Position numbers and translations under genes: made by a program
Notes under the pieces: generated by a model
The model's input: the letters and a program-made list of their open reading frames with translations, nothing else
Told to the model about the DNA's origin: nothing
Databases searched by the model: none
From: a virus
Virus record (IMG/VR): IMGVR_UViG_3300036880_000015
Span: 1 to 64,000 of that record
DNA length: 64,000 nt
Reading direction: 5' to 3' (one strand)
Shown: positions 1 to 64,000 of the stretch, one piece after another
How the letters are laid out: every line of letters starts with the position of its first letter
Numbering within the stretch: the first letter of the stretch is position 1

Positions 1-3000
1 AGATAAATCCGTCCTCGAAGAGCAGCGTCGAGGTCATCACCTGGCCCTGCGTATTCACATCTGTCTCGTAGCAGTTCCACTGCTTCTTGTTGTGCGGCTT
101 GCCGAGGTCGCGGTATGGATGCTGGATGGTCATGGTGATTGGCGTCTGAATCAGCGCTGGGGGTGTCGCCGTATTCCATCCACCATCGTCGTAGTCGCCC
201 ACCTGGTCTTGTACCACGGCGTACTTTCCGGTTCCGATCTGCTTGCCGACGAGAAAGACGTTCGTGTCTTTCTCCCAGAACATCGCGGTCGCGGCCACGT
301 CGTCATAGCGGAAGCGCTGGTACTGTGAATCCCATACCATGCGATACCGTGGGCTGCCTTCATTGAGGCTGATATAGGATTCAATAACTTGATTGTTGTA
401 ATAAGCGAACACATCCTGTCCGGCCTGGGTCGGGTCGGCCTGCGGCGGGATGCACTGCGGGTTGCCGCGGTAAATCCATTCGATAGGCAGCGTCATGTAT
501 TGGCCATCGGCGCCAGTGAACATCCGGATTCCATCCGCTGCGCGGTAGGCAATCGCTCCCTCAACCTCGATCCATCCATCCCTTGCCACGATGCCATGCA
601 CAGAGCCTGTCGTCTGAGGATAGGGCTGCGCGCCGCCCACAATGATCTTCCACGTCTTCATCGTGCCCACAACCAGCGTTCCGCGCCAGTTGATGACTGC
701 GTTGATAATGTCGTCTGGCGTCGAGACGGAAATGTAGTTCTGCGGACCGAAATTCTCCGGTAACCCCTTTTTCGAGTAGTAAAGGTTGTTGGGATTGTTC
801 TCGTCGCCAGCCAGCCACGTCTGTCCGTAGGCCTCGGCGCACAGACTGCATGGTTGCCGGGGAACAGCGTAGACGCTGACCGGCTCGCCTTGGTTGTGTT
901 GCAGTCGCAAGATCGCCGTAAAGGTTCCCGTCCCGCCTGTGATTACCGCCACCACTTCTTCATTTGAAGGGTTGCCGATGATGGCGAGCTGGTTCTGCAC
1001 GAACACCGCGCCGGTCTGCGCCACAGTCACCGTCTGCGAGCTGAAAGTGCTGTAGATTGAATTCAAACTGGAAAGCGTGGTTGCCGCCGCCAGAGTCGTC
1101 TGGATCGGCGTAACAAGCGAGCTGGTCACAGGCGGATCGTTGTCGAGTACCAGGATCTGCGCCTGTTGAATATAGGCGTCCGCGATCACATCTTTGAAAA
1201 CAAACTGGCCCGTCCCTGTTACGTTCGGTATCTGGCCGACCTGGACCCAGTTCGATGATAGCGTGCCACCTCGGCGATACTGGCGCACATGAGTTACCTG
1301 CGGGTCCGGAGAATACTGGCCCACCACCTGCGCCGCTTGCCTCAAGAAGATTGGAGCGGCTGTCGAAGCCAGGTAGCCGTAGTCTTCATTGAACATCTGC
1401 TCCTGGTTTGGCGACGATTCAGTACCCGTGTTTGCATTGTAGTAAGTCTGCCGATAGTCGTAGCCAACTCCCGCGAACGAAGATGGTCCATATCCCCATT
1501 GCAGATAAAGTCCATTCACTGAGAACGACACGCCACCATTGGAGTTTGTTGTAACCGTCAGCGTCCAACCAGTCACATTTGCCCAGTCGATTCCCGCTTG
1601 TCCCGCTTGTCCAACCGGCAGAAAGTTCCCTCGCGGAATATAGCAGGCTTGCCACGATCCAGAACCTGTCGAGATATTTGTCGGCTGCAGTTGTGCGCTA
1701 ATCGTTCCAGCAGGCTGCCCGGTAATCAATCCGAGTGTGTCTGCAAGTATCTGACTTTCTGTTGCTTGATACGCTGTCGTGTTCCCGCTCACAGCTCCTT
1801 GGTAATACGCTGGGGAGATAAATGCCGTGTAGTAGTTGTTGGTTCCAGAGGATGTAGTAAACGACAATTCTACCTGACTTATATTTTCTGGATTCGACAC
1901 CAGCAGCGTCAGAACAATCAAGTCGGCATCGGTCACTTGGTTGTTCTGATTTAAATCCAGGTTTACTGTCTTGCTTATTGTCGCGGTCGAACTCGCTGCC
2001 GCAATCGTCCCACTCCATGCGCCAAGAGGAAACGCAGCCGTTGAGGGAGGAACCCATTCATAGAATCCCCATGCGGACATCTGCGACGGATATGGAGAAG
2101 CATACTGATCTGTTAGAACGCAAGCGGAAGGAACATTGGCATCGCCTGAACCGGAGGTTGTGTAGGTAACGTATCCTCCATTCGCCCCAATCTGCACGGC
2201 GGACTGAAAAGCAACCGTAAGAGATGTGGTAGTTGGCGCTGAAATCACTTTGTAGAATCCATCAATAATATCGCTCGACGACGCATAAATAGCCATCAGA
2301 TCATTCGCAACAAGGCCGTGCGCCGCTGTCGTATTTACGAGCAGTTGAGTGTATATTCCTCCGACAAGCGTCTGCGACGTAACACTGGAAATCGGGATGG
2401 TGACCTGAGTATTTGTATTTAGCAAAGCAATCATGCCGTTTGCGATAGGTCCAAACGCTCCAGGGTTGCTCACCACCGCGTAGGGGTTTGTAATAGCCGT
2501 AGTAAGCGAGCATGACGGGGAGCCTGTTGGAAAGCATTGCGCTGTGAGAACTATTTGAAATTGAACTAGGTTAAGGTTTGATACGCCTACAACAAATGAC
2601 ATTTGAGAAGTGGGGTGTGTTCCCGATCCCGACGATGCAGATGTGTTATAAAAAGTATTCCATGTTACCCCTCCATCAAGGCTGTACTCGTAATTAGCAT
2701 AAACGTATGCTGCCCCGCTTACGCTCCAACTGCTGCTGACATCTAAATAAATAGTGACGATTTGCCCTGCCGATGGCACTACAGACGCAAACCCTCCTCC
2801 TACGCTTGTTGTTACCGTGTTGGTTCCAGCCCCTGTTTGAGATACGCTGCCCGATGATCCGGTAACGTATCCCGTAGATGGATAGCGCGTCCCTCCTCCG
2901 GTTGACAAGGATATTCCGTAGAATTGGCTGAAATCTGTAATAAGAGTTCCGTAAGTGGCATCCAAGGTATCCAACGCCCCATATCCCCAAGCACTCGTTC

Positions 3001-3592
3001 CTGAGTTGGTGTACGTGTTTCCTGTAGCAAAACTATCAATCATAATAAGCAGCGGGGCGTAGGGAAGCACGTTGAGCGTGTACGGAGATGGGTCGATGCC
3101 AGTGAGTTGCGGGTTGCCTGTTCCTTGGTCTTTGATTGACGCGTTCTGGTCGTAAATGAAAAGATAGGCTTGGCTCGTCTCGAAGCAACTTTGAACAATG
3201 GACTCGAATGGCTGGCCGGAGAGAACAACTTGTGTTCCGGTTACGGTCGTCGGTAGAGTGAGCTGCGTATAAGCTCCTTGTGTATTTCCTGAACGGCGCT
3301 GGAGAGAACCGTCGGCGAGACCGGCGTAACGCCATGCGCTGCCTTGGAATGTGAGTCGCGAAAGAGATGTAACCGGCTGGGTGAAATAATGATTGCTGGT
3401 TCCTGCGCCGGCGGGGTCGCGATTGATAATCTGCGTGCCGAATCGACTCGACATCGCGTTTTCCTCACGCTCCAGGCAATTAAGCACTTGAAGATAGGTG
3501 TACTCTGGAGCTTGGTCCTCGATGCTGCGCGCAACAAGTCCTTTCGACTTATAGACAAATGGTACTGGCCGATATTCTGTATCCTGAGCCAT
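1..3592 (-). CDS. giant tail/nozzle-like protein, C-terminus cut by window edge
   Basis: The frame is open from ATG 3592 to base 1, so at least 1197 residues are visible and the stop lies outside. The N-terminal part is Ser/Thr/Gly-rich beta-type sequence. At about residues 543-562 there is one dockerin-like calcium motif (DLNQNNQVTDADLIVL). From about residue 920 the sequence changes to an aromatic-rich domain (AGDENNPNNLYYS, then INWRGTLVVGTMKTW) that resembles the beta-propeller-like tail hub or nozzle proteins of short-tailed phages such as P22 gp10. It is the last visible gene of the leftward structural operon, 10 bases after the preceding gene. The tail role is inferred from size, composition and position. 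Confidence 0.8.
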   Translation of the reverse strand, partial: MAQDTEYRPVPFVYKSKGLVARSIEDQAPEYTYLQVLNCLEREENAMSSRFGTQIINRDPAGAGTSNHYFTQPVTSLSRLTFQGSAWRYAGLADGSLQRRSGNTQGAYTQLTLPTTVTGTQVVLSGQPFESIVQSCFETSQAYLFIYDQNASIKDQGTGNPQLTGIDPSPYTLNVLPYAPLLIMIDSFATGNTYTNSGTSAWGYGALDTLDATYGTLITDFSQFYGISLSTGGGTRYPSTGYVTGSSGSVSQTGAGTNTVTTSVGGGFASVVPSAGQIVTIYLDVSSSWSVSGAAYVYANYEYSLDGGVTWNTFYNTSASSGSGTHPTSQMSFVVGVSNLNLVQFQIVLTAQCFPTGSPSCSLTTAITNPYAVVSNPGAFGPIANGMIALLNTNTQVTIPISSVTSQTLVGGIYTQLLVNTTAAHGLVANDLMAIYASSSDIIDGFYKVISAPTTTSLTVAFQSAVQIGANGGYVTYTTSGSGDANVPSACVLTDQYASPYPSQMSAWGFYEWVPPSTAAFPLGAWSGTIAAASSTATISKTVNLDLNQNNQVTDADLIVLTLLVSNPENISQVELSFTTSSGTNNYYTAFISPAYYQGAVSGNTTAYQATESQILADTLGLITGQPAGTISAQLQPTNISTGSGSWQACYIPRGNFLPVGQAGQAGIDWANVTGWTLTVTTNSNGGVSFSVNGLYLQWGYGPSSFAGVGYDYRQTYYNANTGTESSPNQEQMFNEDYGYLASTAAPIFLRQAAQVVGQYSPDPQVTHVRQYRRGGTLSSNWVQVGQIPNVTGTGQFVFKDVIADAYIQQAQILVLDNDPPVTSSLVTPIQTTLAAATTLSSLNSIYSTFSSQTVTVAQTGAVFVQNQLAIIGNPSNEEVVAVITGGTGTFTAILRLQHNQGEPVSVYAVPRQPCSLCAEAYGQTWLAGDENNPNNLYYSKKGLPENFGPQNYISVSTPDDIINAVINWRGTLVVGTMKTWKIIVGGAQPYPQTTGSVHGIVARDGWIEVEGAIAYRAADGIRMFTGADGQYMTLPIEWIYRGNPQCIPPQADPTQAGQDVFAYYNNQVIESYISLNEGSPRYRMVWDSQYQRFRYDDVAATAMFWEKDTNVFLVGKQIGTGKYAVVQDQVGDYDDGGWNTATPPALIQTPITMTIQHPYRDLGKPHNKKQWNCYETDVNTQGQVMTSTLLFEDGFI

Positions 3593-3602
3593 TCTGTTAT
3601 CC

Positions 3603-4112
3603 TTACGTCGGAGACGTAAATGCAGTTATAAGACCCGCGGCGAACGTCAGGCTTCCATTCGTTCCGCCGACTGTTAGTTTGACCAGCGTCACCGTTCCGC
3701 TCACTCCAGTTGCCAAGGTTGCCGTGATCGTTGCAAGTGTTGATGCCTGAGAATTTGAGGTCATCTGCAACCCCGTCAGACCCTTCAATGCGTTTTTACC
3801 GCCAATGTCGAGTTGCGGCCCGAGAGACGATGCGCTGTATTGGTTTGCCGCGTGCCCCGCCGATATTGCATCTGACGGGGAAGTGGGCGCGGCCAGGCCT
3901 GTGATCGTGCTGCCGGCCACGTCGATGCCCGAAGGGAGAACACTCGGGCCGCTCGATCCTTGCAGAGATTGAATCGCTCCGATGACCTGGTTCAGCGTTA
4001 CATTGACGCTCCCTGGGTTCTCCGCAAAGTCTTTGGCGGTGAATTGGACGCGCTGAATTGGAAGCGGTGTAGCGGCCGGGGGTGTGGGACGGGATGTAGG
4101 AGAGTTGGCCAT
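3603..4112 (-). CDS. structural hypothetical protein (tail-associated)
   Basis: 169 residues starting MANSPTS. An upstream in-frame start at 4124 exists, but ATG 4112 forms a TGATG overlap with the preceding stop, the usual junction here. The N-terminus is Pro/Thr-rich, followed by a segment similar to phage fibre or collar linkers (AGSTITGLAAPTSPSDAISA) and a Gly/Thr-rich beta-type end. It lies between the DUF6527-like gene and the giant tail protein, so a minor tail or fibre-attachment role is likely but not shown. Confidence 0.7.
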   Translation of the reverse strand: MANSPTSRPTPPAATPLPIQRVQFTAKDFAENPGSVNVTLNQVIGAIQSLQGSSGPSVLPSGIDVAGSTITGLAAPTSPSDAISAGHAANQYSASSLGPQLDIGGKNALKGLTGLQMTSNSQASTLATITATLATGVSGTVTLVKLTVGGTNGSLTFAAGLITAFTSPT

Positions 4113-4405
4113 CAATCCTCCCAATCCGGAATCTCAACCGTCTGCCCGGCGAGCGCATGAGTGCTGTCGCTGAGGAATTTAATCTGGCCGTCGGTCACAA
4201 AGGAATGGCATACCATTGGCAGAGGTTTGCCGTCTACTTCTTTTACCCACCTGACTAAAATAGACGGCGTGAACGTCGGAGTTTCCACGCTTCTGTTCCA
4301 GCCCCATGCTTGCGGTCCTTCGACTGGAATACCATGAGAGCACGCGCATCCTAAACAATGGAAAGCGTATTGTTGGTCGCTCATTTTGCGAATCTTCGCG
4401 CTCAT
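4112..4405 (-). CDS. DUF6527-like phage protein
   Basis: 97 residues from MSAKIRK. The motif order FHCLGCACSHGIP, then TFTPSILVRW, then CHSFVTDGQIKFLSDSTHALAGQ matches the small phage family DUF6527, often found beside tail genes. The early Cys pairs and later His and Cys look like a metal site. Start chosen because ATG 4405 overlaps the upstream stop as ATGA. Family function is unknown. Confidence 0.8.
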   Translation of the reverse strand: MSAKIRKMSDQQYAFHCLGCACSHGIPVEGPQAWGWNRSVETPTFTPSILVRWVKEVDGKPLPMVCHSFVTDGQIKFLSDSTHALAGQTVEIPDWED

Positions 4406-5463
4406 TGTTTCGTCCCCATCTTCATAGCCTGGATGTAGCGCCCGGTCGCCATGACCACCTGAGCATACCGCTTGAGCGCGAACTCGGCCATCTGTGGTTG
4501 TTGAGCTATGCCATCCTTGCCCCAGGCATACGCCAGAGCGAGATATTTGATCCCATGAAGGCAACAATCCGGCGCGAGGAAGCCATCCAAAAAGCCCAGC
4601 GTGTCCGTGTCTCGCACCGCGCAGAGCAACTCGACCGGGAAGTTCGACGATGGCCGCCCGCCAACTCCCCAGCGGTAGAGCCCGGCCCGGTCCTCGAACC
4701 AGCTTTGCAGTGGCCCAACGTAATTAGACTGCCAACTACGATCTTGCTGGACGAGCTCCTCCTGCGTCAACTCGTACAGTCTACGCATGGATTGAATCGT
4801 GCCGCCTGTCGTCGATCCATCGGCGCCGACCTGCCGGTAAGTGATGACGTTGGGTGACGGCGCGCTGATGACCGCGAAGACGCCGGCGAAGGATGGGTCG
4901 GTCGGATTGACCACGGCGAAGGTGTTGTACTGGACCAGGTCCGTCGGCCCGCCCGCGGTGAGCGTTACAACTCCGCCGGCGCGCACCATGCTGGTGATGC
5001 CGATGTCAATGGCCGAGGCCGCGATGCGATCGATCAGGATGGCTGTAGGCGGCGTGGCCTGGTAGATCAGGCCTGTATTCACCGTCTGGAAGAACCGCTG
5101 GTAGAAGCACGGCACGGCCGTCAGGAACTCGTTCTGCGCGCGCGACAGGTACTGCAGCATCTCCGCCTGGGTGAAGATCGGGTCCGTAGCCTGCTGCGTG
5201 GGGAAGGTAGCGCCCCAAACCGGCGCGGCGGCGGCGTGCGCGTTGGCGAAGTTGGCGGTGAAAGTGGTAGGAGAGGGAACCGTTAGGACGGTGACGACTT
5301 CTTGCGTGGCGTTGCCGGGCTGCTCGACGACGAGTTGCGCGCCAGAATACATCGCGTATGTGCTGCCGACGGTGGCCGTAACACCTGCGCCGGCGGCGAT
5401 GGGATTAGAGAGTCCAGCGTAGACCGCAGGCATACAGAGGTGCAGGCTGATCTCAAAGATCAA
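4402..5463 (-). CDS. head-tail adaptor or tail protein
   Basis: About 353 residues from TTG 5463, or 343 from ATG 5433. The frame stays open upstream to a TGA at 5504 and the extra residues (NPGVGYRTAADLIFEIS) look coding, so the true start may be non-standard or disturbed by an indel. The helical stretch with AEMLQYLSRAQNEFL resembles the N-terminal helices of phage adaptor proteins. It contains a beta-type insert (residues about 120-200) and a helical C-terminus. Position among structural genes supports a connector or tail role. Confidence 0.7.
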   Translation of the reverse strand: MIFEISLHLCMPAVYAGLSNPIAAGAGVTATVGSTYAMYSGAQLVVEQPGNATQEVVTVLTVPSPTTFTANFANAHAAAAPVWGATFPTQQATDPIFTQAEMLQYLSRAQNEFLTAVPCFYQRFFQTVNTGLIYQATPPTAILIDRIAASAIDIGITSMVRAGGVVTLTAGGPTDLVQYNTFAVVNPTDPSFAGVFAVISAPSPNVITYRQVGADGSTTGGTIQSMRRLYELTQEELVQQDRSWQSNYVGPLQSWFEDRAGLYRWGVGGRPSSNFPVELLCAVRDTDTLGFLDGFLAPDCCLHGIKYLALAYAWGKDGIAQQPQMAEFALKRYAQVVMATGRYIQAMKMGTKQ

Positions 5464-5550
5464 GTCCGCTGCCGTCCTGTAGCCTACGCCTGGATTTGCG
5501 ATGACTCACCCCTCAATGTTCCACGACGCGCCTTTTCCCCGTTTGTTCCC

Positions 5551-5853
5551 TTACGCCGTGACGAGCGCCTCTTCTGGAACGGCAACCGGGTGCGTCTCGT
5601 CCCAGTCCGCCGGCTTGTTGACGCCGAACTTTCCAACTCCACCGCAGCTCGAACACGTCGCCGACATGACGCCGGGGCCGCCCGCCATCTTCTGCGTGGT
5701 CTGGCCGTGGCCGTCACAGCCGAGGCATTCTGCCACGAATGCTCTGCCGAAGCAGATTTTGCAAGCCCGCTCGCCCGTGCCTTCGGGATGCTTTGCGAGG
5801 CCACACGAGCACTCGCTGACTATGCCGTGAAATTGCTGGATTCCGTTCGCCAT
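5551..5853 (-). CDS. small DnaJ-type zinc-finger protein
   Basis: 100 residues with four Cys pairs spread as CSCG, CKIC, CLGC and CSSCGGVG, resembling the CxxCxGxG repeats of the DnaJ cysteine-rich domain. No J domain is present. It probably binds two zinc ions and may act as an assembly helper for neighbouring tail proteins. That role is inference from position only. Confidence 0.75.
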   Translation of the reverse strand: MANGIQQFHGIVSECSCGLAKHPEGTGERACKICFGRAFVAECLGCDGHGQTTQKMAGGPGVMSATCSSCGGVGKFGVNKPADWDETHPVAVPEEALVTA

Positions 5854-5862
5854 AGAAATCTC

Positions 5863-6555
5863 CTATCTCTTGGTTGTTGGGTTGACGTTCTGCCCGGCGC
5901 CGTAGCCGGACGTAAAGAGCAGCGGGTCGCGCAGGTCTTGAATCGCCGTCATGCGTTTCGCGCCCTGCAGGTACTGGTCGAAAAGTTTCATGCCCTCCTG
6001 GAACTCTCCTCCGAGTTCCTTGATTCGGCAGTAAAAAGCTGCGTACTCCTCGATCAACTGGAAGAAGTTGTCCTCGAAGACCACGCTCTCGCTTCCAGTG
6101 TACGGCCAAACATCGGTCGTTGGATACTGAATTGCGGTAACGTTCACGGTTTGGGGCGTGGAGACTGCCGGGTGAACGACAAAGAGGTTGAAGCCGATCG
6201 GCGCCCAGCGCACGGCAACGTCGTCAACGTCCTGCATCCAGTCCGATTGCCAGCTCGTTTGGAGGTAATCGAGATCCCACAAATTCACCTTGTAGAGAGG
6301 TGAGCCCGCGCCCTGAATATCGGTGATCGCCAGGTAGCCTTTCGGCACGGCCTGCCAGACCGAGTTGGCGGTCAGAGTGAAGGGGATGTTGACGATTTGC
6401 GTGGGCCGGCCGACGAGCAAGAGCAGATCTGATTGCGCTTCCATGATCGCCGAGTAAATCTCGTACTGCGCAGACCACCACTGCCCAGGCCCGCCCGGAT
6501 TTTCTTCCAAGCGGGACTGAACATTCGCGGCGAGCGTGGAGATCGGCGTGGCCAT
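5863..6555 (-). CDS. head-tail connector / tail accessory protein
   Basis: 230 residues. It begins with a helical segment (SRLEENPGG, then WWSAQYEIYSAIMEAQSDLLL) like the N-termini of phage gp4/gp6-type adaptors that dock below the portal, followed by a beta domain and a helical end containing FFQLIEEYAAFYCRIKELGG. A similar architecture recurs in the 340-residue protein at 8014-9036. Adaptor identity is inferred from this architecture and synteny. Confidence 0.7.
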   Translation of the reverse strand: MATPISTLAANVQSRLEENPGGPGQWWSAQYEIYSAIMEAQSDLLLLVGRPTQIVNIPFTLTANSVWQAVPKGYLAITDIQGAGSPLYKVNLWDLDYLQTSWQSDWMQDVDDVAVRWAPIGFNLFVVHPAVSTPQTVNVTAIQYPTTDVWPYTGSESVVFEDNFFQLIEEYAAFYCRIKELGGEFQEGMKLFDQYLQGAKRMTAIQDLRDPLLFTSGYGAGQNVNPTTKR

Positions 6556-6558
6556 GGG

Positions 6559-7134
6559 CTATATCTGCGTGAAGCGCGGGACAAGAGTGCCGGACCCGAG
6601 CACCCAGAACTGCGACAACTGCATGGGTTGGCTCTGTCCGATAGACTCAAAATCGAGCGGCGCCGTGGCCCCGGATGCGAGGTAGTCCATGACGCTCAGG
6701 TCGGTAAAGGCCACAGTCGAAGCGTTCCCGATGTAGGTTGCCGCGGAAAGAGAGACTGGCTGGATATGCACGTTGCCGGCGTCCTCATTGAGCACACACC
6801 ATTCGCCGCTGCCCGCATGGGACTGCTTCAGGCCTTGAATCACCATCACGGTTCCAGATGTAATAGTCTTCACTGTCCCTTGATCTGGAATGGAGCCGAC
6901 AGCGACAATGCCTGGCAGAAACGCCGCGGCCAGGCCGACAGCTACGCGATCGCCCGGCAAGAACCCTTTGGTTGAGGTGACGGTCAAAGAGCACCGCGTC
7001 TCGTTTGAGCCCGGCGTGAGGACTCCGCTGAATTGGTCCGGCGGTGGTGTGACGGCAGCAGTGACGGCCGACCCGAATAGCGGTTGCGCGGCCCCTGAAA
7101 GTGTGATGATTCCTGCAAATGGTCTGACGGCCAT
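6559..7134 (-). CDS. structural hypothetical protein, capsid-surface type
   Basis: 191 residues, Ala/Val/Thr/Gly-rich and predicted mostly beta. It shares a short stretch, STKGFLPGDRVAVG, with the protein at 11124-11780 (ATKGFLPA), which suggests a common domain. Stop and neighbouring start are 3 bases apart. Likely a virion surface or stabilisation protein, from position and composition only. Confidence 0.6.
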   Translation of the reverse strand: MAVRPFAGIITLSGAAQPLFGSAVTAAVTPPPDQFSGVLTPGSNETRCSLTVTSTKGFLPGDRVAVGLAAAFLPGIVAVGSIPDQGTVKTITSGTVMVIQGLKQSHAGSGEWCVLNEDAGNVHIQPVSLSAATYIGNASTVAFTDLSVMDYLASGATAPLDFESIGQSQPMQLSQFWVLGSGTLVPRFTQI

Positions 7135-7137
7135 GGC

Positions 7138-7497
7138 TTAGTCTCCCTTCAATCTAGTCAACGGATTCTTGGCGTCGCGACCATACGGCGACGGGCAGCA
7201 ACCTGGTCCTTCCGTGCTGGTCACCTCGACTGGATCGTTCGTGTTGCGGTAGCTGGACTTGTAGCCGATGCCGCCCATGGCGCCACGAACATTATCCATA
7301 ATGCTGTTCGGCTTCGGAACGTACTTGCCGGTCCCGCCCCAATCGTTCTTGACCTCGGGGTCGTACTCCTCGTGCATCCCCAGGCGCGCACGATCGATGT
7401 GGAAGTTGTCGGTGGCCGGCTTCGAGTTGGCTGGCGCGTCCACCTTGCCAAAACTCTTGCGCCGGAATACGTCGGTGACTCGTTCCGATGGGTTCAT
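7138..7497 (-). CDS. hypothetical structural-operon protein
   Basis: 119 residues, polar, rich in Asn, Asp, Lys and Pro, with no membrane segment and little predicted structure (GGTGKYVPKPNSIMDNV). ATG 7497 overlaps the stop of the upstream small gene as ATGA. No family recognised. Confidence 0.6.
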   Translation of the reverse strand: MNPSERVTDVFRRKSFGKVDAPANSKPATDNFHIDRARLGMHEEYDPEVKNDWGGTGKYVPKPNSIMDNVRGAMGGIGYKSSYRNTNDPVEVTSTEGPGCCPSPYGRDAKNPLTRLKGD

Positions 7498-7661
7498 GGT
7501 TGCCTGCTTCCTGCCCTGCGCTTTGTGGCGCGGTGCAACTTGCGCTTTTTCGTTTTGCGCTTCACCGTCTTCCGCTTAGAAGAAAGCCTGGCCGCCTTCT
7601 TCAAGAACCTCGACGAGTGGCTACGAGCTTCCATTTCTGGAGTTTCTTTGTCTTCACGCAT
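7494..7661 (-). CDS. 55-residue highly basic protein
   Basis: Starts at ATG 7661, inside the last codons of the preceding gene (8-base overlap), and stops by an ATGA overlap with the next gene. About 40 percent Lys plus Arg, with the run KRKTVKRKTKKRKLHRATKR. Such peptides usually bind nucleic acid or act in capsid DNA packing. It is too short for many gene callers but both junctions fit the operon. Confidence 0.65.
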   Translation of the reverse strand: MREDKETPEMEARSHSSRFLKKAARLSSKRKTVKRKTKKRKLHRATKRRAGSRQP

Positions 7662-8004
7662 ACCTTTGCCTCATTTGAGAGAATTTCCTCTTGACAAGAT
7701 CGCTTACCGTTACCTCGCGCTGCTGCGGTGGGTCATCGAAGTTCTGCGCGTCCGAGTTCAGGACTACGCTTTGGAAACCGAGGCGCTTCTCGGCCGCTTC
7801 CAACTCCCGAATACTTGAGACGTGCAGGTGACCTCCTAGCTCATCGGCCACATGGTCGAAGGTGATGTCGAAGGGGTTGCCGGTCCCCTTTGGTATCCGA
7901 TCTGCCGCCAGGCAGCCGCAATCGAAGCCCAGCCATTTTTTCTGTATGGCCATAAACCGCATCCGATAAACCACCTTGCCGCATTGTCCACAGGTCTGTG
8001 CCAT
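7654..8004 (-). CDS. hypothetical protein with N-terminal zinc ribbon
   Basis: 116 residues. CGQCGK at residues 5-10 and CGC near residue 30 can form a small zinc site. The rest is helical (SIRELEAAEKRLGF, DLVKRKFSQMRQRYA). It lies between the adaptor gene and the basic peptide. Not recognised. Confidence 0.6.
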   Translation of the reverse strand: MAQTCGQCGKVVYRMRFMAIQKKWLGFDCGCLAADRIPKGTGNPFDITFDHVADELGGHLHVSSIRELEAAEKRLGFQSVVLNSDAQNFDDPPQQREVTVSDLVKRKFSQMRQRYA

Positions 8005-8013
8005 GAAAGCAGT

Positions 8014-9036
8014 TTACCACCCTTCCGACGCGCTGGCCGACATACAGGCGTGAGAAGCCTCCCAATAGGCTCCACCCGGCGTGTAGAACGGCAGATCTTC
8101 GCCCTGGATCGTCGCGCTCGTCCGGTACAGATTCTCGTCCTCGTTCATCATCTCGACCAGCAGGCCTTCATACTCCTGGTGGAAGGTGCTCGCCAGCGAC
8201 AGCGCCGTCTGCGGGTCATAGCCGGGGTTGTCCTTCGGCTTGTAGCGCAGCGCCCAGCACATCGCTTCCTTGATCACCACGTCGCAGCGGATGTACGGCG
8301 GCAGGCTATCAGTATCATTTTGCAAATTCGCCGGCTGACAGTAGGCCATAAAAGGGAGCGCCTGTTGCGTGAAGGGTGCCGACCATAATTCAATCAGATA
8401 GTTCCCATTCGGATCCGCTGGCATCGGCGCCAGTCCCCACGGGAAGTTCACGGTGATGCGCCACGGGTCGCGGTTATCGAGATAATCCTGAGTGAGATTC
8501 GTCCACAACTTGAATCCCATCTGCATATTGACGCAGGTCTTGATGTACTTGATGTTCGGGCCGAAACTGTAATACATCTGCACGATGTAGTAGCCGGTCG
8601 TCTGCGTCGTCTGCCCCGGTGGGAACGGGCCGCCCCATGGAAGCTCCAGCGTCAGCACCTGCGCAAAGGGATCAACTCCCGTGATCGTGTAGATCGGAGT
8701 GTTGAGCCCGGCGCGGAACTGGCGGCCGATGAGCGTCTGGTCCCATGTTGTATTGTTGCCCTGCACGGTGTTGGAGTTAAAGGTGACCGTGGCCGTTCCG
8801 CCGCTGACTGAGGCCGGGCAGATGATCTGGCCTTTTGTGAAGAGGCCGTACCAAGTGCGACGAGAATACAGACCTCGAACAATGTTATTGATCCATCCGG
8901 GTATCTGGGCTATACAGTTAGGATTCCAAGAACTAACTTGCCCGATCATTCCTCCGAAGTTCATTTGTTGAACGAACGGGAGAACTCCCACGTTAGGTTG
9001 CACTTGCTGAGGTATAACAATCGGTGGCACTGGCAC
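8014..9036 (-). CDS. head-tail adaptor / tail protein
   Basis: 340 residues. The N-terminal helix-rich segment contains INNIVRGLYSRRTWYGL, then a beta domain with the motif TVTFNSNTVQGNNTTWDQTLIGRQF seen in many phage connector proteins, a central region, and a helical end with EAMCWALRYKPKDNP and FHQEYEGLLVEMMNED. This pattern is typical of proteins that sit between portal and tail. The exact ring position cannot be told. Confidence 0.7.
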   Translation of the reverse strand: MPVPPIVIPQQVQPNVGVLPFVQQMNFGGMIGQVSSWNPNCIAQIPGWINNIVRGLYSRRTWYGLFTKGQIICPASVSGGTATVTFNSNTVQGNNTTWDQTLIGRQFRAGLNTPIYTITGVDPFAQVLTLELPWGGPFPPGQTTQTTGYYIVQMYYSFGPNIKYIKTCVNMQMGFKLWTNLTQDYLDNRDPWRITVNFPWGLAPMPADPNGNYLIELWSAPFTQQALPFMAYCQPANLQNDTDSLPPYIRCDVVIKEAMCWALRYKPKDNPGYDPQTALSLASTFHQEYEGLLVEMMNEDENLYRTSATIQGEDLPFYTPGGAYWEASHACMSASASEGW

Positions 9037-9037
9037 A

Positions 9038-9766
9038 TTACACCTCGCATCCTTCTAAGGGATGAATCCACTCTCCGGCAAGAATTGGAAGTCCTATACA
9101 TTGCGCCATAAGAGTGTTTCCTATCCTCTCCGCCATTTGATGGATTGTCGAATGCTCTGATTTTGTAACCACTTGGAGATTTTCTTTACGATTATCCCCT
9201 TTCTTTCCGTTTCTGTGATGAACAACCTCTTCTTTCGTCAAAGGTCTGCCTATCATTTTTTCAGCTATTACACAATGCTCCTGCCGCCATTTTCCATCTT
9301 CTGTTTTAACGCGCTTGTATCCTTTTGCGCTATCTCTCACGGTTCCAGAATCGTCACGATAATACGCAAACCAGCACTCTCGACTGCAAGTTATCTGGTT
9401 GATTTTCTTTCTAGGATTCGCCGGTAGGAATTCTTTCCCGCAAACAGCACATTTGGCGCGCGTCAATTCACGAGCTACGTTCCATCTGGCTTCTCTCTTC
9501 TCTCCCGCCACGTTGCAGCATCCCGGACTGCAATACTTACGAGTTGCATCCTTATGGGAGCGAAATGTTTTTTTGCATACAGGGCAAGTTTTTACCGCAA
9601 TATCTCCGACTCTCCCCAAGCGTAAAGCGCAGGAACAGGTACGGCTGCACGTCTTCTGATCGATCTTCTTCTTGCTGACAAGAAAGACCTGTCCGCATGA
9701 CGGGCAGGTCTTCTCGATGGTCTTTTGTCTCGAAGGGCAGTTGGCGAAAATGGAGGCGGAAGTCAT
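9038..9766 (-). CDS. HNH homing endonuclease with zinc ribbons
   Basis: About 242 residues from ATG 9766 (a TTG at 9811 is the alternative). Three or four zinc-ribbon repeats of the CPxCGxxF type (residues about 17-120) precede an HNH nuclease core with VVHHRNGKKGDNRKENLQVV. The gene interrupts the structural cluster and is visibly richer in A+T than its neighbours, as expected for a recently acquired free-standing homing endonuclease. It likely nicks or cuts phage DNA lacking the insertion. Confidence 0.85.
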   Translation of the reverse strand: MTSASIFANCPSRQKTIEKTCPSCGQVFLVSKKKIDQKTCSRTCSCALRLGRVGDIAVKTCPVCKKTFRSHKDATRKYCSPGCCNVAGEKREARWNVARELTRAKCAVCGKEFLPANPRKKINQITCSRECWFAYYRDDSGTVRDSAKGYKRVKTEDGKWRQEHCVIAEKMIGRPLTKEEVVHHRNGKKGDNRKENLQVVTKSEHSTIHQMAERIGNTLMAQCIGLPILAGEWIHPLEGCEV

Positions 9767-9851
9767 AATCGAATTGTACTCCCGCCTCACCTCGATATGG
9801 AAGCCTTTCAAGGGGAGGGATCTGTGACCCCGCCCCTCTTTGGTTGATGCC

Positions 9852-11072
9852 TTACATTCCGCCGTTCAGGAAGCTCGCGAACCAGGTGCAGGCACTCAGA
9901 TCGGTTCCGGGCGATACCTGCGGGAAACCAGTCGGGTTGCCGGTAACCATCAAAGCGGCCGTGCCAGAATCGGCGGCGGTGGTGAATCCCGCATTGATGT
10001 GGTTCGAGACGAACAGCTTGCCTGTCAGGGAAGCCGCATTGACCACCAACTGATCGCCGTTGACTCCGGCTCCGTTGGTCAATCCCTGAATCACAACGAT
10101 GTTTCCGGGGACCAGGCTGTTGAGTGCGGTCAGCGTTACCACGCCCGCCGTACCCGCCGAGTTCGCGGTCGCAAGAGAGTTGGAAATCGCAAACGCCGTT
10201 CCCACTGTTACGGGAGCGCCGCCGGAGGTGACCAGCAACTTGGCCGTGCCGACATCTGCTCCGGTCAAGAACGAAGATCCCGTCCAGTTCGCGGTGAACT
10301 GCGTGGCCGAAGCGGTGAGAATCTGAGCGATGACGCCGTTGGCCGCCGCGCCGTTGGTCAGGCCTTGGATGACAACGAACTGGCCGGGGGTAAAACTGTT
10401 GGCGCAAGTCATGGTCAACAGGCTGGCGGTAGCCAGCGAGTTGGTGATGGCTGCCGACGTGCCCGTGGTCAAAAGATTGCCGGGGCCGGCCTGGACGAGC
10501 TGATAGGTTCCTGTGGTGTCAGCCGTCGCGGCGGTGATGTTCGCTGTCGGATAGTTGGCCGTGAATCCCGTGGCGGAGGCCGTTGCCACCTGGACGATGT
10601 GGCCATTCAGCGCGCCACCAGCGGTGAAGCTCTGGAGGTACACGAACTGGCCAGCAACCAGATTGTTGGCGATGGCCACCGTGATGACGTTTGATGCCAC
10701 GCCAATCGTAGTGGACTTCGCAGCGGACACGGTGCCAAGGCCAAGCGGGATGCCAGCGCCGACGCCAAGCAAACCGACCTGCATGGTCACGGTCGTAGCC
10801 GGAGAGGGAGTCGCGCCGAAAGAACCAGCCGGGAGGATGAAGTCGGCCATGTAGGCAGCCGCGGCAGCGTTCTCCCCTATCTGGTCTACTCCGTAGGTGA
10901 ACTCCGCACCAAAGTTTCCGATGACAGTCGTGCTGGTTGTCAGGGCTCCTGGAATAACGTAGCCTCCAGACGGATAATCCGAAGCGGCGGGCTGCGCCTG
11001 AAAAATCGTGCTTACCTGAGAAACGCCGACATTCTGCGTGCTGTCAGGAACTTTTGTGAGCGTCAAAGACAT
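9852..11072 (-). CDS. virion surface protein with three internal repeats
   Basis: 406 residues. Three related blocks of about 75-85 residues (about 120-195, 206-282, 294-378) share the pattern NSLATA, PGQFVVIQGLTNGA, NG, ASAT, FTANW, then TGTA. The repeats look like beta-sandwich domains. The N-terminal 110 residues differ and may anchor it to the particle. It lies between the capsid gene and the adaptors, so it is a candidate decoration or tail-surface protein. Confidence 0.7.
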   Translation of the reverse strand: MSLTLTKVPDSTQNVGVSQVSTIFQAQPAASDYPSGGYVIPGALTTSTTVIGNFGAEFTYGVDQIGENAAAAAYMADFILPAGSFGATPSPATTVTMQVGLLGVGAGIPLGLGTVSAAKSTTIGVASNVITVAIANNLVAGQFVYLQSFTAGGALNGHIVQVATASATGFTANYPTANITAATADTTGTYQLVQAGPGNLLTTGTSAAITNSLATASLLTMTCANSFTPGQFVVIQGLTNGAAANGVIAQILTASATQFTANWTGSSFLTGADVGTAKLLVTSGGAPVTVGTAFAISNSLATANSAGTAGVVTLTALNSLVPGNIVVIQGLTNGAGVNGDQLVVNAASLTGKLFVSNHINAGFTTAADSGTAALMVTGNPTGFPQVSPGTDLSACTWFASFLNGGM

Positions 11073-11123
11073 GGCTGCTCCTTGGTTGCATCCCGCGCAT
11101 CACTCCGACGCGCGGGTTTCCGA

Positions 11124-11780
11124 TTAGAAAGTGGGATCGCAGTTGATCCAGATGTCGGCGGTTACGTTTGCGGTGACAGCCGACAGGGCGAGCGCGAGTT
11201 TCGAGCAGAGCGGAGCCGAGCCGGACGCCGTGCGCGTCACGATGAAGTTGCCCGAAGCGCCAATCAGCGCGTCGCCAACTGCTGTCGACGCACACACTGC
11301 CGCTGCCGGCAAGAATCCTTTGGTTGCGATGAAGCAGAAATTGCCGTTCAAAGCCGTGGTGGCCGCTGCGCCGGTCTTGCTGAGGGCGGTGAAGTTCGGC
11401 AACAGCCATCCGGCCAGTGAGTTCAGGTTGCCGGTGGCTGCCGGGTTGCCTTCGGAGAAGGTGCCGGTGACGGTCGTGTACGTCTCGTCTGTCCAGTAGA
11501 CAGGGGCGGGATACGCGAGCATGGCCGCGGCGGTCGACGAGTTGTAGCGCACATAGCGCACGATCAGCGGAGCGCCGTACCCGTTGCCGCCGTACAGCAT
11601 GGTCGGACCCTCGGATGCGCCCGGCGAAAGCAGATACGCCGCGCCGATGGGATTCTGCGCACCATTCGGCCAGCTTGGCGAGTTGACCGGAGGCTGAGTC
11701 GTGATCGTCGACGCATATGTGTCGATCGCGGTGTACAGGTTGCCAGTTGTGATGATCGGAAATTCTGTTCCGAGAGCCAT
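11124..11780 (-). CDS. structural hypothetical protein beside the capsid gene
   Basis: 218 residues from MALGTEFP. This start has GGAGG 6 bases upstream, so the longer frame from 11834 is not used. Beta-rich and Ala/Thr-rich with ATKGFLPA shared with the protein at 6559-7134. The ending INCDPTF suggests a regular beta domain. Lying directly after the major capsid gene, it may be a head decoration or completion protein. Confidence 0.65.
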   Translation of the reverse strand: MALGTEFPIITTGNLYTAIDTYASTITTQPPVNSPSWPNGAQNPIGAAYLLSPGASEGPTMLYGGNGYGAPLIVRYVRYNSSTAAAMLAYPAPVYWTDETYTTVTGTFSEGNPAATGNLNSLAGWLLPNFTALSKTGAAATTALNGNFCFIATKGFLPAAAVCASTAVGDALIGASGNFIVTRTASGSAPLCSKLALALSAVTANVTADIWINCDPTF

Positions 11781-11855
11781 GTGAAGCCTCCAGCGCCGTT
11801 GCGCCATTGCAAAATTCTTGTGGGCGGGAATCACCCCGCCCCGTTCAAACCACTA

Positions 11856-12830
11856 CTAGCCCGTCACCCCGGACAAAATGAAGCCCAGCCGCGGAGCGCT
11901 AACCACGATGTTGCCGCCGAAGCAGAGCTGGCCGGCGGAGTCAACCGAGTTCGGCAGTTCCTTGAACCCGGTGAACCCGAAGCCGAACAACTCGTGGTCC
12001 GAGATGTGGACGTTCATGAAGTCGGTGTTCATGCCGAAAACGTAGCCGCTGGGCACGTACTGGTCGACCACGAGCCGCTGGTTGTTGAACCGGATGGCCG
12101 TGAAGCCGATGTTTTGCGCCTGGTCGACCATGATGTTGTCGTTGACGCGCTGCGCCGGGACCAGCTTGTTGTAGAGCTGGTTGTAGATCGACTGCGTGGT
12201 CGCGATCAGGTTCGGTTGGCGATTGCCAAAGGTGCCCTGGCCGTAGGCCTTCTGCAGTGCGGTGATCGACAGCGGCCCACCGACATTCTGGTAGTAGCCG
12301 TTGATGCCGGTCGAGGCGCCCGAGCCGATAGCCGCGCGCGGCAAGCCGCCGTAGGTCGGATAGTTGGTGCCGTCATCGTACCCGGCGAGCAGGCCGTCCA
12401 ACGCAATCTGCGAGGACACGGTTCCCTGGCCGTCGTTGTAGATGTCGATTGCCAACGCTTGAGCCAGTGCCTGCGAGCCGTTGATCATCTTCTCTTCGAC
12501 GAAGCTCATCACCGCGTTGTTGCCCATGTTGATCGGCAACTGCGTGCCTTGGAGGGTCACGTTCGCGTAGTAGAACTTCACCGCGAAGGTCATCGCCGTG
12601 TCCGTTTGGACATAGGAGATGTCGAAGGTGGAGCCTGGGGCGAACGGACCAGCCTTCAGCGGCGCATACTGGATGGGCTGCTGAATGTAGAGGCCACCCG
12701 GAAAGGGCTTGACTGTATCGCCCTTGAAGATTTGAACGAAAACTGGAGATACCTTGTAATACTCGTCCACGATCTCGGGGACAATCTCCTGCTTCGTTAC
12801 TGCGCTGATGTCATTGATGTTAAGCGCCAT
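11856..12830 (-). CDS. major capsid protein
   Basis: 324 residues (MALNIND). It directly follows the scaffold-like gene, the standard order. The opening SAVTKQEIVPEIVDEYYKVS and central EEKMINGSQALAQALAIDI helix look like HK97-fold capsid proteins: a helical N-arm, a long spine helix, then a beta-rich A-domain (QNIGFTAIRFNNQRLVVD). Length is normal for the fold. Subfamily cannot be set without a search. Confidence 0.85.
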   Translation of the reverse strand: MALNINDISAVTKQEIVPEIVDEYYKVSPVFVQIFKGDTVKPFPGGLYIQQPIQYAPLKAGPFAPGSTFDISYVQTDTAMTFAVKFYYANVTLQGTQLPINMGNNAVMSFVEEKMINGSQALAQALAIDIYNDGQGTVSSQIALDGLLAGYDDGTNYPTYGGLPRAAIGSGASTGINGYYQNVGGPLSITALQKAYGQGTFGNRQPNLIATTQSIYNQLYNKLVPAQRVNDNIMVDQAQNIGFTAIRFNNQRLVVDQYVPSGYVFGMNTDFMNVHISDHELFGFGFTGFKELPNSVDSAGQLCFGGNIVVSAPRLGFILSGVTG

Positions 12831-12862
12831 CACTGGCCTCCGTGGTTAAAGTTTGTTGAGTC

Positions 12863-13579
12863 CTAGCTCGCCATTTCAACTTGGCGGGCTTGAATCCTGT
12901 CGAGTGCTGCTGCCGCGCGCCCCGCGCCGGTCGCTGGAGCACCATCCGCGCCGGTCTTGCCGCGGTTGATGAACATTCGGATGTTGCTGTTGGTCGCCGG
13001 CGGCGGAGTGGTTCCCGGTACGCCTGCGGATCCAGACCTTGCCTTCACGCGCTTCTCGACTTCTGTTTCGATGGTGCGCTCTGTCACAACCGGCGCCACG
13101 TAGTCGTTGTATGCGTCGGTGATCGAACGATACCCGCGCGCCTTGCTTTCCGGCTTCTCCAAGAACGTATTGAACTCGGCGGAGTCGAACGGCTTGCCAG
13201 TCTCGCGCTCATGGCGGCCGTAAATACGGTTCAACTCATCGGCCCGCTGAATCGAAATCTTCACAGCGCTGTTGACTAGCTCGTCGCCGCGCGTCTTCAC
13301 CACGTCGGCAATCCGAGCATCAACCGTCTCGTTGATTTTGCCGAGTTTTGCGTCGAGCATCCGATCGATCGCACTCAAATCGAACTGCCCAGCGGCGGGC
13401 GGCGGTGTGCTGCGCGCCGGAGGCGGATCGACCACTGCAGCCACTGGCGGCTCATCGCCGTCATAGTAACTGACCAACTCTTCGCCACGGGCAAGGCGAG
13501 TCGCCACCGCGCTGTTGCCCTGAATCTTCGCGAATTCTGCCGGGCTCAAAAGCCCTTTCAAATCGTCGAGCAATGCCAT
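12863..13579 (-). CDS. putative scaffolding protein
   Basis: 238 residues, Ala/Glu/Lys/Pro-rich. It has a short helix (LSPAEFAKIQGNS), a Pro-rich linker (residues about 45-65), a long helical middle (residues about 68-120) and a basic end. Composition and the place immediately before the major capsid gene fit an assembly scaffold. No protease motif is seen. Confidence 0.7.
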   Translation of the reverse strand: MALLDDLKGLLSPAEFAKIQGNSAVATRLARGEELVSYYDGDEPPVAAVVDPPPARSTPPPAAGQFDLSAIDRMLDAKLGKINETVDARIADVVKTRGDELVNSAVKISIQRADELNRIYGRHERETGKPFDSAEFNTFLEKPESKARGYRSITDAYNDYVAPVVTERTIETEVEKRVKARSGSAGVPGTTPPPATNSNIRMFINRGKTGADGAPATGAGRAAAALDRIQARQVEMAS

Positions 13580-13596
13580 ACACTACTCCCTTCGCA

Positions 13597-13971
13597 CTAA
13601 GCTGCGTGCGACTCGTCTGTTTGGGATGGTGGAGGTGATGGAGGCCCGCCAGCCGGCGGCTCCGGTGGTGCTGATTCTGCCGGCTTATCGTCGCCGGAAT
13701 CCAAGTCTTTCGGATCTTTCTTCAAACCTTGGACAACCAGAACTTTGATGTCTTCCTTGATCTTGTCGATGCCAGGCTTCAGTTCCTTTTTGAGCTTCGA
13801 CATCTTGCTCAGGACACGGTACACGCCCGTCAACCCCTTCATCAACTCCTCGTCCGCATCCGGTTCGCCGCCGGGCTTCTTTTGGGGAGGTCCACCCGCC
13901 GCAGCATCCCCGCCCGCAGGCAGGTTGTCGTAGAAATTCGGAGGGGCGGCTGTGGGGGCTGGCATTGGCAT
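13597..13971 (-). CDS. proline-rich hypothetical protein
   Basis: 124 residues. Proline-rich ends flank a lysine-rich helical core (LSKMSKLKKELKPGIDKIKED). Resembles the small linker or scaffold-associated proteins between portal and scaffold genes. Function not recognised. Confidence 0.6.
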   Translation of the reverse strand: MPMPAPTAAPPNFYDNLPAGGDAAAGGPPQKKPGGEPDADEELMKGLTGVYRVLSKMSKLKKELKPGIDKIKEDIKVLVVQGLKKDPKDLDSGDDKPAESAPPEPPAGGPPSPPPSQTDESHAA

Positions 13972-13974
13972 GGC

Positions 13975-14160
13975 TTAGTTACTCTTTCCGCGACCGTTTA
14001 CCGGGTTGCCGGTTTTGACATTGACACTGTAGCCGCGCGACGGAATCGGTTCGCCGTCGTGGATCGTATGGCCGAAGAGCGCGATCTTGCCGCCGGTCAT
14101 CTTGGGGGCCGTCACGGTCGGGCCAAAGGTCTCTTCGCTGACGCGATCATTCTTTGCCAT
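13975..14160 (-). CDS. 61-residue hypothetical protein
   Basis: Starts MAKNDRVSEE at ATG 14160 with AGGAG 6 bases upstream. Short, Gly-rich with a beta-like end (PSRGYSVNVKTGNPVNGRGK). Member of the structural operon, 4 bases before the next gene. Not recognised. Confidence 0.65.
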   Translation of the reverse strand: MAKNDRVSEETFGPTVTAPKMTGGKIALFGHTIHDGEPIPSRGYSVNVKTGNPVNGRGKSN

Positions 14161-14237
14161 GGGAATACTCCTGGGTGGTGGGGGCCGGCGCACCGGCCCC
14201 AGTTCACTGTTGTGGTTGGTGCTTGACTACGCGAGAA

Positions 14238-14309
14238 CTACTTCTCGCGCTTGGAGCCGCGATGAGCCTTCCGCGACTTGTGTCCGCGCTTGTGACCTTT
14301 GCGAGCCAT
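14238..14309 (-). CDS. 23-residue Lys/Arg/His-rich peptide
   Basis: A tiny frame with a perfect AAAGGAGG ribosome site 7 bases before ATG 14309. Thirteen of 23 residues are Lys, Arg or His (KGHKRGHKSRKAHRG). It resembles short DNA-condensing peptides and is a counterpart of the basic proteins at 7494-7661 and 41431-41625. Its ribosome site is the main evidence that it is translated. Confidence 0.55.
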   Translation of the reverse strand: MARKGHKRGHKSRKAHRGSKREK

Positions 14310-14459
14310 AGGCGTCCTCCTTTTCTGGAGCGGTTTTTTTACGTGGCCTTCACCACGGTCAAGCAAGATGTTGCCATCAAGCCTTCGATGCCAATATCGC
14401 ACCACCGAGGAGGTTCCAGTCCCGCCTTGCGTCGCAAAATTTGAGGGAAAATTACAGAT

Positions 14460-14489
14460 TTGCAACAATGCGCTACAATGCGCTACTAT
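14460..14489 (+). promoter_or_regulatory. sigma70-like promoter, leaderless start
   Basis: -35 TTGCAA (14460-14465), 18-base spacer, -10 TACTAT (14484-14489). The ATG at 14496 is 6 bases after the -10, which predicts a transcript starting at the start codon. The spacer is almost entirely a tandem repeat. Confidence 0.6.
14465..14484 (+). repeat. tandem 10-base repeat, probable operator
   Basis: ACAATGCGCT occurs twice head to tail with no mismatch. The repeat length equals about one helical turn and lies between the -35 and -10 boxes, so a protein bound there would block transcription. The helix-turn-helix protein just downstream is the obvious candidate. Confidence 0.55.
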
Positions 14490-14495
14490 TCGTGC

Positions 14496-14678
14496 ATGGG
14501 AAACTTTTACCTCTCACCCACGCAGGTTGCATCCAAACTCCACGTTGGGGTCGAATCGATTCGCCGCTATTTGAGATCAGGTGAATTGGTTGGGGTTCAT
14601 GTCAGCCGAAAATGCTGGCGCATCTCCGATGACGACCTGAATGAGTTTTTAAAGAAACGGAAGATGATGAGGCTGTAA
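14496..14678 (+). CDS. small helix-turn-helix DNA-binding protein
   Basis: 60 residues from MGNFYLSPTQVA, a typical MerR/excisionase-type (HTH_17) domain: LSPTQVASKLHVGVESIRRYLRSG is recognition helix plus wing, then VSRKCWRISDDDLNEFLK. No ribosome site precedes ATG 14496, which is 6 bases from the -10 box. It reads against the surrounding structural operon and abuts the methyltransferase gene (TAA directly followed by ATG). Likely an autoregulator of the pair. Confidence 0.75.
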   Translation: MGNFYLSPTQVASKLHVGVESIRRYLRSGELVGVHVSRKCWRISDDDLNEFLKKRKMMRL

Positions 14679-15245
14679 ATGAATAGTGTTGTTGAAATGT
14701 CGTCAGCAGAAGCAGTGGAAGGACTTCTATCTTTAGTCAATGCGCAAGAGCCGATCCTTGATGCTACTTATGGCAGTGGGGATTTTTGGCGCGGGTCTGC
14801 GCGTACGGTCATTGGCTGCGACGTTGATCCTCTTCGAGCCAGGGATAAGGTTGCCGATTTCCGTGCGCTACCTTTCACGGACGGAGAATACCCGACCGTA
14901 GTTTACGATCCTCCGTTTCACCCTTACGTTGGCAGCATTGAAGAGGGCCAGTTTAAGGGGATGGGGCAGAATGACAAGGAGCTACGCACACAGTTCGATG
15001 CGGGGTTACGGGAGTGTTGGCGAGTGAGTTCCCGGCATCTACTCCTTAAATGCCAAGGATTTGTTCATAATCACACGCCGCAATGGATGCCGCTTTGGGC
15101 TGTGGTAATCTGCGGAGAACCGTTCGAGTGGTTAATCGTGGCAAGAGATCACAAGATTATCAGCGGACGGTGGAAGAATACTTTCTCGCTGCGTCGCAAC
15201 CATGCAGATTATTTGATATTTGACAAAAAAGGGAACAAGCGGTGA
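14679..15245 (+). CDS. DNA methyltransferase (compact, class not set)
   Basis: 188 residues. Motif I is DATYGSGDF (28-36), followed by the acidic CDVD, and the catalytic motif IV is DPPF (77-80). This is typical of N4-cytosine or N6-adenine enzymes that use S-adenosylmethionine. No obvious target-recognition domain exists. It forms a two-gene cassette with the upstream helix-turn-helix gene and is convergent with the portal gene (16 bases apart). Probably protects phage DNA or acts as a host-affecting moron. Confidence 0.75.
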   Translation: MNSVVEMSSAEAVEGLLSLVNAQEPILDATYGSGDFWRGSARTVIGCDVDPLRARDKVADFRALPFTDGEYPTVVYDPPFHPYVGSIEEGQFKGMGQNDKELRTQFDAGLRECWRVSSRHLLLKCQGFVHNHTPQWMPLWAVVICGEPFEWLIVARDHKIISGRWKNTFSLRRNHADYLIFDKKGNKR

Positions 15246-15261
15246 ATTGAGAGTCGCAGCC

Positions 15262-17052
15262 CTACTTCTTCCCGTGTGGATGCTGCATCGCGCCCGCCGC
15301 GCCGGCCATCGCAATCTTCTCTGCGGCCTCTTCTTTGAGCTCGGCTTCAATCTTCTCTGCGTCAGCTTTTGGCACGCCGAGCTTGCGATAAAGGCCTTTG
15401 CGAGACAAGTCTCCGAACTTGCGCATGACGAACGCCACCTGCACCTCGTCCTGTTTCTCGATAGCCAGTAGACTGCCCTTGCGAATCGAGAAGATCGCCT
15501 GGCGGACGAACTCTTCCGGCTCCATTCCCTTTTCCAGCCACTGCCCGTAGAGCGGCTCGAAGTCCGCGTCCGTCAATCCCTTGACGCCGAATTTCTTGAT
15601 GCGGCTCTTGGAGGTCTCGAACTGCATTTTGTTGGCTGTGACCATCGTGCCGACATCAGTGAGAAAACTGTGCAGGCCGCGGCCCATGAAGCGAATCGGA
15701 ATGGACCGGGAGTTCATGATCATCTCCAGCGAGTCGCCGCCGGGAACTTGCTTCTTCTGCGCCACCTGGTTGATGGCCGCCGCTCCCGAGGTCATGTCCT
15801 GCTCTTTTTCCACATCCTGCTTCATTTGGAGGACGTAGGCCGGCAACTCAGGCGGCTTCGGGAACTCAGGAGACTTCGGCGCATTGTTGTTGTACATGAT
15901 CTTGCCGCCGGGCGCGCCAGGATCCATCGAATCCCAAACTGACTGCGCAAACGCCGCCTTCGGCGCCACCATGCGCGGCTCGATCGCCGCCCGGATCATA
16001 TCCATGATCCCGCCGTTGATCCGGTTCACGATGTCGCTCATCATGGCGATCGGCTCCAAAGGTGACGCGCCATTAGGCGACCATGGAACCCGAATCAGCC
16101 GGAGCTTGGCGAAGGGATACATCGCGTGCCAGTAGGGATTCGGACCATCCTGCAGGAGCTTGCCGCCGGCCGCGATAACGAACCTGCCGCGGGGATACCA
16201 GAGGCAACCGGGTTCAACCATGTACGACCAGTTGTAATTGGCGTCGCCGACCCGCTTTGTCTCGCCGGTTTCGTTTTTTGCCCCATCTTTGAACCAAAAT
16301 TGCTTAAGCATGGCCTTGGGATAGCGCGACCGCTTCCCGTCAGCCTGCTTTTTGCCGAGCAACTTTTTGAGCGCCGGGTTCAGCCGGACCCACGAGGCTT
16401 CGGACATCTTGCCGGGCCTGGACATATCCCCGGTTGGCTCATTGCCTTCGAGATCCGGGTGTACATCGTTGGCCAAGTCTCCGTAGGCGCGTTTCAGGGT
16501 TTCGATGGTCACAGGCCAGCGCGCGATAACGCATTCATCGTCCTGGATACGGCTGCCCGCGCCAATCGTCATCACGTTGAGCGGGCCAAGCGGCATGAAC
16601 TCGCAATCGCCCATTCCGTTGTTGAGCGCGGAGTTCCACTGGATTTTGGCGTAGCCCGTGTGGAGAAGTGCCCACATCACCGCCTGGGTCAGCTCCGCCT
16701 CGAAGTCGGTGAATCGCGCCCACATCCCGATCATCTCGTTGAGTAGGTCTTGAAGTTTAGTAAACTCCTCATCCTCGTTAGCGAATTTGACCTGGAAGTC
16801 GGGTTCGATGTCAGTAAGCAGGCCGGCCATCTCAACGAATTGCCGAAAGAGGCGGTTGACCGTGGGGCGGGAGCGTCCAAACCGGGACTTCGCGTTCCAC
16901 TGCTGGCCGGAGATGTAGTCGATGAGCCGGGAGGTCAGACGGATCTCGCGGGAGTCCGCAAGTTCGCGCTCTCCCTCTTCGTAAACGGCATCTGCCCAAG
17001 CGAGAACATCCCGCTCCAGCGCCTTTTCCGGTCTCTCTTTGAAGTCAGCCAT
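15262..17052 (-). CDS. portal protein
   Basis: 596 residues from MADFKERPEK (a TTG at 17076 is possible). Features of P22-like portals: DYISGQQW near residue 50, RPTVNRLFRQFVEMAGLL, then WALLHTGYAKIQWN and PLGPLNVMTIG. The clip/stem region is helical, and the C-terminus is Ala/Glu/Lys-rich. It forms the twelve-fold DNA channel between terminase and adaptors. Synteny with the large terminase upstream is strong support. Confidence 0.9.
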   Translation of the reverse strand: MADFKERPEKALERDVLAWADAVYEEGERELADSREIRLTSRLIDYISGQQWNAKSRFGRSRPTVNRLFRQFVEMAGLLTDIEPDFQVKFANEDEEFTKLQDLLNEMIGMWARFTDFEAELTQAVMWALLHTGYAKIQWNSALNNGMGDCEFMPLGPLNVMTIGAGSRIQDDECVIARWPVTIETLKRAYGDLANDVHPDLEGNEPTGDMSRPGKMSEASWVRLNPALKKLLGKKQADGKRSRYPKAMLKQFWFKDGAKNETGETKRVGDANYNWSYMVEPGCLWYPRGRFVIAAGGKLLQDGPNPYWHAMYPFAKLRLIRVPWSPNGASPLEPIAMMSDIVNRINGGIMDMIRAAIEPRMVAPKAAFAQSVWDSMDPGAPGGKIMYNNNAPKSPEFPKPPELPAYVLQMKQDVEKEQDMTSGAAAINQVAQKKQVPGGDSLEMIMNSRSIPIRFMGRGLHSFLTDVGTMVTANKMQFETSKSRIKKFGVKGLTDADFEPLYGQWLEKGMEPEEFVRQAIFSIRKGSLLAIEKQDEVQVAFVMRKFGDLSRKGLYRKLGVPKADAEKIEAELKEEAAEKIAMAGAAGAMQHPHGKK

Positions 17053-17117
17053 CGCGGAAAGTTTACCTGATGCCAAGGGTTTCGGTGAGAACTTGCGGGG
17101 ATATTTTCCTGAGTTGG

Positions 17118-17606
17118 CTATTCAGTATGAGCCAGAGCCCCGGCGATGCGCGTCTCCCACTTGACGACCTCAGCGGTCAGATTTTCCACCTGGCCAGAGA
17201 GTTCGACGTTTAATTTGGCCGCAGCCACCATCTCGGCGCCGTTCTTCACGCCTAGCTTTCGCAGTTCGGCCGCCTGTGCGCCGTCGATCAGAACCGGCTC
17301 GCCGGCCATGCAGCACCGGATGAGAGAGGCTATTGTCGGATGGAAGCGCTCGCCCAGCGCCTCTTTCGCTCTCATCAGAACTTCCTGGTTCACCCAGACC
17401 TCGGCTTTTACGTCGCCGGCCCCCGCCGCAAACCGGACCTCGGTCTTCATCATGTCCGGCTTCATCGCCCAGAACTGCGCGTGGCTGAGCCGGTGGCCCA
17501 TCAAGCAGAAGCAATCCCTGTTATCCCGCATCGCCTGGACCGCGGGGCTTCCATTGTTGCGGCACATCGGGCAGTACGCCCCGGTCACATTGTCGCCTGT
17601 CAGCAT
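17118..17606 (-). CDS. hypothetical protein with zinc site and helical end
   Basis: 162 residues between terminase and portal. CPMC and CFCLMGH form a likely N-terminal zinc site. AEVWVNQEVLMRAKEAL in the middle could be a ribbon-helix-helix strand and helix. The last 40 residues look coiled coil. Not recognised. Confidence 0.65.
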   Translation of the reverse strand: MLTGDNVTGAYCPMCRNNGSPAVQAMRDNRDCFCLMGHRLSHAQFWAMKPDMMKTEVRFAAGAGDVKAEVWVNQEVLMRAKEALGERFHPTIASLIRCCMAGEPVLIDGAQAAELRKLGVKNGAEMVAAAKLNVELSGQVENLTAEVVKWETRIAGALAHTE

Positions 17607-17615
17607 TCTCGTCTC

Positions 17616-19748
17616 CTACCATTCATCGCCGAAGTCTTCCAATCCTCGCCCTGGCCCGGCGTTGGCCATAGCCTGCTTATACGACCACACCAAATCCGGA
17701 GTGATCTCCGTCGTGGCGAGGCCGTGCTTCGAGTGTAAATCAAATTCTGCGCCCATCGCATCGAAAATCGGCGAGTAGAGTGTATTCGCGTTACAAACCA
17801 GAATTGGCTTTACCTGCCAGCCAGCCTTGCCTTTGATCATTCCGTCGGCTTCCGCTTGAGTGTTGTACTGCCCGCGCTGGCGCATGATGTTGTCGTAGAC
17901 GCCATAGATGTGGAGCTCGCCGCTCTGCCGGACGTGCTCGGTCGCCGCGCTGGTCTTCAAGTGCTTCGTCGTCTCGCGCAGGCAATAGAGGCCGATCATT
18001 GCCGTGAGTACGCCATCATCTTCATTCCCCTGCCCTTGAGATTTCCCGCCAGTCTCTAGCGCCGCAAAGTCTACCATCTCGTCGAGCAGGTCGGCATCTC
18101 GGATAACAACTGTCCGGTCGAGCAGTGCCTCATTCATGGTTCCAATAATCTCGTCGCGAGTCTTTGATGTGGTCAGCCAATGCAGGTAATTGCTCGCTTG
18201 ATGCGTCAGCCGGTCTTTGAATTGCGGACGATACAGGTTTGGATAATCCATGTCGCGCAGTTCGTTGCCGGTCGTGATACCGTCCTTCATGTATTCGTTG
18301 GCTACTTCGGCACCATTGTAGAAGAGGCCGATCGCCGCGACAACGTGCGCAAATTTCTTCGGAGGTATCCAGCCCCACCAGGTCGCAACTTGTGTATCTG
18401 GCTCTATACCTTGCCCGGCACGAAAAACATTCGCAACCGAGAAGTCTCCTCCATTTCCTAGCGCAACGTCATCGGACACGTAGTAAGTTGCCCCCTGCTC
18501 CGGCATCTCCCAGATATGCATTCTCTTCCCGCCACGTCCCGACTTGCGCCTTGGGAGAATCTCATCGTCGGCTACCGGCATAATGTCGTCAGTGTTGAAT
18601 CGCGGCGGCTCCATCGAAACCAGACTAATCTCTCCGGCATAGAGCGGCTTGCAAACCTTGTTGATTTCCTGCCATTCAAGAGAGTCGCGATCAAACGCGC
18701 ATAGGCCTGATGATTGAAACGCTTCATTTGGTGTGAGAGGATACGACTCAAGGAATCCAGCCTTGGTCCCCGAGCGCTTCGCTGCGCGCAGACGAACACG
18801 CCGGAAGTTCCAGAATGTATCCGGTATCTCAAAGTGCTCTTCTTTTTTTATGCGCTCGTTAAACGTCGTCTCTTCTTCAGATAGTTCGAATGTACTCTTG
18901 AGTGGGAGATAGTATTTCTTGACCTTGTAAACTGGAATCCAAACCGGGCGTATATCGCTATCTCCATCCACTGCCGCGCACCACTGGTCATAAAACAAAC
19001 CTTGGCGGCCATATCCGGTTGACTCAAATACTTGGAAAGTGTCGAGCGCATTAAGAGATGGCTTTATATCTGACTCCCATATTTCATCGTTAGGCCACCT
19101 TGAAACTTCGCTTCCATGTAAAGCTCTTATAGTTCTTCCAATCGATACCCCGCTGGTTTGTGTTGCCGGAGAAACCTGCAATGTTGAGCCAAGTCCAGGG
19201 TCAACCAGTCTTTCCTTTTCGTCAGACCGCTGAAACTCAATAGCTCCCTTCTTCGTCTTATACATATACTCTGGCCTCAGCCACCACGGAAGATTCGCAT
19301 AGGCATTCAAGCTGAGTTTGTAGATATGCTCCGATGTTACCTCATTCTGTGCAATAATCATTGTGAAGCAGTGCGGAGTGAAGATAGTCCGATGGAACAT
19401 AGCTGCCGCAGTCCACACCGAGATACCTGTCTGTCGCGGCTTGAGAACGATGATCTTGCAATAACCGTTCGCCGCCCACTCTTCACACATCGCCTGATAA
19501 ACAATCTCTTGATGGTCCCAGAATGGATAGAGGGATTTTAAGACACCTTGCTCGGTTGTGATGAAGTGGTAGTTCTCAAGATAGTAGCGGAGGTCGAGAG
19601 CTTTTTGCACTTCGTTTTCTATGAATACAAGACCATCTTTGGGAAGTTCCGCCCAAGCGCGAGTAATATCCTGATCGCAGCGGATATAGTGGTCTTGCAG
19701 AACATCGATAGCGTCGTTGAGTGAGGAGTCTTTACGTGGTACTCTCAT
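17616..19748 (-). CDS. terminase large subunit
   Basis: 710 residues. The ATPase half has a deviant Walker A, KPRQTGIS (103-110), typical of terminases. The nuclease half contains DDVALGNGGDFSVANVF with the catalytic acidic residues, and a second acidic cluster near DDGVLTAMIGL. The protein drives DNA into the prohead through the portal and cuts concatemers. The C-terminal ~100 residues beyond the nuclease are unusual in length. Confidence 0.93.
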   Translation of the reverse strand: MRVPRKDSSLNDAIDVLQDHYIRCDQDITRAWAELPKDGLVFIENEVQKALDLRYYLENYHFITTEQGVLKSLYPFWDHQEIVYQAMCEEWAANGYCKIIVLKPRQTGISVWTAAAMFHRTIFTPHCFTMIIAQNEVTSEHIYKLSLNAYANLPWWLRPEYMYKTKKGAIEFQRSDEKERLVDPGLGSTLQVSPATQTSGVSIGRTIRALHGSEVSRWPNDEIWESDIKPSLNALDTFQVFESTGYGRQGLFYDQWCAAVDGDSDIRPVWIPVYKVKKYYLPLKSTFELSEEETTFNERIKKEEHFEIPDTFWNFRRVRLRAAKRSGTKAGFLESYPLTPNEAFQSSGLCAFDRDSLEWQEINKVCKPLYAGEISLVSMEPPRFNTDDIMPVADDEILPRRKSGRGGKRMHIWEMPEQGATYYVSDDVALGNGGDFSVANVFRAGQGIEPDTQVATWWGWIPPKKFAHVVAAIGLFYNGAEVANEYMKDGITTGNELRDMDYPNLYRPQFKDRLTHQASNYLHWLTTSKTRDEIIGTMNEALLDRTVVIRDADLLDEMVDFAALETGGKSQGQGNEDDGVLTAMIGLYCLRETTKHLKTSAATEHVRQSGELHIYGVYDNIMRQRGQYNTQAEADGMIKGKAGWQVKPILVCNANTLYSPIFDAMGAEFDLHSKHGLATTEITPDLVWSYKQAMANAGPGRGLEDFGDEW

Positions 19749-19755
19749 CTATTCT

Positions 19756-20085
19756 TCACCCAGATACTCGTTTGTAGCGACCTTCGCTAATCGCCTTAAT
19801 TGTCGTTTCGTATGCCCATCCACATTTTGGGCAAATTGGAGGAACTCCAAAGTACCAACGAAAGCGAGTTCCACATCCCCACACGCGGCCAGGATACTCT
19901 TTCTCGTATTCAGTAAGATCTTTTGGATCCCAGTTTGATTTCCCGTGATCGCAAACATGCTCATACATAATCGGACCAATCACCTCGTCGTCGGCTTTAT
20001 TGATCTCAACTACTCCAAATGGAGTCGCCACTGCCGCTATAGCAACAGTTCCTATGTTAAAGAATTTTCTCCGAGACTCATCCAT
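19756..20085 (-). CDS. Tat-signal-like zinc protein in the packaging module
   Basis: 109 residues from MDESRRKFF. AGGAGG lies a few bases upstream, so the longer frame is not used. Residues 4-10 (SRRKFFN) match the twin-arginine export motif, followed by a weakly hydrophobic stretch ending near residue 26. The rest carries CDHG, WGCGTRFRWYF and CPKCGW, a probable zinc site. If exported, it would be a periplasmic phage protein. It overlaps the upstream gene by 8 bases. Confidence 0.65.
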   Translation of the reverse strand: MDESRRKFFNIGTVAIAAVATPFGVVEINKADDEVIGPIMYEHVCDHGKSNWDPKDLTEYEKEYPGRVWGCGTRFRWYFGVPPICPKCGWAYETTIKAISEGRYKRVSG

Positions 20086-20794
20086 TGTTTTCCTCCTCGT
20101 CTTCTTCGCCGTTCTCGTTTTCGTCTCCGCCAAAATCCTTGAATTCGTCGGCAATTTCGTCTTCGGCGCTGACTACCTCGGCCTCTTCGATCTCCTGTTC
20201 GTTCGCCAGACCGATCTGCTCGCGCTTCTTGCGAAGGATTTGCTCGAAACTCATGCCGGGACCGAAACCACCGCCGGCAATACCTCCGGCATTGAATTGT
20301 TGATTCAACTGCAGAGCTGGAGTCTTCGGCTGGACCGTCTCCATCATGCCGCGGACTTGCTCAACAGTTTTCAGGCGCATCGCGGTGTCGGGATGGGTTT
20401 TCACCTTCCCGGTTTCCTTGTCCACGAAGATGACCTTCTCTGCTTTCATGCCGTCTTTGAAAACAGTGCTCACGCCTTCAAGTTGATCCATCAGCACCTG
20501 GACTGCTTTGACGTTGAGCACGGAGAGTTGGTTGCGGAATGTCCATTCCTTGATGCGGTCGATCGACGCCTTGACGGTGAGCGGGTTGACGCCCTCCTCG
20601 GCCGCCAACTGCATTTCGGTCTTCTGGAGGCCTTCGATCTGGAACCAGCGCCGGAGATCCGCCTCGGTGGGACTCGCCAGATTCCGATAGCGGTTCACGC
20701 GGCTCTTGCTGCGCACGGCCAGCGCTGAGCCCGGCGGCGGTATGGGAGCTTTGAGTGGTCCGTCTCCCCGCTTTTTCTTTGCCGCTGCGGGCAT
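20078..20794 (-). CDS. putative terminase small subunit
   Basis: 238 residues. A basic N-terminus, a helical region with KTEMQLAAEEGVNPLTVKAS that could be a helix-turn-helix, a middle oligomerisation region, and a very acidic tail (last 40 residues mostly Glu/Asp). The position just before the large subunit fits the DNA-recognition subunit. Sequence family not recognised. Confidence 0.6.
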   Translation of the reverse strand: MPAAAKKKRGDGPLKAPIPPPGSALAVRSKSRVNRYRNLASPTEADLRRWFQIEGLQKTEMQLAAEEGVNPLTVKASIDRIKEWTFRNQLSVLNVKAVQVLMDQLEGVSTVFKDGMKAEKVIFVDKETGKVKTHPDTAMRLKTVEQVRGMMETVQPKTPALQLNQQFNAGGIAGGGFGPGMSFEQILRKKREQIGLANEQEIEEAEVVSAEDEIADEFKDFGGDENENGEEDEEENNG

Positions 20795-20797
20795 AGA

Positions 20798-21391
20798 CTA
20801 GACCTCTGCCTGGGATTCTGTGAGGAGCGCCTGCTCTTCGGCTTGGGCTTGCTGGTCGAGGGCCGCGGTTGGGCTCAAGCCAAACCCGGACGGCGGAGCG
20901 CCGAAAGTGGACTCCTCGGGCGCAAATTCTTCGGCGCCGTACTCGTGCGTCGACCTGGACTCGGTTTCGAGGAAGAGTTGCTGGAGGACGCCGATCGCCT
21001 TTTCCAGCCGGAGACACGCTTGGATGCTGCGCGCGGCGGCACCCTGTAGAGCCTCAGCGTTGATCTTGTCGATCCCGGCCTGCATGGCGGCGCGGTGCGC
21101 CTCCAGGATGGCGGCCAGCTCCCGGCGGTGATCTTCGAGCAGCCCGCGGACCTCGGTGCGAATTGCGACGAAACTTGACTTGGCTGACTCGATGGTAGCC
21201 TTGCTCTCCGCCTGGTGTGCGGCCAGTAGCCGGCCAGTCTCTGCGTAGACTGCCGCTGATTCCGCTTTTGCTCCGGCCAGTTGGCGCTTCAGGTTGAAGG
21301 CCAGCCAGATCAGCACGGCAACCCCGCCTAGCAGCAGGAACAGGAATAGGGCGGCGAAGATGGAGAGGGACACGATTCCGACAATGCTCAT
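20798..21391 (-). CDS. membrane protein with coiled coil
   Basis: 197 residues from MSIVGIV. One strong membrane segment (residues about 5-35) is followed by about 100 residues of Ala/Glu/Arg-rich coiled coil and an acidic, Gln/Glu-rich tail. First gene of the leftward packaging operon. Role unknown. Confidence 0.65.
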   Translation of the reverse strand: MSIVGIVSLSIFAALFLFLLLGGVAVLIWLAFNLKRQLAGAKAESAAVYAETGRLLAAHQAESKATIESAKSSFVAIRTEVRGLLEDHRRELAAILEAHRAAMQAGIDKINAEALQGAAARSIQACLRLEKAIGVLQQLFLETESRSTHEYGAEEFAPEESTFGAPPSGFGLSPTAALDQQAQAEEQALLTESQAEV

Positions 21392-21457
21392 GGTTGGCAG
21401 TTTACTCCAACATATTCCCGCTTGCAAAATAAATTTCAAATATACTGTTTTGTCACA

Positions 21458-21485
21458 TTGACACGGCGTTATGTTGTGATATATT
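21458..21485 (+). promoter_or_regulatory. strong sigma70-like promoter, leaderless start
   Basis: -35 TTGACA (21458-21463), 16-base spacer, -10 TATATT (21480-21485). The next ATG is at 21493, 7 bases on, with only a T-rich stretch and no ribosome site between. Transcription starts at or next to the start codon. Confidence 0.7.
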
Positions 21486-21492
21486 TTTTCTC

Positions 21493-21942
21493 ATGGCCTT
21501 CGTAAAACTCGACACTGGAATCCTTGATTCAACCCTTTGGATCGAACGTGATCTGCGGGAAGTCTTCATCACAGCCCTGCTTATGGCAGAGCCAAAAGAG
21601 TTTGATGAACCAAGCCGGCAGATCGAAGTCAGCCGCCTAGAGTTCACTGGCTTTGTAGCGCCACCTGGCTGGTATGGGTTTGTCCCTGCTGCCAGTTTTG
21701 GCATTATCAACCGAGCTGGAGTTGGAAGAGAGGCTGGTATCGAAGCCCTCCGCCGTATGGGAGAGCCGGAGATTGAGAGCCGATCAAAAGACTTTGAAGG
21801 CCGCCGAATGATCCGCATTGACGGCGGATATTTAATCCTTAACTATATGAAATATAGAGACAAAGACCACACTGCAGCTGAGCGACAAAGGCGGCTCCGC
21901 GCCCGAAGAAAAGCTTTGGAAGAGGAGATTGTCACGGCGTAA
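21493..21942 (+). CDS. replication-type winged-helix-like protein
   Basis: 149 residues. The opening VKLDTGILDSTLWIERDLREVF and GREAGIEALRRMGEPEIESRS resemble N-terminal winged-helix parts of phage replication initiators, and the end is highly basic (RQRRLRARRKALEEE). Probably binds DNA near its own gene. It reads divergently from the packaging operon and is leaderless. No ATPase motif. Confidence 0.6.
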   Translation: MAFVKLDTGILDSTLWIERDLREVFITALLMAEPKEFDEPSRQIEVSRLEFTGFVAPPGWYGFVPAASFGIINRAGVGREAGIEALRRMGEPEIESRSKDFEGRRMIRIDGGYLILNYMKYRDKDHTAAERQRRLRARRKALEEEIVTA

Positions 21943-21989
21943 CGTACATAATGTCACGCCGCTATGAGTCGTTACAGTAACGTAACATC
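21931..21989. repeat. cluster of short repeats downstream of replication-type gene
   Basis: GTCACGGCGTAAC (21931), GTCACGCCGCTATG (21953) and the palindrome GTTACAGTAAC (21971) followed by GTAACATC. A further related copy, GACACGGCGTTATG, overlaps the promoter at 21460. These could be binding sites for the protein encoded between them. 21990-22123 holds a CAGATG triplet repeat and an AT-rich leader but no gene. Confidence 0.4.
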
Positions 21990-22123
21990 ACACAGTCAGA
22001 TGCAGATGCAGATGCATTTCTTAAAAGCATAGGTTTTTCTATGTAGTGTATTTATCTCTCTGTACTTTTGTGGGCAAAACATCGAATTTGAATGATTTAC
22101 AACGGTTACGAAAGGAAACTTCA

Positions 22124-22795
22124 ATGCCAGCAAACCTCGAGCTTCTAGCCGCAAGCCGCGTGATGGTCGACCAGGTGATCGCCCGCGGACAGGTTCCCGT
22201 CATGTTCTTTATGAACCGCGCAACCTCCCAGGCGCTCGCCGAGACGCTGGCCGCCGCCTACAGGGAGCGCTTGTCCACCTTCCGGCGGCTGTGGCTGCGA
22301 ATCCAGCACGGGAAGGCTGCGCCTCAACTGGAGTCCCTGCACGGCATCCCTGTGGGCCGGGCCGACTACCTGCCAGATGGGGGCTTGTTCCTGCAGAGCG
22401 TGGACCGAGCTCAGATGGGCCAGCCAGCGGCGCCAGCAGTTCCAACGTCGATGGGACCACCTGCCGGCTTGGAACAGGCTGCCCAGGACGCGCGGCAGCA
22501 GCTCGCGGCGCGGGGCGAGGAGTTCTGGAAGAAGGATCGCGTCGACGCGATGGACGGCGTAGCGGCTGGCGAGATCCGGCCGACATTGAACGACCTGTCG
22601 AGTGGAAACGGCGAGCGGCCGTCGGCGAGCGACGTGCTGATGAAGGCGATGGATGACGTGGACGATCTGAACGGTGTGGTGGTTGTGCGGGTCCATAGGA
22701 ACGGCAGTGTGGACCTATGCCTCAATGTAGACCAGTTCGCCGCCCAGGGTGTGCTGCAGCGCGCGCAGATGTTTTTGGCGCAGAGGGGGTACTGA
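22124..22795 (+). CDS. hypothetical protein
   Basis: 223 residues from MPANLELL, with GAAAGGAA upstream. Helical, Ala/Arg-rich start; the middle is Pro/Gln-rich; the end VVRVHRNGSVDLCLNVDQFA looks like a small beta unit. The stop shares bases with the Dam-family start (TGATG). Not recognised. Confidence 0.65.
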   Translation: MPANLELLAASRVMVDQVIARGQVPVMFFMNRATSQALAETLAAAYRERLSTFRRLWLRIQHGKAAPQLESLHGIPVGRADYLPDGGLFLQSVDRAQMGQPAAPAVPTSMGPPAGLEQAAQDARQQLAARGEEFWKKDRVDAMDGVAAGEIRPTLNDLSSGNGERPSASDVLMKAMDDVDDLNGVVVVRVHRNGSVDLCLNVDQFAAQGVLQRAQMFLAQRGY

Positions 22796-23343
22796 TGCGC
22801 GGCGTGCAAGGCATCGGTGGCCACACGTTGCCAAACAAAGGCGCGGATGTGATTTGGCTGACTCCGCCAAGCATCATCCAAACGCTTGGAGTTTTTGACC
22901 TCGACCCATGTGCGGCGCCTTCACCGCTCCCATGGAGAACAGCGACCACTCACTTTGAACTTCCCGAAGATGGTCTTTCTTTACCATGGAAAGGCAGGGT
23001 CTGGCTCAACCCTCCCTACGACGAGAACATCGGGAAGTGGATGGAGAAGATGGGTCTTCATGGAAGCGGGATCGCTTTGATCTTTGCGCGCACAGAGATA
23101 GATGTTTGGCAGAGATGGGTGTGGCCTTACGCTAACAAGATACTCTTCATCGCGGGACGGCTTCATTTCTATCTTCCAGATGGATCACGGGCAAAAGGTA
23201 ATGCTGGTGGGCCATCCGCTTTGATTTCATACTCCAAAAAAGACTCCGAGATACTCTATAACTCAGGTATCGCCGGAGCCTTTGTTGATATAATCAGACC
23301 AAGAGTAGGTCAATCCTCTACCAGCGTCCAGCAGTCGTGGTGA
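22795..23343 (+). CDS. Dam-family phage N6-adenine DNA methyltransferase
   Basis: 182 residues. Motifs of the phage Dam family (PF05869): LTPPSIIQTLGVFDLDPCA (23-40), then the catalytic VWLNPPYDENIGKW (NPPY 72-75) and IFARTEIDVWQRWVWP. It would methylate adenine in a short site, blocking host restriction. Start by TGATG overlap. Its last 34 bases overlap the convergent repressor-like gene. Confidence 0.85.
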   Translation: MRGVQGIGGHTLPNKGADVIWLTPPSIIQTLGVFDLDPCAAPSPLPWRTATTHFELPEDGLSLPWKGRVWLNPPYDENIGKWMEKMGLHGSGIALIFARTEIDVWQRWVWPYANKILFIAGRLHFYLPDGSRAKGNAGGPSALISYSKKDSEILYNSGIAGAFVDIIRPRVGQSSTSVQQSW

Positions 23344-23549
23344 ACAAACTTTTTGCCCTTCGGCGCAAGATACTTGAGGACCAGATCATTTCCCACACTG
23401 CGATCACCCTTGAAGATTTGGGACAAGAGCTGCATGGAAATCCCAATCTCAGTCGCGAACTGGACCTGGGTCATTCCGCCTTGACGGTCCTTGAGCATAT
23501 CCCGCAGTTCGCTGGCTGTGTAGGGATCTGGTGTGGGCTTATTACTCAT
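23310..23549 (-). CDS. XRE-type helix-turn-helix regulator
   Basis: 79 residues from MSNKPTPDPY. The helix-turn-helix is MTQVQFATEIGISMQLLSQIFKG. It is a short Cro/C1-type protein without a dimerisation domain, a candidate lysogeny or operon regulator. AGGAAG precedes ATG 23549, which overlaps the preceding stop. It is the last gene of its leftward operon. Confidence 0.75.
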   Translation of the reverse strand: MSNKPTPDPYTASELRDMLKDRQGGMTQVQFATEIGISMQLLSQIFKGDRSVGNDLVLKYLAPKGKKFVHHDCWTLVED

Positions 23550-24399
23550 CGTCATCTTCCTTCTGCGGTATGCCGTCGAATGCCGCCTGTAGAACATCGA
23601 CCTGTTTTTGGAGAGTTTCCCTGATACGCTCAGCGTGTCCCACTCCATACTTCGCCTGGTCGAGAACGGTTTTTATGTTGGCTTTCCCGTCCATCAACAT
23701 CCTCACCACCTTGCCGATCTTCTCTGGTTGAGTCCATCCATACGAAATCAATAATCCAGACGCTTTCTCATAAGCGTCGACTTTCTCTTTTAATTCTTTG
23801 TAGTATTTCTCGTATTCGTCCGTTCTTGTGCGAGACACCCCTTGCTTGTATCCCTCATCTCGCGCTGCGGTTAAAGCCGCAGCATCGGCTTTTGATTGGC
23901 GGTTACTCACCGCATAAATGAGAGCGGTTAACATTGTGATACTCATGGGGATCGGGTCCAAGATAGGACAAGGAACAACACATTTGAGCCGGTTCTTTTG
24001 CGCCACATACATTCCCCAAGATTCCGGCAACTCTCCGAGCTTTACGATGTCTTTATTAGGAACAACGAGAGCCCATCGATTACAATACCGAAGAATCGAC
24101 TCTGACTTCTCTGGTTGCTTCAACTCGTGAAGCCAATCACTGCGTGAGACTTTCATCTCAAATCCCCATATTGCCTTGCCCCGGCTCCGGTAAAGGCTGA
24201 TCGCTATAGCGTCCGCTGTTCGCACTCCGTCAAATCCCGTAGCGTCTCTCACTTCTTCCAGGGTTATGTACGCGGGTGCCGAGAAGCTAGATTGAAGACG
24301 CAAGAATAGATCATGAGCCGCGAGTTTGGCCCCTTCTTCCAAATCTTCATCCGCCACTGCTTCCGGTCCGATCAATTCTTCATATGTGGGATCGCTCAT
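23542..24399 (-). CDS. MmcB-like PD-(D/E)XK nuclease-like protein
   Basis: 285 residues from MSDPTYEE (ATGA overlap). Residues about 40-110 contain TADAIAISLYRS, WGFEMKVSRSDWLHELKQ and YCNRWALVVP, the D...ExK pattern of MmcB-like DNA repair nucleases. The rest is helical, with a long coiled coil and an acidic end. It may process DNA ends or flaps; the catalytic call is by motif only. Confidence 0.7.
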   Translation of the reverse strand: MSDPTYEELIGPEAVADEDLEEGAKLAAHDLFLRLQSSFSAPAYITLEEVRDATGFDGVRTADAIAISLYRSRGKAIWGFEMKVSRSDWLHELKQPEKSESILRYCNRWALVVPNKDIVKLGELPESWGMYVAQKNRLKCVVPCPILDPIPMSITMLTALIYAVSNRQSKADAAALTAARDEGYKQGVSRTRTDEYEKYYKELKEKVDAYEKASGLLISYGWTQPEKIGKVVRMLMDGKANIKTVLDQAKYGVGHAERIRETLQKQVDVLQAAFDGIPQKEDDDE

Positions 24400-24812
24400 G
24401 CCTTCTTCCCCCAGGCGCCGATCTTGTCGAGTCCGAATGGAAGCGTCCAGGTCGACGGCAACACCCAGAGCACGCGCAGATGCAACTTCGTCTGCCATTC
24501 ATCGACAAGCGCCGGGTAGACCTCGACCGCAACAACTTCCGGTCCGAATATCTCATGCAGCGCGCGCTGCAGTTCCTCCCACGCCAACTGCTCAATGTCG
24601 CCGTGACGAATGAAGGTTGCCTGGACGACTCCTCCGATCGAAGTCTCCACCTTGAATAACTGGCATTCGATGCGGCTGTTGGCGTAGATAGCCATGCAGT
24701 TGATGAGCAGTGGATAGTCTTGCTCCATCTGCGAGGTGATCTCCACTTTCTCGAACGGCGTCCATTGCCGGCCATAGGCTTTGAGTAATGCTGTCTTGCG
24801 AACCTTCGTCAT
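24396..24812 (-). CDS. DUF7694-like protein
   Basis: 138 residues. The pattern ATFIRHGDIEQLAWEELQRA, FGPEVVAVEVYP, then LRVLWVLPSTWTLPFGL resembles the phage family DUF7694. Both ends are coupled by ATGA overlaps. Function unknown. Confidence 0.7.
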   Translation of the reverse strand: MTKVRKTALLKAYGRQWTPFEKVEITSQMEQDYPLLINCMAIYANSRIECQLFKVETSIGGVVQATFIRHGDIEQLAWEELQRALHEIFGPEVVAVEVYPALVDEWQTKLHLRVLWVLPSTWTLPFGLDKIGAWGKKA

Positions 24813-25234
24813 CGTAACGCCTCCATAACCGTGTCGATCGCTTCCGCACTCTTGACCATCGCAGTCGTAAACCTCAGTAGCTTGAAGCCGGCTAAAGATG
24901 CCGCGTTATACTTACGACAATCCCACTCAAAACCATCTCCGCGCGAATGACGGCTCTTACCGAATTTAATTGCTCCTTCGATTTCGACAACCAAGTTTCG
25001 CTCGGGAAAGAAAAAGTCGAAGCGCCACTTTCGGCCGGGAATCAATTCCACTTCGCGTTGAGGATCCAATCCGCGGGCCTTACAGTGCAAGAAAAAAGTT
25101 TCTTCTCCTTCGCTAAGTTCTTGTGGTATCTTGCTCATCGCCCCCGCCTCTCTTCCGGAACTCAGTTCTTTGGGTATCTTCACCGTTTCACTGCGTCCTC
25201 GTATGCCGCGTGGACCTCTGATTCCTGTTTTCAT
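24809..25234 (-). CDS. VSR/DUF559-like endonuclease
   Basis: 141 residues from ATG 25234, or 109 from ATG 25138; both starts carry the same duplicated ribosome-site sequence. The core RKWRFDFFFPERNLVVEIEGAIK, then DCRKYNAASLAGFKLLRFTTAMV, is the usual E...D...E layout of VSR and DUF559 single-domain nucleases. It may act in mismatch or strand-specific cutting. Extra N-terminal 32 residues are Arg/Gly-rich and derive from the duplication. Confidence 0.75.
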   Translation of the reverse strand: MKTGIRGPRGIRGRSETVKIPKELSSGREAGAMSKIPQELSEGEETFFLHCKARGLDPQREVELIPGRKWRFDFFFPERNLVVEIEGAIKFGKSRHSRGDGFEWDCRKYNAASLAGFKLLRFTTAMVKSAEAIDTVMEALR

Positions 25235-25252
25235 CGCCCCCGCCTCTCTTCC
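25135..25252. repeat. 22-base direct repeat at a gene junction
   Basis: The same 22 bases occur at 25135-25156 and 25231-25252, 96 bases apart. Each includes a purine-rich ribosome site plus ATGA. The flanking coding also repeats loosely (KIPKELS and KIPQELS). It looks like a small tandem duplication that gave the endonuclease gene a second start. Confidence 0.7.
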
Positions 25253-25422
25253 CCGCTGCGTCTGTTCCATGCACGCAGCCACGCATCAGGTAAACTCCCT
25301 TGTTCAGTTCGCCGTTGTGCCTTGCGCCGCTCCCTGCCCCACTTCACTCGCACGAACACTACCGCGCACAGTGCGCCGAGTAGGACCAGAAGTGCGGCCT
25401 TGAGCAACGAGTCAATGGTCAT
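25231..25422 (-). CDS. small single-pass membrane protein
   Basis: 63 residues from MTIDSLLK (ATGA overlap). One membrane helix (KAALLVLLGALCAVVFVRV) and a strongly basic cytoplasmic tail. Coupled at both ends. Function unknown. Confidence 0.65.
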   Translation of the reverse strand: MTIDSLLKAALLVLLGALCAVVFVRVKWGRERRKAQRRTEQGSLPDAWLRAWNRRSGEERRGR

Positions 25423-25643
25423 CGGCCACACTCGAAAATATGGTTGCCGTTGTGATCAGCTTCAAGGGGGCAGGTTCTTCCTCCGCCTCCCTTGGCGTAA
25501 CCGCAGCGTCCGTGCTTGGCCACCATTTCAGCAAGCCATTCCCCCGGCTCGTATCCGCTATCGGGGTTACATCGTGGGCACGGAGAAACATCTTCTCCAT
25601 GACGCACAAATCCTTTATCTCTACAAGTACGACATTCGCTCAT
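25419..25643 (-). CDS. small zinc-binding protein
   Basis: 74 residues from MSECRTCRDK (ATGA overlap). Two Cys pairs, CRTC and CPRC, then CGYAKGGGGRTCPLEADHNGNH. This resembles small phage treble-clef or HNH-like zinc proteins. Not assigned. Confidence 0.65.
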   Translation of the reverse strand: MSECRTCRDKGFVRHGEDVSPCPRCNPDSGYEPGEWLAEMVAKHGRCGYAKGGGGRTCPLEADHNGNHIFECGR

Positions 25644-25915
25644 GGCTTGCTCCCTTCCGGCGCTGGCGGGTTGATGAACCAGCCTCCGTAATGCATATAC
25701 GGCCAATCTACTGTCGCAGGAAACGCTGCCCGTTCTATCACATCAGTTAGGACAATTTGTCCTTTCTTTGGCAGGTTCTCCGGCGTGATCTTCTGCCATG
25801 CCGCAGCCTTTCGCGCCTCGGCCAGTTTGCACTCAAGATCGGCAATGCGCCGGTCTAATTCGGGCTTCTCACATTCCACGCCCATCGAGTCGGTGCGTCC
25901 GCAGTATCCGTTCAT
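25640..25915 (-). CDS. DUF551-like small protein
   Basis: 91 residues from ATG 25915 (TGATG overlap). It has a short helix (LDRRIADLECKLAEARKAA) followed by WQKITPENLPKKGQIVLTDV and HYGGWFINPPAPEG, like the common phage family DUF551. Function unknown. Confidence 0.65.
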   Translation of the reverse strand: MNGYCGRTDSMGVECEKPELDRRIADLECKLAEARKAAAWQKITPENLPKKGQIVLTDVIERAAFPATVDWPYMHYGGWFINPPAPEGSKP

Positions 25916-26226
25916 CACTCACCATCCCTTAGCGTGCGATATTTCTTGTACGTCTCTGTGTTTCTGTTGTAGGTTTGAAAAAGACCTGTGAGATACTTAC
26001 CAAGCTCTCTCCATTTGTCGTGGTAGAGGGCTGCTCGTACTAAATCCTCTAACTCACGCAGATCGTCAGCCTTTCCGTCCTCGGCAAAGGCGTTCATCCA
26101 GCCTCGTGCGCAGTCTGCAAAATGAATCGGCCCCCAGCCTACGTTGATTTGTAGGCCCAGGACCAAGTCGGGAGCTGGCATTAGTTTTGAAGATTTCATC
26201 CCGTCCGGTATCTTCAACTCACTCAT
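25915..26226 (-). CDS. hypothetical protein
   Basis: 103 residues, helical C-terminal half (DDLRELEDLVRAALYHDKW) with Trp/Tyr-rich motifs. Coupled by overlap at both ends. Not recognised. Confidence 0.6.
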   Translation of the reverse strand: MSELKIPDGMKSSKLMPAPDLVLGLQINVGWGPIHFADCARGWMNAFAEDGKADDLRELEDLVRAALYHDKWRELGKYLTGLFQTYNRNTETYKKYRTLRDGE

Positions 26227-26629
26227 GCTGTGCCTCGCTTTCCTTGAGTGCGTGCCACTTTCCGTGAATGGCTTGGTCTATTACAACAGAGCCGCAATCC
26301 TTGCACATCAAAGCAGACGGCTCAGGCCACGCGACAATCATATAGCGTGGTCGCAAAGGCTCCGACGTCTTCGGCTTGGGCGCGGTGAGACGGCCGAGCC
26401 ATTGAAGAAGTAGCTCTTGCCGCCCTGTTGAAACCCCAGCATAATCTAATGCCGCTCTGATCTGATCCACCGAGTACAACGCGGGGCGGTTGGCGAGATG
26501 AGTACGAAGCAGTATAAGAAGATTACCCCAATCAGAAAGCATATTGATACCACGAGGAAATGCCTTACGAACCTGCGCCCACATCTCAACGCTCAGCGCC
26601 CCGTTCGCGGGCTGCTGCTCAGTTGCCAT
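26219..26629 (-). CDS. hypothetical protein with C-terminal zinc motif
   Basis: 136 residues. A helical middle (VDQIRAALDYAGVSTGRQELL) looks like a small DNA-binding fold. CKDCGSVV near residue 110 is half of a zinc ribbon. Overlaps both neighbours. Confidence 0.6.
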   Translation of the reverse strand: MATEQQPANGALSVEMWAQVRKAFPRGINMLSDWGNLLILLRTHLANRPALYSVDQIRAALDYAGVSTGRQELLLQWLGRLTAPKPKTSEPLRPRYMIVAWPEPSALMCKDCGSVVIDQAIHGKWHALKESEAQHE

Positions 26630-26822
26630 GTGGTGCCTCCTCGTTCATGGGTGGGAAATTGGGCTGTAAATCAGCTTGCGACCAAGCATTGACGGGACTC
26701 CATTGATACGATGATAGTTGCTTCCCGTCAACTTCGATGCAATAACCGAGTCTCCGATAGAACTTCAATTCCGCTGCAGGGTGTTTCCGCTGAACCGGCC
26801 ATTTGTGTGTTCCCTTTGCCAT
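26619..26822 (-). CDS. hypothetical small protein
   Basis: 67 residues from MAKGTHKW, with GAGGAGGA upstream, so the frame from 26858 is not used. Basic start, then EVDGKQLSSYQWSPV. Not recognised. Confidence 0.6.
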   Translation of the reverse strand: MAKGTHKWPVQRKHPAAELKFYRRLGYCIEVDGKQLSSYQWSPVNAWSQADLQPNFPPMNEEAPHGN

Positions 26823-26854
26823 CTCAGTCCTCCTCTGCCAGTATCGCGCTGGCC

Positions 26855-27286
26855 TCATCCTTCGTTGTGAACAAAGAAGTAACTATCGTCGTCGCGGTAC
26901 TCCTTCTTGGGAGCGCACCAGCACTCAGGAACCAGGCAGTGATTACGGCCGAATGTCGGAATGCAATGATCGACCGATCCGTGTTCATCGCGCCAGTTGA
27001 TAACTACCCAGCCATGCGCTTCAACCTCTTCCAGCGTCGGCACATACTCGTCGTCTACCTCGTGCCCGTCAGAGAAACAAAGCGGTGCCTTCGCCTTATA
27101 GTGCTCGCTGTCCGCGATGAAGAATTTGATGTACTGTCCATTCTCGAACATGAGTTGGATGAAGCCGTCTGCGTCCGGATCGGCGAGCTCGCCAACCTCG
27201 TTCTGTGTGATCTCCAGCAGACGCTGGCCGATGAACAAGCCGAGAATTTCGCGGATGTTGGCTACGACTTCGGGTTGGTCGCTCAT
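26855..27286 (-). CDS. hypothetical protein
   Basis: 143 residues, acidic, mixed alpha/beta (EILGLFIGQRLLEITQN, FENGQYIKFFIADS). Two Cys near the end (CLVPECWC). ATGA overlap with the upstream gene. Not recognised. Confidence 0.6.
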   Translation of the reverse strand: MSDQPEVVANIREILGLFIGQRLLEITQNEVGELADPDADGFIQLMFENGQYIKFFIADSEHYKAKAPLCFSDGHEVDDEYVPTLEEVEAHGWVVINWRDEHGSVDHCIPTFGRNHCLVPECWCAPKKEYRDDDSYFFVHNEG

Positions 27287-27495
27287 CGTTCTTCTCTCTC
27301 CATGCAGTGGAACATCCAGTGCTTGAATTTGTCCACAAGGAAGTTGGCCTGGGCCACCGTCAATTCGTTGTCGAGCGAGTAGCCTTCTCCTGTGGATTTC
27401 AGCGTGTAGATGACCAACACCTCTTCGATGTCGTCAGCATTGCCGGCAATGTCCGCGGCGAGATCCACGATGCTTTCGATGTGCTCTGAATTCAT
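27283..27495 (-). CDS. small acidic hypothetical protein
   Basis: 70 residues from MNSEHIES, ATGA overlaps on both sides. Helical (VDLAADIAGNADDIEEV). Not recognised. Confidence 0.6.
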   Translation of the reverse strand: MNSEHIESIVDLAADIAGNADDIEEVLVIYTLKSTGEGYSLDNELTVAQANFLVDKFKHWMFHCMEREER

Positions 27496-27665
27496 GCAGC
27501 CTTCTTGTGCAGCGGGTAATCCGCCGGGAAACCGCAGTGGCCGCAGCCCTTGCAGCACGGCTTACCCATGGGCACGAACTGGTGGGCACCATCGATCAGC
27601 ACCGGAGGCGGCGTGCGCCATCCGGAGAAATGAAGCGTGATCTTGTTTTCGTTGAGCGTCGGCAT
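27492..27665 (-). CDS. 57-residue zinc-knuckle protein, first gene of operon
   Basis: Starts at ATG 27665 with AGGAGG 5 bases upstream and ends with an ATGA overlap. The motif CCKGCGHCGFP near residues 39-49 is a compact metal site. Its own promoter lies just upstream. Confidence 0.65.
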   Translation of the reverse strand: MPTLNENKITLHFSGWRTPPPVLIDGAHQFVPMGKPCCKGCGHCGFPADYPLHKKAA

Positions 27666-27682
27666 GGGAACCTCCTAAATGC

Positions 27683-27711
27683 ATACTACGCAAGATTGCG
27701 GAAAATAGCAA
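27683..27711 (-). promoter_or_regulatory. sigma70-like promoter
   Basis: On the minus strand: -35 TTGCTA (27706-27711), 17-base spacer, -10 TAGTAT (27683-27688), then AGGAGG and ATG 27665. Drives the leftward run of small genes down to about 23.3 kb. Confidence 0.55.
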
Positions 27712-27714
27712 GCG

Positions 27715-27933
27715 TTAAATTGGTGGCGCGTCTTTGGCTATCATCGGAAATGGGATAACCTTGTCTACCTTGCCGGCGGCGATGAGCATCAAGGCCTGTT
27801 GGCGCCAGGCGACGGCCTCATCCTTGGTGATGGCCCATCCCACTGTTTTTAGGTTGGTAAGGTCACAAAGATTGCCAGAGACAGGGACCAACTCAGCGCC
27901 GCCCAGGCCAGAGCATACCGACAAGAAGCGCAT
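27715..27933 (-). CDS. fused relic: cytosine methylase N-terminus on an unrelated domain
   Basis: 72 residues from ATG 27933 (TGATG overlap). The first 14 residues, MRFLSVCSGLGGAE, are the start and motif I of 5-methylcytosine methyltransferases. The PCQ catalytic motif and everything else are missing. From residue 15 it continues as a different domain (DEAVAWRQQALMLIAAGKVDK). It looks like the product of an internal deletion joining two genes. No methyltransferase activity is expected. Confidence 0.6.
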   Translation of the reverse strand: MRFLSVCSGLGGAELVPVSGNLCDLTNLKTVGWAITKDEAVAWRQQALMLIAAGKVDKVIPFPMIAKDAPPI

Positions 27934-28130
27934 CACTCCGCCGCCTTCGCCACATACTCCACCGCCCGCTCGCGCCAATCCGCGCAATGCGCAATCCGAG
28001 CGTGTTCCTCGTTATCCTTCGCCACAAGTTTCTCCGCTGTCGCCTGCTTCAACTTGAAGCCCGACGTCTGCAACGGCCGCCAAGTCCGCCCCGCGTCTTC
28101 GCTCCGCTCGATAATCCAGATGGGGGTCAT
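27933..28130 (-). CDS. hypothetical small protein
   Basis: 65 residues, WIIERSEDAGRTWRPLQ start, then a helical Lys/Glu/Ala-rich end. Coupled to the methyltransferase upstream by a 4-base overlap. Not recognised. Confidence 0.6.
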   Translation of the reverse strand: MTPIWIIERSEDAGRTWRPLQTSGFKLKQATAEKLVAKDNEEHARIAHCADWRERAVEYVAKAAE

Positions 28131-29341
28131 TTAGCGATTACCTCCACTTGGTTGAACATCGGTGACTCTTCTCCGATGCGCTTCTGTGCGAGTCCTGCGT
28201 AAGTGGGATTCAGTTCAATCCCCACAAAGTCACGGTGATAGAGCAGCGCCACCACGCCGGTTGTTCCTGATCCGCAGAATGGATCGAGCACCACATCCCT
28301 CGGCTTGCTGCCAGCCAGAATGCACGGCTCAACCAGCGCTTCAGGGAAAGTGGCGAAGTGCGCCTCCTTATAAGGCTGAGTGGAGACGGTCCAAACGTCG
28401 CGCTTGTTACGTTGTGCGTAGGGTGTGTCAGCTATCTTCAGCAGTCCTGCGGCAGTGCGGTGCTCCTCAGTGTCACTGCGTTCATACTCAGTCACGGTTT
28501 TGTGAGTCTTATTGCCGGCGGTCCTATAGTTACGAGCTAAACCAGCATTGTTGCCACCACCCGGAACTTGCTCATATAAAGCCGTACCACACTCCCGGTC
28601 GCAGGTCGCCGGTTCCTTGATCGCCTCCGCGTCGTAGAAGTACCGCGCGCTCTTGGTCAGCAGGAACAGATATTCGTGGCTCTTGGTGCAGCGGTCGGTC
28701 ACGCTCTCCGGCATCGGATTCGGCTTGGCCCAAATGATGTCGCTGCGAAGCCACCACCCATCGGCGCGCAGCGCGAAGGCTAAGAGCCAGGGGATGCCTA
28801 CGAGGTCTTTCTCTTTCAGTCCAGTCGGGCACGGCTTGAATCCGGATCGAATACTGCCCTCACTTGTGTTCTGCTTCTCTCCCGCGTGCGCCGTCCCGGA
28901 TTGTCGCAATGAGTGCGCATAACTATCCCCGATATTCAGCCAAAGCGTTCCATCGTCGCGCAGTACACGTCGCACTTCCGAGAACACGGCTACCATCTTG
29001 GCCACGTACTCATCCGGCGTCTTCTCCAGTCCGAGTTGGGCATCGACGCGGGTTGCGCCGCACTTACCACAAATATCCTTGAAGGTTGCGCCTACGCCGG
29101 CGAGCAGTGTCCTAGTCTGAGCGTATCCGTCGGTATCGGCTGGCCTCCCGTCACCATGCGGCAATTGTCTGCGTTCGCCGTTGGCCCTGTGGTCACATCC
29201 CGCATCCCCGCCATCCCACTGGCCAGTTCCATAATCCCTCAAGCCCCAGTATGGCGGCGAAGTAATCGCGCACTGCACCGAGGCATCCGGCATCTCGCTC
29301 AGCCGGTCCCGCACGTCACCAATGTAGATCGTCGCTTTCAT
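28127..29341 (-). CDS. DNA methyltransferase, beta-type order (N4-cytosine or N6-adenine)
   Basis: 404 residues from ATG 29341, just after GGAAGG. The catalytic motif TSPPYW (27-32) comes first, and the cofactor motif DPFCGSGTTG lies near the C-terminus, the beta-class order. Between them is a target-recognition region with HSLRQSG and KPNPMPES, and a CGKCG zinc pair. No restriction partner is adjacent, so it is an orphan enzyme that likely protects phage DNA. Confidence 0.88.
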   Translation of the reverse strand: MKATIYIGDVRDRLSEMPDASVQCAITSPPYWGLRDYGTGQWDGGDAGCDHRANGERRQLPHGDGRPADTDGYAQTRTLLAGVGATFKDICGKCGATRVDAQLGLEKTPDEYVAKMVAVFSEVRRVLRDDGTLWLNIGDSYAHSLRQSGTAHAGEKQNTSEGSIRSGFKPCPTGLKEKDLVGIPWLLAFALRADGWWLRSDIIWAKPNPMPESVTDRCTKSHEYLFLLTKSARYFYDAEAIKEPATCDRECGTALYEQVPGGGNNAGLARNYRTAGNKTHKTVTEYERSDTEEHRTAAGLLKIADTPYAQRNKRDVWTVSTQPYKEAHFATFPEALVEPCILAGSKPRDVVLDPFCGSGTTGVVALLYHRDFVGIELNPTYAGLAQKRIGEESPMFNQVEVIAK

Positions 29342-29358
29342 CTCCACCTTCCGATTTC

Positions 29359-29387
29359 ACGCTACGCTATTTTGCAGAAACAATCAA
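29359..29387 (-). promoter_or_regulatory. probable promoter of the methyltransferase operon
   Basis: Minus strand: -35 TTGATT (29382-29387), 17-base spacer, -10 TAGCGT (29359-29364), which overlaps a tandem TAGCG repeat. The -10 is weak, but it is the best match ahead of ATG 29341. Confidence 0.4.
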
Positions 29388-29780
29388 GGAAATAATAATG
29401 CAAAATTGTGGTAGCAAAACAAATCAGCGGATTTGAAGAGGGGAGCCGAGAAAAATGCATGGGAACGGTTGGTCGTGGGTCGTGGGCGTGCGGAAGACCC
29501 CCACCCCTTCACATCGCGTTGGGCGCGGAGGGCGTTGCGCGGTGGGGGCGCGTCGAGCCGGCCGGGGCAGGAATGGGCGCCGCACGGGGGGCGCGCGCTC
29601 CGCAAACAGGGCCGACGGCAGGGAAAACGCTCCTTCGGCTATGTTCTCGATGAATTTTATCTATCTTTAATGGTATCTACAACTTACGCCGATCTCTACC
29701 CTCTCATGTGTTGAGGCTATACACAAGGGCCGCATTGTATCCTTATATATGGTAGATGTTTGAGCACATCGCCGGGATGG
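29388..29780. other. gene-free stretch
   Basis: About 390 bases without a supported gene. Contains a G+C-rich block (29480-29620) flanked by AT-rich sequence. ORFs here lack ribosome sites and plausible protein composition. At 29716 CTATACACA is one base from a DnaA box. Nothing else recognised. Confidence 0.5.
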
Positions 29781-30236
29781 TTAGCGCCTTGCCGGGTTGC
29801 AGGATGGACAGGTGAGCCAGTTAGCCCAGCCGTGCGGGCATCGCTCGCCAAACTTATGAGGCGCGCCGAGTTGCTCGACAAGCTGAGCGAAGCGGGCCGG
29901 GTTGCCTGCACCAGACGGCGGTACAGTCTCCACTTGGCCGGAGTGAACGGGCGAGACCTGGCCACCAGACCGGGAAGGATCGGCCGGCGCGCTCGCCTTG
30001 CGCTGTCTCTTGCCGGTAGAGCGTCGCGGCTGGGCCTGGGTCCGAGAAGTGACCGGCGCCGGGTTTGCCTCTTGTCCCTGCTCGACGGCCGACGGCTGCA
30101 CCTGGGCGCGCGCCGATGCGTTCCACTTGCGGGATCGGCATTTCTGCGAGGCGCAATTGTCGGGAAGTTGCTCGCCTTGCTTGAGCCACGCGAACCCGCA
30201 GACCTCACAGACCAGACACCGGCGCCACTCGATCAT
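29781..30236 (-). CDS. zinc-ribbon protein with low-complexity middle
   Basis: 151 residues. The N-terminus (CEVCGFAWLKQGEQLPDNC, then CRSRKW) matches the short zinc ribbon often fused to antitoxin-like regulators. The middle is Gln/Ser/Arg/Pro-rich and disordered. The end has a second Cys/His set, CPHGWANWLTCPSC. The ATG lies 6 bases after a -10 box with no ribosome site. Possibly a DNA-binding regulator of the divergent control region. Confidence 0.65.
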   Translation of the reverse strand: MIEWRRCLVCEVCGFAWLKQGEQLPDNCASQKCRSRKWNASARAQVQPSAVEQGQEANPAPVTSRTQAQPRRSTGKRQRKASAPADPSRSGGQVSPVHSGQVETVPPSGAGNPARFAQLVEQLGAPHKFGERCPHGWANWLTCPSCNPARR

Positions 30237-30242
30237 GTGGCA

Positions 30243-30271
30243 AGTGTAGACGCTCTGTGAGTACTACGCAA
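30243..30271 (-). promoter_or_regulatory. promoter with leaderless start
   Basis: Minus strand: -35 TTGCGT (30266-30271), 17-base spacer, -10 TACACT (30243-30248). ATG 30236 follows after 6 bases. Confidence 0.55.
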
Positions 30272-30672
30272 GCGCCATTTCTGCCATGCCGTAGCCTGTC
30301 CGAGTCCTCGCCGACGCGTCCTAGAGGCTCCCATGAGGCAGTTTTCGGCCGGATTCGGGCCTTTCGCGGCTGCGTGTGAAGATAGCCCGCCAGATTCCCG
30401 CGCGCCGTTTTCCCCTCTTTTCCGCCCTCGATAGACAACGTCCGGCGACAAGTTTACTTTCCATGCGTTCGAGGCCCGGAGAAGGCCAAACAGTACATAA
30501 GGCGTCGAAAACAGGGTAAAAGCGCCTTCATTATTTTCTGTGGATAACGCTGGAAGTGTGCGTCTTTATTGATTAAAAAATAGTGCTTGACATCATGCTT
30601 GCTATTAGAGTATAGGTTATTCAGTGACCTGTGGCAGGGGTCATAGAGGCTCTACCAGAGCCGGGAGCTAAG
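30272..30672. other. divergent control region, candidate replication origin
   Basis: No gene. Holds a perfect DnaA box, TTATCCACA on the minus strand (30539-30547), next to an AT-rich tract (30558-30618) and the rightward promoter. The transcribed leader has two hairpins, TGACC/GGTCA (30625-30643) and GGCTC/GAGCC (30648-30662). A single DnaA box is suggestive, not proof. Confidence 0.4.
30587..30616 (+). promoter_or_regulatory. promoter of the long rightward operon
   Basis: -35 TTGACA (30587-30592), 18-base spacer, -10 TATAGG (30611-30616). The leader of about 50 bases ends in GGGAG before ATG 30673. Confidence 0.6.
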
Positions 30673-30951
30673 ATGGAAGCCAACAGCCACAATACGCGCG
30701 GAGAGTGCCAGAGGTGCGGACGGGTTCGCTCGTTCGTGCTGGCCTCCGCGTTCAATGCTGACGGTTCGTTCCGGTTTCTGTGCTCATCCTGTGACCGCGT
30801 GGAGAGCTGGCAGAATCAGCGCCGTCTATTTGAAGGCATTGCGCCGATCTTCATTGGTGAGCCTGAGCCGGTAGAAGAAGTGTCGTTGATACTGGATGGG
30901 TTCGAGCCGGTATCCAATCAACTGAGTTTGTTTGTGGAGGTTTACCAGTGA
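30673..30951 (+). CDS. zinc-ribbon protein, first gene of operon
   Basis: 92 residues from MEANSHN, with GGGAG upstream (GTG 30631 lies in the hairpin leader and is unlikely). CQRCGR and CSSCDR form a four-cysteine ribbon (residues about 12-42). The rest is acidic and hydrophobic. Ends in a GTGA overlap. Confidence 0.65.
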   Translation: MEANSHNTRGECQRCGRVRSFVLASAFNADGSFRFLCSSCDRVESWQNQRRLFEGIAPIFIGEPEPVEEVSLILDGFEPVSNQLSLFVEVYQ

Positions 30952-31235
30952 CGGGCCCTGAAGTTCACAATCTGACCACCGATGAAGTATTCATCTACGA
31001 CAGCAGCCTAACGCCCGCTCAAGCTGTCCGGAACGCCTACGCTGCAACGATAAGCGGCAACAGTTACGAGTGGGCCCAGCGTTTCCCATTGTCGATGGTA
31101 CGCGAGGCGCGCTATGGTTCGCGCGTGGTTTACTCGCTGGGAGATTTCTCCTGCGTCACCATCGACCGGGAGTATTACAGCGTCAACAATACCACCCGCA
31201 CCGGGCCTGATGGATGTTTCCCAGCCTTGAGCTAA
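30948..31235 (+). CDS. hypothetical protein
   Basis: 95 residues from GTG 30948. The pattern TPAQAVRNAYA then YGSRVVYSLGDFS is common in small phage proteins of actinobacterial and acidobacterial viruses. Function unknown. Confidence 0.6.
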   Translation: MTGPEVHNLTTDEVFIYDSSLTPAQAVRNAYAATISGNSYEWAQRFPLSMVREARYGSRVVYSLGDFSCVTIDREYYSVNNTTRTGPDGCFPALS

Positions 31236-31266
31236 ACGCATCACAACACCTGGGAGAGAGGACAAA

Positions 31267-31506
31267 ATGAAGGCAATCCGCACAGCTTCGATCTTGCACA
31301 ACGAATCTGATTATCCTGAGAGCATCCACTTTGGCGAGCGCGTGAAGCTCAATTTGCGCAAAATGGCAGATGGATGCTACGAATTTTGCATCGGCGAAAA
31401 CGACGAGACCACTGGTGTATCAGGCTCCACAGTCGCAGATGCTTGTCGTGCAGCACATCGCGCCTGGAATACCTCTCATGTATGGGATTTTCGCGCTGCC
31501 TGGTAG
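31267..31506 (+). CDS. hypothetical small protein
   Basis: 79 residues with GGAGAGAGG upstream. Beta-like start, then TGVSGSTVADACRAAHRAW helix. Not recognised. Confidence 0.6.
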   Translation: MKAIRTASILHNESDYPESIHFGERVKLNLRKMADGCYEFCIGENDETTGVSGSTVADACRAAHRAWNTSHVWDFRAAW

Positions 31507-31527
31507 CCTAACCGCCGTCAAACGATC

Positions 31528-31629
31528 ATGCGCTTGGCCACCGGCGCCAAGGTTCCGCAAGCCAAGTGTGGGATTCATGCCGTTATGGATGCAGTGTCCG
31601 CGCTGGACTCCACCATTTCACGTTACTGA
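31528..31629 (+). CDS. possible 33-residue peptide
   Basis: A short frame (MRLATGAKVPQAKCGIHA) in the 156-base gap between two genes. No ribosome site, so support is weak. Confidence 0.2.
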   Translation: MRLATGAKVPQAKCGIHAVMDAVSALDSTISRY

Positions 31630-31662
31630 ACACCGGCCACCAGCCGGAGAGGAGCTAAACCA

Positions 31663-31905
31663 ATGAAAACGTCCTTCACATACGAAGAGATCGAGCGCCG
31701 CTATCCGTTGACCATCGACGCGATGAAGTGGGCCGCCATTCTCTCTACCACCGAGGCCGCGGATTGTGTCCGAGCCATAGGCGAACGGCGCGGGAGCGGT
31801 GAAGCTGTCCAGCATTTCGGCGGGCCTGTTGCCGTATTGCGGGCCGCGCTCCGTTGCCGCCGCTTCGCTCACCAGTTGCGCCAGTCACGGAAGGCCGCCC
31901 AATGA
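31663..31905 (+). CDS. hypothetical small protein
   Basis: 80 residues with GGAGAGGAG upstream. N-terminus helical (YEEIERRYPLTIDAMKWAA), C-terminus Arg-rich. ATGA overlap with the next gene. Not recognised. Confidence 0.6.
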   Translation: MKTSFTYEEIERRYPLTIDAMKWAAILSTTEAADCVRAIGERRGSGEAVQHFGGPVAVLRAALRCRRFAHQLRQSRKAAQ

Positions 31906-32183
31906 TCGCCCCTCACCCATTCACACCCACGGTCTTTCAAGGCGCGCCGCTCCTCCGCTGTGACCTGTGCGCGCGCTTCGCCGGAGATCCGCTGCACGTC
32001 CTGGCCCTTCCCGGTTGCGAGACCTCCGACACAGACCGCGAGACCGCGCGCCAGTTCCAGCAGGCCGCCGACCTCACCGCAGCTATGCGCCAGCCGCGCG
32101 CCAGTATTTCGGCCAAGGCTGGCAAGATGGAACGATACGCGCCGCTCTTCTTTGGGACCGGCGACAACCCGATTTTGTTTTGA
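31902..32183 (+). CDS. hypothetical protein with Cys pair
   Basis: 93 residues from MIAPHPFTP (ATGA overlap). CDLCARFAGDPLH could be a zinc site. Ends in DRETARQFQQAADLTAAMRQ helix and a short tail. Not recognised. Confidence 0.55.
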   Translation: MIAPHPFTPTVFQGAPLLRCDLCARFAGDPLHVLALPGCETSDTDRETARQFQQAADLTAAMRQPRASISAKAGKMERYAPLFFGTGDNPILF

Positions 32184-32203
32184 CGCGCCCGGAGGCGCAA
32201 ACA

Positions 32204-32389
32204 ATGAACCCTTACGGCTATATCGCAATCTTGGCCCTGATCGGCGCCGCCATCTTCTATGCCTTCTACCGGATGGACCGGAAGGAAAAGGATAACGCCT
32301 ATTGGCGCGCAATCGCCACCGAGCAGGCAAGACGCGACAAACTAGCAGCCGAGCGGTACAACCGCGCGGTAATGAACCGGGAAGACTGA
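32204..32389 (+). CDS. 61-residue membrane protein
   Basis: GGAGGCGC precedes ATG 32204. One membrane helix at residues about 4-22 and a charged helical tail (EKDNAYWRAIATEQARRDK). Unknown role. Confidence 0.6.
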   Translation: MNPYGYIAILALIGAAIFYAFYRMDRKEKDNAYWRAIATEQARRDKLAAERYNRAVMNRED

Positions 32390-32427
32390 ACCGGAGCCGG
32401 CCGCAACCGGCAGAAAGTAGACCACTC

Positions 32428-32625
32428 GTGACCATCCAAGAGAACGCCTGGCAGGGAAACAACGAAGAGGCCGACGCGCAATTCTGCGACCGGCTCACGA
32501 ACATTCTAGGCACGGAGCCGAACGTCTCAATTCTTCCACCCGAACCCAAAAACGAGTTTACAACCTTTGACCCGCTAGGCCTGGCCGTTATCGTCCTGGC
32601 CGTGCTTGTTCTCCTCTACCTCTAA
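32428..32625 (+). CDS. small C-terminally anchored membrane protein
   Basis: 65 residues from GTG 32428. Soluble N-terminal part and a C-terminal membrane helix (GLAVIVLAVLVLLYL) that ends the protein. Such tail-anchored peptides are rare in phage early operons. Confidence 0.5.
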   Translation: MTIQENAWQGNNEEADAQFCDRLTNILGTEPNVSILPPEPKNEFTTFDPLGLAVIVLAVLVLLYL

Positions 32626-32675
32626 CCGTTGCCGGAGCGTAACCGGGCCGCGACCAGCGGCAGGAGCTTTATAAA

Positions 32676-33617
32676 ATGGCTACTCATTGCCTGAATTGCG
32701 ACACAACAGCCACCGCATTCTGTGAAGAAAATCACGATCTCGGAGAGCCTGAGACCATCGACACAACACCAGAACCGGCGGCAGTTCCGGCCACTTGGAA
32801 CGGTGAACCCGTGAGCGACAATGAATCTTTTGTGGATTCCCTCGACGATCCTGACGAAACCGACGCCAAGCGGAAAGACCCGCCGGCGAAGGTTCCGGAG
32901 TCCGCCCCAGCGCCCACGGTTGATCTTTTTCAGAACCGCATCGACGCCGAAGAGCTCGAAGCGAGAACGGCACGGCTCAAGGCGGCCAACGCCGCAAGGG
33001 ACACGCGCGAGGCTGCCGCGGCACCGTTTGAAGCCCTGGCCGAGCAGATGAAGGCGGGCGTCAAGGTTGCCGTGGTTCCGCAGTTGTTCCCCACTCCGCC
33101 GGAGCTGGCCGCACGCATGGCAGGCGAAGCCGACATTCAGCCGAGCAGCCGCATACTTGAGCCCAGCGCAGGGACGGGAAACCTTATCCGCGCCATTGCC
33201 AACGATACGACCGGCTTTGATTGCTTGCGCGAGATTACAGCCGTCGAGTACAATCACGCGCTAGTGGCCCATCTTATCGAACAGCGCGAGCGGACACTGT
33301 ACGCCAACGAAAACAACTTCAAGATCGTTTGCGGAGACTTCATGGAGCAAAACGACAACTTGGGAATGTTTGACCGCATCGTAATGAATCCACCATTTCA
33401 GAACGGCGCCGACATCAAGCACATCCAGCACGCGGCGAAGTTTCTAGCCGACGGCGGCCGGCTCGTCGCACTCTGCGCCAACGGTCCCAGGCAGCGCGAG
33501 ATCCTGAAGCCCATAGCCGAAGAGTCCGGCGGATGGTGGGAAGACTTGCCGGCGGGAACCTTTAGCGAGCAGGGAACCGGGGTAAATGTAGCCCTGTTGC
33601 TCATCTGCAACGGATAG
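32676..33617 (+). CDS. N6-adenine-type DNA methyltransferase
   Basis: 313 residues with AGGAGC upstream. An N-terminal Cys pair (CLNC) and acidic linker lead to a helical region, then QLFPTPPELAARMA, motif I EPSAGTGN (162-169), an acidic EYN, and catalytic NPPF (238-241). This is the gamma-type order seen in N6-adenine enzymes. No restriction enzyme is adjacent. Confidence 0.85.
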   Translation: MATHCLNCDTTATAFCEENHDLGEPETIDTTPEPAAVPATWNGEPVSDNESFVDSLDDPDETDAKRKDPPAKVPESAPAPTVDLFQNRIDAEELEARTARLKAANAARDTREAAAAPFEALAEQMKAGVKVAVVPQLFPTPPELAARMAGEADIQPSSRILEPSAGTGNLIRAIANDTTGFDCLREITAVEYNHALVAHLIEQRERTLYANENNFKIVCGDFMEQNDNLGMFDRIVMNPPFQNGADIKHIQHAAKFLADGGRLVALCANGPRQREILKPIAEESGGWWEDLPAGTFSEQGTGVNVALLLICNG

Positions 33618-33700
33618 CCAGTCCACGCATAGACCGAACCCAAGCCCGAGGCCGGCGGCGAGCAGTACCGGCCAAGTCCACCAGGACAGGAGCAAAGCAG

Positions 33701-34009
33701 ATGGAACCCGAAGTCACTTTAATCAGAGTCCGTGACAATGACGGCAAGCCGTGGGATTCTTCATTTGTCGAAGTGAACGGAATCAAGCGCGGAATCATCC
33801 GGCAAGACAACAGCGGAGGATGGGCAGCCGAAATGATGGGCTGCTACAAGACAACGAACGCCGCTAACGTCTTCGGATACTTCGCCACTCAACAGCGCGC
33901 CATAGACGCCATTGTAAAAGCAACGGCCAACTATCCGGCACACATCGTCTATCCGCCGCAAGACTTCAACGTCCGCGCCAACTGGAACGCCCTGGGGGTA
34001 TCGGCTTGA
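33701..34009 (+). CDS. hypothetical protein
   Basis: 102 residues with GGAGCAAAGCAG upstream. Beta-rich start (EVTLIRVRDNDGKPWDSS). TTGA overlap with the next gene. The 83 bases before it carry one copy of an 18-base repeat also found at 37547. Not recognised. Confidence 0.6.
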   Translation: MEPEVTLIRVRDNDGKPWDSSFVEVNGIKRGIIRQDNSGGWAAEMMGCYKTTNAANVFGYFATQQRAIDAIVKATANYPAHIVYPPQDFNVRANWNALGVSA

Positions 34010-34257
34010 TCTTCCCAACGATCCACCTCAACGGCACCAGCAAACAACAGTTACTCGATGACTATTGCGACATCCGGCAAGCCCTCGACGCCGCAATGGA
34101 AAAGATGATCGAGAACGGACCCAACGCCCGCGACTATTACCCGGCAGGCGACCAGGCATTCCGGCAGGCGATCAAGGAACACCACGACCGCATCGAACAG
34201 ATTCACCGGGTACGGTTCGATATTGAGACAATCGCCGAACACATTGCAGACGCTTAA
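34006..34257 (+). CDS. hypothetical small helical protein
   Basis: 83 residues from TTG 34006, overlapping the previous stop as TTGA. Helical (KQQLLDDYCDIRQALDAAMEK). The pattern is common in phages, function unknown. Confidence 0.6.
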   Translation: MIFPTIHLNGTSKQQLLDDYCDIRQALDAAMEKMIENGPNARDYYPAGDQAFRQAIKEHHDRIEQIHRVRFDIETIAEHIADA

Positions 34258-34271
34258 CGGAAGGACCGCCA

Positions 34272-34439
34272 GTGAGAGACAATAGCCCATATCGTGAGCC
34301 GGGAATCGACGCCAACAGGACACCGCGCGTCGAAATTTACGACGATAGCGCCTGCGCCGCTTGCGGCAGCACAGAGAATCTTGGAGTTGTACGCGACGAC
34401 ATTCTTTGTACTGCCTGTGAGCGGAAATATGAAGACTAA
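34272..34439 (+). CDS. 55-residue zinc-ribbon protein
   Basis: From GTG 34272, with AAGGA upstream. Two Cys pairs 18 residues apart (CAACGS and CTAC) form a ribbon at the C-terminus. Below usual length cutoffs, but spacing and composition fit the operon. Confidence 0.6.
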   Translation: MRDNSPYREPGIDANRTPRVEIYDDSACAACGSTENLGVVRDDILCTACERKYED

Positions 34440-34473
34440 CGCACCAGCAACCCGCAAGGAAAGGAATCAAACC

Positions 34474-34650
34474 GTGAAAGTTGAAATCAAAGGAAATGAC
34501 CTCGTTATCACGATGCCGATGGGCACGCCCACGCGCAGCGCCAGCGGTAAGACTCTTGTAGTCGCCAGCAGCCGCGGCAACGTCACGACCAATTGCATGA
34601 TCGACGGCAAGCCGGTAACGGTCGGCCTTAACGCCTACATCAAAGCGTAG
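34474..34650 (+). CDS. 58-residue beta protein
   Basis: From GTG 34474 with GGAAAGGA upstream; ATG 34429, which overlaps the prior stop, is the alternative. VEIKGNDLVITMPMG, then SGKTLVVASSRGNV and a short end: an all-beta fold like small single-stranded-binding or swapped-hairpin proteins. Not assigned. Confidence 0.55.
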   Translation: MKVEIKGNDLVITMPMGTPTRSASGKTLVVASSRGNVTTNCMIDGKPVTVGLNAYIKA

Positions 34651-34657
34651 GCCCAGC

Positions 34658-34673
34658 CCGGCAGCAATGCCGG
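34658..34673 (+). other. hairpin with GCAA tetraloop
   Basis: CCGGCA, GCAA loop, TGCCGG: a six-pair stem 7 bases after a stop codon. No T-run follows, so it is probably an mRNA stability or processing element, not a terminator. 34674-34754 holds no gene. Confidence 0.4.
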
Positions 34674-34754
34674 CAAGTTCTCAAGAGTCCACCTCCAGGC
34701 GAACAGCCACGGCGAGAACGGCACAGCCAACGGACCAGAAAGGAAAGTAATCAA

Positions 34755-35459
34755 ATGCGCACCCTGCTAGAAATTGCAAACAGCCCATGGGACCAGGTGC
34801 AAACCTGTGAACGGCTCGCCAATGGAGTATGGTGGGTTACGACATCCAGCCACGGCGGCCTGATGGTGGACGTATCCACCGCAACCGAAGAGTTGAGCGC
34901 GCCAGCTCGCCAGCACGGCATGAAGTGGGGCCGGTTCATATGCTACGAGGAAGATTGCCAGTGCGCGATTGCCTTCTTCGAGCGCCCGGACTGGTACGCC
35001 ACATTCAAGCGCCGCCCGCTCACCGAAGCCGACACCGCCAGCACGCTGAAAACCTGCAAAGATTGGGAATGGCGCTATTACGAGGCCCGCACCCACACGA
35101 TCCTTGCGCCCGGCGAGTCGTACTGCAAGGATGAATTTACCTTCAGCCAGGACCACGCCGACGACCTGATTGTGGTTTCGGCCACCAGCGGCAACAGTTG
35201 GGAGCCACCGTTGCCGGCCGGCATGGTCAAGGTGACAGCCGTCAAAGGTGGACGCAATAAGCACGGCGGATACACCGGCGAGCGCGAGTTTCTTGTACCG
35301 GCGGCAGAGTATCGCGGGACCGATCCGGGGTGCTATCCGTGGAAATTTGCTTTTATTGTTGACCCGGCGCGCCACCAGGAGATTATCAAGGCGGCGCTTG
35401 CGCCCATCGTCGAGCAGCCGCAAAGTTCGCGCCTGTTGCTGCCCATGGCCATTGCCTGA
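34755..35459 (+). CDS. DUF7007-like protein
   Basis: 234 residues with GAAAGGAAAG upstream. The opening SPWDQVQTCERLANGVWWVTTSSHGG and later KWGRFICYEEDCQCAIAFFE match the layout of the phage family DUF7007. A beta-rich second half follows. Function unknown. Confidence 0.6.
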   Translation: MRTLLEIANSPWDQVQTCERLANGVWWVTTSSHGGLMVDVSTATEELSAPARQHGMKWGRFICYEEDCQCAIAFFERPDWYATFKRRPLTEADTASTLKTCKDWEWRYYEARTHTILAPGESYCKDEFTFSQDHADDLIVVSATSGNSWEPPLPAGMVKVTAVKGGRNKHGGYTGEREFLVPAAEYRGTDPGCYPWKFAFIVDPARHQEIIKAALAPIVEQPQSSRLLLPMAIA

Positions 35460-35517
35460 ACCCGCGGGCGGCCACGTCGCCGCCTGCACTTACCCGCAAC
35501 CACTGCGAAAGGAATTT

Positions 35518-36027
35518 ATGAAAATCGAAGAAATCTACGCAACACCCATCGACGGAGACGGGTGGAGACTGTTGCCGAATGGTAACAAACTGATGATCGG
35601 CGCGAACGTGTCAGCGCCTTACGGCATTGATATTGCCAGCATCGGCGAGGGGGCCAGCATCGGCGAGGGGGCCAGAATCGGCGCGTGGGCCAGCATCGGC
35701 GCGGAGGCCAGCATCGGCGCGTGGGCCAGAATCGGCGCGTGGGCCAGCATCGGCGAGAGGGCCAGCATCGGCGACAAAGTTCAATGGCTCAAATCTCCTC
35801 TTGCCGTACAAGGAACACGTCACATCGTTATCAACTGCGCCCCAGGCCAGATCGGTATCGGGTGTAGATTCTTCACCTTTGACGAGTTTTTGAAGGCGAC
35901 ACCCAAAGAGCGCACAGCCTACCAAGTAAGCAATGGCTACACGCCCGAAGAATGCGCCGAGTACATCAAGATTGTAAAATTTGTCATCGCCAACGGAGTA
36001 CCGGCAGAAAGCGAGGCCACCGCATGA
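35518..36027 (+). CDS. protein with eight hexapeptide repeats (left-handed beta helix)
   Basis: 169 residues with AAAGGAAT upstream. Residues 40-87 are eight units of the form A-(S/R)-I-G-x-x, the repeat of left-handed beta helices in acyltransferases (LbetaH). No acyltransferase catalytic His is seen, and the array is unusually regular. A soluble domain follows (TFDEFLKATPKERTAY). ATGA overlap with the next gene. Confidence 0.75.
   Translation: MKIEEIYATPIDGDGWRLLPNGNKLMIGANVSAPYGIDIASIGEGASIGEGARIGAWASIGAEASIGAWARIGAWASIGERASIGDKVQWLKSPLAVQGTRHIVINCAPGQIGIGCRFFTFDEFLKATPKERTAYQVSNGYTPEECAEYIKIVKFVIANGVPAESEATA
35635..35778 (+). repeat. eight tandem 18-base coding repeats
   Basis: Unit GCCAGCATCGGCGAGGGG repeated eight times with changes mainly in the last six bases and one C to A. 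Frame is kept because the unit is a multiple of three. Copy number is probably variable between relatives. Confidence 0.9.
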
Positions 36028-36335
36028 AGTATCTTGTCCGTTGGGAGATTGACTCAGACGCCGCGACACCGCTCGAAGCCGCAAGAGAGGCGCGCGCGGC
36101 ACAACTCAGGCCCAACACCACGGCGACCGTCTTCGACGTGTACGAACCAGATGCGCCCTTCACCGAGGAAGACAACCAATTCCGCCGTGGACTGCATGGA
36201 CCCAAGGCAACCCGCATCGACCTGCAAGAGCACGAAGAGGAAATCTTCACCTGCCGCGGATGTGGCCGCGAAGAGAGCGTATGCAGCGCGGACCCATGCC
36301 TAGGCGTGATTGCAGATCGTGAGGGAAGAAATTGA
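36024..36335 (+). CDS. hypothetical protein with zinc ribbon
   Basis: 103 residues from MKYLVRWEI (ATGA overlap). N-terminal beta-alpha part (EIDSDAATPLEAAREARAAQ) is a common small phage domain, followed by CRGCGRE at residue about 79 and two more Cys. Confidence 0.6.
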   Translation: MKYLVRWEIDSDAATPLEAAREARAAQLRPNTTATVFDVYEPDAPFTEEDNQFRRGLHGPKATRIDLQEHEEEIFTCRGCGREESVCSADPCLGVIADREGRN

Positions 36336-36550
36336 GATCCCGCCGCCTGCCATTCCCTGCCGATCCGCGCTGGATCGAAGCCCGCTTCACCAGCCATTGC
36401 GCCCGCTGCCCGCGTATCATCAAACCGGGAGAGAGTGCCTACTATTTTCCCCAATCAAAAACCATCTTCTGTGACTCAGAAGATTGCGGCAAGCACGAAG
36501 CGCGACTGGTCGAGGCCGCGCTATTCGATGAAAGGATGTGCGCGGCATGA
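36332..36550 (+). CDS. zinc-ribbon protein
   Basis: 72 residues from TTG 36332 (TTGA overlap). CARCPRIIKPGESAYYFP, then CDSEDCGKHEA: a treble-clef or PARP-type finger-like pattern (C..C..C..C/H). Common in phage small-gene regions. Confidence 0.65.
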   Translation: MRSRRLPFPADPRWIEARFTSHCARCPRIIKPGESAYYFPQSKTIFCDSEDCGKHEARLVEAALFDERMCAA

Positions 36551-36777
36551 AACACATTGCGGTTTGTTGCGACTGGCGACACGGGCGCATCGGGTTTGTA
36601 ATCACCGCCCCAACTCCTGACGACTGCGAGCGAGTCGCCGACTTACTGGAAAACCGGCTGGGCTACACGGGGACCGGATGCGATACTCTCATTGAAGCCG
36701 AGCGCACAGCTAAGAGATTGAAAAACTCGAACTGGGGGACGAATCCAGTTTACGGAAAGGTTCACGGCAAATCATGA
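36547..36777 (+). CDS. hypothetical small protein
   Basis: 76 residues from MKHIAVCCDW (ATGA overlap). ferredoxin-like alpha/beta layout (FVITAPTPDDCERVADLLE). Not recognised. Confidence 0.6.
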   Translation: MKHIAVCCDWRHGRIGFVITAPTPDDCERVADLLENRLGYTGTGCDTLIEAERTAKRLKNSNWGTNPVYGKVHGKS

Positions 36778-37031
36778 GGAAAGCCGGTTTCCACCTGAAG
36801 CACGGTTACGTGGTTATGGCGATTCCCGACAGCGGCCTGTTCTTGAAAGACGGCCGCCTTGTCTCGGGCCACGAGACCGACATGAAGTTTGACGAGCTCA
36901 TCCTGTACTCACGGGACGAAGACGCCGCCAGGCTCGTCGATCAGTTACGGACGCAATGGGCGGACCCGGACAATAACGGCCACCAGTGGAACTTTCACGT
37001 CCTGCCCGTCTTAGTTCACGAACGGCTGTAA
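36774..37031 (+). CDS. hypothetical small protein
   Basis: 85 residues, ATGA overlap. GYVVMAIPDSGLFLKDGRLV resembles a short beta domain, followed by EDAARLVDQLRTQW helix. Not recognised. Confidence 0.6.
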   Translation: MRKAGFHLKHGYVVMAIPDSGLFLKDGRLVSGHETDMKFDELILYSRDEDAARLVDQLRTQWADPDNNGHQWNFHVLPVLVHERL

Positions 37032-37050
37032 GATACACGGAGGGGAATTT

Positions 37051-37224
37051 ATGAACTTGCAGGTTGATCACGAAGTTGTGCCGGCGCCGTCCATACTCTG
37101 CCGCCACTGCGCCCAGCCCATCGAACAGACCGGGGACGGCGACTGGATACACGCCAGCGGATTTTATTCTTGCTTCGATGCTGGGTGCTGGAAACAAGCC
37201 ACACCGAAAGAGGCCACCGAATGA
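37051..37224 (+). CDS. 57-residue zinc-finger protein
   Basis: GGAGGGG precedes ATG 37051 and the stop overlaps the next ATG as ATGA. CRHCAQPIEQTGDGDWIH, then CFDAGCW: a short treble-clef-like finger (CxxC...H...C). Below usual cutoffs, but the ribosome site is strong. Confidence 0.65.
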   Translation: MNLQVDHEVVPAPSILCRHCAQPIEQTGDGDWIHASGFYSCFDAGCWKQATPKEATE

Positions 37225-37562
37225 CGATCCAACCCGTACTCTTCGCCCACCTCATCGACGACTGCGCCAGTGTGCGCGACACCCCGCTTCAGGTCTCCGT
37301 CTCCGCGGCGCTGCTCGAAAGCGACTGGCTGGCCGGCGACACGATGGTTGCGGCCAATGCCTTCCATGAAGCCCTGAGGGCGTTCGTGCAGCCAGCGCAA
37401 CTCCAGAAGGCGCTGATCGCCGTCCTCGACGTTCACACTACCCACCGCGCCCGGCTGGCCACTGTGCTGACGGCCGCCGCTCACCGCATAGGCCAGGCCG
37501 ATTGGCTGGATGAACTGGCCGAGATGAAAGACGACCGTGACAACCCGCCAGTCCACGCATAG
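37221..37562 (+). CDS. hypothetical helical protein
   Basis: 113 residues from MTIQPVLF (ATGA overlap). Almost all helical and Ala/Leu-rich. Its last codons contain the second copy of an 18-base repeat. Not recognised. Confidence 0.55.
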   Translation: MTIQPVLFAHLIDDCASVRDTPLQVSVSAALLESDWLAGDTMVAANAFHEALRAFVQPAQLQKALIAVLDVHTTHRARLATVLTAAAHRIGQADWLDELAEMKDDRDNPPVHA

Positions 37563-37639
37563 ACTGATTGACAAGGACGCGCCGAAAGTGTACGCTTGCA
37601 AGTAACCAGACCCGCGACCAGAGCGGACAAAGGAGTGGA

Positions 37640-37831
37640 ATGAGCAACAATCGTAAAACAGAGACGTGTCCGGCCTGTGAGAGTGGATGGCTACGCCGCC
37701 AGGTTCCAAGTCCGACAAGCCCCGGCAAGATGATCACCGTTACCCGTGTCTGCCAGTATTGCGCTGGGTTAGGCAAGCGTGAGCCGCTACCGGATGCCTT
37801 GCGGGAGAGTCTTGAGAGGCAACAAGGTTGA
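37640..37831 (+). CDS. small zinc-binding protein
   Basis: 63 residues from MSNNRKTE with AAGGAGTGGA upstream. CPACESGWLRR, then CQYCAGLGKRE: two Cys pairs as in DnaJ-type zinc units. 37832-37944 is a leader without a gene. Confidence 0.65.
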   Translation: MSNNRKTETCPACESGWLRRQVPSPTSPGKMITVTRVCQYCAGLGKREPLPDALRESLERQQG

Positions 37832-37944
37832 CATTCGCCGGCCAGCTCCGGCCGCGAATCGCAGTGTTGGGCCTGGTAATCCAACACCAGCCGGGCTCGC
37901 GTTAGAAGCCCGGCACGAGTTTGGAAAGGAAAGGAAAGGAACCA

Positions 37945-38061
37945 ATGAAAGCGACCGAGTTGAAGTTTCCGAAGATCAGGATGGACATGAAGCGCAGCCT
38001 TCGCCGGCGCGCGCAAGCCAGAACCCGCCAAGCGGCGCGGAGAGCGAAAGGGTGCAGGTGA
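37945..38061 (+). CDS. 38-residue Arg-rich peptide
   Basis: GGAAAGGAAAGGA precedes ATG 37945. Sequence is Arg/Lys-rich (MKRSLRRRAQARTRQAARRA). The stop overlaps the next start as GTGA. Could bind RNA or DNA. Confidence 0.55.
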   Translation: MKATELKFPKIRMDMKRSLRRRAQARTRQAARRAKGCR

Positions 38062-38270
38062 GCGAAGGAACGAGAGAGCGCTGTTTGGATTGTGATCGGT
38101 GGCCGTGTATCTGCGCCATTCTGATAGATGAAGACGAGGATGCCGTGGATGCTGTGCTTTGTGAAGAGTGCGGCGATGATGTTTGTGAAGGTTGCGGAAG
38201 ATGCCCTGATTGCGATGGGTGCGACTGCGATGAAGACGAGGAAGATGAGGATTACTACGATGACGAGTAA
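38058..38270 (+). CDS. cysteine-rich protein with polyacidic tail
   Basis: 70 residues from GTG 38058. Twelve Cys, mostly as CxxC (CLDC, CIC, CEEC, CEGC, CPDC, CDC), followed by a tail of Asp, Glu and Tyr only. It is coupled to the basic peptide upstream, so an oppositely charged pair is made. Probably binds metal. No family recognised. Confidence 0.6.
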   Translation: MSEGTRERCLDCDRWPCICAILIDEDEDAVDAVLCEECGDDVCEGCGRCPDCDGCDCDEDEEDEDYYDDE

Positions 38271-38280
38271 AGGAGAAATC

Positions 38281-38775
38281 TTGAACTCACCCATGCTACC
38301 GATCGTTTGCAGTTTGCCGCATTGCGGGAAGACATGGACGCCGACAAACAACTGGCGCGCCATCACCGTTGACGACGAAGAGACTATCACGATCTACAAG
38401 TGGCCAGTGGCTGAGGCTCAAGGCTTACTCTCGACTGCCCGGCTTGTTTGCGGCCCAGGCCATGCCCAGATGTGCGTCAGTGACCTGTTGATGCCGGGAC
38501 CGTCGAAGGATCGGGAATCGACGCTGGTACTGAAGCCACCGTTGACGCGGGAAGGGACGGCGCCACCGCCAGAAGTTGCTCTCTCCCCCGCCGATGGCGA
38601 ATGTCTCGGTCCCAGTACATCAGATCCTCTTTTGTCAGCAGCAGCCGCTCCGGAACCCGGTACGTCCGCGTCTCAACAATCTTCCCCTCAACCTCATCCA
38701 CAACCATCGAGCCCGTCTCCAGAAGGCCCAGGTCCAGTAGCAGATTCAGCCGGCGAGCCTGCCGCTTTTCGTTGA
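38281..38775 (+). CDS. hypothetical protein with Cys/His start, overlapping antisense gene
   Basis: 164 residues from TTG 38281 (AAAGGAG upstream). The first 65 residues look real (CSLPHCGKTW, then CGPGHAQMC). The Ser/Pro-rich rest coincides with the coding strand of the convergent gene 38477-38923 and may be only a read-through frame. Confidence 0.5.
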   Translation: MNSPMLPIVCSLPHCGKTWTPTNNWRAITVDDEETITIYKWPVAEAQGLLSTARLVCGPGHAQMCVSDLLMPGPSKDRESTLVLKPPLTREGTAPPPEVALSPADGECLGPSTSDPLLSAAAAPEPGTSASQQSSPQPHPQPSSPSPEGPGPVADSAGEPAAFR

Positions 38776-38923
38776 AGCCGTAGAGTTCCACCAGCCGGTG
38801 CAGGGAGATTGCCCGGAAGTGCGACAGTTCAAAGTCGCAGAGCATTTGCAGGAACATCCGGAGCGCCACCTCGGGCATGTAGTCCGGATTCGATAGTTTG
38901 CGATAGGCAACCAAGTTCAGCAT
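38477..38923 (-). CDS. winged-helix-like protein, antisense within the rightward operon
   Basis: 148 residues. The helical core SHFRAISLHRLVELYGFNEKRQARRLNLLLDLGLLE followed by a beta hairpin resembles a winged helix (seen as FNEKRQARRLNLLLDLGLLE). The C-terminus is low complexity. No ribosome site; a TATATC box lies 8 bases before ATG 38923, so this may be a further leaderless gene. Only minus-strand gene between 30.6 and 40.5 kb. Confidence 0.6.
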   Translation of the reverse strand: MLNLVAYRKLSNPDYMPEVALRMFLQMLCDFELSHFRAISLHRLVELYGFNEKRQARRLNLLLDLGLLETGSMVVDEVEGKIVETRTYRVPERLLLTKEDLMYWDRDIRHRRGREQLLAVAPSLPASTVASVPASIPDPSTVPASTGH

Positions 38924-38942
38924 GAAGAAAGGATATACCCAA

Positions 38943-39221
38943 ATGGCAAGCCAAAATTGTAAACCTTTTGAGAAACGCCGTTTGCTTATAGGCGACGATC
39001 CTCACGGCTTCAATCTCCGTCGTCATCCCCGCAATGCTCCTGCGGTACGAGCGGCTGGGCGGCATGAGGAAAAGTGCAAGATGGACGGATTTACACAAGA
39101 CTTAATGGACGATACTCCGGACGGGGATGTGTGCTGCGGGTTTTGCTGCTCGGCTTGCGATTGGATACGGGAGTTCGCGTACATCGGGAAGCATCGGCGC
39201 GGAAAGGATACACTCAGATGA
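38943..39221 (+). CDS. small cysteine-rich protein
   Basis: 92 residues from ATG 38943 (AAAGGATAT upstream); a start at 39080 giving 46 residues is also possible and its sequence looks more natural. The end CCGFCCSACDWIREF could hold a metal. ATGA overlap with the next gene. Confidence 0.5.
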   Translation: MASQNCKPFEKRRLLIGDDPHGFNLRRHPRNAPAVRAAGRHEEKCKMDGFTQDLMDDTPDGDVCCGFCCSACDWIREFAYIGKHRRGKDTLR

Positions 39222-39517
39222 GCGAAGCATTAAAACCGTGCTGGTGCGGGGCGAAAGCGTACTTGAACACGATTGTCCGCGAAGGTTGGCAGGGAAGGTC
39301 TGGGGTATATGTGTCCTGCCAACGTAAATCATGCGCTTTGCATGGCCGCGTCTATTCGACTCGGATTAAAGCCGTCGCCGCATGGAACACGCGCCCGGTC
39401 GAAGATGCGCTGGCCGGTGCGCTGAAATTCGTGCAGGAGCACTGTCAACTCTACGGCGCAGCGGACGCGGCACGGGAGAAGATCGACGCCGCGCTCAGAA
39501 AGGCTGGCGTGCTGTGA
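39218..39517 (+). CDS. Lar-like restriction-alleviation protein
   Basis: 99 residues from MSEALKPCWCG (ATGA overlap). Matches the Lar family layout: LKPCWCGAKA at the start, a second Cys pair CQRKSC, and STRIKAVAAWNTRP. Lar of Rac prophage relieves host type I restriction by stimulating modification. A C-terminal helix extends past the usual 60-70 residue length. Confidence 0.7.
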   Translation: MSEALKPCWCGAKAYLNTIVREGWQGRSGVYVSCQRKSCALHGRVYSTRIKAVAAWNTRPVEDALAGALKFVQEHCQLYGAADAAREKIDAALRKAGVL

Positions 39518-40281
39518 CCCACGAACCCAACTTTAACCTGATCGATGCCTTAGTCCATCATCGCGACGTGCCCTACTTCCCTTGGTCCGGAGTCTCTGAG
39601 GACCGCTGGGCAGCGCAAGACGCCGTGGTGACCCTCTACGCAGCCCTGCAGCTCCCCAAGCCCCGCATGGCCTGGTGCCCGTCGCCCGCGGCCATGTTCC
39701 GCGCGAGCCGGATGCTGCGCACAATCCAGCACGGGACCGCCTACCAGATGGTTCAAAGCCTCGTGCCCATGGACGGTGACCGAATCGAGCGCGAGGCCCG
39801 CGTGTCACTGCTGGCCGCCATGATCGATCAGGATGTGGTCACGCAATCCGGCGGCCTGCTGATCGGCATGATTCAAGGGGTCTTCGGAAAAAATGTTTAC
39901 AACATCGAGGCGCTTTGCGACCTCAAGAACCGGATTCAGTTCAAAGACCAAGACCCATCGGGCAGTGTTGCGCCTGCGCGCTTCTCCGAGCAATGCCTCT
40001 GGCCCGTCTTCTATCCCGGCTTCCATGTACCGCGGCTTGATCCTCTCCAGCGCCAGGCGCTCATCATCATGCCTTTCGCGAAGCTTTGCTGGCTCTGCCG
40101 GCCGCCGCTGTTCGTGAAGACGGACGAGTTTGGCTACCTGCACTGCGCAACCGGCCCGGCCGCTGAGTGGTCCGACGGGTTCCAAGTGTTCTGCGACCGC
40201 ACGCCTCCCGAGGAGCGCGAGAAGTTGAAGGCCGCGGAGATGCTGGCGCTGCCGGCGGGGGAGGGCGATCATGCCGAATAA
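39514..40281 (+). CDS. DUF6745-like protein
   Basis: 255 residues from GTG 39514 (GTGA overlap). The end, CRPPLFVKTDEFGYLHCATGPAAEWSDGF, matches the repeat-like unit of DUF6745 proteins. The middle has Trp/Tyr-rich helices. Function unknown. Confidence 0.6.
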   Translation: MTHEPNFNLIDALVHHRDVPYFPWSGVSEDRWAAQDAVVTLYAALQLPKPRMAWCPSPAAMFRASRMLRTIQHGTAYQMVQSLVPMDGDRIEREARVSLLAAMIDQDVVTQSGGLLIGMIQGVFGKNVYNIEALCDLKNRIQFKDQDPSGSVAPARFSEQCLWPVFYPGFHVPRLDPLQRQALIIMPFAKLCWLCRPPLFVKTDEFGYLHCATGPAAEWSDGFQVFCDRTPPEEREKLKAAEMLALPAGEGDHAE

Positions 40282-40486
40282 TTTGCGGCCATGCCCCTTT
40301 TGCGGCAATTCTGCAATGTGGGCGGCATCGCCATTTGAGGGAGACTTCGAGATCCAATGCTCATATCAAGACTGCGAGGTGTTGATTATCTGCGGAGGAA
40401 AGACTGAAGCTCAAGCCGCGGCCAAGTGGAACCATCGCTGCCCCGATCCATGGAAGGCACCGCCGCCTTGCGAGGTGCTTCTATGA
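40271..40486 (+). CDS. second Lar-like protein
   Basis: 71 residues. LRPCPFCGNSAMW, a second Cys (CSYQDCEV), and KTEAQAAAKWNHR match the Lar family closely and at normal length. A paralogue of the gene 1 kb upstream. Overlaps both neighbours (11 and 4 bases). Confidence 0.75.
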   Translation: MPNNLRPCPFCGNSAMWAASPFEGDFEIQCSYQDCEVLIICGGKTEAQAAAKWNHRCPDPWKAPPPCEVLL

Positions 40487-40575
40487 CCTGGCCCCAGATC
40501 GTCGCCCTGCCGTGCGCTATGCTGGTTGTCGCTTTCATACGTGTGGGGATCGAACTGTTGAGGCGGAAACCCTAG
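40483..40575 (+). CDS. 30-residue membrane peptide
   Basis: ATGA overlap with the Lar-like gene. A single membrane helix (IVALPCAMLVVAFIRVGIEL) and basic end (RRKP). Its TAG shares bases with the TAG of the convergent gene (CTAG at 40572-40575). Confidence 0.55.
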   Translation: MTWPQIVALPCAMLVVAFIRVGIELLRRKP

Positions 40576-40904
40576 ACTACAAGTTGCGGATTCTGGACTG
40601 TAGATAGAGCCGCTTCGACTGGCAAAGTGTACTGGATGAAAGTGCAGATTTCGCACATGATCAGCATCACCAGAGAGTTGGTATCTTCGTCATACTCCTG
40701 CTGAAGCATGGGACTGTTTTGATAGTGACCGCAGCCCGCCGCCATTGACCCTGAGAGCTCGCTGAACGGGTGCGTCGAGAAGTAATCGACGCCCGTAGCT
40801 TGAGCTGGGAATACTTGAGTCCCTGGACCGCCGGGCTGCCGAAACAGCCCGTTCGGCCCGTTAGGTCGGACGTACATCGTGCCTATGGTCCAAGAATTTG
40901 CCAT
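40572..40904 (-). CDS. hypothetical structural protein
   Basis: 110 residues. Starts with WTIGTMYVRPNGPNGLFRQPG, likely extended or beta; the end is TFIQYTLPVEAALSTV. Two bases from the next gene. The operon carries lysis and tail genes, so a virion role is possible. Confidence 0.6.
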   Translation of the reverse strand: MANSWTIGTMYVRPNGPNGLFRQPGGPGTQVFPAQATGVDYFSTHPFSELSGSMAAGCGHYQNSPMLQQEYDEDTNSLVMLIMCEICTFIQYTLPVEAALSTVQNPQLVV

Positions 40905-40906
40905 CG

Positions 40907-41425
40907 TTAGCTACTCGTGACCGCCACCAGCGCGTCCTTGACTTGCTTGGCAATATACTCTGCCGGATCTTCGCCGGCTCCGTCGGCCCAGCTAAGGAGC
41001 GGCGTTGCCTCATCCACGTCGAGCGTCACCCCTAGCCGAATCCCGCCGCCAGGCAGCCGCTCAAGCCCTACCGGGATGCCGGCCTTGGCTTGGTCCTTCA
41101 GCATCCTTGCCACACCCAGGTCGATGCGCAGCTCGCTGATCGTCTCGTTCTTCTTCTTGCTGTACTCGACCAGCTCATCGATTTTGGCGTTCTTCGCCGT
41201 GATGGTCTCGTTGAGCGCGATGATGGTGGCGCCGGCCGCTTCTGCTTCTTCCTTGAAGCGCTGAACGTCTTCCCTCATGCCGGTGATGAACTCGTCGACA
41301 GTCTGGCCGTAAACGGTCATGGTGTCGCGCTGGGCGATGAACGGCTGCGCCTGGGCCTCGCCGGCCTCGGGCGCCGGAACATCAAACGATTCGCCGGCTT
41401 TCAGGTTTCTCGGTGGATTTGCCAT
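40907..41425 (-). CDS. coiled-coil protein
   Basis: 172 residues from MANPPRNL. Central coiled coil (residues about 50-100, ALNETITAKNAKIDELVEYS), then a Gly/Leu-rich stretch and an acidic end. GTG 41434 overlaps the preceding stop, but ATG 41425 has the better ribosome site. Not recognised. Confidence 0.6.
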   Translation of the reverse strand: MANPPRNLKAGESFDVPAPEAGEAQAQPFIAQRDTMTVYGQTVDEFITGMREDVQRFKEEAEAAGATIIALNETITAKNAKIDELVEYSKKKNETISELRIDLGVARMLKDQAKAGIPVGLERLPGGGIRLGVTLDVDEATPLLSWADGAGEDPAEYIAKQVKDALVAVTSS

Positions 41426-41430
41426 GTGTT

Positions 41431-41625
41431 TCACCTCGTCTTGGTTTTTCGGTAGGCCTTGCGGTGTTTGGATCTGCGGCGGTTATTTAGGACGGCTGCA
41501 ATACGTTGGCGATCGGCGCGCTTCTTGTCAAACCGTCTTTTGGTACGGGCATACGTCTTCCCGCGGCCAAACTCTTCAAAGTTCCGTTTCGTGACGGCCT
41601 TGGACGTTCCTTTTGCCAGCGGCAT
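41431..41625 (-). CDS. 64-residue highly basic protein
   Basis: ATG 41625 follows TGGAGGTG. Contains long Lys/Arg runs (KRRFDKKRADRQRIAAV, RRRSKHRKAYRKTKTR). Similar in nature to the basic peptides at 7494 and 14238. Likely binds nucleic acid. Confidence 0.6.
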   Translation of the reverse strand: MPLAKGTSKAVTKRNFEEFGRGKTYARTKRRFDKKRADRQRIAAVLNNRRRSKHRKAYRKTKTR

Positions 41626-41763
41626 ACCCACCTCCAGCCTATTTTCGCCAGTCTACCACAAAAGGTTCGCGGCGGGAGCCGGCTGCGGCTACCTTGCGCC
41701 TCTGAGCAATCCGAGACAGCCATCCCGCCCCGCCTGCGGTACGCTTGCGGTGAGGTGTACCCC

Positions 41764-41910
41764 ATGCTGACCCTGATCCTGCTCGTTCTCGCCTTCGTGT
41801 GCGAACTGCTCGCCGCTTTCTGGACCCCGCAGCCGCCCCGCGTCAACCTGATTGCCGCTGGCCTCGCTGCATACTTTCTGTCTGTCATCGCCGCTTCGCA
41901 CGGCCTGTAA
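41764..41910 (+). CDS. 48-residue membrane protein
   Basis: GAGGTG precedes ATG 41764. Two membrane helices separated by PQPPRVNLIAAG, the layout of a short protein repeatedly found in phage genomes. It reads against the surrounding operon. Role unknown; a holin-like or superinfection role is possible. Confidence 0.6.
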   Translation: MLTLILLVLAFVCELLAAFWTPQPPRVNLIAAGLAAYFLSVIAASHGL

Positions 41911-41971
41911 GCGCACGAAAACCGGAGCATGACGCCCCGGCCCCGTGCCTGCTCTAGTTCCGTGTCTCCTT

Positions 41972-42211
41972 TCAGGTGGGATTACTTGCGCGGAACTCAG
42001 GCTTCCTGTCCCGCCGCCGGATGTACTCGTAGCGAATCGCGGCCTCGATCTGTCCCTCATACACGCGGTAATCTTCCGCCAACCATGCTACAGACTTTCC
42101 AGATGCAAAACTCGCGGCGATAGAGGAGGTAGGAATTCGTCTACCTTCGATGCAGGGCGTTCCCGACATCACATCCCACTGGGCGGTGATACCTGGGGCT
42201 AGTCTTCTCAT
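41972..42211 (-). CDS. DUF433-like antitoxin/regulator
   Basis: 79 residues. GTPCIEGRRIPTSSIAASF, then SVAWLAEDYRVYEGQIEAA is the core of DUF433 (VapB45-like) DNA-binding antitoxins. No PIN-type toxin follows, so it is an orphan. ATGA overlap with the endolysin gene upstream. Confidence 0.8.
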   Translation of the reverse strand: MRRLAPGITAQWDVMSGTPCIEGRRIPTSSIAASFASGKSVAWLAEDYRVYEGQIEAAIRYEYIRRRDRKPEFRASNPT

Positions 42212-42717
42212 TTCAAAGCCCTCGCCGTCCAGGTCTGTAGGTAGTGGGCCAGTTCCGGCTTCGCGGCTGCAATGGCCTTGTAGTGCGCGACACGCTTATC
42301 CTTGAAAGCCTCCACGAGCGCATCTGGATCGTCAGCGTTTACCCCTACTACCGTGTGCGGCCCCCATTGACCATCGACAACTAACGGAGGGTAAGAGTTC
42401 ACCGCTTCCTGCAAGCACCGCACAGCCGCCACACTACCGGCATTCACGCTGAAATCGAACACGCGCTTGGCCACTTCGTCGCTGGTCAGTTGCGAGTACC
42501 AGGCGCTCCAAAAGTTCTGCGAATAAAATGATTCTACCTGCGCCCCTCGCTCGGCTTGGGGAAGTGCCGCTATTGTCGCGTACCACACGGGAAAAGATGC
42601 GCTATTGATACCTGCGCATGCAAAGGCGCCAGGAGGAGCATCTGGTACGACCTTGTACTCGCGGTTGCGGTCCTCCGAATCGAGCATCCAGTTGTAACAA
42701 ACTTCAAACGATGCCAT
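42208..42717 (-). CDS. endolysin, GH108 N-acetylmuramidase
   Basis: 169 residues from MASFEVCYNW. The catalytic Glu is probably E15 in LDSED. FYSQNFWSAW and VFDFSVNAGSVAAVRCLQEA, then VVDGQWGPHTVVGV, follow GH108 plus peptidoglycan-binding-3 proteins. It cuts peptidoglycan at lysis. It has no signal peptide, so it needs a holin. The usual EGG around the catalytic Glu is changed. Confidence 0.85.
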   Translation of the reverse strand: MASFEVCYNWMLDSEDRNREYKVVPDAPPGAFACAGINSASFPVWYATIAALPQAERGAQVESFYSQNFWSAWYSQLTSDEVAKRVFDFSVNAGSVAAVRCLQEAVNSYPPLVVDGQWGPHTVVGVNADDPDALVEAFKDKRVAHYKAIAAAKPELAHYLQTWTARALK

Positions 42718-42734
42718 TCTCACTCCTAAACTCA

Positions 42735-42756
42735 GCAGCGCCCCGAAGGACGCTGC
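42735..42756 (-). other. UUCG tetraloop hairpin ahead of the endolysin
   Basis: On the minus strand GCAGCGTCC, TTCG, GGGCGCTGC: nine pairs (one G-U) and a C(UUCG)G loop, ending about 18 bases before the endolysin start. No T-run, so control of endolysin translation or mRNA processing is more likely than termination. The rest of 42757-42847 has no gene. Confidence 0.55.
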
Positions 42757-42847
42757 CGGTTGAACTGGAGCCGGTTGCCCACTCAAGGGCTAATCATTGG
42801 ATATGCGACCGCCTAAGCGAATCATCCGCAGATTCCCGGCAAAATGG

Positions 42848-43003
42848 TTACTGCGTCCATGCCCCCGTTTGCAGGTATACCATGCAGCGCATCGCGCCGT
42901 AGGGTATGGCGACAATGCTGTACATGACGCATAGTGCCCAGCACAACGGCCATAGCGGAGTCAAGCCGAGACAGGCAAAGCCGATGATGATGAGCGCCTT
43001 CAT
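42848..43003 (-). CDS. 51-residue membrane protein (holin-like)
   Basis: From MKALIIIGF, GGAGG upstream. Two hydrophobic helices (LIIIGFACLGLTPLWPL, LCVMYSIVAIPYG). Next to the endolysin, thus a holin or antiholin candidate. Confidence 0.5.
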   Translation of the reverse strand: MKALIIIGFACLGLTPLWPLCWALCVMYSIVAIPYGAMRCMVYLQTGAWTQ

Positions 43004-43004
43004 G

Positions 43005-43262
43005 TTAAGCTGAACCTCCGTGCATCCCCAGCGGTCCTGAGAACTTGAACGTCTTCGCCGCGTCCCCAAGTTCTTTGACTGCATCCGCGATCTCTTGGAT
43101 GCTAGTTTGCGCCACCGGGATCTCCGTCTGAATCGCCGCGGCCGTAGTGGAAACCTTGTCTGCCAGCGTCGAGTATTTCTGGACCGCCAAGCGGAGATCA
43201 GCGATTAAGCCGTCGATCTCCGCTTGCGTTGCCGGGGGGAGCGTGATGGTGAATGCGGCCAT
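43005..43262 (-). CDS. hypothetical helical protein
   Basis: 85 residues, helical, Ala/Thr-rich (PATQAEIDGLIADLRLAVQK), with no membrane segment. Resembles small lysis-cassette or tail helix-bundle proteins. Not recognised. Confidence 0.6.
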   Translation of the reverse strand: MAAFTITLPPATQAEIDGLIADLRLAVQKYSTLADKVSTTAAAIQTEIPVAQTSIQEIADAVKELGDAAKTFKFSGPLGMHGGSA

Positions 43263-43273
43263 GGTGCCTCCTG

Positions 43274-43519
43274 TTACTGAGTTGGCGCGTCCAGATTCAG
43301 GGTTACCTTGAGCGCCTGCACGTCGGCTACGGTGATCTCAGCTACGCCACTTGCTGTTGACCACGCCTTGAGTGCGATATTCGCCAGCGCTTCGAGTTCT
43401 GTGACGGCCGCGACGGGAAGCGCCAGAGCTGGGTCAAGTGTTGTGATGGTAGACATGACCGCGTTGGAAACGGCCTCAACTTCCTGCACAATTGTGATAA
43501 CCTGTCCGACTGTTGCCAT
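43274..43519 (-). CDS. hypothetical helical protein
   Basis: 81 residues, similar style to its neighbour (VITIVQEVEAVSNAVMST). One base shared with the lipoprotein stop. Not recognised. Confidence 0.6.
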   Translation of the reverse strand: MATVGQVITIVQEVEAVSNAVMSTITTLDPALALPVAAVTELEALANIALKAWSTASGVAEITVADVQALKVTLNLDAPTQ

Positions 43520-43875
43520 TACTTCACCCCCTGGTAGAGTGCCTTGACATCGGTAATGAGCGCCGGGAGATTCGCCAGCGCAATGGTTACATCGTTCTGA
43601 GCGGCTGTAAGGCTTGCCGTGGTGCCGCCCGCCGCCTTTGCCTCTTCATACGTCACCATCAGATCGACGGCAGCATTGTGGGCTTGCGCGGCTTTGGTGA
43701 TGGTATCGTGCGCGGCCTGGGTCTGCGGGATGGCCTTCGCGTTGTAGTCGGTCTGCGCCTGGTTGATGGTTGCCTGGGTTGCCGAGAGCGTCTGGTATGT
43801 CGTCTTCTCCCAAGACGAGCAACCGACTGTCAGCGTCAGCATTGCAAGAGCGGTCAGCATTGCGATTCGTTTCAT
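43519..43875 (-). CDS. small lipoprotein
   Basis: 118 residues. Signal peptide with lipobox LTVGC (Cys19), then a helical Ala/Gln/Thr-rich mature part. Possible outer-membrane spanin subunit or a superinfection-exclusion lipoprotein. Shows the host exports lipoproteins by Lsp. Confidence 0.75.
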   Translation of the reverse strand: MKRIAMLTALAMLTLTVGCSSWEKTTYQTLSATQATINQAQTDYNAKAIPQTQAAHDTITKAAQAHNAAVDLMVTYEEAKAAGGTTASLTAAQNDVTIALANLPALITDVKALYQGVK

Positions 43876-43909
43876 GGTTCCTGTCTCCTGTGCTGCGGGT
43901 TGTGGTGCG

Positions 43910-44209
43910 TTACTTGATTGATGCCGCGTCTACTGGCGTTGGCGTCGGAACCGGCCCGGTGGTCTGCAAAGTGACGACTGCGGGAGTGGTTTGCGCCGGG
44001 ATGTTTGGATCGGACTGCACGTAATTCTGGAGCATCCCAACCCATACGCGAGCGATCAGACCAGCGCAAGTCAACGCACCGGCAAAAGCCGCCGCCTTCG
44101 GGCTATTCATGGCTGCGAGATAAGCCGTTAATGGCCCCACTGCACCGATAAAAGCCGACAGCGAACCGGCTGCGGTTGTCTTCCAATCATTGCCTACGAG
44201 TACCTTCAT
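43910..44209 (-). CDS. holin-like membrane protein
   Basis: 99 residues. NDWKTTAAGSLSAFIGAVG starts a first helix, ALTCAGLIARVWVGML a second; the C-terminus is Pro/Thr-rich. This matches small two-helix phage holin-like proteins (often annotated so). ATGA overlap. Confidence 0.6.
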   Translation of the reverse strand: MKVLVGNDWKTTAAGSLSAFIGAVGPLTAYLAAMNSPKAAAFAGALTCAGLIARVWVGMLQNYVQSDPNIPAQTTPAVVTLQTTGPVPTPTPVDAASIK

Positions 44210-44328
44210 GATACGTGTCCTTCCTCTTTCAGTTTCTTCAAAGCATCCTTGACTTGCTCGTGCGTTGGCTCCGGCGCGGGCTTGCGCGGCGGAGCTGGTT
44301 TCTTCGGCGGCTTAGGCGGTTCGGTCAT
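44206..44328 (-). CDS. 40-residue Pro/Lys-rich protein
   Basis: GGAG before ATG 44328, ATGA overlap at the end. Pro/Lys-rich start (PPKPPKKPAPPRKPAPEP), then a short helix. Not recognised. Confidence 0.55.
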   Translation of the reverse strand: MTEPPKPPKKPAPPRKPAPEPTHEQVKDALKKLKEEGHVS

Positions 44329-44341
44329 GGAGTTGCTCCGG

Positions 44342-44710
44342 TCAGTTTCCAACACACTCGCAGCTTGTTCCAAGACACTGGCAGTTTGGCATCATATGGG
44401 GAATAGATTTCGCTTGCGATTCCTCCGGGACAATCGCCTTGAAGTCTGTGCTGAACTCGAATCCGGAAGCCCACTGTGAGCCACACCAGAACCCCACGTT
44501 CTTCTCCGCCGCACAGACGGGGTCAAGGTACTTCACCTTCAGTACGTCTTTGAGCGCGTTGATCTTGGTGTCGATTGCGGCTCTCTGCGTGTAGAGATCA
44601 GCAGCGGCCTGCGCGTCGGCGGGCGACAACACGACCACCTGCGCGGTCTGCGCGTACAGCGCCGGAGCGAGCAGCAGGGTGAGAATCATTGCGATGGTGC
44701 GTGGGTTCAT
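44342..44710 (-). CDS. secreted cysteine-containing protein
   Basis: 122 residues. Signal peptide (IAMILTLLLAPALYAQ) with AXA cleavage near residue 21, a helical domain, then six Cys in the last half (CAAEKNVGFWC, CQCLGTSCEC), probably disulfide bonded. Periplasmic role in lysis or exclusion is possible. ATGA overlap. Confidence 0.65.
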   Translation of the reverse strand: MNPRTIAMILTLLLAPALYAQTAQVVVLSPADAQAAADLYTQRAAIDTKINALKDVLKVKYLDPVCAAEKNVGFWCGSQWASGFEFSTDFKAIVPEESQAKSIPHMMPNCQCLGTSCECVGN

Positions 44711-44880
44711 GGCTTGGCCTTCCCTTGCGCGGCGGTTGTTACGGCTGTACGTTCCTTACGTTTCATATTCCACCAATGCGAAAGAGCAAAGGAGGCGAGT
44801 GTTTCGATAGTCTGACCGCGATCTGCTGCCAGAGATTTGATCTGGCGATGCAGCTCGTCGGTAATCTTGACTGTCTTCAT
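44707..44880 (-). CDS. ribbon-helix-helix regulator
   Basis: 57 residues. KTVKITDELHRQIKSLAAD then QTIETLASFALSHW is a CopG/Arc-type fold: a basic beta strand followed by two helices. Autoregulation is likely because repeats lie in its promoter. ATG 44880 follows a -10 box by 7 bases without a ribosome site. Confidence 0.7.
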   Translation of the reverse strand: MKTVKITDELHRQIKSLAADRGQTIETLASFALSHWWNMKRKERTAVTTAAQGKAKP

Positions 44881-44887
44881 GTAGCGT

Positions 44888-44917
44888 ACTTTACTACTTT
44901 GCTACCGCACCTGTCAA
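44888..44917 (-). promoter_or_regulatory. promoter plus operator repeats for the ribbon-helix-helix gene
   Basis: Minus strand: -35 TTGACA (44912-44917), 18-base spacer, -10 TAAAGT (44888-44893). The spacer and start region hold GTAGC and GCTAC as an inverted pair and AAAGTA twice (within 44881-44905), a fitting target for such a regulator. The -35 overlaps the stop codon of the preceding gene. Confidence 0.6.
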
Positions 44918-45030
44918 GCCTGATCTTCCGGCTCCGGTTCGGGCTGCTCCGGGGCTGGCTTTGGCGCACATGGGATGATCGGCTCTGGCGGAGGCTGTCC
45001 AGGCTTGGGGATTTGAACGGGTTCTGACAT
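44914..45030 (-). CDS. 38-residue Pro/Glu-rich protein
   Basis: AAAGGAG precedes ATG 45030. Pro/Glu-rich throughout (PEQPEPEPEDQA). Not recognised. Similar charged Pro-rich peptides occur at 44206 and 52413. Confidence 0.5.
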   Translation of the reverse strand: MSEPVQIPKPGQPPPEPIIPCAPKPAPEQPEPEPEDQA

Positions 45031-45042
45031 AGCGGTTCTCCT

Positions 45043-45510
45043 TTACCAGTTTGGGTGGTTAATGGTTGAGTCTTGCGGGGGAGGGGCTACTTTTGTTTCA
45101 TAGATTGTACCGGCGAACGGGTCCGCCTTGCTGTGCGGCTTCGGTGGAAGCGCAACAAAGCCTTCTTCGCTTTCCATTGGCGGAAGATAGTGGTGCGGAG
45201 AATCCGGTATCCGCAACTTGTTTTTCATTTGATCCAGGTCTTGAATCACCTGATCGAGTTTCGCATCGTGCTTGCTCAACATCGCTTCGCGCTTGGCGTC
45301 GGTCTCGGTAAGTTTCTGAATCTGCTTCTCGTGCTCGTCGAGTTGGTCGATTACATGGCTGATAGAATATCCGATTTTAACCAGACCGCCGCATACGCCA
45401 CCCACTCCAATGACTATCGATAGGAGGAGCGCAAACATCTTCACGTCTCGATTCAAAACTACCAGAGCGGCAGCAACTAGGTTTTTCTGTTCTTTCGTCT
45501 CTTCGGCCAT
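45043..45510 (-). CDS. membrane protein with coiled coil (XhlA/spanin-like)
   Basis: 155 residues. A membrane helix at about 24-48 (MFALLLSIVIGVGGVCGGLV), then a coiled coil (LDEHEKQIQKLTETDAKRE) and a Pro-rich tail. The layout resembles phage hemolysin/XhlA-like or i-spanin proteins. Confidence 0.6.
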   Translation of the reverse strand: MAEETKEQKNLVAAALVVLNRDVKMFALLLSIVIGVGGVCGGLVKIGYSISHVIDQLDEHEKQIQKLTETDAKREAMLSKHDAKLDQVIQDLDQMKNKLRIPDSPHHYLPPMESEEGFVALPPKPHSKADPFAGTIYETKVAPPPQDSTINHPNW

Positions 45511-45590
45511 CTGCTTTACCTCGTTCCCGCAACTTCCAGCCGTCCCGATTCTACGGAGCCATTACTGCATAAGGCCGGTTCTACCTTACC

Positions 45591-45923
45591 TCAATGCCGC
45601 CTACTTATCTGCCTCAATCTGCACACCCGGTTCCTTCGATGCTTAACAAACAGCGATATTGCCCACCCGATAATTCCGCCGAGTCCCGTTGCTCCGACTG
45701 CAATCCCAACCATTTTCCAGCGCCAGTTCTCAAGCGCCGTCACTCGATCAGTAAGAACCGGCAGGCCTTTTGTGCGCTCCTCAATCAAACAGACTTTCGT
45801 ACTAATATCTCCTAAGAGTCGCGTATGTTCAGTGAGGAGAGCGGTCTGCGCCTGCTCTCGTTCGCGCAGCAGCCCTGCAAGCTGAGTCGCCAACGCGGTT
45901 TGATTTTCCTCTGTCTCGCTCAT
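45591..45923 (-). CDS. XhlA-like membrane protein
   Basis: 110 residues. Coiled coil at the start (TQLAGLLREREQAQTALLTE), LTDRVTALENWRWKMVGIAVGATG membrane helix, and a basic tail: the order of XhlA/haemolysin-type holin accessory proteins. Together with 45043-45510 it may form the membrane part of the lysis system. 45511-45590 and 45924-46029 hold no gene. Confidence 0.65.
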   Translation of the reverse strand: MSETEENQTALATQLAGLLREREQAQTALLTEHTRLLGDISTKVCLIEERTKGLPVLTDRVTALENWRWKMVGIAVGATGLGGIIGWAISLFVKHRRNRVCRLRQISRRH

Positions 45924-46029
45924 CTCTACTCACCACCTTGCGACTGTCAAATTGATCCCGGCCCGTTCTCGGCCCGTCACTGCTTCAAGCACATCGCCCA
46001 AACCTGCGCGTCCGTGTTCCGCGTGCAGA

Positions 46030-48741
46030 CTACTTTCCAGAGCACGTATAACTGAATGTCATGGCCGTGTTTGCTGGGAGTGCTCCCGAATAATAGAAAT
46101 AACCGTAGGAAGTTGTCATACCACTAGGAGCCACCGCGTAAGGAACCAGCGTCGCGGGCCACAACGATACTACACAGGTGGGGATGTTCGTTCTGGTGGT
46201 CGAGAAAGCGATATAAATCACATTCGATGCCCCTGTGGGAGCACTCCCGGTCGTTAGAGTTCCGGTGCCGCTTACCGAGTTGCAGCCGTAACCTGTGGCG
46301 CAAGCCGGGGCCACAAAGCTGCCCCCTGTTCCTTGGCCTACTTGGGCTACAAAAGTTGCCGTCCCTGTTCCTGAATAGGCATTGGCCGTGGAAGTCGTGG
46401 CATTAACAGGCTCCGGCGTACTGCTTCCGTACCCAGCCGTGGGTGGTGTGGCGAAGGCATTGATAACAGTATTGTCAGTTGCCAGTTTAGCGTCTGCCGA
46501 GTTCGCAGCTTGCGTCGTTCCCGTAGTGCCGTTTGGTAGGGCTGGAGTGCCGCTGAGATTAGCAGCCGTAGTTGCTGCTGTGGCATTAGCAACCGCCGTG
46601 GCGCCGATTACAGCTACCACCTGAGCGGCCGATGCTGCTGCTGGAGCCCCCGAACCTGACCAATACTCCAATCCTGTAAACGGCGTTGTTCCGCTGACCG
46701 CTGCCCCCGTTGCGTTGTAGAAGGCTGGCGACCACCGCGTACCGGAGTTGACCGGTGTTCCAGCGCCCGTTCCGTCGGCCGCCACATAAGACCCAGCCGG
46801 AGCGCTGGGAAGCGTATAGCTTGGAGCAGTCAACGATCCAGAAGCATTGAGTATCTTCACGCCAAACTGATACAAATTACCTAGATTGTCAACATCCAAA
46901 GCGCACAATAGCGCGCCAGCCGCTCCGTTGTAGCACAGAGTAAAGTCAGAATCAGTGATACCGTAGTAAGAACCCATTGACCAGTATCGCCCTGTAGTGA
47001 TGTAGGAAGAATAAATTCTAAGTGCTTGTTGGTTATTGGCCGCCGTCGTGTGAAACCTTGGAGGATTTGCAAAACTGTTTAGACCTGTGAAATTACGCGA
47101 GAACACATCAACAGAAATTGCTCCCGTTATAGTGTTTATGATGGTATTAAGGCCCGCTGGATCATAAGCCGGTTTATCCAACTGACCGATGAAATAGTTA
47201 TTTTCCGTGTTTCCGAAGTTTCCCGCGTTGTAAAAGGAGTACGTATTTCCGTCCCACATATTGCATTGAAATTGATTAGACGTAATTACCGCAGAATTCT
47301 CAAAATAAACCCCATATCCAGTCACGCTCGGAGACTGTTCAATGTTACAATTTGTGAACATATTACCCCCAATCTCGCCACCACCCGTGTTCATTACAAT
47401 TCCATTTCCGGTATCTCCTGGCATCGGTGAGGGACTTAGCGCAAAGTTGCTGAATGTGTTCGCATTTATGAATCCACCGGTTGTTGTGGTCAAAGCGATA
47501 TTGGCAGCGGTCCCGTAGATCGAGAAGTCAGAAACATCAATGTAGTAGGCAGGAGTTGTCGAGCCAGCGGTAATCGCAACGCCAGTTCCGGTCCCTTGGT
47601 GCATAGCAGTGATAAGAAAATTGTGTAAGGATGTCACAAGCCCGTCCGTATAGAAGCCTTTGAAATTAAAGACTGCACCGGCCCAGGTATCCGCCACAAG
47701 GTTGCTCATGTCTACCCAGATTCCATCTACTCTCCCATTAGGAACGATATTAAACATTGGCGCGCCTTGAGAGGTTAGAGTAAGAGTGCCAGAGCATGTC
47801 GCCGTGCCGCTGCTGCAAGTTGCCATGGTGGGAGCGCCCGTGCAGGATGTCCCGCCGTTGGTAACGACTATGCTGCCCAAGACAGGAACTCCGCCCGCTA
47901 CAGCCATAGTTGCCGTAGCGCCAGAGCACGATGCGTTGAATGTATTTAGGGTCACACTTCCATCACCGCTGAAAGTCCCTCCACTCACATAAGTCGCTGT
48001 TGTAATGCTGCTACCGAGAAATCCCGCAGCTGGTTGAAATTTTTCTCCAAGATCGCCAAGTAGTGTCACACCACTGGGTACAGTAACAGTTGCCGCGACG
48101 CTCTGTGTCGTGCCTCCCCAGCCTCGAATATCACAAGTACCCCTTGGAAGCGCCGCTGTTAAGCAGGTATTAAGTGACACATCTGCCGTTGTGCCAGAAT
48201 AGTTCTCTGCGAATCGGATAGGTGCTTCAATGCTTGCCTTCGCACAGGTCGCCGTGGTGCAGTCCGTGCCGCCCTGCGATATAAGAACAGGATTGAATAA
48301 TCCAGCTGCGCTCACTTGATATGCGTAGGAATAGGTTATTGTTCCATTTACTCGCACTTGAACAAGATAACTTGCAGGGGAAACATAAAATGTGGCGTTG
48401 CCGTATTGATCTGCGGAAAAAGGCTGTGCCAAAGGTACAGTCAACCCAATGTCAGCGTAAATCTGAGTTTGAGGATAGCACGGGATGCCACTCGCGGTGT
48501 AAGGGCACACGTATATCTGCGCGTGGGCTGCCGGCGTTCCTCCGGGCGTGATCCATTGGCCGCTGATCGGCGCGCCCGCCTGCGCAAAAGCGCTAGTCGT
48601 CAAACTCAGGATCAGGATCGAAGCCGCGAGGAATAGCAGGCTGAAAATGTCGGCTACCCTTTTTCTGGTTGCACCGAGAATGGCAAAGCGAGTTAATTGG
48701 CTGGCCGTGCTCATTGATGATTCTGTCGTCAAAGTGTCCAC
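46030..48741 (-). CDS. tail-spike-like protein with signal peptide
   Basis: 903 residues from GTG 48741, which has AGGGAG upstream. Residues about 28-51 form a signal peptide (FLAASILILSLTTSAFA, AXA site). An Ig-like domain follows (SGQWITPGGTPAAHAQIYV), then a right-handed beta helix with VPSGVTLLGDLGE and INANTFSNFAL units (about residues 200-530), and a Ser/Ala/Thr-rich C-terminus. Beta-helix spikes bind or digest surface polysaccharide. A signal peptide on such a protein is unusual. Confidence 0.75.
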   Translation of the reverse strand: MDTLTTESSMSTASQLTRFAILGATRKRVADIFSLLFLAASILILSLTTSAFAQAGAPISGQWITPGGTPAAHAQIYVCPYTASGIPCYPQTQIYADIGLTVPLAQPFSADQYGNATFYVSPASYLVQVRVNGTITYSYAYQVSAAGLFNPVLISQGGTDCTTATCAKASIEAPIRFAENYSGTTADVSLNTCLTAALPRGTCDIRGWGGTTQSVAATVTVPSGVTLLGDLGEKFQPAAGFLGSSITTATYVSGGTFSGDGSVTLNTFNASCSGATATMAVAGGVPVLGSIVVTNGGTSCTGAPTMATCSSGTATCSGTLTLTSQGAPMFNIVPNGRVDGIWVDMSNLVADTWAGAVFNFKGFYTDGLVTSLHNFLITAMHQGTGTGVAITAGSTTPAYYIDVSDFSIYGTAANIALTTTTGGFINANTFSNFALSPSPMPGDTGNGIVMNTGGGEIGGNMFTNCNIEQSPSVTGYGVYFENSAVITSNQFQCNMWDGNTYSFYNAGNFGNTENNYFIGQLDKPAYDPAGLNTIINTITGAISVDVFSRNFTGLNSFANPPRFHTTAANNQQALRIYSSYITTGRYWSMGSYYGITDSDFTLCYNGAAGALLCALDVDNLGNLYQFGVKILNASGSLTAPSYTLPSAPAGSYVAADGTGAGTPVNSGTRWSPAFYNATGAAVSGTTPFTGLEYWSGSGAPAAASAAQVVAVIGATAVANATAATTAANLSGTPALPNGTTGTTQAANSADAKLATDNTVINAFATPPTAGYGSSTPEPVNATTSTANAYSGTGTATFVAQVGQGTGGSFVAPACATGYGCNSVSGTGTLTTGSAPTGASNVIYIAFSTTRTNIPTCVVSLWPATLVPYAVAPSGMTTSYGYFYYSGALPANTAMTFSYTCSGK

Positions 48742-48964
48742 TGGTTCTCCCTTGTGCGTGTTCGAAGGTTCCCTCAATAAGCGATAGAGAGGTGTTGCAG
48801 AGACTGCAAAGGCCATTCTGGCGCTGCCACATAAGCATTTTACGATGCTTGTATTCCGCGCGTCCGGCTTCGTTCTGCATACAGATTTCACGGCCGTCCT
48901 CCATTCTTTTTATCGCGGTACGATTTCTCTCGGGCGGCTTGAATCGCTTGCGAGTAGCCCTCAT
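48593..48964 (-). CDS. HNH endonuclease (colicin-E/McrA-like fold)
   Basis: 123 residues; ATG 48964 has AGGAGG 6 bases upstream. NGLCSLC, GTFEHAQGR, then INSLCHSRCNQKKGSR is the HNH zinc motif with His catalytic residue. The last 149 bases overlap the start and signal peptide of the tail-spike gene in another frame, and the first 77 overlap the upstream gene. Confidence 0.8.
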   Translation of the reverse strand: MRATRKRFKPPERNRTAIKRMEDGREICMQNEAGRAEYKHRKMLMWQRQNGLCSLCNTSLSLIEGTFEHAQGRTSGHFDDRIINEHGQPINSLCHSRCNQKKGSRHFQPAIPRGFDPDPEFDD

Positions 48965-49703
48965 TGAGAACCTCCTGGGCCAGCGAGACCCAAACTTTCT
49001 CTTCGCTCTCCGGACCTCCCCGGCGCTCCATGGATTTTATGACGCCGCCGAGCAACTTCCGGGCCTGGTCGACGAAGGCGAGCAGACTTTGGTCGTGTTG
49101 CCGATCGGCTACCATCAATTCCAGCGCCTGCCCCTTGCTGGAGAGTTCGTGCCGGTCCTTGTAAGCCTCCAGCATCTCCTCAATGGCGCGCTTGGCGAGG
49201 AATGGAAGTCGGACATTCAGGGCCACCATCGGCTCCCGATCGCTTCCAGCCGCCTTGTTGCGCGAGGTGACGAGTTCGGCGAGCTTGGCCGGCTCCATCG
49301 TCTTCGCCTCCAGCACCCAGGAAAAGTCGTGGATGATCGCGGGGTCGACTTGAATCAGCAACTCGGCGTTCGTGACCGGGATCTTCTCGAGTTCCGCCAG
49401 CGGGAGTTGATGTAAACTCTGCCCTATGCGCACAAACTTATAGTAGGTGGACCGCGGGATGCCCAAGCTCTCCCGGTAGGCGTCTTCCCCGCGGGGACCG
49501 GGTTCTAGCCCGAATGCTGTCCAGCCCTCGGAAAGTCTCATCCTAAAGCCGTAGTAGGCGATCTGGTAGAGGCTTTTGCGCAGGTTGCGCGCGGCCTGCA
49601 ACAGCGCTCCGTGATACTCGGCAACGGGCTGGGATTCTGGGGCGAGAACTTCCCCGGCTGGTGGCAAGATGTCGGGCGTCGGCAGTGCAAGAGCAGTAGC
49701 CAT
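48888..49703 (-). CDS. hypothetical DNA-binding-like protein
   Basis: 271 residues from MATALALP. The middle GIPRSTYYKFVRIGQSLHQLP is a probable helix-turn-helix, followed by LPLAELEKIPVTNAELL; similar blocks occur in phage and plasmid partition/replication proteins. The end is basic. ATG 49703 is 7 bases after a -10 box with no ribosome site. Confidence 0.6.
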   Translation of the reverse strand: MATALALPTPDILPPAGEVLAPESQPVAEYHGALLQAARNLRKSLYQIAYYGFRMRLSEGWTAFGLEPGPRGEDAYRESLGIPRSTYYKFVRIGQSLHQLPLAELEKIPVTNAELLIQVDPAIIHDFSWVLEAKTMEPAKLAELVTSRNKAAGSDREPMVALNVRLPFLAKRAIEEMLEAYKDRHELSSKGQALELMVADRQHDQSLLAFVDQARKLLGGVIKSMERRGGPESEEKVWVSLAQEVLNEGYSQAIQAAREKSYRDKKNGGRP

Positions 49704-49710
49704 CGCCGTC

Positions 49711-49738
49711 ATTTTAATGAAAGATGGGGTGTTTGCAA
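49711..49738 (-). promoter_or_regulatory. promoter with leaderless start
   Basis: Minus strand: -35 TTGCAA (49733-49738), 16-base spacer, -10 TAAAAT (49711-49716), then 7 bases to ATG 49703. Confidence 0.55.
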
Positions 49739-49789
49739 GGGGGTTGCGGAGGATATTTAGGTGTTTTCAGCAAAAAAGCGCCGCCGGGG

Positions 49790-49960
49790 TCATTGACCTT
49801 CCGGCGGCAATCCATCCGCATTGTTCTTCGCAGTTTCTATTCTACCACAAGAACACTCGCAGGGCGCGAGCCCATTGTGAGGAATTTTCCTCGTCCCTCT
49901 ACAAAGACCGTGCTCGCCTCGTCGGCAGCGCCAGCAGACTTTGGATGTGGGACGTTTCAT
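49790..49960 (-). CDS. 56-residue zinc-finger protein
   Basis: From MKRPTSKVCWRC (ATGA overlap). Cys/His set CWRCRRGEHGLCRG and CECSCGR form one or two fingers. Not recognised. Confidence 0.6.
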   Translation of the reverse strand: MKRPTSKVCWRCRRGEHGLCRGTRKIPHNGLAPCECSCGRIETAKNNADGLPPEGQ

Positions 49961-50580
49961 CCAGCGCGCTCCAGATCCGAGCCGGTCCGGTCCATGCGTG
50001 GATTGGAGTCGTCGCGGTACAATTCGCGGAAGTCTTTGTATCGAAAACTCCAGTTCGACGTGTCGGCCAGCGCAGACCACCCGCCCAGCGCCTGCACAGC
50101 TCGCAGGACAGCCGGCGGCACCAGGGGGATCGGCGTCACCTCAGCCACGCCATCGCGCAGCACGACTTTCTCTTCGAGCCGGTAGCGGCCTTCCGGGTCC
50201 AGGCGCGCATGGTTGAGGAAAGTCTGTGTCGCGAAGTCCCAGGCGGCGGCCACCCGGCTCTGTGGCGGCTCGTAGCGCAGCCCGGCCATCTCGCGGATCC
50301 TAGCGACGGAACAATCCCAGCGGCTCCGGCTGACGGCAATGGCGTCCTTCACGGCCCTCAAGAAGCGCTCGGAGCCTACAGCGGCCACCACCTCGGCGAG
50401 AAGTTCGATGCGCAGCCGCGCCGCGGCATCGCTCTCCGGCTGATTGGTGGGGAAAAACTCGCGCACCATGGCGAGACCCACAGCAGCCATACGCTCGTTC
50501 TCAATTAACGAGACGCTGGAGCTGGGACCGCTCTTGCTCAAAGCCATTGACGGGCCTTCTTGCCCAGGTTGCTTCATCAT
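49957..50580 (-). CDS. replication-associated hypothetical protein
   Basis: 207 residues from MMKQPG (GAGG upstream). Helical (AVGLAMVREFFP, RLRIELLAEVVAAVGSERFL), then MAGLRYEPPQSR and an aromatic end. Similar to helicase-loader-like phage proteins in layout only; no ATPase motif. Confidence 0.55.
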   Translation of the reverse strand: MMKQPGQEGPSMALSKSGPSSSVSLIENERMAAVGLAMVREFFPTNQPESDAAARLRIELLAEVVAAVGSERFLRAVKDAIAVSRSRWDCSVARIREMAGLRYEPPQSRVAAAWDFATQTFLNHARLDPEGRYRLEEKVVLRDGVAEVTPIPLVPPAVLRAVQALGGWSALADTSNWSFRYKDFRELYRDDSNPRMDRTGSDLERAG

Positions 50581-51190
50581 GCTCGTACCTCGCTTCGTCA
50601 AAAAACTTGGCCGGCGCCGGGACAAACTGCATCTCATCCACTGGCCAGGTTGAGACCGCATCCCTGTAAGCCGCTACGCGCTCACTCAGGTAGACTTCCG
50701 CGTTCGCCTCTTGCTTGGCATAGCCGACGCGCAAAGGATTCTCTTCCATCCGCTCCAGCGCCTTGTCGATCGCGTTCAGAGCCGGCACGAAAGCCGCCAC
50801 TCGGTCAGAGAGCACGTTGATCCCCGGCATTTTCGGGTAGAGCGCCAAGATGCGCACGCAGGCCTTCAAACGCTTCGGCATCGCAGCGGCCTGGGCCAGT
50901 GTCACTCGCAGATAACGCATCTGATGGAGCCATGTAGCCATGAGCGGAATGAATTTCTGCTCTCTGGCACCCATCTGGACGCGCGCCTCTTCCGTCTTCA
51001 TGCGCAAGAACTCGATGGCCTCGGCCTGGGTGCGGGGCGCGCCGTCGATCTCGCCCATGCAGATGCGGTTCAGGGCTTCGCGGATGCGGCGGAGCGCTTG
51101 CGGCCGGCCTGTGCGTCGCGGGTAGGCGTTGTAGATCGAGACCAGGGTGGACTCGGGGTAGTCGGCGGGTTCGGTGAAGAGGTCGGTCAT
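50501..51190 (-). CDS. hypothetical protein, possibly replication initiator
   Basis: 229 residues. The block STLVSIYNAYPRRTGRPQAL, then FIPLMATWLHQMRYL occurs in phage replication O-like proteins. The C-terminal 90 residues are charged. Overlaps the next gene by 80 bases and the preceding one by ATGA. Confidence 0.55.
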   Translation of the reverse strand: MTDLFTEPADYPESTLVSIYNAYPRRTGRPQALRRIREALNRICMGEIDGAPRTQAEAIEFLRMKTEEARVQMGAREQKFIPLMATWLHQMRYLRVTLAQAAAMPKRLKACVRILALYPKMPGINVLSDRVAAFVPALNAIDKALERMEENPLRVGYAKQEANAEVYLSERVAAYRDAVSTWPVDEMQFVPAPAKFFDEARYEHDEATWARRPVNGFEQERSQLQRLVN

Positions 51191-51447
51191 CCTTTGCTTT
51201 CCTTTTCGATCTTCGCCTTGGTTGCCCGATACTGCTCTTTGTTCCAGATGAGCAGGCAGATGTGGAGTTCGTTCGTTATGATAGCACCGATTACGTTGCC
51301 TGTAACGCCGATGGTGATGTCGGTGTCTTTGCCTTTGTGGACGAGGTTCATGCTCCGAAGGTTATCCGAGGCCGCAAGACGAATGTCAAGATCATCTTCG
51401 CTCATCCGTTTCAGCACATCAAAAGAACTGATTTTGGTTTCACTCAT
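51187..51447 (-). CDS. small hypothetical protein
   Basis: 86 residues from MSETKISS, ATGA-type overlaps on both sides. alpha/beta with a hydrophobic strand (IGAIITNELHICLLIW). Not recognised. Confidence 0.6.
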   Translation of the reverse strand: MSETKISSFDVLKRMSEDDLDIRLAASDNLRSMNLVHKGKDTDITIGVTGNVIGAIITNELHICLLIWNKEQYRATKAKIEKESKG

Positions 51448-51599
51448 TGTTTTCCTTTCGGGTCCGGCTTGTACCGCTCCCCGCACTTGCTGCAGTAGGC
51501 CTCGCGCTCCTCGAAGTCAAAGAGGATGCGCTCGCCCTCGTCGATATTGCGAGTACAACTCACGCACTCTCCTTTGAACTTGGCCGTCATCCAGTTCAT
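51444..51599 (-). CDS. 51-residue zinc-ribbon protein
   Basis: ATG 51599 overlaps the upstream stop. CVSCTRNIDEGERILFDF, then CSKCGERY: four-Cys ribbon. Common phage small gene type. Confidence 0.65.
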   Translation of the reverse strand: MNWMTAKFKGECVSCTRNIDEGERILFDFEEREAYCSKCGERYKPDPKGKQ

Positions 51600-52420
51600 A
51601 CGCCCTCCATCTTACGAATAGGCACACCGTAGCTCCACGACAGCGACTCAAGCCCCTCTTCGAGCAACCACAATTCTTTTGGGTAAGCAAACTCCGAGCG
51701 GAAGCCGTTCGTGCATTCGATGACTCTGCCCCAAATCTCAACCGTGCCGACCACCTTCACGTTGTTGGCGTAGCCTTCCAGCACCTTCACCATATCCTCG
51801 AACTTCTTGAAGGACCAGTAGCCGCAAGCGCATTTCATTTGCGGGGCGGGATGATTGTGGTTTCGGCAATCTGCCTGTTCTGCTTTCTTTGGCCGCCATG
51901 TTGCATCGGAACCCAGCGCCGCAAGCCGTCCATTGTCGATGTCCCAGCCACGCCAGGCGGTGATGGTATGCACGTAGTCGGGCGACTTGACTGGCTCTGG
52001 CGGTTCCGGGTCGGCGATCTTTGCGGCATTGACGCACTTCAATTTCTTGATCTTTCTCCCGAGCTTCGCGTAGGGAGTTTCGGTGAGTGGTGCCACACCA
52101 GGATTTGTGCCGGGCGCGTAAGCTCCACGCAGGATGCCGCCGTAGGTTGGATACGATGGCGAAGCCCAGAACGGCATTGATGTAAACGCATTATTCATAA
52201 TCGCATTCAAGGTGTCCTGCAAACTTCTCTTCGCCCAGATCGGAAACTCCGGCGTGCCCACGTTCTCGTAGTCGCCCTGCTTGAAGATGTCGTACTTATC
52301 CATCTTCTCTTCGAGAGCGGAGCGCGGCGGGGCAACAATTCCACTCGGAGCCTCGGAGGGAAAATGCGTACTCACCTCAAGGCTGTCGAGGATTGCTTCG
52401 AGTTTCTTGCGATCAAACAC
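51596..52420 (-). CDS. conserved phage protein with C-terminal zinc/aromatic domain
   Basis: 274 residues from GTG 52420. N-terminal ~100 residues variable. The C-terminal domain (HTITAWRGWDI, HNHPAPQMKCACGYW, VVGTVEIWGRVIECTNGFR, EFAYPKELWL) is a unit shared by many actinobacterial and other phages. Function unknown. Confidence 0.7.
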   Translation of the reverse strand: MFDRKKLEAILDSLEVSTHFPSEAPSGIVAPPRSALEEKMDKYDIFKQGDYENVGTPEFPIWAKRSLQDTLNAIMNNAFTSMPFWASPSYPTYGGILRGAYAPGTNPGVAPLTETPYAKLGRKIKKLKCVNAAKIADPEPPEPVKSPDYVHTITAWRGWDIDNGRLAALGSDATWRPKKAEQADCRNHNHPAPQMKCACGYWSFKKFEDMVKVLEGYANNVKVVGTVEIWGRVIECTNGFRSEFAYPKELWLLEEGLESLSWSYGVPIRKMEGV

Positions 52421-52541
52421 GGGCTGGCTCCTCTTCGGGCTGTCTCTCTGGCTGATGGTCCGGCTCCGGCTGCTCGCGCAACGGCTCCGGTAACTCGATC
52501 GGCTCGACGATGATCTCGCGCTGCGGTTCGCCTATGTTCAT
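52413..52541 (-). CDS. 42-residue Glu/Pro-rich protein
   Basis: GGAGG 4 bases before ATG 52541, ATGA overlap. Low-complexity (EPDHQPERQPEEEPAR). Probably disordered. Confidence 0.5.
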   Translation of the reverse strand: MNIGEPQREIIVEPIELPEPLREQPEPDHQPERQPEEEPARV

Positions 52542-52942
52542 GGTTCCTCCACTGGTATTCCGAGTTTGGCGCAGACTTCGGCCATGGTTCCATCTGCGGA
52601 TTTCGACCACGGCTCGCCCTTCATGCCAATACTCACCGCCGGCTTGTCTTCGATGCCGGTATAAAGCGGAGCTACGCCAGTAACTTCGTTGCGGTCAACT
52701 ACAAACGGCTTTCTATCGAAGGTCAACCACACCCACGGCGATTCCGCGTTGATCGGGTAGGTGATCTTCTTCATGTGTTCAAGGTCTTCTGCCAACTGCC
52801 CGGCAATCTCTGCCAGCCAAAAGCAGACGCCGAGCATCATTTCTTCCTGCCGCTGAATGTCCGATTGGCCATCGACAGACTCTCTTGCGTCCATGTCCTT
52901 GTTGATGGCGTCTTGCCGGGTACGAATTTCTGATGGTGTCAT
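52538..52942 (-). CDS. hypothetical protein, paralogue of 58476-58802
   Basis: 134 residues. Helical start, then WVWLTFDRKPFVVDRNEVTG and a beta end with AEVCAKLGIPVEE. The end pattern, KLGIP then acidic, recurs in the 58476 protein, so the two share a C-terminal domain. Confidence 0.6.
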   Translation of the reverse strand: MTPSEIRTRQDAINKDMDARESVDGQSDIQRQEEMMLGVCFWLAEIAGQLAEDLEHMKKITYPINAESPWVWLTFDRKPFVVDRNEVTGVAPLYTGIEDKPAVSIGMKGEPWSKSADGTMAEVCAKLGIPVEEP

Positions 52943-53433
52943 GGTTGCCTCCGTTGAAGTCGGTCAATCTCAGCCGCGATCAATGCGCCAGCTTTCACTA
53001 AGTCTCGGATGCGACGAGGAATTGGGAACTGGCAGTATCGAGGTCTTCCGCTTGCATCGTGTTCACGTTTATCCCAAGAGGTATCCCAATCAAAGGGCCA
53101 CGGGTCTTCAAATACAATACCTTTTGCGATTCCGCTATTCCCTTTATCGCGCATCCGATAAAGAGGTTCGGTGGCCGCGTAGCATACAGCAGCCTCTGCT
53201 AACGACCCGCACAGATGCTCGTCGTCATGCTCTGGCGTCCAGCCTTCAACTTCGATCTGACGCTGGCGCTCCGCTGTGATTAGCTGAACTCCGGTCGCAA
53301 TTGGTTCCGTGGTTCCTGTAGCGCAAAGGCTTCGATGTTTAGCAATTTCCGCCTCTGTGATCGGTCCGTTATATCCGCAAGACTGACAGCGGAAGTAGTG
53401 CAGCGCGCTATGCCCTTGTCTGCGCTCTGTCAT
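52939..53433 (-). CDS. conserved phage protein of the ERQRQIEVEGWT family
   Basis: 164 residues from MTERRQG (AAGGTGAA upstream). N-terminal Cys finger (CQSCGYNGPITEAEIAKHRSLC), then LITAERQRQIEVEGWTPEHD and GSLAEAAVCYA, a widespread phage family. Function unknown. Confidence 0.7.
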   Translation of the reverse strand: MTERRQGHSALHYFRCQSCGYNGPITEAEIAKHRSLCATGTTEPIATGVQLITAERQRQIEVEGWTPEHDDEHLCGSLAEAAVCYAATEPLYRMRDKGNSGIAKGIVFEDPWPFDWDTSWDKREHDASGRPRYCQFPIPRRIRDLVKAGALIAAEIDRLQRRQP

Positions 53434-53693
53434 GGTTTCACCTTCTTTTGCTTCTGAATTTCCTTTTGCTCTGTCGTATTCCCGGCAACGAAATCGGCAA
53501 TATCCCAGAGACAGTGGCAATCGAAGAGCATATCGGGAGATGGAAAGAAGCAGTACCGCCTCCAGTGCGCCCACCAGCGAACAAAGCCCAGAATGGTTCC
53601 TGTCTTACTTTGGCAGCTCCAGACTTTCGTCACACGTTTGGATGCACCGACCTGGCTCTCAAAAAAGACGACATGTTTGTAGTTCTTTATCAA
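53430..53693 (-). CDS. conserved phage protein, FVRWW...RRYCFFP family
   Basis: 87 residues from TTG 53693 (TTGA overlap). GFVRWWAHWRRYCFFPSP followed by CHCLWDIADFV is a repeatedly found phage motif. Function unknown. Confidence 0.7.
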   Translation of the reverse strand: MIKNYKHVVFFESQVGASKRVTKVWSCQSKTGTILGFVRWWAHWRRYCFFPSPDMLFDCHCLWDIADFVAGNTTEQKEIQKQKKVKP

Positions 53694-54094
53694 GGTTGCA
53701 CCTCTTTCTTCGGTTCGATCTTCTCAATCAACTCCGCCGCCTGTTTCAACTCGCAGACAAACACCAAAGCCTCCATGTGGAAATCGGGAGATGAATCCTT
53801 CTCGGTGTTCCGCACAAGGTATCCGCTCTCGATCCTGGCAAGTAAGGCCTTGAGGGAAACCAGCATGGCGGGAGCGTTGACGAGCAGGGGAGCGTGTTCC
53901 TTTGGAACTGTCTCGCAAATCAGGACGCCTCCATAGTAAGCTCGGCGTCTAGCCTGTGCGCATCCGGGGCATCCGGTTTTCGGTCGGCACAAGCCATCGG
54001 GAGTATCAAAGGCCATCATGTAGCAACCCGGCTCTAATTCAACTAGGTCCGGGTCTGTAATGTCACCGCGCTCGGGGTTGTATTGCCAGGTCAT
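53690..54094 (-). CDS. hypothetical protein with CPGC motif
   Basis: 134 residues. ELEPGCYMMAF, CPGCAQARRRAYY then a long helical end with LKALLARIES. Coupled at both ends. Not recognised. Confidence 0.6.
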   Translation of the reverse strand: MTWQYNPERGDITDPDLVELEPGCYMMAFDTPDGLCRPKTGCPGCAQARRRAYYGGVLICETVPKEHAPLLVNAPAMLVSLKALLARIESGYLVRNTEKDSSPDFHMEALVFVCELKQAAELIEKIEPKKEVQP

Positions 54095-54396
54095 GATTGC
54101 ACCTCCGCCGGCGGTTCGGTCTTTGGCTCCTCGATGAACGGCTCAATGATGTCCAGGGAGTTGATGACGCCCTCCAGGGTCTTACGCACGGTTTCGATCT
54201 CCCGCTTGCGCTGGCCGTTGCGGTAAATCTGCGTGAAGGCGTTGACAATGTTGAACTTTGTCCCAAGAACATAGAGTAGGTCATTTTCTTGGCCGTTAGC
54301 ATTCTTGCAAGTCAATCTTCCGGCGAGCTTATCGATTTCATCTGAAGTTGCTTCGAGAATATAAGCTCTTGGACCTGACTTTGCGATGATCTTCAT
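54091..54396 (-). CDS. hypothetical small protein
   Basis: 101 residues from MKIIAKSG (AAAGGAA upstream). PRAYILEATSDEIDKLAG is a common phage N-terminus; the second half is helical and acidic. Not recognised. Confidence 0.6.
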   Translation of the reverse strand: MKIIAKSGPRAYILEATSDEIDKLAGRLTCKNANGQENDLLYVLGTKFNIVNAFTQIYRNGQRKREIETVRKTLEGVINSLDIIEPFIEEPKTEPPAEVQS

Positions 54397-54485
54397 AATT
54401 TCCTTTCTGCCGTGTGTTCGTTCGATAGACAAGGGAGCTTGATTTTGCAGCCGAACTCCCACTTATGGGAAAATTCAGGGAAGAG

Positions 54486-54761
54486 TTACTTACGGGACTT
54501 CATCATCCAATCGGCCATCTGATATGCCAGCCCCGCTGTTGATTGATGCGCCTGCACTTGCGGATCAGCTAGCATCCCGTTCAGCGCCGCCATCGCAAAC
54601 TGATCGCGCAGGGTGGCCATCTCCGGCATCGGCGTGTAGGTGATCTTGCCGGGCTGGAGGCCGAGGCAAAAGAACTCAGCTCCGCAGCCGTCGCAGTTCC
54701 AAGAATCTCCGGTTGCCGAGCGGTTGACGGTTTCGTGCTTGCAGGTCTTTTGGTCACTCAT
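54486..54761 (-). CDS. small zinc-binding protein, separable from the upstream frame
   Basis: 91 residues from MSDQKTCKHE. ATG 54761 forms an ATGA overlap with a TGA in the neighbouring frame (54758-54760). CKHET, then CDGCGAEFFCLG is a zinc site; a helical end follows. The uninterrupted frame makes it look fused to the gene before, but the junction argues for a separate gene. Confidence 0.6.
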   Translation of the reverse strand: MSDQKTCKHETVNRSATGDSWNCDGCGAEFFCLGLQPGKITYTPMPEMATLRDQFAMAALNGMLADPQVQAHQSTAGLAYQMADWMMKSRK

Positions 54762-55514
54762 GCGGTCCTCGCTTTCTGGCCGCGCCGGAAGCACTCCGCC
54801 ATGCGCTCGTTGACCACTTCCGGCTTGAAGAATCCTTCCCGTATGTCTGCCAAGAGTAGGTCTTTTGATCTCCTCCGGCACTCCTGACGCATGGATACGC
54901 AATGCAGCAGCTTCCCACGGATCGCCACTTACATAGGGTCCAACTTGTACCCATTTGTTCTCAGGCCAATCCTCTTTCGTGGCAGGGCGCACGATGCAAT
55001 AATCAGCGGATGGTGCTCCGCTTGCGTCGGGCATCTCCGTTGCGCCGGGATAAACCGCCAACACGCGCTGTTTCGCATCCAGAACTTCTGGATTCGACTT
55101 CTTCTTGCACGGGCAACTGTCTCCTATGAAGTAGGTTCCGCAGTCCAAGCAGCGAATCGGCGAACGCAAGAATTCCCCTCCTAAGCGAACCTGCTCTTCG
55201 GTCGGCTTCCATGGCCGATACTCACCGTCCGAACCTTTGACATAAAAATCAACGCGGTCCACTTCCGGCTCCGGAGCGAGGTACATCCGGCGCTGCCACT
55301 CGGCGATTACCTCATCCATACAAACATGAGCATCTGCCGCCATGTCACTCAATTGTTGTTCGGTTGGCACCTGCGGGTTCTCTGACTGCCAGCGCAGAGC
55401 CGCTTCGAGAAATTCCCAATACGCCACGATGTTTGGCGTATGCGCTGGATCGTCGAGAGACATCAACGCAGCCCCTCTCATCCCTTCCGGTAATACGTAT
55501 CGCTTTTCGCTCAT
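54758..55514 (-). pseudogene. hypothetical gene with probable +1 frameshift near 54880
   Basis: From ATG 55514 the product reads well to about residue 212 (IHASGVPEE), including CLDCGTYFIGDSCPC. After that the same frame gives an unnatural Gly/Arg/His-rich stretch, while the +1 frame gives a regular helical end (DLLLADIREGFFKPEVV) and stops at 54758 in an ATGA with the next gene. Either an indel next to AAAA, or a separate 44-residue gene from ATG 54892, or programmed shifting. Confidence 0.5.
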
Positions 55515-55690
55515 GGATTCACCTCTTTCTTTGGGCGACCGTAAATCCTCAAACTTAACTCCGGCCACCGGCTCTCGTCGCCTCGCGTTTCTTTGGCGAG
55601 TTGCTTCAGATAGGCCAAATCTTCCGGTTCGTCGGCGTAGAAGGTTCGGCCATAACCCATACCACTCGCAAAGAGTTTATGTTTGGTCAT
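55511..55690 (-). CDS. 59-residue hypothetical protein
   Basis: ATG 55690 and TGA 55511 both overlap neighbours (ATGA). KLFASGMGYGRTFYADEP, then a helix. Too short for standard calling, supported by both junctions. Not recognised. Confidence 0.6.
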   Translation of the reverse strand: MTKHKLFASGMGYGRTFYADEPEDLAYLKQLAKETRGDESRWPELSLRIYGRPKKEVNP

Positions 55691-55869
55691 CTGCGCAATC
55701 CTCGCATCTCGCAGTATTGACTATAGGGAATAAGAACAGCCAATGTCTCATGGCGCTTGGTTACGACAAACTTCAAGCACTCCATCTCTCGCAAGTCTTT
55801 TCTTGTAAGACGGCTGAGTTTGGAAATTGACAGATGTTTCGTATCGCCCTTGTTACGCAGATGAGCCAT
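55687..55869 (-). CDS. Phd/YefM-like antitoxin-type regulator
   Basis: 60 residues. ISKLSRLTRKDLREME, then FVVTKRHETLAVLIPYSQY follows the Phd/YefM fold: beta-helix-helix with VLIPYxxY. No RelE/Doc partner adjacent. Coupled to the integrase gene, so it may control integrase or integrated state. Confidence 0.6.
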   Translation of the reverse strand: MAHLRNKGDTKHLSISKLSRLTRKDLREMECLKFVVTKRHETLAVLIPYSQYCEMRGLRR

Positions 55870-57014
55870 TACGCGGTCCTCCGTGGCAGCATCTCCACAA
55901 TCTTAGCGTTCTCGGGCCGCAGATGCTCCGCGCTATCCCGGCCGCCATAGGTGTTGATCGTCGTCGCGATTTTGGCGTGACGCATCAGGCCGCGCTGCGT
56001 CTCCATGTCGATGCCGAGAGTGCGCATCATGGCGCGGTGCGTATGCCTGAAAGAATGGAAGCCAAGCCCAGGCAGACCGATGCGCTCGCCAGCCGGCTGC
56101 AGGTACTCTGCGCGCAACCAATCTCGATCTAATGGCCTTCCCGTCCGCTCCGAGCAGAAAATCCAGCGGCTCTTGAGTGCTTCGTGCGTCTTCCAGCCGC
56201 GCAGAATTTCGATGAGCGCGTCGTGGAGCGGCAACGTGGCCGCCGAAGTCTTGCTCTTCGTGTCGTTGGCCTTGCCGTGGACTACGCTGCGCTGGATGTG
56301 GATGGTTTTGGCCTCGAAATTGCAGTCTTCCCATCGGAGGCCGAGGATCTCACTGACGCGCAAGCCGAGCCCTGCCGCCATTTGTACCATGACTTTCACG
56401 ACCTCCGGCAACTGCGGATCGTCGAGCAATGCCTGGTACTGATCCAACGTGAGGATAACGAGTTCCTTGGCGCGCGCGTTCCCTTTCAACCTTACCAACT
56501 CAAGAGGATTTCTCTGCGTCTGCAGCGCGCCCCACTTCATCCCGTGCTCGATGAGGGTATGGAAGATATTCTTGACCTGGGCGCAAAACAATGGGGAGAC
56601 TGGCGGCTTGACGCCGGGTTTGGGGTGGCGCCCGATCACCTTGAGATCTTTGAGCCAATCCTCCACGGCAACCATGTCGAGTGAGAACTGGTCGAGGCGC
56701 ACATCACCCCACCGCTCGCGGATTCTCCGAAAGATTGACTTGTAGCTGGCCGCGGTCGCTTCGCGCTCCGGCATGGCCTCGCGCTCGTACTTGTCGATGA
56801 GATTGCCCACGGTGATGATCTCTGTCGGCGTGAAGTTGATGATACTGCGCATCTTCTCGGCTGCTTTCTCTGCCGAGGCCTTCGTCGGATGCTGCTTGAT
56901 GGTCCCGATGTAATCTGAGCGCTGAATGCCGTCGAGCCGATAGCGCAATCGCCAGATGTCGCCCGACTTCTGATGGACTCGAATGACGCTGCCTTTTTGC
57001 CAGGAGGTTCGCAT
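55869..57014 (-). CDS. int: tyrosine recombinase (phage integrase)
   Basis: 381 residues. N-terminal arm-binding domain to about residue 65 (beta-like, GDIWRLRYRLDG), SAM-like core-binding domain (about 68-170), catalytic domain from 180. Catalytic residues in place: R219 (GLRVSEI), a Lys near 253-255, H320 and R323 (HSFRHTH), H346 (RHAK) and Y356 (NTYGG). It integrates or excises the phage genome at attP. Own promoter with ribosome site. Confidence 0.93.
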   Translation of the reverse strand: MRTSWQKGSVIRVHQKSGDIWRLRYRLDGIQRSDYIGTIKQHPTKASAEKAAEKMRSIINFTPTEIITVGNLIDKYEREAMPEREATAASYKSIFRRIRERWGDVRLDQFSLDMVAVEDWLKDLKVIGRHPKPGVKPPVSPLFCAQVKNIFHTLIEHGMKWGALQTQRNPLELVRLKGNARAKELVILTLDQYQALLDDPQLPEVVKVMVQMAAGLGLRVSEILGLRWEDCNFEAKTIHIQRSVVHGKANDTKSKTSAATLPLHDALIEILRGWKTHEALKSRWIFCSERTGRPLDRDWLRAEYLQPAGERIGLPGLGFHSFRHTHRAMMRTLGIDMETQRGLMRHAKIATTINTYGGRDSAEHLRPENAKIVEMLPRRTA

Positions 57015-57040
57015 CGGTGGTTCCTTTCCTTACGATTCCC

Positions 57041-57070
57041 ATTATAAACACAAATCAAAACTAATTGCAA
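57041..57070 (-). promoter_or_regulatory. integrase promoter
   Basis: Minus strand: -35 TTGCAA (57065-57070), 18-base spacer, consensus -10 TATAAT (57041-57046). A leader of about 20 bases holds AAGGAAAGGA before ATG 57014, so this one is not leaderless. Confidence 0.7.
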
Positions 57071-57080
57071 GCGTGAAATT

Positions 57081-57113
57081 AAAACGACGGGCAACTTTAC
57101 GTCACCCGCCGTC
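57081..57113 (-). terminator. possible rho-independent terminator
   Basis: Minus strand: GACGGCGGGTGACG, loop, GCCCGTC followed by GTTTTAATTT. The stem is imperfect (one bulge). It lies between the gene at 57143 and the integrase promoter, where termination makes sense. Confidence 0.4.
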
Positions 57114-57142
57114 AACTCGTCTCTTCTCGCCGGCAGATGCCG

Positions 57143-57448
57143 TTACTTGAGGGTGATAAAACTGGTGAAGTTGTCCTCGACGCAGATGGCAACGTAGTTC
57201 GCCACGGTGCGCCGTTCCTGTTTGGCCGCCGCTTCCAGGGCCGCGTACTGGTCCGGGTTGAGCTGCAAGAGAACGCCCTTGGTCCCTGCGGGCCGGTTGG
57301 ATTTGCGCTCCTTCGTGACTCCGGCCGGAGGTTCTGCTGCGGGTGCTGCGGGTTGATGCGCCGGGTTGAGCTTCTCCAGGCGCTTGTTGGCTTCTTCGAT
57401 CTTCTCTTCGCTGAGCCGTTCCGTGTCAAACGATGTTGCGTGTGCCAT
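57143..57448 (-). CDS. ribbon-helix-helix-like protein
   Basis: 101 residues with GAGGAGAAAG upstream. A Pro/Ala-rich linker separates an N-terminal helix from VLLQLNPDQYAALEAAAKQE, then VANYVAICVEDN: a ribbon-helix-helix pattern. Likely a DNA-binding regulator close to the integrase gene. Confidence 0.65.
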   Translation of the reverse strand: MAHATSFDTERLSEEKIEEANKRLEKLNPAHQPAAPAAEPPAGVTKERKSNRPAGTKGVLLQLNPDQYAALEAAAKQERRTVANYVAICVEDNFTSFITLK

Positions 57449-57501
57449 TTTCTCTTTCTCCTCGTCTTTGGATTTGTGGTGCGTTGGGTGATTGGTGGGT
57501 A

Positions 57502-57738
57502 TCAGTCAGGAATCTTGCAACGTTCGGGATGCTCTTCATAAAAGCGAGCTATTGCATCCCGATGCTCAATGACTCGCTGAATCTTTCCTTGGTTGACACC
57601 CTTCTCGCGCGCTTTCATGAGCCAGAAGTCAACGGTTTCAAGAGCCAGTAGGTCTTTGCCGAATACGCAGAATATCGGCATGTCTGGATCTTCTTCAAAA
57701 AGCCTCTTCAATCGATCGATACAGCATTGTGCTGGCAT
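57502..57738 (-). CDS. small hypothetical protein
   Basis: 78 residues, helical (DRLKRLFEEDPDMPIFCVFG), a common small phage protein shape. Shares a leader sequence with its neighbours. Not recognised. Confidence 0.6.
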   Translation of the reverse strand: MPAQCCIDRLKRLFEEDPDMPIFCVFGKDLLALETVDFWLMKAREKGVNQGKIQRVIEHRDAIARFYEEHPERCKIPD

Positions 57739-57777
57739 CGTCTCAGTTCTCCTTTCTGTGGTGCGTTGAAAGTGATA

Positions 57778-58029
57778 TTACTGTTTTCCGCTCAATAGTT
57801 TCGCGAGCATCTCCTGATCCCCAATCATCGAAGCGCCTAACATCTCGACTTCTTCTCCATCGGATTCGTAGGAGTCTGCGTAGATCAGCAGGATATTGGC
57901 AATCTTGTGCTTCTTGCGCAACTCCACGACTTCCTCGAAGAATTGGTGGTGCGCTGCTTGAAGAGCCTCCCGGCTCTCATGCGGTTCGCTCATCTCTCGA
58001 AACAACTTCTGGTCTTGTGGCATATCCAT
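57778..58029 (-). CDS. small acidic hypothetical protein
   Basis: 83 residues, helical then beta (IANILLIYADSYESDGEEV). Its leader repeats that of 57738. Not recognised. 58030-58235 holds only a 29-codon frame without clear support. Confidence 0.6.
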   Translation of the reverse strand: MDMPQDQKLFREMSEPHESREALQAAHHQFFEEVVELRKKHKIANILLIYADSYESDGEEVEMLGASMIGDQEMLAKLLSGKQ

Positions 58030-58235
58030 TCCTTTCTGCGTTGAAAGTGATGCGCGGTCCGGCCTCGATTTAGGCTTGCGCCATCTCCACTCCGGCTATG
58101 TGTACATGACGATGCTCTGCCGCGCATTGCGATAGCTTCTCATCGCGGATCAATACCATCACCGCTGATCTTGGGTTCTCCCGCTAAGGAGATTACCTCT
58201 GCGCGTATCGCGCCGCTATCTATTTCTCTGCCAGC

Positions 58236-58472
58236 TTACCCGAGGGGAAGTCGGCAACACACTTGCATCGTCTTCAGAGACTCGAAGAAATAAACGAACT
58301 GATCGTGGTTCTTTTCTTCGCCGCAGAAGGCCGTGGCGATCTTCCCTTCCTCTTTGGTTTTGTAGTAGAGGTGGCTCATCATCCCATCGACGTAGACGGG
58401 CGTCCCCTTCATATAAGGAACCACTTGCAAATCGCGCGTTCCATACCAGAACCATCCCCTCATCTGCTGCAT
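58236..58472 (-). CDS. small hypothetical protein
   Basis: 78 residues from ATG 58472, 3 bases after the previous stop, GAGGGGGTG upstream. Aromatic-rich (GWFWYGTRDLQVVPYMKGT). Not recognised. Confidence 0.6.
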   Translation of the reverse strand: MQQMRGWFWYGTRDLQVVPYMKGTPVYVDGMMSHLYYKTKEEGKIATAFCGEEKNHDQFVYFFESLKTMQVCCRLPLG

Positions 58473-58475
58473 TTC

Positions 58476-58802
58476 CTACACCCCCTCATCAGGTATTCCC
58501 AATTTCGAGGATACATCTTTGATGTTCCCATCGACTCGAAAACTCGTATTTCCACCACGCAGGAAGATAGTGCATCCGCCGAAAGATGAATCGCACACAG
58601 ATGAAACTTCTTTGGGGTCCACAGCCGTTTTATAGGCACCCTTAGAAAACCACACCCACTTCTTCTCAGCCTCCACACTCGCACCTTCATGCTCGGAAAG
58701 GAACTGTGAAAATAGTGAACTGATACAACGCCCTTCTCTGGTTTGAATCTTTTCCCATAAAGGAAGGTCTACGTCTTTTACGTAAATCGTTTTGTTCCCC
58801 AT
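58476..58802 (-). CDS. ribbon-helix-helix protein fused to a phage beta domain
   Basis: 108 residues from MGNKTIYVKDVD. KTIYVKDVDLPLWEKIQ, then CISSLFSQFLSEH is a ribbon-helix-helix of the common phage type. The rest (KWVWFSKGAY, FRVDGNIKDVSSKLGIP) is shared with 52538-52942. A perfect palindrome lies 15 bases upstream. Confidence 0.7.
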   Translation of the reverse strand: MGNKTIYVKDVDLPLWEKIQTREGRCISSLFSQFLSEHEGASVEAEKKWVWFSKGAYKTAVDPKEVSSVCDSSFGGCTIFLRGGNTSFRVDGNIKDVSSKLGIPDEGV

Positions 58803-58816
58803 AACCCCATACCGCC

Positions 58817-58833
58817 AGTCCAAAATTTGGACT
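58817..58833. promoter_or_regulatory. perfect palindrome, probable operator
   Basis: AGTCCAAAATTTGGACT: eight-base arms around one base, 15 bases before ATG 58802 and ending inside the stop codon of the upstream gene. Half-site AGTCCAAA suits a ribbon-helix-helix dimer pair, so self-control is likely. Confidence 0.6.
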
Positions 58834-59263
58834 AATTCTCCCGCGTTCCGTGAAGGGGGCATCTCTTGTGAAACCCCATCCGGCAAGTGCAATTTGGATC
58901 GACGTACCGCATAATCATGTCCTTAGAGTGAGAAACCAAGCCTTGAATCCTCTTATCTGTCTCAGCCTCAATGGAGCCCATTCCACGAGCCACGATGTTT
59001 TGATAATAACAGTTACCCATCTCTGGCCTTATCCCTCCCTTCACTTGGATGCAAAACTGAGCAGCCGAATCGAGGGAGTTCTGAGCTTCCTTGAATCCTG
59101 TGAATTTTTCCCACGCCACTTCACCGGGGCCGTTACCTTGGAAATAATGCCGCCAATCAGTCGCTCGGATTGTCCGAATAAATCCAGGCAACCGATCCAC
59201 GATCATTGCGAACCATCCGACCTCAAACTCTTCTCCATCCCGGTAAATCGTCCATGTCCCCAT
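58832..59263 (-). CDS. hypothetical protein with Cys-rich end
   Basis: 143 residues from MGTWTIYRDG (AGGAGGGTG upstream). Aromatic-rich centre (ATDWRHYFQGNGPGEV), and CTCRMGFHKRCPLH at the end, a probable zinc site. Not recognised. Confidence 0.6.
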   Translation of the reverse strand: MGTWTIYRDGEEFEVGWFAMIVDRLPGFIRTIRATDWRHYFQGNGPGEVAWEKFTGFKEAQNSLDSAAQFCIQVKGGIRPEMGNCYYQNIVARGMGSIEAETDKRIQGLVSHSKDMIMRYVDPNCTCRMGFHKRCPLHGTREN

Positions 59264-59318
59264 ATCACCCTCCTCTGTCAGATACATCATACTCTAAGTC
59301 GCCGGAGTGGCAGAGAAG

Positions 59319-59597
59319 TTAAACCAATTTGATTTTGGTCGATTCAGTAGACAAGAGACTTTCATAGCGCTCTTTCTCGCGCTCCATCTCGTCGGCGACA
59401 GCCGCTTCGTACTCCGCCAGGGTGATGATGCCTTTGCCGATCAACAGGCGCGCAATCGCCGCATCGTTGACCATGGCAGAGTTCACGCCAACTCTCAGGT
59501 GCTTCGGGGTTGTCTCCGCAGTACCTCTCTCCATACACACGGCAACACCGGATTGCATTGCGTGAGCCGCCCATACATACCGATCCTGATCGCTCAA
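59319..59597 (-). CDS. small hypothetical protein
   Basis: 92 residues, helical and acidic C-terminus. TPKHLRVGVNSAMVNDAAIARLL occurs in other phage small proteins. ATGA overlap with the acyl carrier gene. Not recognised. Confidence 0.6.
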   Translation of the reverse strand: MSDQDRYVWAAHAMQSGVAVCMERGTAETTPKHLRVGVNSAMVNDAAIARLLIGKGIITLAEYEAAVADEMEREKERYESLLSTESTKIKLV

Positions 59598-59836
59598 GAT
59601 GTAACTCCTTTCAAATTCTTCACCACATCCACAACCTGTCCAACCGTCATCGCCGCGGTGATCGCGCTGTCGGGGATTATGATGTCAAACTCTTCTTCGA
59701 GATCCTGGGCAAGTTCGACCAGTTCGATCGAGTCTAGCCCAAGATCGTCTACAAGGGTATTATCATCCGTGACGCTTGCAATGTCAATACCGAAGTTGAA
59801 GAGAACGCTGCGTACTTGCTTTGAGATTGTGTCCAC
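59594..59836 (-). CDS. acpP: acyl carrier protein
   Basis: 80 residues. The phosphopantetheine site is LGLDSIEL with Ser36; acidic helix II (VELAQDLEEEFDIIIPD) and the total length match AcpP. It carries acyl chains on a host-added 4'-phosphopantetheine in fatty-acid or lipid pathways. No acyl-transferring enzyme is adjacent. ACPs in phages are rare but known, and may alter host lipid or surface chemistry. Confidence 0.88.
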   Translation of the reverse strand: MDTISKQVRSVLFNFGIDIASVTDDNTLVDDLGLDSIELVELAQDLEEEFDIIIPDSAITAAMTVGQVVDVVKNLKGVTS

Positions 59837-60621
59837 TATGCTGCCTCTTTCTTGGCCAATTCGATCTCGGCCAGTCGTTGATCACGTTCATTGGGGAAGT
59901 TAAGGCGAGCAAAGTCGCCAAAGAGTTCCAGGGCTTTGCGATCATAGGCGCGGGCGGCTGTTTCAGATTTCTCGTAGGAGCCGAGGAAATATTCGCGCCC
60001 CATGTACGCCAATCTTGACCTATACCCGACACTGTTTTTGTTTGTACGAACACCCTTAAATCCTGTCTTGTTGTTGCAGGTTTTACCACGATTAGCCCCG
60101 TTCTGTGAAGCGTTGCATGGTCTTAAATTGCCTTGTGTATTGTTTAATCCGCATCCATCTGCGTGATCGAGGGCCGGTAGCCCATATCTATCTGCAATTT
60201 CGCTGTGCATCGACGGCACGGCATGTTTTCCATTTCCGTCTGAATCCCAGATGTTCCTAAAAGCATAGTACCCTGGCTTCCCTATCCTAGCCTTCCTCGC
60301 ATACCACTTCCACTGCATTAGCCATAGATAATCAGACTCCCATACAATCGCAAAGAGTGTCTGTGATAAGGGAATTAACCGACAATAGACGCCATCTATC
60401 TTGAACGGTTGCGCTTCTTCAATCACGGGCCGAATACGCCCTTGATGGCCTTTGATATATCGCGCCGGCATACCCTTGAAGTAACCGTTGTGTGGGAAAT
60501 GATATTTTGCGATAGTTGTTTTCTCGCCGCATCCGCAATGGCACTCCCCAAACGGAATTTTGCAGTTGAGATCACGGCAGATGCAGAGTCCTGGTGGTAA
60601 ACTTGGTAAATGGGGTGGCAT
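59836..60621 (-). CDS. HNH-AP2 homing endonuclease
   Basis: 261 residues from MPPHLPSL (AGGAGGACG upstream). Zinc-like CHCGCGEKT, HNH core with LDHADGCGLNNTQGNLRPC, and AP2-type DNA-binding domain GFKGVRTNKNSVGYRSRL, FLGSYEKSETAARAYDRKAL. Free-standing mobile nuclease placed between ACP and helicase genes. Confidence 0.88.
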   Translation of the reverse strand: MPPHLPSLPPGLCICRDLNCKIPFGECHCGCGEKTTIAKYHFPHNGYFKGMPARYIKGHQGRIRPVIEEAQPFKIDGVYCRLIPLSQTLFAIVWESDYLWLMQWKWYARKARIGKPGYYAFRNIWDSDGNGKHAVPSMHSEIADRYGLPALDHADGCGLNNTQGNLRPCNASQNGANRGKTCNNKTGFKGVRTNKNSVGYRSRLAYMGREYFLGSYEKSETAARAYDRKALELFGDFARLNFPNERDQRLAEIELAKKEAA

Positions 60622-60680
60622 ATCGTCCTCCTGAGACGGTGTGGCGTGAGCCGGGCGTTTACAGCGCCCGTCACCCTTCA

Positions 60681-62105
60681 TTATACACCCCTCGCCAGAT
60701 TGTCGAACCGAACAATTTCCGCTTGAAATGCCAATTTGATGACGCCGGTACTCCCATTCCTCTGTTTAAGAATCAGCAGTTCCGCCAACCCCTTCACGTC
60801 CTCATCGTCAGGACGATAGTAGGCGTCCCGATGAATCGCCGTAACAACGTCGGCATCTTGCTCAAGTTGTCCACTTGATCTCAAATCAGACAGGATCGGG
60901 CGCTTGTCTTGACGGCCCTCATTGTTCCGATTCAATTGAGCTAGGGCAACGACACTCGTTTCCAGTTCTTTTGCACACGCCTTCAGTGATTTCGATACGA
61001 TAGACACACCTTCTTGCTCGTTGGATACCTTGCGCCCTGGGTCTAACAATTGCGCATAGTCCACGGCGATCAAGTCAAGTCTCCCGTATTTTTGTTTCAC
61101 CCTGCGCGCTTTTGCCCGCATCTGAGTTGGTGTTAGAGTGGATGAATCATCGATGATAAGATGAGATTCCACGAGCGCATTGAGGGCGTTGTGCAGTTTT
61201 TCCCTTTCGAGTTTGCTGAGATACCATCCACTCATCGCTCGCTTGACATCGACTCGTGCAATAGCTGACAGCAACCTTCTCTCGATAGCAGATCGGCTCA
61301 TCTCTAAACTGAAAAACAAGGCGACGTTATCGGTCCCAAGGCATACATTCTGTAGGATATTAGCCAGAAGCCCAGTCTTCCCGATTGAAGGTCGTGCGGC
61401 TATCACAGTAAGTTCTGATTTCTGCAACCCGCCAGTAGCGTTATCGTAATCTAGGAATCCGGTCATCAGCCCCGTTTTTTCGACAGGGTTGATAATTGGA
61501 GCCATGTAGGAATCGACTCCACCCGCGACCTCAACAGACTCTGCTACTGTCCTTGGCCTTTCGCAGATTGCACTTTGCGCGATCTCTAGCAATTGCGACT
61601 CGGCAGCTTCGAGTATCTCCAGCGCCGTCTCGCTCTGATCCGCCGCGCGCGCAATGCCGGCGGAGAAGATCAGCATCATCTTGCGCAGGCGGCTCTTATC
61701 GAGGACCAGCCGGATATACTCGCTGATCACCGGGCGCCGGGGAAGCCCCTCCGTCAAACCAGCCAAAAAAGCCACTCCGCCGATAGTGTCCCGTTCCTTA
61801 TAACGGTCGAGCTCCGCGGAGAGCGTCACAATGTCGACCGCTTGGTTCGCGTCGATCAGTTCACTTATGCGCAGGAATATGCGGCGATGGCTGTCGAGGC
61901 TGAAATCATCCTCGGAGAGCTTCTCGGCGGCCTCGTTGAAAGCGGCATTGTCTAAGAGCACGCTCCCTAATATCGTTCGTTCCGCATCCACATTGGCTGG
62001 CAACCCGCTATCGAACGCCAGATTGGGCAGAGTTCTCCCGCGGCCTCGCTCTGCTGGCGGCTCAGGCGCTTTGTCGGGAAGCCGAAATTCTTGCAGGTCA
62101 GCCAC
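60681..62105 (-). CDS. dnaB: DnaB-type replicative helicase
   Basis: 474 residues from GTG 62105. N-terminal domain (about 35-140: NVDAERTILGSVLLDNAAF, FSLDSHRRIF), linker, RecA-like domain with Walker A ARPSIGKTG (237-245), Walker B LIAVDYAQLL, and SDLRSSGQLEQDADVV arginine-finger region. Hexameric 5'-3' helicase at the phage fork. The absence of a DnaC-like loader nearby suggests use of a host or unrelated loader. Confidence 0.93.
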   Translation of the reverse strand: MADLQEFRLPDKAPEPPAERGRGRTLPNLAFDSGLPANVDAERTILGSVLLDNAAFNEAAEKLSEDDFSLDSHRRIFLRISELIDANQAVDIVTLSAELDRYKERDTIGGVAFLAGLTEGLPRRPVISEYIRLVLDKSRLRKMMLIFSAGIARAADQSETALEILEAAESQLLEIAQSAICERPRTVAESVEVAGGVDSYMAPIINPVEKTGLMTGFLDYDNATGGLQKSELTVIAARPSIGKTGLLANILQNVCLGTDNVALFFSLEMSRSAIERRLLSAIARVDVKRAMSGWYLSKLEREKLHNALNALVESHLIIDDSSTLTPTQMRAKARRVKQKYGRLDLIAVDYAQLLDPGRKVSNEQEGVSIVSKSLKACAKELETSVVALAQLNRNNEGRQDKRPILSDLRSSGQLEQDADVVTAIHRDAYYRPDDEDVKGLAELLILKQRNGSTGVIKLAFQAEIVRFDNLARGV

Positions 62106-62108
62106 TAC

Positions 62109-62234
62109 TTACCCTTCCAGTTGAATCACAATCCCGAAGCAGGGAACAGGCAGGATGTACACCCGGCGCTTCACGCGGTCGATGTACACCCCCACCCATA
62201 AATCGCAAGGCTCGAAGATGAAGTAGAACTTCAT
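62109..62234 (-). CDS. 41-residue conserved phage protein
   Basis: ATG 62234 overlaps the previous stop as ATGA. FIFEPCDLWVGVYIDRVKRR, then VYILPVPCFG is a repeatedly seen short phage protein (CDxWVGVYxDRxKRRxYxxPxP). Function unknown. Too short for many callers. Confidence 0.7.
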   Translation of the reverse strand: MKFYFIFEPCDLWVGVYIDRVKRRVYILPVPCFGIVIQLEG

Positions 62235-62452
62235 CCGACCTTCGTGAAAGTATGCTGGCCTTTGATGTCGGAGTGAAGGAATTCCCCGTGGCTGTCGGCG
62301 TCGGCGAATGCCTGGGCTTTGTCTGCGGAAACTTGATCGTAGACATAAGTTCCGCCGTGGTGAAAGCGAACGGTCAGCTTCTGTGAATCAGGATCGTAAG
62401 CCGCCGAATGGATGTTCTTGGATTGCTTGAGATTGAGAACCCGCTCTGCCAT
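62231..62452 (-). CDS. KTSC domain protein
   Basis: 73 residues. KNIHSAAYDPDSQKLTVRF, then GTYVYDQVSADKAQAF and HSDIKGQ match the KTSC domain. Predicted RNA- or ligand-related single domain of unclear role, common in phages and bacteria. Confidence 0.8.
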   Translation of the reverse strand: MAERVLNLKQSKNIHSAAYDPDSQKLTVRFHHGGTYVYDQVSADKAQAFADADSHGEFLHSDIKGQHTFTKVG

Positions 62453-62453
62453 A

Positions 62454-62672
62454 CTACACCTTTGCCTTTCCGGTTATGACGACTCTGACGGCGACTGGCC
62501 GCCCCTTTGGACCATCCTCAACTTCGTAATTAACCTGGTCCCCTTTGTTGAGTGTCCGATGGCCTTCCTGTAAAATCTCTGAATGATGCACAAAGTTGTC
62601 GGGTCCACCTTCATCGCTGCGGATGAAACCCCAGCCTTTTTTGTCGTCGAAACTGATTACTGTTCCTGTCAT
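62454..62672 (-). CDS. cold-shock protein (CspA family)
   Basis: 72 residues. KKGWGFIRSDEG (RNP1-like) and NFVHHSEI (RNP2-like, FVHHS), typical length. Binds single-stranded nucleic acid and melts RNA structure; could help translation of the many coupled genes. 4-base overlap with the gene upstream. Confidence 0.88.
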   Translation of the reverse strand: MTGTVISFDDKKGWGFIRSDEGGPDNFVHHSEILQEGHRTLNKGDQVNYEVEDGPKGRPVAVRVVITGKAKV

Positions 62673-62959
62673 GTCGTGCTGTTCCTTTCGTGAACAAAGT
62701 CGGCGAACCGCAAAAGCATTGCCGCTTCCTGGTCAAGTTTTGCTGCGATCCGCTCTTCGATCTTGTGGCTCTTTTCTTCCTCTTCCCTGCTCTGCAGAGG
62801 GAACTTTCGGCCCATCATTTGCTGTGCTAGTTGATGAGCCGCTTTGCGTTCTGCGTCGGAGGCAGGTGTCCGTGCGTAGCACTTGCGAGATTCAGCCCGC
62901 TTCGTTTTATCGTGCGCTTCTTTGCGGAGCCATTGCTCCAGTTCGATAGCCGTGTCCAT
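62669..62959 (-). CDS. hypothetical charged helical protein
   Basis: 96 residues from MDTAIELEQ (GGGG upstream; the longer frame from 63130 overlaps another gene). Nearly all helical and rich in Lys/Glu/Arg. Not recognised. Confidence 0.6.
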   Translation of the reverse strand: MDTAIELEQWLRKEAHDKTKRAESRKCYARTPASDAERKAAHQLAQQMMGRKFPLQSREEEEKSHKIEERIAAKLDQEAAMLLRFADFVHERNSTT

Positions 62960-62972
62960 GCGGACCCCTTCC

Positions 62973-63968
62973 CTACTTCTTCTTCCTGCGCACCGAAAGA
63001 GAACCGACCTCCTTGACGCTGAGGCCAGGAACATTAAACGAAGCGCCGAGAGCTCCAGCCAACTTGTTCGCGGCTGAAAGATCCCACTTGAGCAATGCCG
63101 CCGCCTGCTGCATATCGTACTTCCCGGCAATCACGGCGCGCATGAGAGTCACGATCGAAGCGGTATACGCTTGATCGTCTTCGATCAAATCCTCGTCCAC
63201 TTTCCACTTGGTCGACGTGCTCTGCCCTTCGATCTTAGGCGCGGCCGGCGGGACATAAACCGGAGCCACATACGGGCGCGGCACCTCGATGACCGGCGCA
63301 TCGAAGAGGGTCTCGGCGCGCTGCTCGTCGCCTTCGTCGAGCGCATCTTGCACATCGAGGAGTTTGAGCCGGGCCGCCTCCGCCTCCTGCAGACGGCGCG
63401 CCTCGGCATCACGGCGCTCGTTGTCCTCGCGAATCTTCTGCTGCCGGATGCGCTCCTGGGCCTGATCCCATCCGAGGATCTGCGCCTTGACGTGCTTGAT
63501 GCCAGCCTCCAGCGGCTCCAGACCGGCCTTGACCTTGCCGCCGGTCTCCATGTAGACATCGTAGAGAATCTTGCGGAGCGGGTCCAGAGCCGCTTTGGTG
63601 GTGTCGGCCTTGCTCACCAGCCGGTTGAGCGTCTCGCTGGCCTCCACGCGCTTCTCGGCGGTGTCGATGCGCACAGTCAGCGCCTGCTGGCCGGTATCGA
63701 CGTTCTGGGCAATGATCGCCTTGATCTCACCTTCGCGCTCGGAGAGCAGGTCCAGCGCCTCTGCCGCGGACTCGGGCGCGCGCCAGGCGGCAAGGACTTC
63801 GCCGACGGGCTGGCGGACGATGGCGGTCTGCTGCTCGACCTCCTGCGCGAAGAAGCCGGGCTTGTCGAAGACGGTTGTTGACTTTTCTTCGATCACGCCA
63901 CAGTTCGGCCAGTCGTTCACGTTGCCAGCGGGCGGCTGTGGCCATGTTCCGATCTCGGAGACGTGCAT
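62973..63968 (-). CDS. coiled-coil protein, start may lie outside the window
   Basis: 331 residues from ATG 63968. The frame is still open to the window edge, so the true start may be upstream. Coiled coil at about residues 160-225, a Pro-rich linker (PRPYVAPVYVPPAAPK), then a helical domain ending SVRRKKK. Like phage recombination-associated proteins in layout (long helices, SSB-like tail absent). Not assigned. Confidence 0.65.
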   Translation of the reverse strand: MHVSEIGTWPQPPAGNVNDWPNCGVIEEKSTTVFDKPGFFAQEVEQQTAIVRQPVGEVLAAWRAPESAAEALDLLSEREGEIKAIIAQNVDTGQQALTVRIDTAEKRVEASETLNRLVSKADTTKAALDPLRKILYDVYMETGGKVKAGLEPLEAGIKHVKAQILGWDQAQERIRQQKIREDNERRDAEARRLQEAEAARLKLLDVQDALDEGDEQRAETLFDAPVIEVPRPYVAPVYVPPAAPKIEGQSTSTKWKVDEDLIEDDQAYTASIVTLMRAVIAGKYDMQQAAALLKWDLSAANKLAGALGASFNVPGLSVKEVGSLSVRRKKK

Positions 63969-64000
63969 CTGCTTCGGAGCGGGTATCGTCGTTTGGCTTC

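Follow-up and report, generated by a model that had tools for sequence, protein, structure and literature searches.

Several described systems come close to the gene considered here, which we call gene X and which lies in a 64-kb stretch of viral DNA (the window, i.e. the whole stretch that was analysed). Bacterial substrates of the twin-arginine (Tat) route, represented by TIGR01409, PF10518 and PF10399, resemble the X protein in the RR-x-F motif near the start, in a moderately hydrophobic uncharged stretch, and in a domain that would need folding with metal before export. Unlike them, X is phage-encoded within a packaging block, and the window copy lies under the curated cut-offs and is without an AxA site. 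Small zinc ribbons and fingers (LysW, PF12760) share with X a C-P-x-C-G knuckle and two further cysteines, but the first two cysteines of X are about 25 residues apart and form no CxxC, and the resemblance in profile and fold is weak; all matches are sub-cut-off or have Z below 3, and X is in no family. Superinfection exclusion genes and envelope morons of phages are likewise small accessory genes with a predicted envelope product in an integrase-bearing phage; however, X sits between terminase genes, where its own promoter was not found, and such proteins use Sec or lipoprotein export, whereas X is predicted to use Tat. Antiholin RI of phage T4 is a periplasmic phage protein, as X is predicted to be, and has been proposed to sense superinfecting phage DNA in the periplasm; unlike X, RI is described with a Sec-type cleavable signal and has no zinc ribbon (PMC8385771).

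We regard X as probably an accessory, Tat-exported, zinc-ribbon-like protein. We are moderately confident of the fuller reading, in which X would be an accessory gene inserted between terS and terL whose product, a metal-bound protein with four cysteines, would be carried by Tat to the envelope. The features concerned are listed below.

19756..20085, minus strand: gene X, 109-residue protein with a Tat-like leader and a four-cysteine domain (ORF translation; relatives in viral contigs)
19984..20085, minus strand: X leader, residues 1-34, MDESRRKFFNIGTVAIAAVATPFGVVEINKADDE (hydrophobicity, alignment and low model confidence)
20068..20073, minus strand: twin-arginine codons R5-R6, CGG AGA (RR in 8 distinct intact leaders)
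19759..19983, minus strand: X core, residues 35-109, with C45, C71, C85 and C88 (cysteine alignment and model confidence)
20078..20794, minus strand: putative terS, 238 residues (position only; 8-nt overlap with X)
20092..20097, minus strand: AGGAGG, a Shine-Dalgarno-like hexamer within the end of putative terS (sequence reading)
17616..19748, minus strand: TerL gene, 710 residues (PHROG terminase families, best annotated match 4e-10)
15262..17076, minus strand: portal gene, 604 residues (phrog_156 portal, 2.9e-12; PF23899 at 23.8 bits, missing the cut-off of 30)
11856-12833: major head protein gene (phrog_9953, 1.1e-24)
55869-57014: tyrosine-type integrase gene (phrog_1, 1.2e-54)

The original prediction had described a reading frame at 19756-20085 with SRRKFFN, a hydrophobic stretch and cysteines, and translation confirms it. 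The frame has an ATG start and 109 codons plus stop exactly within these limits on the minus strand; the protein begins MDESRRKFF, with SRRKFFN at residues 4-10, and contains four cysteines. Its proposed place between the terminase genes also stands, with TerL identified by the PHROG families and TerS by position only, as the 238-residue ORF has no Pfam family and no PHROG match better than E 0.027. The start of X shares 8 nt with the 3' end of that ORF, the spacing from AGGAGG to the ATG is 6 nt, and the stop of X is 7 nt from the start of TerL. No promoter-like site was found at X on its own strand, and therefore X is probably expressed with its neighbours. No tRNA genes were found in the 64-kb window. 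The presence of an integrase gene makes a lysogenic role of X possible.

To judge from the sequences, the X N-terminus is best read as a Tat signal. The best 13-residue window after RR, VAIAAVATPFGVV, has a mean Kyte-Doolittle value of 2.2 and no charged residues. RR is invariant among the 8 distinct intact X leaders, in which it is written with 7 different codon pairs, and RR together with the hydrophobic stretch is kept in relatives of X down to about 35-55% identity. The window X falls short of all curated Tat cut-offs (PF10399, 16.4 bits vs 24) and has no NCBIfam family, while TIGR01409 was passed by one of the eight X proteins scanned with NCBIfam (window, L002, L015, L044, L050, L051, L061 and L062), namely L051 (21.2 vs 16.7). 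The Tat signal claimed earlier is thus borne out by conservation and by a relative that passes a curated profile, and is not borne out by such profiles for the window protein itself.

The leader changes fast, though RR and hydrophobicity persist. Between the window and L002 it differs by 6 nonsynonymous and 0 synonymous changes, so that it drifts within constraints. AxA-type sites were seen by eye in L061 (AVA-AE), L062 (AYA-AS), L050 (VSA-TP) and L015 and L044 (AVA-V), but no AxA signal peptidase site was seen by eye in the window X (PFGVVEIN) or in L002. Anchored Tat substrates do not need such a site, and its absence suggests an uncleaved anchor in both proteins; the window X is perhaps membrane-anchored.

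The core is the more constant part of the protein. C45, C71, C85 and C88 (window numbering) are invariant in 14 aligned X cores, in the conserved contexts G-C-G-T-x-F-x-W and C-P-x-C; the X of L050, outside this alignment, has all four cysteines, with I replacing T in the first context. There is one CxxC knuckle, although all four cysteines are invariant. In an AlphaFold2 model of the window X the mean pLDDT is 73.6, with values by block of about 82-91 from residue 41 and below 50 at residues 1-27. Foldseek searches at a threshold of E 0.001 gave no match in PDB for either the window model or an L068 core model, and none in BFVD when the window model was the query. The remaining resemblances are to LysW (Z 2.7 over 43 residues, rmsd 2.4; weak), to LysW and small ribosomal chains in a second fold comparison (Z 2.0 to 2.7), to the zinc finger 1mey (E 2e-4 over 21 profile positions) and, for the X of L045, to PF12760 Zn_ribbon_IS1595 (20.1 bits, below the cut-off of 25.4). 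In these models, the likeness to LysW and ribosomal chains gives a hint of a zinc ribbon and nothing stronger. The folded metal protein proposed originally is nevertheless supported by the invariant cysteines, weak as the zinc-ribbon and zinc-finger resemblances are, and the core is probably a metal-binding, zinc-ribbon-like domain. It is under purifying selection: dN/dS between the window and L002 is 0.21 for the X core and 0.06 for TerL.

Other identities were considered and rejected. A Rieske protein is not indicated, because the Pfam scan of the window X gave no Rieske domain, and of the Rieske-type Tat anchor PF10399 the N-terminal model alone matched, below its cut-off. Nor does the core look like a fragment of the phage's own proteins: when it was compared with 10 window proteins, with 200 shuffles each, there was no clear excess over shuffles, and in the lowest case (ORF 9038) 11 of 200 equalled or exceeded the score. 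PADLOC host-defence models gave no match among 5 proteins scanned.

Relatives of X were found in at least 30 other viral contigs by five viral scans with X or alignments, one of which used the L015 paralogue as query. These scans were pattern-based, and the contigs are metagenomic and many are fragmentary. According to the translations of 30 relative contigs, the leader is intact in 13 (L002-L004, L016, L042, L043, L044, L050/L063, L051, L059-L062), decayed in 2 (L064 with QR and L065 with RR, each lacking a hydrophobic stretch) and not seen in 15 (L045, L046, L053/L067, L054-L057, L058/L066, L068, L069-L073, L074). Within the last set, the N-terminal piece was read in L069 alone, with L070-L073 showing the same C-terminal piece, and the X start of L046 is uncertain, with no hydrophobic leader upstream in frame. 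At least three phage groups have X, and wherever its locus could be placed, a terminase or portal gene is nearby. In the window's group it lies between TerS and TerL; in a second group, whose TerL is about 30% identical to the window TerL over part of its length, it is downstream of TerL and just upstream of portal; in a third (L061) it lies between TerL and portal, which are 30% and 35% identical to those of the window. No terminase or portal match was seen in the stretch of L074 that was examined. Among 30 TerL relatives (37 TerL loci, of which 7 without a TerL start were excluded), the TerS-TerL slot is empty in 21, is occupied by X in 6 and by a different small ORF in 3; gene X, with its conserved RR, hydrophobic leader and four invariant cysteines, is thus inserted or lost from relative to relative. 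The other small ORFs in the slot, in L017, L018 and L023, are unrelated.

Outside these viral contigs, two pattern-limited scans of bacterial genome contigs, based on the A2 and A4 alignments, turned up 29 and 33 candidate stretches, of which 0 were confirmed; bacterial homologues may nevertheless exist. No match among cultured phages was obtained for the X of L045, the X of L062 or the L079 leader protein, and the window X matched 23 mycobacteriophage records over 55% of its length with E values no better than 0.4, which were judged to be chance. In open-licence PMC literature, with subscription papers mostly outside its scope, none of the titles and abstracts listed describes such a protein.

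The uneven distribution of the leader bears on whether the domain works outside the cytoplasm at all. In one alternative, the domain would be cytoplasmic, with a role in packaging or gene regulation, and the leader would be a membrane tether on the inner face or a passing addition. In relatives without the signal the core is retained, close to terminase or portal genes, and leader presence needs at least two changes in the X core tree, in which a single clade of leader-bearing rows is not rejected (p 0.19); one origin of the leader plus losses is possible on this tree. Moreover, L064 and L065 have lost the hydrophobic stretch in their decayed leaders, and dN/dS between their two cores is still 0.18. 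Because signal-less relatives are under selection, the core would also be useful in the cytoplasm, or the exported use would be one of several, and judging by these sequences the core need not be exported. Against this alternative, every intact leader keeps RR, which a plain tether would not need, and we consider it unlikely.

We infer export, anchoring and metal binding for X, and the preferred reading, that of a Tat-exported protein, implies the following course. X would be an insertion that separates the small terminase gene from the large one in a temperate-type soil phage, and would probably be translated together with both. Its protein would fold in the cytoplasm with a metal bound by the four cysteines, and the host Tat translocon would carry the folded form to the inner membrane or periplasm. 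The window X would probably stay anchored by its leader, because the AxA site of relatives is missing, with the zinc-ribbon-like domain outside. Its role at the envelope, late in infection or in the lysogen, is a matter for guesswork. The likeliest single role would be interference with the entry of a second phage's DNA, a guess that we hold tentatively; superinfection exclusion, suggested in the original prediction, would fit a lysogeny-capable phage and an envelope placement, but half of the relatives lack the leader and no PADLOC family matched. Tuning of lysis timing is the next likeliest envelope role and, as a guess, an unlikely one. Taken as an explanation of the gene, by analogy with T4 antiholin RI sensing superinfecting phage DNA, lysis tuning from the periplasm would suit a predicted exported domain encoded in an apparent late gene block, but the signal peptide described for RI is of the cleavable kind and differs from a Tat signal (PMC8385771), and this explanation seems quite improbable. 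If X is exported, then phages like this one place a metal protein at the envelope by the host's route for folded proteins, and do so from a gene translated beside the terminase.

In the second group, a near-identical leader, MNRRSFFKFLGIGAATAAVAPK, was found on unrelated small proteins. Nine loci were mapped (L054, L068 with two genes, and L075-L081), and L082, which is unmapped, repeats the leader of L078. The leader genes are listed below.

L054:1691-2434, L075:6001-6717 and L076:2760-3503: leader followed by a TerL nuclease-like domain
L068:4176-4553 and 4556-4879, and L077-L081: leader on unrelated small proteins

All ten leader genes in the nine loci lie upstream of a DUF551-type gene (the L054 copy matches PF04448 at 22.9 bits vs 22), and TerL lies upstream of them in 8 of the 9 loci, L054 having no full TerL on its contig. 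Their position near TerL in L075-L082 is partly selected, because these were fetched with patterns that included MNRRSFFK. A leader-only scan gave 146 stretches, of which 15 were confirmed, on the same 10 contigs (L054, L068, L075-L082) and 5 weaker ones (L092-L096). TIGR01409 was passed by seven of the nine leader proteins scanned (the first of L068 and L076-L081); those of L054 and L075 fall just short, and the second of L068 was outside the scan. The earlier statement that phage packaging genes rarely encode exported proteins is too cautious for these relatives, in whose terminase-portal interval several genes with Tat leaders occur.

The cargoes behind this leader are diverse. Those of L054, L075 and L076 match TerLs of the group at E 1e-25 to 6e-37 (small database). 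In an alignment with full-length TerLs, the Asp of GVDTA(D/H)G is changed to E or Q and the DD preceding R-x-RAAAQS is lost; we take these acidic residues to be catalytic in TerL nucleases, and the cargo is predicted from its sequence to be catalytically dead. A portal-like segment of 41-49 residues occurs in L078 and one L068 gene (4e-12 and 2.5e-6), and a weak portal-like piece of 10-16 residues in L076 and L079. The other L068 gene, L079 and L081 have in common a domain of about 100 residues ending GxYxFIQ, with 39-62% identity, which resembles the L055 cargo and the signal-less L058 protein. The L077 cargo resembles the podovirus packaging protein PF05894 below threshold (17.4 vs 25), and no match was found for the L080 cargo. 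In the window's own group, records L019 and L023 also contain genes with Tat-like leaders (L109, L110 and L115), located elsewhere in these relatives of the window phage, whose cargo is 30-41 residues resembling the major head protein. The identity to that protein is 50% over 30 for L109 and L110 and 27% over 41 for L115; for L109 and L115, 0 of 1000 shuffles reached the score, and L110 was outside the shuffle test.

These genes admit an extended reading in which the Tat leader would be a reusable tag, spliced before different cargoes in a single TerL-DUF551 interval of one group. Several of the cargoes would come from the phage's own proteins: the TerL nuclease, with acidic residues stripped, a portal segment and, in the window's group, short major-capsid-like segments. 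Once exported, such self-derived decoys and X would be in place at the envelope to encounter the same phage's DNA or particles on arrival and to exclude superinfection. We regard this as a long shot; a single leader carried by many cargoes, copies of the phage's own packaging parts among them, would give phages a new means of making exported proteins. Alternatively, the function could lie in the leader itself, which might for instance occupy the Tat translocon of the host, with the following cargo interchangeable. The unrelated cargoes in nine loci agree with this, as do leader codons 1-21, where 68% of synonymous and 5% of nonsynonymous sites differ (45 non-independent pairs). However, the leader of X itself is poorly conserved outside the motif, the X core is invariant at its cysteines, and signs of constraint are seen in the TerL-like and beta cargoes too; we consider this account very improbable.

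As for the motif itself, X is the sole ORF within the 64-kb window that qualifies under strict Tat-leader criteria. Looser criteria gave 22 matches per 600 kb of random sequence, and the loose scan also gave several chance-looking ORFs, some antisense to known genes. Since looser criteria match random sequence, the motif alone is weak evidence, and the case for a Tat signal is made by the conservation of RR and leader in relatives. That the leader arose by chance or is an ordinary Sec-type membrane anchor with an incidental RR, as the failure of the window X at all curated Tat cut-offs and the loose matches might suggest, is highly unlikely, because RR is kept in 8 distinct leaders despite codon changes and the strict criteria expect 0.13 per 64 kb (mean of 30 order-2 Markov sequences of the window's length; maximum 2).

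Some further observations were made among the contigs. On the contigs of L015, L016 and L042, a further small gene lies upstream of X, and its first 30 nt are almost those of X. This paralogue-like gene (L015:1329-1583) encodes MDQSKRKFFG and CxxC...CxxC, with KR replacing RR and no hydrophobic stretch. The X of L044 (2521-2850) has an in-frame TAG in mid-core. In L069 (4654-5937), an insert of about 1.3 kb splits X; it contains an open frame of 396 residues, the end of which is presumably TnpB-like by its motif. The TerL frames of L046 (1295-4249) and L081 (1245-5282) are overlong, with inserts that look intein-like by eye.

Follow-up and report, generated by a model that had tools for sequence, protein, structure and literature searches.

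What is the role of the dense run of small genes that lies on the plus strand between positions 30673 and 40575 of the window (the whole stretch of 64,000 nucleotides of viral DNA that was analysed)? The run consists of 29 open reading frames (ORFs) without internal stops, which together cover 90% of the bases and have a median length of 83 amino acids (aa). Four-base overlaps of the type ATGA, GTGA or TTGA were counted 12 times between the ORFs, in agreement with the coupled starts described in the first-pass annotation of this DNA, and a Shine-Dalgarno (SD)-like sequence is found upstream of nearly all 29. Using a codon model trained on the other genes of the same contig, the plus frame ranked first or second among the six frames for 28 of the 29 ORFs. 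The AT skew is positive in the cluster only (about +0.2 at 32-38 kb vs about -0.1 elsewhere). The cluster genes are real and coding. Codon scores were weak for the ORFs starting at 36332, 37640, 37945, 38058 and 38943, and because several short ORFs score weakly, the earlier figure of about thirty genes is better given as 25-29. The description of these genes as tiny applies to 24 ORFs (113 aa or less) but not to the other five, which are 313, 255, 234, 171 and 169 aa long.

The contig represents part of a tailed soil phage with an integrase gene, whose host probably belongs to the Acidobacteriota. A search with the capsid protein gave as its sole match a phage contig of 7.2 kb that had been binned in an Acidobacteria metagenome-assembled genome (MAG), and no prophages carrying the terminase of this phage were detected in the 84,980 genomes searched. 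In one related contig, G004, whose terminase is 96% identical, a search for the cluster region gave no match, as the contig ends on either side of it.

The cluster is preceded by a leader with a putative host-type promoter (30500-30672, plus strand), which was assigned by eye. TTGACA (30588-30593) is followed 18 nt on by TATAGG, and both are well conserved in the relative G001; a consensus promoter scan did not report the pair at 30588. The leader is 80-100% identical to that of G001 in 40-nt steps, and a second relative, G012, is 98% identical over 30276-30668. A single promoter may serve the cluster. The first-pass annotation presented 30587-40575 as one operon with one promoter, which could not be maintained as an uninterrupted co-directional run, since a coding-like ORF of 148 aa lies on the minus strand at 38477-38923. 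This ORF ranks first of six frames, with codon scores of +0.26 in its non-overlapping part and +0.12. It has no database match, no relative in phages or plasmids and none among 299 genomes of the class of the Acidobacteria MAG. The plus-strand ORF at 38260-38775 (171 aa) is coding-like in its first half (codon score +0.18), and its second half (-0.17) is antisense to the minus gene. Because the minus ORF sits in between, the plus-strand genes from 38943 onwards may form a second transcription unit.

Eight of the cluster genes are shared with G001, as is the leader. In these eight genes pN is 0.03-0.25 and pS 0.29-0.76, so change is mostly synonymous and the genes are under purifying selection. 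The first gene (30673-30951, 92 aa) encodes a zinc-ribbon-like protein with two CxxC motifs that is 61-63% identical to its G001 counterpart (pN 0.25 vs pS 0.76). It is followed, with GTGA coupling, by the gene with the highest conservation in the cluster (30948-31235, 95 aa; dN/dS 0.08), whose product is 94-99% identical in two relatives, G001 and G012, the only viral contigs searched in which relatives were found. Compared to G001, dN/dS is 0.22 for the ATGA-coupled gene at 31902-32183 (93 aa, one CxxC), 0.36 for 32204-32389 (61 aa, N-terminal hydrophobic segment) and 0.47 for 32428-32625 (65 aa, C-terminal hydrophobic segment). The gene at 34006-34257 (83 aa, dN/dS 0.18) starts here by TTGA coupling, whereas its homologue in G001 has an independent ATG with its own SD sequence. 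The ORF at 31267-31506 (79 aa) is not present in G001.

The first-pass annotation characterised the genes as mostly zinc-binding. CxxC motifs are indeed enriched, occurring in 12 cluster proteins, whereas 2000 residue shuffles gave 3.9 such proteins on average and at most 10, and the cysteine content is 3.6% in the cluster vs 1.6% in the minus-strand genes; plausible Cys sets are however limited to about 10-12 of the 29 proteins. Examples are the proteins encoded at 34272-34439 (55 aa) and 37640-37831 (63 aa), each with two CxxC motifs, 36332-36550 (72 aa) and 37051-37224 (57 aa), each with a Cys set, 36024-36335 (103 aa, with a C-terminal CxxC...C....C set), 38058-38270 (70 aa, GTGA-coupled, with six CxxC motifs and an acidic tail) and the Cys-rich protein at 38943-39221 (92 aa; its start is possibly at 39081). 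Our best guess is that each of these small zinc-type proteins has a single host protein or a nucleic acid as its binding partner. A hexapeptide-repeat protein with a predicted left-handed beta-helix (PF00132; 169 aa) is encoded at 35518-36027, in a gene with an 18-nt tandem repeat. The remaining small ORFs are located at 34474-34650 (58 aa, codon score 0.39), 36547-36777 (76 aa), 36774-37031 (85 aa), 37221-37562 (113 aa), 37945-38061 (38 aa, weak coding signal) and 40483-40575 (30 aa, hydrophobic and uncertain).

Which of the genes can be related to restriction? The gene at 32676-33617 encodes a solitary N6-adenine-type DNA methyltransferase of 313 aa, which matches PF05175 (31 bits vs a cut-off of 23) and PHROG methyltransferase families. 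Its translation contains CLNC at the N-terminus and the motifs FPTPPEL and VMNPPF, and with this combination of fold profile, N-terminal TP motif and NPP(Y/F) motif it classifies as a gamma (EcoKI/TaqI-like) N6-adenine methyltransferase as defined previously (PMC5512222). No relatives were found in the viral contigs searched, and a PADLOC search with a subset of the proteins added methyltransferases only. The protein is not a DarB-type methylase-helicase, a polyvalent protein in which an adenine methylase is fused to a SWI2/SNF2 helicase, as it is 313 aa long and contains no helicase domain. The product of 40271-40486 (71 aa) resembles the Lar family of restriction alleviation proteins, scoring over the cut-off for PF14354 (31.2 vs 28.6 bits) and under it for TIGR03655 (29.1 vs 39.6), and that of 39218-39517 (99 aa) is Lar-like at best (PF14354, 25.4 vs 28.6 bits); both match phrog_599. 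The parts called anti-restriction-like earlier, a methyltransferase and Lar, were recovered; the second Lar-like protein stays under the cut-off. Between the two lies a gene for a protein of 255 aa (39514-40281) with a weak C-terminal match to DUF6745 (PF20530, E 5e-5, under cut-off) and no relative in the viral contigs searched.

The fourth gene with a link to restriction (34755-35459, 234 aa) encodes a DUF7007 protein (PF22653, 78.2 bits vs a cut-off of 27). DUF7007 was found in G001 and G012 only among the viral contigs searched and is not mentioned in the literature searched. Relatives are present on 366 plasmids, 253 of which are conjugative. In the 13 plasmid loci inspected, which are not independent counts because the plasmids largely share one backbone, ArdC is located within 12 kb of DUF7007 in nine, a giant DarB-like methylase-helicase is nearby in ten, and 11 have a ParB-domain protein; an antirestriction protein of the ArdB type or an adenine methylase is present in other loci. 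ArdC was identified by profile (PF08401, 147.6 bits; PF18818, 160.2 bits) and is a demonstrated anti-HsdRMS protein (PMC7213743), and DarB-like methylase-helicases guard against type I restriction (PMC5512222). On a Shinella plasmid, a relative of the 36024-36335 protein lies within the DUF7007 segment, and a Paracoccus plasmid has, besides an antirestriction protein, a relative of the phage methyltransferase at a distance of about 7 kb from DUF7007. In an Acidobacteriota genome, a methyltransferase-type ORF overlaps the end of DUF7007, and in one database phage the close neighbours of DUF7007 are all unnamed small ORFs. Direct kinship between the phage methyltransferase and the plasmid methylase-helicase giants was rejected, the match being limited to E 0.006 over 88 residues. 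Structure predictions were poor for DUF7007 (mean pLDDT 35) and for the 95-aa protein (mean pLDDT 45), so that no fold backs a function for either. DUF7007 as a shared anti-restriction or establishment factor is a new lead from sequence comparison, and the link to ArdC could also reflect hitch-hiking on the shared backbone. A wider, tentative proposal, which we consider rather unlikely, is that DUF7007 is an unrecognised anti-restriction/establishment family, carried by phages of two bacterial phyla and by conjugative plasmids, where it would work beside ArdC, ParB-domain proteins and adenine methylases, and that the cluster is a reservoir of small zinc proteins, which would have other counter-defence functions not yet described.

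Taken together, we favour, at a probability of roughly 0.55, that this integrase-bearing tailed phage has in the cluster a hypervariable accessory region, part of whose cargo serves counter-restriction. The restriction link covers four of the 29 genes: the orphan methyltransferase, one Lar-type gene over and one under the cut-off, and DUF7007 by its association on plasmids. The remaining 25 gave no informative match in the libraries searched and none was tied to defence. The idea of a counter-defence island finds partial support, from a minority of the genes, and extending it to the others through guilt by association is weak here because the region shuffles fast. In relatives whose structural genes are 64-99% identical, most cluster genes are nevertheless absent. 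G001 has the rest of its cluster replaced or reshuffled, carries an unrelated gene of 419 aa in the place of the methyltransferase gene and encodes a chimeric fusion of the 36332 protein with DUF7007, and the more distant relative G011 misses nearly all cluster genes. The turnover in G001 is mosaic recombination. Such rapid replacement, together with the chimeric products, the integrase gene and the weak codon scores of several ORFs, would also be expected of neutral or lysogeny-linked cargo (morons or recent ORFans) that has no selected role in most hosts and is turned over by illegitimate recombination. The conserved leader, the recognisable anti-restriction families and pN values that are low compared to pS in every one of the eight comparable genes make this quite unlikely. 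A general host-takeover module, in which small proteins shut down or redirect transcription, division and proteolysis and anti-restriction is minor, is in our estimate unlikely as well. In their size, packing and unfamiliar character the genes are like those of the module of phage SPO1 (PMC6873191), and the enrichment in cysteine pairs is consistent with modules that bind proteins or nucleic acids; however, no cluster gene matches a known takeover protein, and G001, although otherwise a similar phage, differs strongly in the content of its cluster, a pattern more in line with an arms race than with a fixed shut-off programme.

Some sequences at gene boundaries are retained in G001 beside different genes. 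The element at 33618-33693 (plus strand) is identical at 75 of 76 bases while both neighbouring genes differ; here it is followed by an ORF of 102 aa (33701-34009) that precedes the 34006 gene and is not in G001. The element at 34652-34750 (plus strand) is 92% identical and stands ahead of another gene there, as does the element ACACCGGCCACCAGCCGGAGAGGAG, which lies upstream of the ORF at 31663-31905 (80 aa). GC-rich hairpins precede the SD sequence in several gaps, and the hairpin CCGGCA-GCAA-TGCCGG within 34652-34750 reads CCGGCC-GCAA-GGCCGG in G001, a compensatory change. These observations would suit a separate system of structured elements, with a role in regulation or recombination, by which gene cassettes are insulated or exchanged. 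The gaps however do not fold with better energies than minus-strand gaps (p = 0.84) or coding pieces (p = 0.11), a near-identical tract also occurs within a gene (31973-32053), as expected from patchy homologous exchange, the boundary sequences have no Rfam match, and the 18-nt core was found in G001 only among the viral contigs scanned. A repeat search of the cluster gave only weak families of two or three copies and no recurrent repeat. The hairpin/cassette idea was therefore dropped, and such a dedicated system is very improbable.

In the favoured reading of a hypervariable accessory region, small genes downstream of the conserved promoter-leader would be gained, lost or swapped, singly or a few at a time, through recombination at the boundaries between genes. 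After entry of the DNA, host RNA polymerase would transcribe the cluster. The solitary adenine methyltransferase would then modify the phage DNA, the Lar-type proteins would shift type I systems towards modification and so alleviate restriction, and DUF7007 would aid the same establishment step, as it apparently does on conjugative plasmids alongside ArdC and DarB-like methylase-helicases. In this scheme the genes, their coding nature, the shuffling, the family matches and the association on plasmids are observed, and we infer the use of the promoter, the early timing and all of the functions. Knowledge of Acidobacteriota phages is very limited, and the cluster yields a short list of candidate counter-restriction genes. 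The link of DUF7007 to ArdC on conjugative plasmids leads to a prediction that can be tested directly in tractable rhizobial systems. Otherwise, the cluster illustrates the ordinary upkeep of a fast-changing set of small accessory genes in phages.

This kind of region is already known from phage accessory and host-takeover regions. In the hyperplastic regions of T4-type phages, mobile regulatory cassettes were reportedly described by Arbiol and co-workers in 2010 (cited in PMC4177764), where related phages exchange small genes at short intergenic sequences that are conserved. The swapping of small genes at such sequences is similar here, but a cassette of promoter plus stem-loop could not be made out and the test for hairpin enrichment was negative. 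The start-associated sequences of cluster K mycobacteriophages (PMC3203893) are likewise conserved just 5' of small-gene starts, but the present cluster has no common 13-bp repeat; with no repeated structured element at the gene starts, identity to either the T4-type cassettes or the SAS-ESAS elements was rejected. The host-takeover module of Bacillus phage SPO1 is similar in that about 26 mostly small genes, many without a known function, are tightly packed in a single region of a tailed phage. Attenuation of host growth was shown for some of the products of its 26 small genes (PMC6873191), whereas the present cluster is known from its sequence, shuffles strongly and has zinc-type proteins and anti-restriction families as prominent members. 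Lar proteins (PF14354/TIGR03655) are matched by two small CxxC-type proteins, one of which exceeds the Pfam cut-off, but both stay under the stricter NCBIfam cut-off. Plasmid leading regions cluster orphan methyltransferases and anti-defence genes (PMC11541004). Compared to these regions and to the rhizobial segment with ArdC, the methylase-helicase and ParB, the phage cluster is without ArdC, SSB, the giant methylase-helicase and relaxase, and its DNA arrives by phage entry instead of conjugation, but it has in common with them DUF7007, an orphan methyltransferase and small genes, including the relatives on the Shinella and Paracoccus plasmids.

Between positions 30673 and 40575, the plus strand carries 29 ORFs with a median length of 83 aa, which cover 90% of the region and twelve of which are coupled by four-base overlaps. 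The cluster of small same-strand genes described in the first-pass annotation is therefore a real feature. A Shine-Dalgarno-like sequence precedes nearly all 29 ORFs and most are backed by codon scores, a few short ones being doubtful; the sign of the AT skew flips in this region only. The genes had been described as tiny and mostly zinc-binding. Five ORFs, however, exceed 160 aa. CxxC motifs occur in 12 proteins, whereas 2000 shuffles of the sequences gave 3.9 on average and at most 10; the cysteine content is double that of the minus-strand genes. The zinc-type enrichment is thus real, although "mostly" is too strong. The proposal that the region forms a single operon was not upheld, because a minus-strand ORF of 148 codons (38477-38923) lies within the cluster. 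Its codon score is the best of its six frames, it overlaps the end of a plus-strand ORF tail to tail by approximately 300 bases, and no relative was found in databases. TTGACA at 30588 with TATAGG 18 bases on is likely the cluster promoter; this pair was not among the sites listed by a consensus promoter scan. The leader (30500-30672) is 80-100% identical in the related viral contig G001.

The 26.8 kb contig G001, whose terminase is 76% identical, covers the beginning of the cluster. Of the cluster genes, eight are common to the window and G001 and have changed mainly at synonymous sites, the ratio of 0.00 printed for the first gene being an effect of saturated synonymous sites. In G001 an unrelated gene of 419 aa takes the place of the cluster methyltransferase (32676-33617), the genes starting at 31267, 33701, and 35518 are absent, and a phage protein of the A1S_2505 family has been gained. 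The DUF7007 protein (PF22653; 34755-35459 in the window) is chimeric there, joining the first part of gene 36332 to the rear portion of DUF7007 (locus L006, 10023-10484). In another relative, G011 (terminase 78% identical), the only part of the cluster genes found was a 23-residue zinc module, but this contig may end inside the region. Because cluster genes are replaced or absent in relatives whose structural genes are mostly 64-99% identical, the region is hypervariable and mosaic.

Two sequences between cluster genes are shared with G001: 33618-33693 is identical at 75 of 76 bases while the flanking genes differ on both sides, and 34652-34750 is 92% identical and is followed by another gene in G001. 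Gene 33701 sits between the former element and gene 34006. Because 34006 starts at a coupled TTG in the window, whereas its G001 counterpart has its own ATG and Shine-Dalgarno sequence directly behind the element, 33701 may be read as a one-gene insertion in the window or a loss in G001. The idea that the boundary sequences form a structured element system was tested and found no support. One locus carries two different repeat-array genes: the hexapeptide protein gene of the window has an 18-nt repeat (7.8 copies; 35635-35774), and the G001 gene after DUF7007 (L006, 10568-10875) has an unrelated 24-nt repeat (12.8 copies; 8-residue unit AKMPDSVW). In place of the small-gene cluster, the matching region at the start of G011 (L029, 1-10800) has genes for a ParB-like and a sigma-factor-like protein, along with a transposase-like gene.

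The viral record is linear and 64,872 bases long, and the window covers most of it. Terminase, portal, major head protein, DnaB-type helicase, tyrosine integrase, and endolysin are all encoded on the minus strand. Comparison with a permuted relative (G004), which has approximately 28 kb between the genes that lie closest to either end of the window's sequence, shows the record to be incomplete. A capsid protein of 94% identity, found on a 7.2 kb contig from an Acidobacteria MAG bin, makes an Acidobacteriota host likely but does not prove it. The portal and terminase of the window are distantly related to those of Tunturiibacter phages.

Functional leads exist for four of the 29 genes, the other 25 being without one. 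Three resemble known anti-restriction tools: the methyltransferase, which is solitary and adenine-type and carries TP and NPPF motifs, and two Lar-type proteins, of which 40271-40486 scores above the Pfam cut-off and 39218-39517 below it. A second DNA methyltransferase (28127-29347, minus strand; phrog_67, PADLOC type II methyltransferase profiles) lies outside the cluster, just upstream on the opposite strand. DUF7007 is the new lead among the four restriction-linked genes and the part of the cluster most worth following. Its relatives (approximately 27-37% identity) occur on 366 plasmid records, mostly from Rhizobiales, of which 253 are typed as conjugative. In 13 inspected plasmid loci from different genera, ArdC (identity confirmed by profile), a methylase-helicase giant and a ParB-domain protein were present within 12 kb in nine, ten, and eleven cases, respectively, some as fragments. 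The Paracoccus locus encodes a protein related to the phage methyltransferase as well as an ArdB-type antirestriction protein, a D12 adenine methylase adjoins DUF7007 in Pseudarthrobacter, and a Shinella plasmid encodes, approximately 10 kb from DUF7007, a protein related to that of phage gene 36024. In an Acidobacteriota genome (L048, 8451-10191, minus strand), a methyltransferase-type ORF of 337 aa begins inside the final part of DUF7007; the small ORFs around them resemble a mobile element. DUF7007 of Bradyrhizobium phage BDU-MI-1 stands in a series of small unnamed genes, a setting similar to that in the window. ArdC counteracts HsdRMS restriction (PMC7213743), plasmid leading regions gather orphan methyltransferases and anti-defence genes (PMC11541004), and DarB-type methylase-helicases protect phage P1 DNA (PMC5512222). 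From these roles and its neighbours, DUF7007 might take part in DNA establishment against restriction, a tentative reading to which we give a probability of roughly 0.3; the neighbourhood is an association and not proof, because the inspected plasmids have a common backbone.

The suggestion of a counter-defence island was plausible in direction, but what the results support is an accessory region with counter-restriction genes among its content rather than a dedicated island. Such a region is of a kind already known, to which the hyperplastic regions of T4-type phages and the early regions of small genes in many phages also belong. The host-takeover module of SPO1 (PMC6873191) is another example of this kind.
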